From contig DAOVLC010000004.1 in the NCBI GenBank assembly GCA_030631455.1, positions 1-13,952 on the forward strand: a stretch of 13,952 nt of DNA, written 5' to 3'. The stretch comes from Candidatus Zixiibacteriota bacterium. GTDB taxonomy: Bacteria > Zixibacteria > MSB-5A5 > JAABVY01 > JAHJOQ01. A model generated the notes under the pieces. The model saw only the letters and a program-made list of their open reading frames with translations. It was not told the DNA's origin and searched no databases. Position 1 is the stretch's first letter. The number at the start of each line of letters is the position of its first letter. Position numbers and translations under genes: made by a program. Of this stretch, positions 1-13,952 are shown one piece after another.

Positions 1-3000
1 GCTCTGCCTACAGTGACGCAAACCGCTCCCACACCAGACTCATCGTTCATCGGTGAAGACTATAACGGGAACGGAACCATATTTACGGCTACCGCTGATA
101 ACGGTGCCATTCCGATCGAATCGGTGCAGTTCATGTTCAAGGGTGTCCTTCAGAGCAACGGTTCGTGGGCTGCCTGGGCAACGGATGAGTGGCCACCGTA
201 TCAGGCGGAATGGAATGACACCAATGCAGTCGACGGCGCTTACCACTTCATGGTGCGTGCCTGGAACCGCGCTGGCCGTTCCGTCGATTCCGACTGGTGG
301 ACATTCTACCACGATGAGACTAATCCGAACATTTCACAGACGATGATCGCAGGCCAGGATGTCGAAGCCAACAACGATCCGGCTCTCAACCTGACCGGTC
401 TCGATGAGATCAGTATCGAAGGTGCTTTCTTTGACAATGGTTCATCGACAGGCGCTAATTCCGGTATTGTGAAGGTCGGATTCGAACTCCAAGACCAATC
501 GGGTTCGAGAGTGTTCGTTAAGTTCATCGATCCGGCAACTGACGGTCTGCATTCTGTGATGTTCAACATCTCAGGACTACCGACAGGCCAATACGGGTTC
601 TACTACAGAGCCTGGGATGCTGTTGGTAACATGACCCTCTACGGTCCGGTGTACGGTTGGATCTACGATCAGACCCCACCGACCACGTCAGTCATAGGTC
701 ACTACGGCAACAGACTCTATGGTTACGACTGGAACGGTGACGCAACGCGCGCACTCTTCGAGTACTACAACGGTACAGAGTGGGTAGGCATTGGAGCCGC
801 CGCACCCCTTAGTATTGATCAATCATGGAACAGTGGCGAGATAGACAACTTCTGGTGGACTAAGCTCGATCCGGCATCTATTCCTGCCGGAACACACCCG
901 TTCCACATGATGGCAACAGATGCTTCCGGTAACTGGTCAGCAACTAATGCCCTCGAGATAGACGTTACTTCGGATGGTGCCGGCACATTGACCTTCGCAG
1001 CTGGTACAGACCTTTCGAATCTTGCAGTCCTGAAGAACTACGAGACCTGCAACTTCGAGGGCGTACTCAGTGTCGAGGCCACCTCTGCAAACACACCGAT
1101 CGTTCTCGGAGTGTATGAGGATGGTGTCTTCGGTACCGACGACTACGAATACGAGAGCGTAATGCTCAGGCCGCACCTCCAGGGAACGGTCTTCCAGGAA
1201 GATGTTCATCCTTATGATATCTTCTGTGGCGGAAAAGCGGTGTTCCTGGTCGGCGCAGCCGATGGTGAAGGCGCTCTAAATACTGATATCAGCACCTACC
1301 GCTACCGGGATGACTTAGGTACCAACGGTATGGTTCTTGGCAACGACGACAACGTTGAGGTAACGATTCCTGCAGGCGACCATGATGGATGCCTGATGGT
1401 TCTCGAAACCTTGCTGCCAAGGTCTGGCCCGTTCCAGGATCGCTGGGAGCCGATAGGCAATCACAATCCTGATATGGCCAATTACATCGGCGAGAATGAT
1501 TGTAACTGTTTTGACGACAACAGGTTCGCCACTGTCAAGATGTCATACGATCCGACCGTCATCCTGCCTGCCGAGTCACTTATGGTGGCATGGTGGGATG
1601 ATGATGACGGTGATTGGTCACCTTACGGCATCTACTACCTGACAGGTGATGAAGGCTTTGACACCGAGGCCCACACTGTCGAATTCTCGACTGACTGCCT
1701 CTACGGTGTGTTCGCCGTGCTCGCGCTCCGTGAGCCATCACAACCGGGTACGATCAGCTTCGAGTTCGTCGAGGCTAATCCGTACTGTAACGGGTATGTC
1801 GGACCGCATCACTATTACTCACAGCCGAAATTCGTCTGGAGAGTGGTAGACTGGTACTCCGAGATTGATCCTGAAATGTTCGAGATCAAACTCGACGGTT
1901 ACTATATCCACAAGTTCGGTTCGGACGCTGATTTCTGGTCGACAAGCTGGGATGCAATCACTCAAGAGTTGAGGATTTATCCGTACCATGGCGACTATGA
2001 ATCTGGCGCCGATTTCGCTTCCGATCTCGAGTGCGGTGACCATACGCTCTACATTGGAGCTAAGAACAAACAGGCCAACTTCGCAAGTATGACCTGGGAG
2101 TTCACGGTAGACTGCACGCCACCGACAGTCGTCTTCGACAACTACTACGTCACGAAGAACCCGGTCATTACGTTCTCTGTTAATGACGATCTGGCCGGTG
2201 TTGATTGGGACCATGTATTTGTCGATGTAGTCGCTTATGAGAGTAACAACATTGACCTGGAGAACCCGAACCAGGATGAGAATCTCTTCTTCCTCGGTAC
2301 GTTCTTCCCGGGTCAGGTTGAATACTATGCCGACGGAGCGACTGGCGAAGTGACAATCACGACTACGTACGATCTTGAGCATAAGCGTGGGATCATGGTG
2401 GCGATCTACGACGGTACAAGGAGCTCTGCTGGTACATACGATTACTCGTATGGAGACCCGGTCGCTTACGGCGACTGGCGTAACTTCTACGAGCACGGCC
2501 ACGGAGTTTGGGATTGCGTAGGTAACGTCGAAGACCCGTGGTTCCAGGTGCTGACTATCGATAACACCGGCCCGGTGGTTGTCAGAGGTGATGACAGGTG
2601 CGACGACCTAGAGATCATCGATGACGGCTCGGGCGTTGACCCGACGATGTTCGAAATCTACGAAGATGGCGCACTGGTTACCAGTGGTTACTCATACGAT
2701 GCCAACACCGGCTACATGTCTTACTGCCCGACTGGAGGCGCGGAAGTTACCTTCGTCACTTACGATAACGCAGGTAACAGAACCGTAGAGATATGGGTAG
2801 CGGTCGGTCAAGGTGAAGTTACAGACAACGGTGATGGCTTCAACTGGCCAAACCCGTTTGACCCGAACGCAGATGGATTTACAACGATCGAGTCGAACTT
2901 CACGTCCGGCGGTGGTGTGACAATAACGATCTATGACTTCGCAGGTAACGAAGTCAGAACGCTGAACGCAAGTGTGTCCGGAGTAGCGACCTGGAACGGC

Positions 3001-3105
3001 AGATCCTCCGATGGAGAGGTTGTCGCAAACGGTGTCTACTTTGCATACTGCAAGGCGAGCGATGGCAGCCACAAGGTGGTCAAGATCGCCGTCATAAAGG
3101 AATAG
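1..3105 (+). CDS. Large secreted Ig-repeat protein with FlgD-like C-terminal sorting domain (5' truncated)
   Basis: The reading frame is open from base 1, so the gene begins outside the window; the GTG at 13 is only the first start-like codon inside it. The visible 1034 residues contain no enzyme motif I recognise. They look like tandem extracellular beta-sandwich modules: blocks rich in Tyr, Trp, Asp, Asn and Gly, linkers such as DQTPPT, DCTPPT and DNTGP, and 'WDAVGN'/'YDNAGN' phrases typical of bacterial Ig-like repeats. Two modules share a DPxMFEI start (about 1867 and 2639). From about residue 942 the 'NWPNPFDPNADG' stretch, 'ITIYDFAGNEVRTL', 'WNGRSSDGE' and 'NGVYFAY' match the FlgD Ig-like/type-IX-style C-terminal domain, ending in a basic 'KVVKIAVIKE' tail. 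I infer a surface or secreted adhesive or structural protein exported with the help of the next gene's family. No catalytic role can be assigned. Confidence 0.85.
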   Translation, partial: ALPTVTQTAPTPDSSFIGEDYNGNGTIFTATADNGAIPIESVQFMFKGVLQSNGSWAAWATDEWPPYQAEWNDTNAVDGAYHFMVRAWNRAGRSVDSDWWTFYHDETNPNISQTMIAGQDVEANNDPALNLTGLDEISIEGAFFDNGSSTGANSGIVKVGFELQDQSGSRVFVKFIDPATDGLHSVMFNISGLPTGQYGFYYRAWDAVGNMTLYGPVYGWIYDQTPPTTSVIGHYGNRLYGYDWNGDATRALFEYYNGTEWVGIGAAAPLSIDQSWNSGEIDNFWWTKLDPASIPAGTHPFHMMATDASGNWSATNALEIDVTSDGAGTLTFAAGTDLSNLAVLKNYETCNFEGVLSVEATSANTPIVLGVYEDGVFGTDDYEYESVMLRPHLQGTVFQEDVHPYDIFCGGKAVFLVGAADGEGALNTDISTYRYRDDLGTNGMVLGNDDNVEVTIPAGDHDGCLMVLETLLPRSGPFQDRWEPIGNHNPDMANYIGENDCNCFDDNRFATVKMSYDPTVILPAESLMVAWWDDDDGDWSPYGIYYLTGDEGFDTEAHTVEFSTDCLYGVFAVLALREPSQPGTISFEFVEANPYCNGYVGPHHYYSQPKFVWRVVDWYSEIDPEMFEIKLDGYYIHKFGSDADFWSTSWDAITQELRIYPYHGDYESGADFASDLECGDHTLYIGAKNKQANFASMTWEFTVDCTPPTVVFDNYYVTKNPVITFSVNDDLAGVDWDHVFVDVVAYESNNIDLENPNQDENLFFLGTFFPGQVEYYADGATGEVTITTTYDLEHKRGIMVAIYDGTRSSAGTYDYSYGDPVAYGDWRNFYEHGHGVWDCVGNVEDPWFQVLTIDNTGPVVVRGDDRCDDLEIIDDGSGVDPTMFEIYEDGALVTSGYSYDANTGYMSYCPTGGAEVTFVTYDNAGNRTVEIWVAVGQGEVTDNGDGFNWPNPFDPNADGFTTIESNFTSGGGVTITIYDFAGNEVRTLNASVSGVATWNGRSSDGEVVANGVYFAYCKASDGSHKVVKIAVIKE

Positions 3106-3116
3106 TAACTCACGTG

Positions 3117-3142
3117 CAGGCCCGGGCGAAATCCCGGGCCTG
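3117..3142 (+). other. Intercistronic GC-rich stem-loop without U-tract
   Basis: A perfect 10-bp stem (CAGGCCCGGG, 3117-3126, with its complement at 3133-3142) closes a 6-base loop, CGAAAT, 12 bases after the stop of the large secreted protein. It is followed by TCGGGACC, not a U-run, so it does not look like a standard intrinsic terminator. It may be an mRNA 3'-end stabiliser, partial attenuator or processing stop that lets the two genes of one transcript be expressed at different levels. Confidence 0.6.
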
Positions 3143-3171
3143 TCGGGACCATAAGAGGAGAAGAGTTGATA

Positions 3172-4074
3172 ATGAGAAGAAAAACCATATTGATCGGTTT
3201 GGCGCTCTTCATGCTGGTGGTGGGTTACTCGCAGGTTACCTTGGCCGAAGACTTCACCTACACCATGCCGATGCTGCGCATGGGTGTGGGAGCACGCGCG
3301 CTGGCAATGGGCGGCGCGTATGTCGCTGTGGCTAACGACGCGACAGCGGGCTACTGGAACCCTGCAGGCTTATCACAAATCGAGAAAGTCTCATTTGCCA
3401 GCATGATCGCTGCAAACATGACAGCAGACCGTAAGTACAACTACCTTGCGATAGCAGGGAAGTTCAACTTCGGTTCTCTGGGATTCTCGTGGCTGAATTC
3501 CGGTACATCCGATATCGCCGGATATAGCGGTTCAGCTACTCCAACCGGCGACTTCGGCTTCAACGACCATGTTTTCCTGTTTTCATACGGGAATGCGCTG
3601 GAGAAACTGCAAGTCGGCTTCAACTTCAAGGTCATACACTCCAGGGCTGATGCGACGAAAAGCTACTCGGCCACCGGAGTAGGCTTTGATGCCGGTGTGA
3701 TTTTCAAGATTGATGACAAGGTACATCTCGGCGTGACAGCTTCCGATCTCGGTACAAAGATCGACGGTGAGGACGTTGCTGCCAACTTCCGCGTCGGCGT
3801 TGCGATGTATCCGGTCGAGGGATTCACCATTCCGCTCGATATCGAGAAGACCCAGAACATGTCTGAGATCAAGCTCAGGACAGGTGCGGAGTATTCGTAT
3901 CAGTTTGCCGATGACTACTTCGCAGCTATGCGTGCCGGCGTGAACGATGGTAACTTCGCAATCGGCGTAGGCCTGACCATCATGACCAGGTATGCAATCG
4001 ACTACGCTTATGTATCCGAACAAGGCGATGTCTTCGAGGAGAATCACAAAATAAGCGTCTCGGTCAACTGGTAA
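3172..4074 (+). CDS. PorV/UPF0164-family outer-membrane beta-barrel protein
   Basis: This 300-residue protein has a signal peptide (basic MRRK, hydrophobic core to about residue 20, likely cleavage after TLA at 25). Residues 35-68 carry the family hallmark LRMGVGARALAMGGA followed by VANDATAGYWNPAGLS, shared by PorV/PorQ and UPF0164 proteins. The rest alternates polar and hydrophobic residues as in a barrel and ends in an aromatic residue (SVSVNW), typical of BAM-inserted proteins. PorV relatives shuttle or anchor substrates bearing the type-IX C-terminal domain at the outer membrane. The preceding gene encodes such a C-terminal domain, which supports the assignment. GAGGAG at 3155-3160 is the ribosome site. 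A TTG at 3166 is closer to it, but I prefer ATG 3172 because it gives a normal signal peptide start. A strong terminator follows. Confidence 0.88.
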   Translation: MRRKTILIGLALFMLVVGYSQVTLAEDFTYTMPMLRMGVGARALAMGGAYVAVANDATAGYWNPAGLSQIEKVSFASMIAANMTADRKYNYLAIAGKFNFGSLGFSWLNSGTSDIAGYSGSATPTGDFGFNDHVFLFSYGNALEKLQVGFNFKVIHSRADATKSYSATGVGFDAGVIFKIDDKVHLGVTASDLGTKIDGEDVAANFRVGVAMYPVEGFTIPLDIEKTQNMSEIKLRTGAEYSYQFADDYFAAMRAGVNDGNFAIGVGLTIMTRYAIDYAYVSEQGDVFEENHKISVSVNW

Positions 4075-4100
4075 CCGAAACCAGTCAACCGAAGAATAGA

Positions 4101-4137
4101 GGCCGCTTCCGATCACGGAGGCGGCCTTCTCTTGTCC
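4101..4137 (+). terminator. Rho-independent terminator after the PorV-like gene
   Basis: An 11-bp stem (GGCCGCTTCCG at 4101-4111, complement at 4116-4126 with one U-G wobble) has a 4-base ATCA loop and is followed by the U-rich TTCTCTTGTCC. It starts 26 bases after the stop at 4074 and separates the secretion genes from the next cassette. Confidence 0.85.
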
Positions 4138-4246
4138 TAATCCCGCGCCAAAGCCGCTTTTGCCCGGCACCGACAAGTCAAAATCCCACTGCAGCCAGAT
4201 CGACAAAAGTTTCTCTTCATTCTGCCGATACATGAAACAGGGTATT

Positions 4247-4798
4247 ATGGAACAGCAGTTGGAACGTACATACGGGTCCCCAAGAGCAATCCGCTATCTC
4301 GTGAACTCCGTTGATGATCTGCGCGAGGTCACTGATACGGTGCTCTTCATAATCAGACACACCTGCCAGCCGGAGCACTACCGACCGCTCAAGAAGGCTA
4401 TCGCGCTTTCAGCAATTCCAATGCCGCAGTCCCTTTCCAGCTTCATCATCGGCTTCGATATTCCAACTGACCTCCTCCAAAGGGCATCGGGAATACCCGC
4501 AAAGGCGTCAGATGGTATTACCGGGCACCCGGAATCGGAGGTTTCCGATTGCCTCGGGTGCGCTGAGCCGGAAATCCAGACGACAGAAAAGTGGAGCGAG
4601 TTCTCATTTAATTTGACAAGTCTCAATGATCTCTTCTGCGCACTGAATACCACAATCGGGCTTCTCCAGTCCGGATCGGAGCAATTCGAATACGTGAACC
4701 TGAAACGCCGAACTCGGGTTAGTGTAATACCGGCGAAATCCGACTCAAGGGGATTCAGTATCTCATTTCGAGTCCCTGCTGTCCTTCTGCAGGTATGA
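4247..4798 (+). CDS. Unrecognised protein with CxxC motif
   Basis: I do not recognise this family. The frame is open from TTG 4160; ATGs occur at 4232 and 4247. I favour 4247 because AGGG (4239-4242) sits just upstream, giving about 183 residues. Codon third positions are C/G-rich in the pattern of neighbouring genes, which favours this frame over the 156-residue opposite-strand ORF it covers. Visible features are a possible helical N-terminal half (RAIRYLVNSVDDLREVTDTV), a CLGC motif in the middle, no signal peptide and no clear membrane segment. The C-terminal third (FSFNLTSLNDLFCAL, then RTRVSVIPAK and FSISFRVPAVLLQV) suggests a helix followed by beta strands. It lies after a terminator and 271 bases before a Lon-like gene in the same direction, so the two may be functionally linked. 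The stop overlaps a small ORF as ATGA. Confidence 0.55.
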   Translation: MEQQLERTYGSPRAIRYLVNSVDDLREVTDTVLFIIRHTCQPEHYRPLKKAIALSAIPMPQSLSSFIIGFDIPTDLLQRASGIPAKASDGITGHPESEVSDCLGCAEPEIQTTEKWSEFSFNLTSLNDLFCALNTTIGLLQSGSEQFEYVNLKRRTRVSVIPAKSDSRGFSISFRVPAVLLQV

Positions 4799-4941
4799 AC
4801 CTCACATTCGGCGAAGTAATCTCCAACCGAAACATTCTCGACATCCACGAATGTTTTACCGACGCTTGGGAAACGAATAGCCTACCCCAGAATTGCAGCC
4901 CAACACCCGCAGTCTTCACGATTCAGAATAACGAAAAGTAG
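4795..4941 (+). CDS. Possible 48-aa peptide, ATGA-coupled to the upstream gene
   Basis: ATG 4795 overlaps the upstream stop codon in an ATGA, the arrangement usual for translational coupling. The frame runs 48 codons to TAG 4939-4941 and begins MNLTFGEVISNRNILDIHECF. Its first 20 codons use C-ending codons heavily (CTC, TTC, GGC, ATC, TCC, AAC, GAC, CAC), resembling real genes here; the second half is less convincing. No domain, signal peptide or membrane segment is visible, and no Shine-Dalgarno other than AGG directly before the ATG. Alternatively the upstream protein could continue into this frame by a frameshift or an ancestral frameshift mutation, or the ORF may be chance. Confidence 0.35.
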   Translation: MNLTFGEVISNRNILDIHECFTDAWETNSLPQNCSPTPAVFTIQNNEK

Positions 4942-4971
4942 TCGAAAATAGGAACAGGGAAGCAATTGCAT

Positions 4972-5015
4972 ACCGTAAGATCGGGATGGACAAATACGGT
5001 TCTTTCCCGTATCTT
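4972..5015 (+). promoter_or_regulatory. Leader with two competing dyads before the Lon-like gene
   Basis: ACCGTA (4972-4977) is the exact complement of TACGGT (4995-5000). AAGATCGGGA (4977-4986) pairs with TCCCGTATCTT (5005-5015) with one bulged base. The halves interleave, so the RNA could form one stem or the other, or a pseudoknot. It lies 55 bases before ATG 5070, which has no evident Shine-Dalgarno. This suggests post-transcriptional control, but it is a pattern only; I match it to no known riboswitch. Confidence 0.3.
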
Positions 5016-5069
5016 CAAATGCAAGACTGATGCGTTTAATGTCCTGGCGTTAGGCATGGTTGTCCGATA

Positions 5070-6725
5070 ATGCAAATAGATATCTTCAGAGACAAGATCA
5101 GCAGGGCAGATCTCTCGAATCATGCTCTCGAGACAGCAGAATATGAGCTGTCGCGTTTGGAAAAAGCATCTCCGGCCTCACCTGACTACACGATAATATC
5201 CAATTACATTAGTTGGATTGTCTCTCTGCCATGGCAAACGAGATCGCAGCAGGAGACCAGTATTTCGGAGGCTCGCAGCATTCTAAACGAAGATATTCTC
5301 GGCCTTCAGGCAATCAAGGAGCAAATTCTCGAATACATCGCGCTCGCACATAGCAACTCAACCGCGATAAGCCCTGTGCTGTGTCTTACAGGGCCACCGG
5401 GGGTTGGGAAAGCCACTCTCTCCAAGTCTATCTCAAGGGCGCTGGGCCGGAAATTCCTGAGAATCTCGATCGAGTCGATAAGAGACAGAAACGACATCCA
5501 AGGCGAATGGCGAACCAATGTCGGCAACAGGCCCGGTTTAATCATTAGGTATCTTCGCGAATGCGGTCACAACAATCCCGTTTTCCTCATCGACGCCATC
5601 GACAACGTCGTCGTCGAGACAGACACTGATCTCGCGTCTGCGATTCTCGGAATCCTTCATCCTGAAAAGAAACCAACATTCCATGACAGGTACCTGAATA
5701 TTCCGTTTGATCTTTCGACAGCATTCTTCATCACAACCGCCAACGCCCCACACACTGTACCGGACCGCTTTAAGAGCATCATGGAGATCATCTCGCTTCC
5801 CGGATACACGAATCTTGACAAACTGCATATTGCACGGAAGTTCATCGCTCCCCGCAGACTCAGAGAATCCGGGTTAGACTCCGATATGATCGAGATTACC
5901 GATCGTGCCCTCAAGGAACTGATCCACGGATATACATATGAGGCCGGCGTTCACCAACTCGACAAGCGAATCGGTACGATCTGCAGGAGACTTATCAAGG
6001 AACAACTCGATGAAAACGGATCAAGGAAGAGGATTGACGAATCGGATATCAGGAGACTGCTTGGACCACCAACCGTGAGACCTGAAATAGTCGGCCGCCT
6101 TCCGGAAGTAGGTTTGTCTAACGCTTTGATTAACTCACGAATCGGAGGTATGCTTGTTTTTATTGAGGCAACTCGGATGATCGGCACCGGAAACGTCAAA
6201 ATTACCGGAAATCCACCTCAGCCCATTGAGGACCTAGTCGAAGAATCGCTCTCATACATCAGGTCACACGCGGATCAAATGGAAATACCAGCTGAACGAA
6301 TCGCAGGCAGCGATCTGCATATACATTTCCCCGAGACAATCACCGAAGCGGATTGTAGATCCGTCGGTCTTCCGGTCATAATCGTGCTTGCATCACTCTT
6401 CACCGAGATGCCCATCCACCATGATTACGCTTTCTGCGGAGAGATCACTCTCCGCGGACGCGTCAATCCTGTCGAAGGTGTAGAGGAGAAAGCATTTGCC
6501 GCACATCGTTCCGGCATCAAGAAAATCTTCCTCTCCCCTCACAACAGGAATGAGGCGAGTAATCTCCCGGACAAACTCACGTCAGATATCGAGTTCGTGT
6601 TTATCGATAACGTGGCCGACGCGATCGAACAGGCGCTAATAAAGATTATTCTGCCGAGCAAAAACCTCGACCAGTCGCTCGAAAGCATGACGAAAGAGCA
6701 ACAGCGCGAATCGAGCACTGAGTAG
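5070..6725 (+). CDS. Lon-like protease with degenerate AAA+ ATPase and no LON N-domain
   Basis: The 551 residues align end to end with the helical, AAA+ and protease parts of LonA, while true Lon is about 780-810 residues. Residues 20-56 match the pre-ATPase helices (ELSRLEK, NYISWIVSLPW). Walker A is GPPGVGKA (108-115; Ala replaces the Mg-ligating Thr). Walker B is VFLIDA (171-176; Ala replaces the catalytic Glu). Sensor-1 Asn is kept (N225). The arginine-finger position in LonA's DRMEVI reads SIMEII (I237). The sensor-2 Arg in LonA's REAGVR reads YEAGVH (H295). ATP hydrolysis is therefore unlikely. In the protease domain (from about 340) the dyad is kept: Ser431 in DCRSVG (LonA DGPSAG) and Lys474 in GVEEK (LonA GLKEK). 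LonA's GLAWTEVGG groove reads ALINSRIGG. A stop at 5037-5039 in frame rules out a longer N-terminus. I infer an ATP-independent peptidase, an adaptor, or a regulatory Lon paralogue. An intact frame with good motif spacing argues against a decaying pseudogene. Confidence 0.85.
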   Translation: MQIDIFRDKISRADLSNHALETAEYELSRLEKASPASPDYTIISNYISWIVSLPWQTRSQQETSISEARSILNEDILGLQAIKEQILEYIALAHSNSTAISPVLCLTGPPGVGKATLSKSISRALGRKFLRISIESIRDRNDIQGEWRTNVGNRPGLIIRYLRECGHNNPVFLIDAIDNVVVETDTDLASAILGILHPEKKPTFHDRYLNIPFDLSTAFFITTANAPHTVPDRFKSIMEIISLPGYTNLDKLHIARKFIAPRRLRESGLDSDMIEITDRALKELIHGYTYEAGVHQLDKRIGTICRRLIKEQLDENGSRKRIDESDIRRLLGPPTVRPEIVGRLPEVGLSNALINSRIGGMLVFIEATRMIGTGNVKITGNPPQPIEDLVEESLSYIRSHADQMEIPAERIAGSDLHIHFPETITEADCRSVGLPVIIVLASLFTEMPIHHDYAFCGEITLRGRVNPVEGVEEKAFAAHRSGIKKIFLSPHNRNEASNLPDKLTSDIEFVFIDNVADAIEQALIKIILPSKNLDQSLESMTKEQQRESSTE

Positions 6726-6811
6726 GCCTCAGACACAATACTAATACGACTGTCATGTAGGTTGAGGTGGCCCAGCCGGTTACTGTGCGAAACATAAGAC
6801 AGGAAAAGCAG

Positions 6812-6865
6812 TTGACAATTGCCGGAAACAAATTATCTTCTGCTGTGTTAAATATACCATAATGG
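6812..6865 (+). promoter_or_regulatory. Putative control region of the rrf2-mrp pair
   Basis: A perfect TTGACA lies at 6812-6817, though no good -10 hexamer stands at 16-18 bases. An AT-rich TTAAATATA and the short palindrome CCAT-A-ATGG (6857-6865) lie 19-28 bases before the rrf2 start. Rrf2 regulators commonly bind dyads over their own promoter, so this palindrome is a candidate autoregulatory operator. It does not match the IscR consensus well. Confidence 0.3.
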
Positions 6866-6884
6866 ATTACATTGAGCTTGTTTT

Positions 6885-7307
6885 ATGATTTCAAACCGTA
6901 CCGAATACGCAGTCAGAGCGCTGACAGAGCTTGCCAGAAGCCGCGAGATGAGAAAGTCGGATGAAATAGCAGAAAGACAGGGCATCCCTCCGAAATTCCT
7001 GCCGCATATTTTAGGCGATCTCGCAAAGTCAGGACTGGTCAGGACATCGCGCGGATTTGGCGGAGGCATAACTTTGAACCGTAGTCCCCAGGATATCACA
7101 TTCAAGGCTGTAGTGGAGGCTGTGCAGGGGCCTATTATCACCTATGAGTGCCTGACCGGTGTTGATGACTGCGAGTTCTCCAAGAGCTGTATCCTAAAGC
7201 CAATCTGGCATAAGATACAGGTCGCAGTGGAGGAAGTCCTCAGATCGATCACTCTTGAGGACTTAGTTAAAGAGGAAGATTCAGAGGTAAGCGATGATAA
7301 CACGTGA
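6885..7307 (+). CDS. Rrf2-family transcriptional regulator with three cluster-type cysteines
   Basis: This 140-residue protein has the standard Rrf2 layout. It opens MISNRTEYAVRAL, then a winged helix-turn-helix (about 25-52: SDEIAERQGIPPKFLPHIL, LAKSGLV) and a wing 'SRGFGGGITL' (55-64). The effector segment has C89, C96 and C102 (C-x6-C-x5-C) followed by the usual 'ILKPIW'. IscR, NsrR and RsrR use cysteines in this segment to hold an Fe-S cluster, so this is probably an iron-sulfur, redox or NO sensor; which one cannot be told from sequence. The stop overlaps the start of the Mrp gene by 14 bp, so the pair is almost surely co-transcribed and coupled. The Shine-Dalgarno is weak, and an 8-codon ORF from ATG 6862 ends in an ATGA overlapping this start. 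Confidence 0.92.
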   Translation: MISNRTEYAVRALTELARSREMRKSDEIAERQGIPPKFLPHILGDLAKSGLVRTSRGFGGGITLNRSPQDITFKAVVEAVQGPIITYECLTGVDDCEFSKSCILKPIWHKIQVAVEEVLRSITLEDLVKEEDSEVSDDNT

Positions 7308-8343
7308 GCAAGTAACTGACATCTTGAGAACTGTCAATGACCCGGAATTACATCGATCCATAGTCGACCTGAAAATGGTCGATAGAATCGAAATCGACGA
7401 TGGCCTTGTAGAGATTGGAATAAAGCTGACAATACCGGGTTGCCCAATGAAAGCACGTATCGAAAGTGACGTGACCAAGGCAGTAACCGCCCTTGAAGGG
7501 GTGCGCAAAGTAAACATTCAGTTCGGCTCGATGAACCAGGAGGAGAAAGCGGCGGTTCGGAGTATGGTTTTGGGTCAACCGGAACCGGAGGAGGTCCCGC
7601 ACATCGCCGACCATATCCTCGCGATTTCATCCGGGAAAGGAGGAGTCGGCAAATCGACGGTGACCGCAAACTTGGCACGCTCATTTGCGGAGAAGGGATA
7701 CAAGGTCGGTGTGCTTGATGCCGATGTTTATGGGTTCTCAATTCCGAGGATGCTTGGAGTCACTACAAAGCCGACAGTCGTCGACAACATGATCATCCCG
7801 GTAGAGCAGAACAATATAAAGGTCATATCTATGGGTTTCTTCGTCCCGGATGATACGCCCGTAATATGGCGTGGCCCGCTGTTGCATAAGACTATAACAC
7901 AGTTTATGACTGATGTGGTTTGGGATAATCCTGATATTCTTCTGATGGATCTGCCGCCCGGGACCGGTGATGTTACCATCACTATTGGGCAAAAGCTTAC
8001 CGCCGCCCAACTCATAGTGGTGACTACACCACAGGTCGCAGCTGCCAACGTAGCCGGCAGAGTTGCAGCCATGGCGGAGAAAATAAACATCTCTCTGCTC
8101 GGAGTCATAGAGAATATGTCCTACTATCAGCTCCCCGATAACAGCAAAGAGTTCATTTTCGGACAAGGCGGAGGACAACTTCTCGCAGACCGTGCAGGCA
8201 CAGCCTTTTTTGGTGAAATACCGCTTCACAGAATTATCAGAGAATATGCCGATTCCGGTAAGTCTCTTTTCGATCAAACCAACACCGATCATCTTGCCGA
8301 CGCCTTCAGGGTAATCTCCGACCGGATTGCAGCGACGTTTTAA
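7294..8343 (+). CDS. mrp: Mrp/ApbC-type P-loop ATPase with N-terminal MIP18 domain, lacking CPxC
   Basis: The 349-residue protein has an N-terminal MIP18/DUF59-like domain (1-85, with TIPGCPM at 46-52), then a ParA/MinD-type Mrp ATPase: deviant Walker A GKGGVGKST (114-122), DADVYG (142-147), WRGPLLHK (192-199) and DLPPGTGD (219-226). The family carries or transfers Fe-S clusters in the cytoplasm. In cluster-binding Mrp/ApbC a CPxC motif follows ENMSY; here that place reads LPDN (280-283), and the only cysteine in the protein is C50. I recall cysteine-less variants at this position in some other phyla, so this may be a known subfamily with an altered role. AGAGG (7283-7287) lies 6 bases before ATG 7294, which supports the start. 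The overlap with an Rrf2 gene fits an Fe-S homeostasis unit. Confidence 0.93.
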   Translation: MITREQVTDILRTVNDPELHRSIVDLKMVDRIEIDDGLVEIGIKLTIPGCPMKARIESDVTKAVTALEGVRKVNIQFGSMNQEEKAAVRSMVLGQPEPEEVPHIADHILAISSGKGGVGKSTVTANLARSFAEKGYKVGVLDADVYGFSIPRMLGVTTKPTVVDNMIIPVEQNNIKVISMGFFVPDDTPVIWRGPLLHKTITQFMTDVVWDNPDILLMDLPPGTGDVTITIGQKLTAAQLIVVTTPQVAAANVAGRVAAMAEKINISLLGVIENMSYYQLPDNSKEFIFGQGGGQLLADRAGTAFFGEIPLHRIIREYADSGKSLFDQTNTDHLADAFRVISDRIAATF

Positions 8344-8556
8344 GATGTCTCACTAAACGCATATACTACGGTAAGCTACAGCTTAATGATGTCAAGGTTT
8401 CTCAGAAGTTGCGTAACATGCAACCAATGATACCTGTAATCAATTAAACCTCTGCGTGTTAAAATTGTTGCTTTTTTTCTATCTGATAGCTTGACAATTG
8501 TCTCTCGAAAAGACATTTTACGTCTCAGAACTTATTGAGTAGTAATGTGTTAACAG

Positions 8557-8567
8557 AATGTTGATAA
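8557..8567 (-). promoter_or_regulatory. Near-consensus DnaA box / AATGTTGAYAA copy 1
   Basis: The minus strand of 8559-8567 reads TTATCAACA, one mismatch from the DnaA box TTATCCACA. The + strand 11-mer AATGTTGATAA belongs to a three-copy family around dnaA. It also sits in the dyad ATGTT-GAT-AACAT (8558-8570). Confidence 0.45.
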
Positions 8568-8695
8568 CATACGAATGTTCGCGAAGAGCCATGAAACTGA
8601 CAAGGATCCGCAAGTTCCAACAGATGAAATGTGGACAGGATTCGGGGGCGACCCATTGGGGCAACGATAACACTGTAGGAGTCAACAGCTTGTGG

Positions 8696-8704
8696 TTATC
8701 CACA
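8696..8704 (+). promoter_or_regulatory. Consensus DnaA box
   Basis: TTATCCACA matches the classic DnaA box exactly, 31 bases before the preferred dnaA start. It forms half of the inverted repeat TGTGG-TTAT-CCACA (8691-8704). It probably mediates dnaA autorepression and/or origin binding. Confidence 0.8.
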
Positions 8705-8715
8705 AATGTTGACAA
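8705..8715 (-). promoter_or_regulatory. AATGTTGAYAA copy 2, abutting the DnaA box
   Basis: AATGTTGACAA starts directly after the consensus DnaA box. The minus strand gives TTGTCAACA, two mismatches from the box, so it may be a low-affinity DnaA site arranged head-to-head with it. Confidence 0.4.
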
Positions 8716-8735
8716 CGGAGACGAAGGCAACTAAA

Positions 8736-10115
8736 ATGAAAAACGATGTCACTCAAGTCTGGGCAGAATGTCTGTCCTACATGTCAAGGAAAGTAAACAA
8801 GCAGAGTTTCTTTACATGGCTAAAGCCAACCGCCGCCGTTGATGGTGACTTCAGTAACTTCCAGATTGGAGTACCGAACAAGTTTGCTGCGGACTGGCTC
8901 AATGAGCACTACTCCGAACTGATCAACGATGCTCTGAGATCTGTGACCAAGCAGAATTGCATTTTCAGACTCGTCATCAATCAAGACACCCAGGGCGAGC
9001 AGGTAAACATCTTCGAACCACCCGTGCCGACAGTCCCGGTGAAGCAAACCACCACATCGGGTTTTGCACCGACATCGTCCAACAGATTCGTAAGCACAGT
9101 GCTCTCCGACCGATACCAATTCGATTCCTTCATAGTAGGCAACTCCACTGAATTTGCATACGCAGCGAGTCTGGCAGTCGCCAAATCACCAGGTCGAACC
9201 AAATACAATCCGCTTTTTATCTACGGTGGCGTCGGCCTCGGCAAAACTCACCTGGCTCAGGCAATTGGGAACTTCATAATTGATGCGAATCAGTCAGCTC
9301 GCGTACTCTATGTAACTTCAGAGAAGTTTACCAGCGACTTTATCAACTCAATCACTACGAAGTCTGTTTCTGATTTCACGACCCATTACAGGTCTGCAGA
9401 TGTACTCTTGGTTGATGATATTCAATTCTTCTCCGGTAAAGAATCGACTCAGGAACAATTCTTTCACACCTTCAATACCTTACACCAGAATGGCAAACAG
9501 GTAATACTGACTGCCGACAGACCACCACGGGATATTAAGGGTCTCGAAGAACGCCTTCTATCGCGTTTCTCCTGGGGTCTTGTAACTGATGTTCAACCAC
9601 CGTCCCTGGAGACCAGAATCGCAATCCTTCAGAAAAAGTCCGAGTCTGATGGTTATCATCTTCCCGAAGATGTGCTTACATTCATCGCTGACTCGGTAAC
9701 CACAAATATCAGAGATCTTGAAGGCTGCCTCACGCGCCTTCTGGCATACGCATCACTCAGACGAAAAGAGATAAACGTCGATCTCGCTCAACAGATTCTC
9801 AAAGACTCGATTCCACATGCAAAACGAAGAATCACGACGGATCAAATTCAGAAGAAGGTTGCAGAGTTCTACAGCGTCAGTCCAGAGATGATGCAGGCGA
9901 AGAAAAAGACTGCCGAGGTTGCCTTAGCCCGTCAAGTAGCCATGTATCTCTGCAGGACATTGACCGACAGATCTCTCAAGGCTATCGGTGCAGACTTTGG
10001 CGGCCGGGATCATTCAACCGTGATTCACGCTCATAAGACTATTATGAATATGATAAAGAAGGACATAAATTTGAAGCTGCGGATAGATCAGCTGATCAAT
10101 TCTATGTATGTTTGA
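8736..10115 (+). CDS. dnaA: Chromosomal replication initiator DnaA
   Basis: DnaA binds origin boxes and, with ATP, opens the duplex and recruits helicase. The 459 residues show domain I (about 1-85, VWAECLSYMSRKV, FFTWLKP), a short linker, then the AAA+ domain: Walker A GGVGLGKTH (164-172), Walker B VLLVDD (223-228), TADRPPRDI, the arginine-finger region ERLLSRFSWGL and sensor-2 NIRDLEG (R326). Domain IV has the DnaA signature GGRDHSTV (422-429). An ATG at 8706 would add ten residues. I prefer 8736 because GAAGG (8723-8727) is well spaced before it, the N-terminus then matches the family, and the 8706 start would lie inside the DnaA-site cluster. The gene is flanked on both sides by DnaA-box-like sequences, so autoregulation is likely. 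Confidence 0.97.
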   Translation: MKNDVTQVWAECLSYMSRKVNKQSFFTWLKPTAAVDGDFSNFQIGVPNKFAADWLNEHYSELINDALRSVTKQNCIFRLVINQDTQGEQVNIFEPPVPTVPVKQTTTSGFAPTSSNRFVSTVLSDRYQFDSFIVGNSTEFAYAASLAVAKSPGRTKYNPLFIYGGVGLGKTHLAQAIGNFIIDANQSARVLYVTSEKFTSDFINSITTKSVSDFTTHYRSADVLLVDDIQFFSGKESTQEQFFHTFNTLHQNGKQVILTADRPPRDIKGLEERLLSRFSWGLVTDVQPPSLETRIAILQKKSESDGYHLPEDVLTFIADSVTTNIRDLEGCLTRLLAYASLRRKEINVDLAQQILKDSIPHAKRRITTDQIQKKVAEFYSVSPEMMQAKKKTAEVALARQVAMYLCRTLTDRSLKAIGADFGGRDHSTVIHAHKTIMNMIKKDINLKLRIDQLINSMYV

Positions 10116-10188
10116 GCAGTGTGGATATGGGTGCTAATATTTGTTGATATTCAAACGGCAATCACTTATATGTTTGCAACGCCACCGT

Positions 10189-10199
10189 AATGTTGACAA
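10189..10199 (-). promoter_or_regulatory. AATGTTGAYAA copy 3
   Basis: The 11-mer is identical to copy 2 in the dnaA leader. Here it lies between the arms AACGCC and GGCGTT. A shared motif on both sides of dnaA suggests a common binding protein, most simply DnaA. Confidence 0.4.
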
Positions 10200-10250
10200 T
10201 CAAAGGCGTTATGAACATTGGTCAGGCGATGAAACCTCAAGACGCTGAGG

Positions 10251-10282
10251 ATGTTAGTGTAATATTTCAAGAGTACTAACAT
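10251..10282. repeat. Inverted repeat ATGTTAGT/ACTAACAT
   Basis: Perfect 8-base arms at 10251-10258 and 10275-10282 are separated by 16 bases at the start of the AT-rich tract. It could be an operator half-site pair or a cruciform-prone unwinding element. No U-run follows, so it is not a dnaA terminator of standard type. Confidence 0.6.
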
Positions 10283-10290
10283 AACTATGA

Positions 10291-10314
10291 TTATTATGTA
10301 TAGATACATTATAA
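10291..10314. repeat. 24-bp near-perfect dyad upstream of dnaN
   Basis: Eleven-base arms (TTATTATGTAT at 10291-10301 and ATACATTATAA at 10304-10314) flank AG, with one mismatched pair. The dyad covers where the -35 of the TATAAT at 10318 should be, which suggests an operator for dnaN, or part of the unwinding region. Confidence 0.6.
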
Positions 10315-10317
10315 AGT

Positions 10318-10323
10318 TATAAT
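10318..10323 (+). promoter_or_regulatory. Candidate -10 box for dnaN-recF
   Basis: A perfect TATAAT lies 33 bases before ATG 10357, leaving room for AGGAG at 10346-10350. There is no recognisable -35, so if active it probably depends on another factor, possibly one binding the dyad next to it. Confidence 0.45.
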
Positions 10324-10356
10324 AAGAATAGAATGTGAATCAACCAGGAGAAGAAG

Positions 10357-11466
10357 ATGAGATTTGGAATAGCCACATCAAAACTGCTTGAACTTCTTAA
10401 TATCGTTCTTGGCGCTGTACCGAGTAAGTCTGCTCTGCCGATTCTGGGAAATGTACTCATTGAGGCACGGGACAAGGAAATACAGTTTGCCGCTACTGAT
10501 CTTGAGATATCCATATCGAGTCTGATAGAGGCAAAACCTGATAAGACCGGTTCTACAACTATTCATGCGAGAACATTGGCAGAGATTGTTCGGGAATTAC
10601 CGGAAACAGAGATTCTTATTACAGCCGAGAATGACAGGATGGAGATAAGTACGAAGACCGGCGAGTTCAAGATGTCGGGCATACCTGCCGACGAATTTCC
10701 GAGGATTGCCGAATACAATAGTGCTAAAGAAATCACTATCCCGGCAGCTGACTTTATCAGAATGGTCAGAAAAACATCCTTTGCCGTATCGGTTGACGAA
10801 TCGAGACCGGCACTTAATGGTATGCTCTGGCAAACTGCCGGCGACAAGATGATAATGGTTGCAACTGACGGGCACCGACTCGCGAAGGTAGCCCTTGAAA
10901 ATACAAAACTGCGCGGGATGGCAGATGACATCATCGTTCCTCCGAAAGCGATGAATGCAGTGGTGAAGCTGATCGGTGAAACGCACAAAGAGGTAGGTAT
11001 CGTATTCGGAGATAAGAACGTGATGTTCAGAGTCGGTTCAACAGTCATATCATCAAAACTGTTCGAAGGACCGTATCCGAATTTCGATCAGGTAATACCG
11101 ACGGATAATGACAAGCGGCTCATCGTGAACAAGGACGATCTGGCATCTGCTGTAAGACGCGTCTCCATACTCTCGAATTCACTAACGCATCAAGTAAAGT
11201 TTTCGCTCGGCAAGAACAAATTACAGCTCTCCGCTACGAATGTGGATATGGGCGGCGAGGCGAAAGAAGAGCTTCCTTGTGAGTATAAAGATGAGAAGAT
11301 GGAAATCGGCTACAATGCTTCGTATATAGAGGAAATTCTTAAGCAAACCGATGGTGGAGAGGTTGTGTTAGAGCTTTCGTCGCCTGTATCCGCGGGCATA
11401 ATCTACTCCGCAGATCGAACCGAGGACTATCTTTGTCTTGTAATGCCGCTGCGATTGGCTGACTGA
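10357..11466 (+). CDS. dnaN: DNA polymerase III sliding clamp, beta subunit
   Basis: DnaN forms the ring dimer that tethers the replicative polymerase to DNA. The 369-residue length is normal for the family. It begins MRFGIATSKLLELLNIV and shows SALPILGNVLIEA (about 25-37), the conserved DLEISI, the second-domain 'RPALNGML' and 'ATDGHRLA' phrases, 'FEGPYPNF', and a terminal 'CLVMPLRL'. Together these are diagnostic of all three clamp domains. AGGAG at 10346-10350 lies 6 bases before the ATG. recF follows after only 7 bases, so the two are co-transcribed. Confidence 0.98.
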   Translation: MRFGIATSKLLELLNIVLGAVPSKSALPILGNVLIEARDKEIQFAATDLEISISSLIEAKPDKTGSTTIHARTLAEIVRELPETEILITAENDRMEISTKTGEFKMSGIPADEFPRIAEYNSAKEITIPAADFIRMVRKTSFAVSVDESRPALNGMLWQTAGDKMIMVATDGHRLAKVALENTKLRGMADDIIVPPKAMNAVVKLIGETHKEVGIVFGDKNVMFRVGSTVISSKLFEGPYPNFDQVIPTDNDKRLIVNKDDLASAVRRVSILSNSLTHQVKFSLGKNKLQLSATNVDMGGEAKEELPCEYKDEKMEIGYNASYIEEILKQTDGGEVVLELSSPVSAGIIYSADRTEDYLCLVMPLRLAD

Positions 11467-11473
11467 GTCGGTA

Positions 11474-12595
11474 GTGCATCTTGACAGCTTAGACATTACA
11501 GGGTTCAGGAATTTCGCGTCCGCTGCAGTTCAATTCTCAGCCGGTAGGAATCTTCTTTTCGGTCCTAATGGCTCAGGAAAATCGAATCTACTCGAGACTA
11601 TTCATTATCTCTGTACGGCAAAGTCGTTCAGGAGCGCCACAGATGATTTGATTATGCGCAATGGAGCAGATTTCTTTCGAATGGTAGGTGAAGGCAAGGT
11701 AGGCGACGAGCCGGTAACAATAGAACTTGCGTATCGATCGGGCGAAAAGAAGCGCATCAAGATAAATGGTGTTCTACACTCCAAAGTAGCAGTACTCTAT
11801 GGACAGTTCAAGGTCGTGTTCTTTGGTCCCGATGATGTCGAGCTTGTGTACGGTCCACCTTCTGTGAGACGCAGGTTTCTTGATATCTCAATAGCGCAGC
11901 TTGAGGCCGGATATATACCGCTTCTCTGGGAATACAAGAAGGTTGTTGCACAGAGAAACGCGCTGCTCAGAGAACTGGGAGAAGCCTATGATTCCCTCGG
12001 CGCGATTGCCGGTGATGAATCGTTGCAAGTCTGGGATGAGAAGCTTATAGAACTCGGACTGGCTATTAACGGGTCACGTGCTCGGTTCATCAGAGATGTG
12101 TCTGAGTTAGCGAGTAGATTCCACAGTAAGCTGACTGCTAATGATGACAGTTTGGAGATAAGATACAAGGCGTCCCCGGTTTTGGATGAGTATTCAGTCG
12201 GTGCGTATTTGAGCAAGCTCGAATCGAGACGTACGCGGGAGCTTCTGATGAGGCAGTCGATGTACGGCCCGCATCGGGACGATGTTCAGTTCCTGCTTTC
12301 GGGCGATGATTGCAGAAGTTATGCATCGCGCGGCCAGGTGAAATCCGCTGTGCTCGCAGTCAAATTTGCTGTGCTGGAACATGTGAGAGAGTTGTGCGGA
12401 GAGCCGCCGATATTGCTCTTAGACGAGATATTCTCGGATCTGGATAGGAATCGTCTGGATTGCCTTATGCCACTGCTTGAAGATCTCGGACAGGTGATCG
12501 TTACGACCTCTAAGTTAAGAGAGATCAAGGACTTAAGAATGTTCGAGAATTTACTCAAGGTAGATGCTGGGGTGATAAAAAAGTATACACCGTGA
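11474..12595 (+). CDS. recF: DNA replication and repair protein RecF
   Basis: RecF is an SMC/ABC-like ATPase that helps RecO and RecR load RecA at single-strand gaps. The 373 residues show Walker A GPNGSGKS (30-37), 'FFGPDDVELVYGPPSVRRRF' (116-135), the 'YGPHRDD' motif (264-270), an ABC signature region 'SRGQVKSAVLAVKFA' (285-299), Walker B ILLLDE (313-318) and the D-loop SDLD (321-324). The start is GTG at 11474, which gives the normal RecF N-terminus (LDSLDITGFRNF) 7 bases after dnaN. The ribosome site is weak, consistent with coupling to dnaN. No strong terminator follows. Confidence 0.97.
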   Translation: MHLDSLDITGFRNFASAAVQFSAGRNLLFGPNGSGKSNLLETIHYLCTAKSFRSATDDLIMRNGADFFRMVGEGKVGDEPVTIELAYRSGEKKRIKINGVLHSKVAVLYGQFKVVFFGPDDVELVYGPPSVRRRFLDISIAQLEAGYIPLLWEYKKVVAQRNALLRELGEAYDSLGAIAGDESLQVWDEKLIELGLAINGSRARFIRDVSELASRFHSKLTANDDSLEIRYKASPVLDEYSVGAYLSKLESRRTRELLMRQSMYGPHRDDVQFLLSGDDCRSYASRGQVKSAVLAVKFAVLEHVRELCGEPPILLLDEIFSDLDRNRLDCLMPLLEDLGQVIVTTSKLREIKDLRMFENLLKVDAGVIKKYTP

Positions 12596-12659
12596 TTGTA
12601 ACTTAGTGTAGCGCAAGCGAATAGGGCTATAAAAATGCCAAAAAAGAGGAGCTTTTTGC

Positions 12660-12688
12660 TTGCAAATTTGTTTAATTTATAGTATAAT
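12660..12688 (+). promoter_or_regulatory. Sigma70-type promoter for the DUF721-gyrB unit
   Basis: TTGCAA (12660-12665, 4 of 6 to consensus), a 17-base spacer and a perfect TATAAT (12683-12688) lie 23 bases before ATG 12712, in an AT-rich stretch. Transcription would start near 12695, giving a short leader. This is the best promoter in the window. Confidence 0.75.
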
Positions 12689-12711
12689 AAGGACTTACGG
12701 GGAAAGCCACT

Positions 12712-13017
12712 ATGGGAAAACCTGTAAGCATTAAAGACGTCATAGGGAGAACTCTGAAATCCCTGGGTCTTGAGAAGAGAGTCAAAGAAGCTGGTGTAGT
12801 ACATATCTGGTCGGAGGCCGTGGGAGAACCAATTGACAAAGTAACTCAGGTGATCGGAGTAAGAGATGGGGTTGTCCGTGTCCTGGTTGAGAATTCGCTG
12901 TGGAGTCAGGAGCTTAGCCTCAGAAAGGTTGAGATCATTCGAGAGCTGAACGATCGGCTCGGAAAGAAACTGATAACGGATATTAGATTTCAGGTGACAC
13001 ACAGGCATGAATCTTGA
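12712..13017 (+). CDS. dciA: DUF721/DciA-like protein, probable helicase-loading factor
   Basis: The 101-residue protein matches DUF721. It has an N-terminal helical part (IKDVIGRTLKSLGLEKRVKE), 'IWSEAVGEPI' (32-41, with W33), 'DGVVRVLVENSLWSQEL' (52-68, with W64), 'IIRELNDRLG' and a final 'ITDIRF' strand. DciA interacts with the replicative helicase DnaB and is the ancestral loader in bacteria lacking DnaC/DnaI. The position between recF and gyrB is common for this family. The low-complexity C-terminal extension of some DciA proteins is absent. It has its own promoter upstream, and gyrB starts 27 bases downstream, so they form one unit. Confidence 0.85.
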   Translation: MGKPVSIKDVIGRTLKSLGLEKRVKEAGVVHIWSEAVGEPIDKVTQVIGVRDGVVRVLVENSLWSQELSLRKVEIIRELNDRLGKKLITDIRFQVTHRHES

Positions 13018-13044
13018 GAGTAGCTGTATATGAAGGATAAAGCA

Positions 13045-13952
13045 ATGAGCAATGTAGAGGTGACTAACACGAAGGAATCTAATAACAACTACGATGCCAA
13101 AGCCATTACCGTACTCAAAGGGCTTGAGGCGGTTCGACTTCGTCCTGCTATGTATATCGGCGACACAGGCAGCCGGGGACTGCATCACCTTGTATACGAG
13201 GTCGTGGATAACTCTGTGGATGAGGCGCTGGCTGGGTTCTGCGATTCTATCAACGTGATTATCAACGAGAATGGCAGTGTCATGGTAGAGGATAACGGAC
13301 GCGGTATTCCTGTGGATGAGCACCCGACGGAGAAGAAACCCGCACTCGAGGTTGTGATGACCAAGCTTCATGCCGGCGGCAAGTTCGATCATGCTTCGTA
13401 CAAAGTGTCGGGTGGCTTGCATGGTGTTGGCGTATCTGTCGTTAACGCGCTTTCCGAGTGGTGTGAGGTGGAGATCGGTCGAGACGGCGATGTCTACTAC
13501 CAGAAATACAACAGAGGAGACCCGGAGAAGCCGCTGAGGAAGATCGGTCAGCGAAAGAAAACCGGTACCAAGACCACGTTTATGCCTGATGGCAAGATAT
13601 TTCCTAAGAGGGGTTTCAAGTATGATATCCTCGCAGCCAGGATGCGCGAACTGGCGTTCCTGAACAGGGGTCTGAAGATTCAGATTTCCGATGTTAGTGA
13701 AGATAAATCAGAGTTTTTCTTCTACAAAGGTGGTATTGCGACGTTTGTCGAGTGGCTCAATCAGAACAAGACTCCAGTGTATAAGAAACCGATCTACTTC
13801 ACCGCATCTCGTGAAGGTGTAGAGATGGAGTTCGCTATTCAGCACAACGATTCCTACGTCGAGAACATCTTCTCATATGTGAACAACATAAACACGATCG
13901 AAGGCGGAACGCATCTGGTCGGATTCAAGACTGCGCTGACTCGCACGATCAA
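13045..13952 (+). CDS. gyrB: DNA gyrase subunit B (3' truncated by window)
   Basis: GyrB is the ATPase subunit of the enzyme that introduces negative supercoils. The frame is open to the right edge, giving 302 codons. GHKL ATPase motifs are complete: EVVDNSVDEA (52-61, catalytic E52, Mg-binding N56), EDNGRGIP (82-89) and GGLHGVGVSVVNALS (123-137). 'LEAVRLRPAMYIG' and 'LHAGGKFD' are further GyrB hallmarks. ATG 13045 is preferred over ATG 13030 in the same frame because AAGGA (13033-13037) sits 7 bases before it. ParE is a close relative, but the recF-DUF721 neighbourhood favours GyrB. The transducer domain is only partly visible and the TOPRIM domain lies outside the window. Confidence 0.97.
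   Translation, partial: MSNVEVTNTKESNNNYDAKAITVLKGLEAVRLRPAMYIGDTGSRGLHHLVYEVVDNSVDEALAGFCDSINVIINENGSVMVEDNGRGIPVDEHPTEKKPALEVVMTKLHAGGKFDHASYKVSGGLHGVGVSVVNALSEWCEVEIGRDGDVYYQKYNRGDPEKPLRKIGQRKKTGTKTTFMPDGKIFPKRGFKYDILAARMRELAFLNRGLKIQISDVSEDKSEFFFYKGGIATFVEWLNQNKTPVYKKPIYFTASREGVEMEFAIQHNDSYVENIFSYVNNINTIEGGTHLVGFKTALTRTI

What the first reader, a model, noticed from the sequence alone, without database searches (positions are those of the whole stretch)
5070..6725. Lon-like protein with multiply inactivated ATPase
Four independent ATPase positions are lost in one intact ORF: Walker A Thr to Ala (A115), Walker B Glu to Ala (A176), arginine-finger Arg to Ile (I237) and sensor-2 Arg to His (H295). 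The Walker A Lys and sensor-1 Asn remain. Known LonC proteins also lack an active ATPase, but their architecture differs from this direct LonA derivative. It may be an ATP-independent protease, or a pseudo-subunit that mixes with and regulates the housekeeping Lon.
Basis: partly seen in the sequence, partly recalled or inferred. Interest (0 to 1): 0.75.

Follow-up and report, generated by a model that had tools for sequence, protein, structure and literature searches.

The report
Truncated Lon-derived protease, ATPase lost
A bacterium of a little-studied phylum carries, beside intact Lon proteases, a shortened Lon relative whose energy-using motor has worn away while the parts that cut proteins are kept, and related microbes share it, so it is probably a real, energy-independent protease rather than a broken gene.

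Summary
Observation confirmed. The ORF at 5070-6725 (551 aa) is a LonA-derived protein with all four named losses (A115, A176, I237, H295); K114 and N225 remain.

The losses are not strain noise. Eight homologue clusters of 549-551 aa (50-96% identity) and a fragment in a sister genus form one clade ("LonX"). All ten sequences have lost T115, Y150 and E176; the nine that reach it have lost R237. A related family carries, at the matching place after PorV, a full-length LonA with intact motifs: the likely ancestral state. In LonX the AAA+ domain is less conserved than the protease domain, the reverse of LonA.

Best reading: an ATP-independent Lon-type peptidase, like LonC in function but evolved separately from LonA (0.55). 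Main rival: a regulatory pseudo-subunit (0.22). No biochemistry exists.

Unexpected: a second Lon paralogue clade of the same phylum (35 sampled sequences, 12 families) also has a degenerate ATPase and intact LonA-type protease residues. New variant of a known kind.

The parts
5070..6725 (+). LonX: N-terminally truncated, ATPase-dead (by sequence) Lon-derived protease, 551 aa
   Evidence: ORF, 6 families; orthologues of 549-551 aa with conserved start Met
5070..5273 (+). residues 1-68, helical N-terminal part (LonA 3-helix-bundle equivalent, name recalled); the substrate-binding domain that precedes it in LonA is absent
   Evidence: no PF02190 hit whereas L135 and L040 have it; model helices
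5274..5789 (+). residues 69-240, degenerate AAA+ alpha/beta domain
   Evidence: PF00004; 21 of 80 LonA-conserved columns absent from all nine LonX
5391..5414 (+). Walker A remnant G108-A115; K114 kept here, T115 to A
   Evidence: K114 is M or I in P0005, P0008 and the G001 fragment
5517..5519 (+). pore loop 1: Tyr to Asn (N150)
   Evidence: LonA Y 174 of 174; LonX N/C/T/K in 10 of 10
5580..5597 (+). Walker B remnant V171-A176; E176 to A
   Evidence: LonA E 174 of 174; LonX A/G/R/D in 10 of 10
5619..5621 (+). pore loop 2: Phe to Thr (T184)
   Evidence: LonA F 171 of 174; LonX T/S/P in 9 of 9
5778..5780 (+). arginine finger: Arg to Ile (I237)
   Evidence: LonA R 174 of 174; LonX I/M/V/F in 9 of 9
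5790..6059 (+). residues 241-330, lid; contains sensor 2, Arg to His (H295, 5952-5954)
   Evidence: PF22667; position 295 is H or Y in 8 of 9 LonX, R in P0006
6060..6641 (+). residues 331-524, Lon_C protease domain
   Evidence: PF05362 E 2.6e-45, profile 2-204 on residues 322-524
6360..6362 (+). catalytic Ser S431 in context DCRSVG (LonA: DGPSAG)
   Evidence: S in 9 of 9 LonX and 174 of 174 LonA
6489..6491 (+). catalytic Lys K474, 42 residues between it and the Ser
   Evidence: K in 9 of 9 LonX and 174 of 174 LonA
6642..6722 (+). C-terminal tail (KIILPSKNLDQSL-like), its first part resembling the tail of the f6 LonA (HIIVPSS, KIILPST)
   Evidence: tail alignment read by eye
4247..4798 (+). upstream gene X183, unknown function; conserved neighbour but not obligate partner
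   Evidence: present without LonX in G002 and G003
6885..8343 (+). downstream Rrf2-type regulator (6885-7307) and Mrp/ApbC (7294-8343), then dnaA, dnaN, recF (names of the last three recalled): frame of the locus

Best explanation
LonX is a natural, N-domain-less, ATPase-dead descendant of a full-length LonA that sat next to the PorV-like gene in this phylum (in one genome also directly before mrp and dnaA, as LonX does but for Rrf2). The nucleotide site (Walker A Thr, Walker B Glu, Arg finger, sensors) and the substrate-gripping pore-loop aromatics are gone, so it should not be able to unfold or thread substrates; the Ser-Lys protease residues are kept in a remodelled setting. Most likely it forms a self-assembled ring that cleaves peptides or already unfolded proteins without ATP, as LonC does, but reached this state independently from LonA. 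Shown: the sequence losses across the clade, the retained dyad, the position among LonA sequences and the matching locus. Inferred: lack of ATPase, ring formation, proteolytic activity, substrate class.
Against: No biochemical data. The Pro before the catalytic Ser is lost and the residue before that, Gly in LonA, is Cys in 9 of 9; the Pfam protease score is low (155-174 bits in the three LonX scanned, against 285 for one syntenic LonA), so catalytic competence is uncertain. 15 of 53 LonA-conserved protease columns are absent from all nine LonX. LonX is patchy: a full-length copy in one of 132 genomes of the phylum searched, a fragment in a second, absent at the locus in G002 and G003. The matching locus is only half shared in most f6 genomes: Mrp and DnaA follow the LonA in G042, but none of Rrf2, Mrp, DnaA was found in the 6.6 and 8.0 kb fetched downstream in G020 and G011. 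In the first, 66-row tree the sister of LonX was unresolved. The single-chain model says nothing of assembly.
Confidence: 0.55

Rival explanations
1. Pseudo-subunit: LonX enters rings of the cell's LonA (or of the degenerate Lon-p paralogue) and tunes or blocks them, a natural version of the engineered N-truncated Lon that binds the Lon pentamer.
For: The genome also encodes LonA proteins with intact motifs (C417, C364) and a Lon-p (C153). N-truncated MtaLon mutants bind a native pentamer and inhibit it in vitro, and their E. coli counterparts phenocopy lon loss in cells (PMC10643698, abstract and passages; its PDB entry 8k3y is among our structural matches). The protease-contact residues are kept, which suits joining a mixed ring as well as a pure one.
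Against: The published inhibitors needed E613K or L708R; LonX keeps the ancestral residues (E366 9 of 9, L461 8 of 9). A pure inhibitor does not need S431, K474, H417 and H419, yet these are invariant in 9 of 9. The AAA part is the relaxed part.
Confidence: 0.22
2. Non-proteolytic scaffold, chaperone or adaptor built on a Lon fold: both ATPase and protease chemistry are lost or irrelevant.
For: Large drift around the catalytic Ser (DC[RCA]S[VL]G instead of DGPSAG) and low Lon_C scores.
Against: Invariance of S431, K474, D428, H417, H419 and E366 in nine sequences down to 50% identity.
Confidence: 0.13
3. Decaying pseudogene or assembly artefact.
For: Accumulated active-site losses; absence from two sister genera.
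Against: Nearly the same length and the same start in nine sequences, intact frames; codon-position differences 0.33/0.28/0.69 over 212 codons; more constraint on the protease than on the AAA domain.
Confidence: 0.04

Closest known systems
LonA (endopeptidase La, TIGR00763)
   Same: Collinear helical part, AAA+, lid and protease; Ser-Lys dyad with 42 residues between; groups with a full-length LonA of the matching locus
   Different: No N-terminal substrate domain, no intact nucleotide site, no pore-loop aromatics, no Pro before the Ser
LonC (MtaLonC, Thermus TTC1975; MEROPS S16.007)
   Same: Lon-type protease whose AAA+ part lacks ATPase residues; no LonA N-domain; expected to work without ATP
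   Different: LonC has Asp before the Ser and two LonC-specific insertions, 719 aa in MtaLonC, an ATPase part resembling LonB; LonX lacks the Asp and the insertions and descends from LonA
Engineered N-truncated MtaLon monomers of the 5+1 complex (PDB 8k3y)
   Same: Lon without its N-domain that can join other Lon subunits
   Different: They carry interface mutations that LonX does not; artificial
Lon-p, the second Lon paralogue clade of this phylum (named here; not found in print)
   Same: Degenerate ATPase sites with the protease dyad kept; some members without N-domain part
   Different: Separate clade; keeps the Pro before the Ser in 35 of 35; most members are of full LonA length

Membership tests
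LonA | N-terminal substrate-binding domain (PF02190) | tested here: not met
   No PF02190 in LonX or in two orthologues scanned, P0005 and P0008; present in L135 and L040
LonA | Intact Walker A/B, sensors, Arg finger | tested here: not met
   by sequence; ATPase itself not testable
LonA | Pro immediately before catalytic Ser (PMC9569914, passages) | tested here: not met
   R/C/A in 9 of 9 LonX
LonA | Ser-Lys dyad with 42 residues between (PMC9569914, passages) | tested here: met
   S431 and K474; shared by all subfamilies
LonA | Phylogenetic placement within LonA | tested here: inconclusive
   Groups with the f6 LonA, 99/94, 98/92 and 93, unresolved; the trees hold LonA-type sequences only, no LonB or LonC rows
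LonC | Lack of canonical AAA+ motifs | tested here: met
LonC | Asp immediately before catalytic Ser (PMC9569914, passages) | tested here: not met
   R/C/A in 9 of 9
[quoted passage not shown]
   The LonX profile aligns to Thermus LonA (7p6u) and B. subtilis LonA (3m6a) without a gap through the part that follows the catalytic Lys; residues 322-524 match Lon_C 2-204
LonC | ATP-independent proteolysis as a hexamer | not testable with these tools
   needs protein
LonC | Clade with LonC | not tested
   no LonC sequence was placed in the trees
LonB / LonBA | LonB-type score over the whole chain; membrane anchor inserted in, or before, the AAA+ part | tested here: not met
   LonB models match the protease part only, far below cut-off; the chain is collinear with LonA from residue 4 to 523 (TIGR00763 256-795), leaving no room for an anchor

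The most novel reading that the evidence does not exclude
In Zixibacteria the Lon family has at least twice, independently, shed its motor while keeping its protease: once as LonX (N-domain lost too) and once as a widespread paralogue (Lon-p), in which the sampled members of one family and one further genome also lack the N-domain part. These proteins would form either ATP-free Lon proteases or mixed Lon rings in which motorless subunits supply cutting sites, a subunit economy that I did not find described for Lon.
Probability: 0.3. Interest if true: 0.8.

Novelty: new variant of a known kind. Interest (0 to 1): 0.6.

Why it matters
It would show that loss of the Lon motor is not peculiar to LonC but recurs from LonA, with a full-length, intact-motif relative at the matching locus as a starting point for comparison. 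It makes testable how much of Lon is needed for proteolysis, and whether cells use motorless Lon subunits to regulate or supplement active Lon.

Tried and rejected
X183 as a split-off Lon N-domain: rejected. X183 matches no Pfam family at E 0.001, is predicted as two alpha/beta repeats with no solved match better than E 0.13, and G011 and G020 carry an X183 homologue besides a LonA of full length (819 and 811 aa open frames); PF02190 itself was scanned only in G042's LonA, a genome in which one search found no X183. X183 as an obligate LonX partner: rejected, since G002 and G003 have X183 without LonX.

Genome-contig scans with the query (nothing) and with A1 (L058 and L059, 35% and 41%, not examined further) gave no LonX. 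Rfam: no match in the window. Promoter- and terminator-like sites between 4750 and 7000 do not stand out from shuffles (4 against 2.4 +/- 1.6, 2 against 2.1 +/- 1.3). The VIA-align list shows no MtaLonC entry among the 50 shown; that excludes nothing. dN/dS was not estimated: close orthologues are held as protein only, and the one with DNA is 49% identical, where synonymous sites would be saturated. Three weaker Lon_C matches of the genome (C3, C261, C209) were not examined. Protein searches were capped at 7993 scored candidates and 120 shown rows.

Literature: searches for LonC-like or ATPase-dead Lon and for Lon in Zixibacteria listed no paper on an ATPase-dead LonA of this kind; the library holds openly licensed papers only. 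One search (pore-loop residue numbers) returned nothing; one search was seen as a listing. PMC5504276 passages were seen and not used.

Samples. The 44 sequences behind the Lon-p count are not a census: 4 from family f1 and 40 that I picked from the lower-scoring Lon matches, not by motif; 35 of 44 are degenerate and 9 canonical (L121, L122, L139-L142, L144, L154, L156). Rows left out before trees: the duplicates L008 and L027 and the fragments or split pieces from L009 (its second piece), L050, L051 (both), L052 and L055 (both); I used hand-picked subsets (38, 58 and 78 rows) without P0001, the G001 fragment and the split G026 LonA, and one search also without Lon-p. Match lists were cut, so LonX fragments in further genomes could be hidden; full-length copies would have headed the lists.

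Full report
Observation. The ORF at 5070-6725 (+) encodes 551 aa with Lon_C, Lon_lid and AAA domains and no PF02190 substrate-binding domain; it matches TIGR00763 (lon) over 256-795 but below that model's cut-off (481 against 608 bits). K114 and N225 are kept. Further losses are Y150N in pore loop 1 (Y in 174 of 174 LonA), F184T in pore loop 2 (F in 171 of 174) and P430R (P in 174 of 174). The names pore loop, sensor and Arg finger are recalled from general knowledge of AAA+ proteins. The protease residues H417, H419, D428, S431 and K474 are kept.

Orthologues. A protein search (about 5.8 billion sequences, 7993 candidates scored) gave eight clusters of 549-551 aa at 96, 69, 62, 61, 59, 56, 52 and 50% identity, after which identity falls to 42% and the length jumps to full LonA. 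A profile search shows the same gap, 922 against 578 bits. One more relative is a contig-end fragment in G001, same family, 49% over 212 aa. In the ten sequences T115 is A or R, E176 is A, G, R or D, Y150 is N, C, T or K; R237 is I, M, V or F in the nine that reach it; K114 is lost in three of ten, N225 in four of nine, and R295 is kept only in P0006 of nine. Every sequence has lost at least five of the eight sites. I call this clade LonX; it is one clade with the fragment included (support 100).

Constraint. In LonX pairs the AAA part (69-240) is on average 10 points less identical than the protease part (28 pairs, P0001 left out as a near-copy), in LonA pairs of the same protease identity 13.6 points more identical (10,251 pairs, 1st percentile +2 points). 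21 of 80 LonA-conserved AAA columns and 15 of 53 protease columns are absent from all nine LonX; 22 of 67 invariant LonX protease columns and 8 of 38 invariant AAA columns differ from the LonA consensus. Between the window gene and the G001 fragment 33, 28 and 69% of first, second and third codon positions differ (212 codons). The motor has been released while the protease has been held and remodelled.

Locus and origin. In the window the order is FlgD-Ig protein, PorV-like, X183, LonX, Rrf2, Mrp, DnaA, DnaN, RecF (PorV-like, DnaA, DnaN and RecF are recalled labels, the Pfam matches of the PorV-like protein being below cut-off). G001 has FlgD-Ig, PorV-like, X183 and LonX up to the contig end; G002 has the frame without LonX and without Mrp; G003 has X183, then an unrelated gene on the other strand, then Rrf2 and Mrp. 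X183 homologues share contig lengths with LonX clusters P0001, P0002 and P0004 (4699, 2555 and 12263 bases), which suggests but does not prove linkage there. In family f6 a LonA of full length with intact motifs comes right after FlgD-Ig and the PorV-like gene in G011, G020 and G042, and likewise, but split by an in-frame stop, in G026; in G037 the contig starts inside the gene (motifs). In G042 it is followed by Mrp and DnaA as in the window; in G020 and G011 no Rrf2, Mrp or DnaA was found in the 6.6 and 8.0 kb fetched downstream. This LonA is 43% identical to LonX, its tail begins like that of LonX, and it groups with LonX: 99/94 in a 38-row careful tree, 98/92 in a 58-row careful tree, SH-aLRT 93 in a 78-row quick tree. 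In the first 66-row tree the sister was unresolved. So LonX most likely arose from this LonA by loss of the N-domain and erosion of the motor. G006, of the same order, encodes a LonA that contains the protein named 'candidate division Zixibacteria bacterium' (P0096, save its first residue), so the phylum is Zixibacteria; 132 of its genomes were searched.

The genome's other Lons. Besides LonX there are C417 (808 aa) and C364 (789 aa), both with intact motifs, and C153 (851 aa); three weaker matches (C3, C261, C209) were not examined. C153 belongs to a second clade, Lon-p: 22 rows at 100/100, 35 rows at SH-aLRT 100 from 12 families. The 35 have lost 3 to 7 of the eight ATPase or pore sites; all 35 keep D428, P430, S431, K474, H417, H419, E366 and L461; AAA minus protease identity is -24 points (552 of 595 pairs, those with protease identity 0.55-0.80) against +17 in 35 canonical rows (225 pairs). 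The four f13 members sampled and one f16 member (567-619 aa open frames) lack the N-domain part; three of the f13 ones and the f16 one have another gene upstream, for the fourth (L147) the contig starts there; the two f13 members scanned have no PF02190. These 35 are from 44 sequences that I picked, 9 being canonical; it is not a census. Milder losses such as E176D in 21 of 35 need not abolish hydrolysis, so for Lon-p the loss of ATPase is less certain than for LonX.

Verdict. ATP-independent protease 0.55, pseudo-subunit 0.22, non-proteolytic Lon-fold protein 0.13, decay 0.04; the remainder is unassigned. It is a new variant of a known kind (motorless Lon), notable for its LonA origin, its intact relative at the matching locus and a second case in the same phylum.

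Noticed in passing
G000:C153 (L040:2151-4703, - strand) and 34 sampled relatives (L043, L046, L049, loci among L113-L158): Second, widespread Lon paralogue clade with degenerate ATPase motifs and LonA-type protease residues kept; mostly of full length.
   Followed up: partly
L147-L150 (family f13) and L146 (G052, f16): Members of that clade whose open frames are 567-619 aa and lack the N-domain part; L146 and L148-L150 have another gene upstream, at L147 the contig starts there: apparent convergent N-domain loss.
   Followed up: partly
window 4247-4798: X183, a protein family of unknown function with two predicted alpha/beta repeats and no solved match better than E 0.13; conserved between PorV-like gene and Rrf2 or LonX in family f1, two copies side by side in G004 (L097:7313-8580, in split frames).
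   Followed up: partly
L095:5795-7132 (G003): A 445-aa protein on the opposite strand, membrane-bound by eye, occupies the LonX position in this sister genus.
   Followed up: no
L094 (G002:C53): Mrp, otherwise between Rrf2 and DnaA, is missing from this locus; the best match in that genome is 43% identical over residues 105-342 at another place.
   Followed up: no
L136 (G026:C305): The f6 LonA after the PorV-like gene is split by an in-frame stop in this assembly; decay or assembly error was not resolved.
   Followed up: no
window 13-3105: Large protein with a FlgD_Ig domain and a CHU_C (type IX sorting-like) match below cut-off at its C-terminus, followed by a protein that I label PorV-like.
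   Followed up: no
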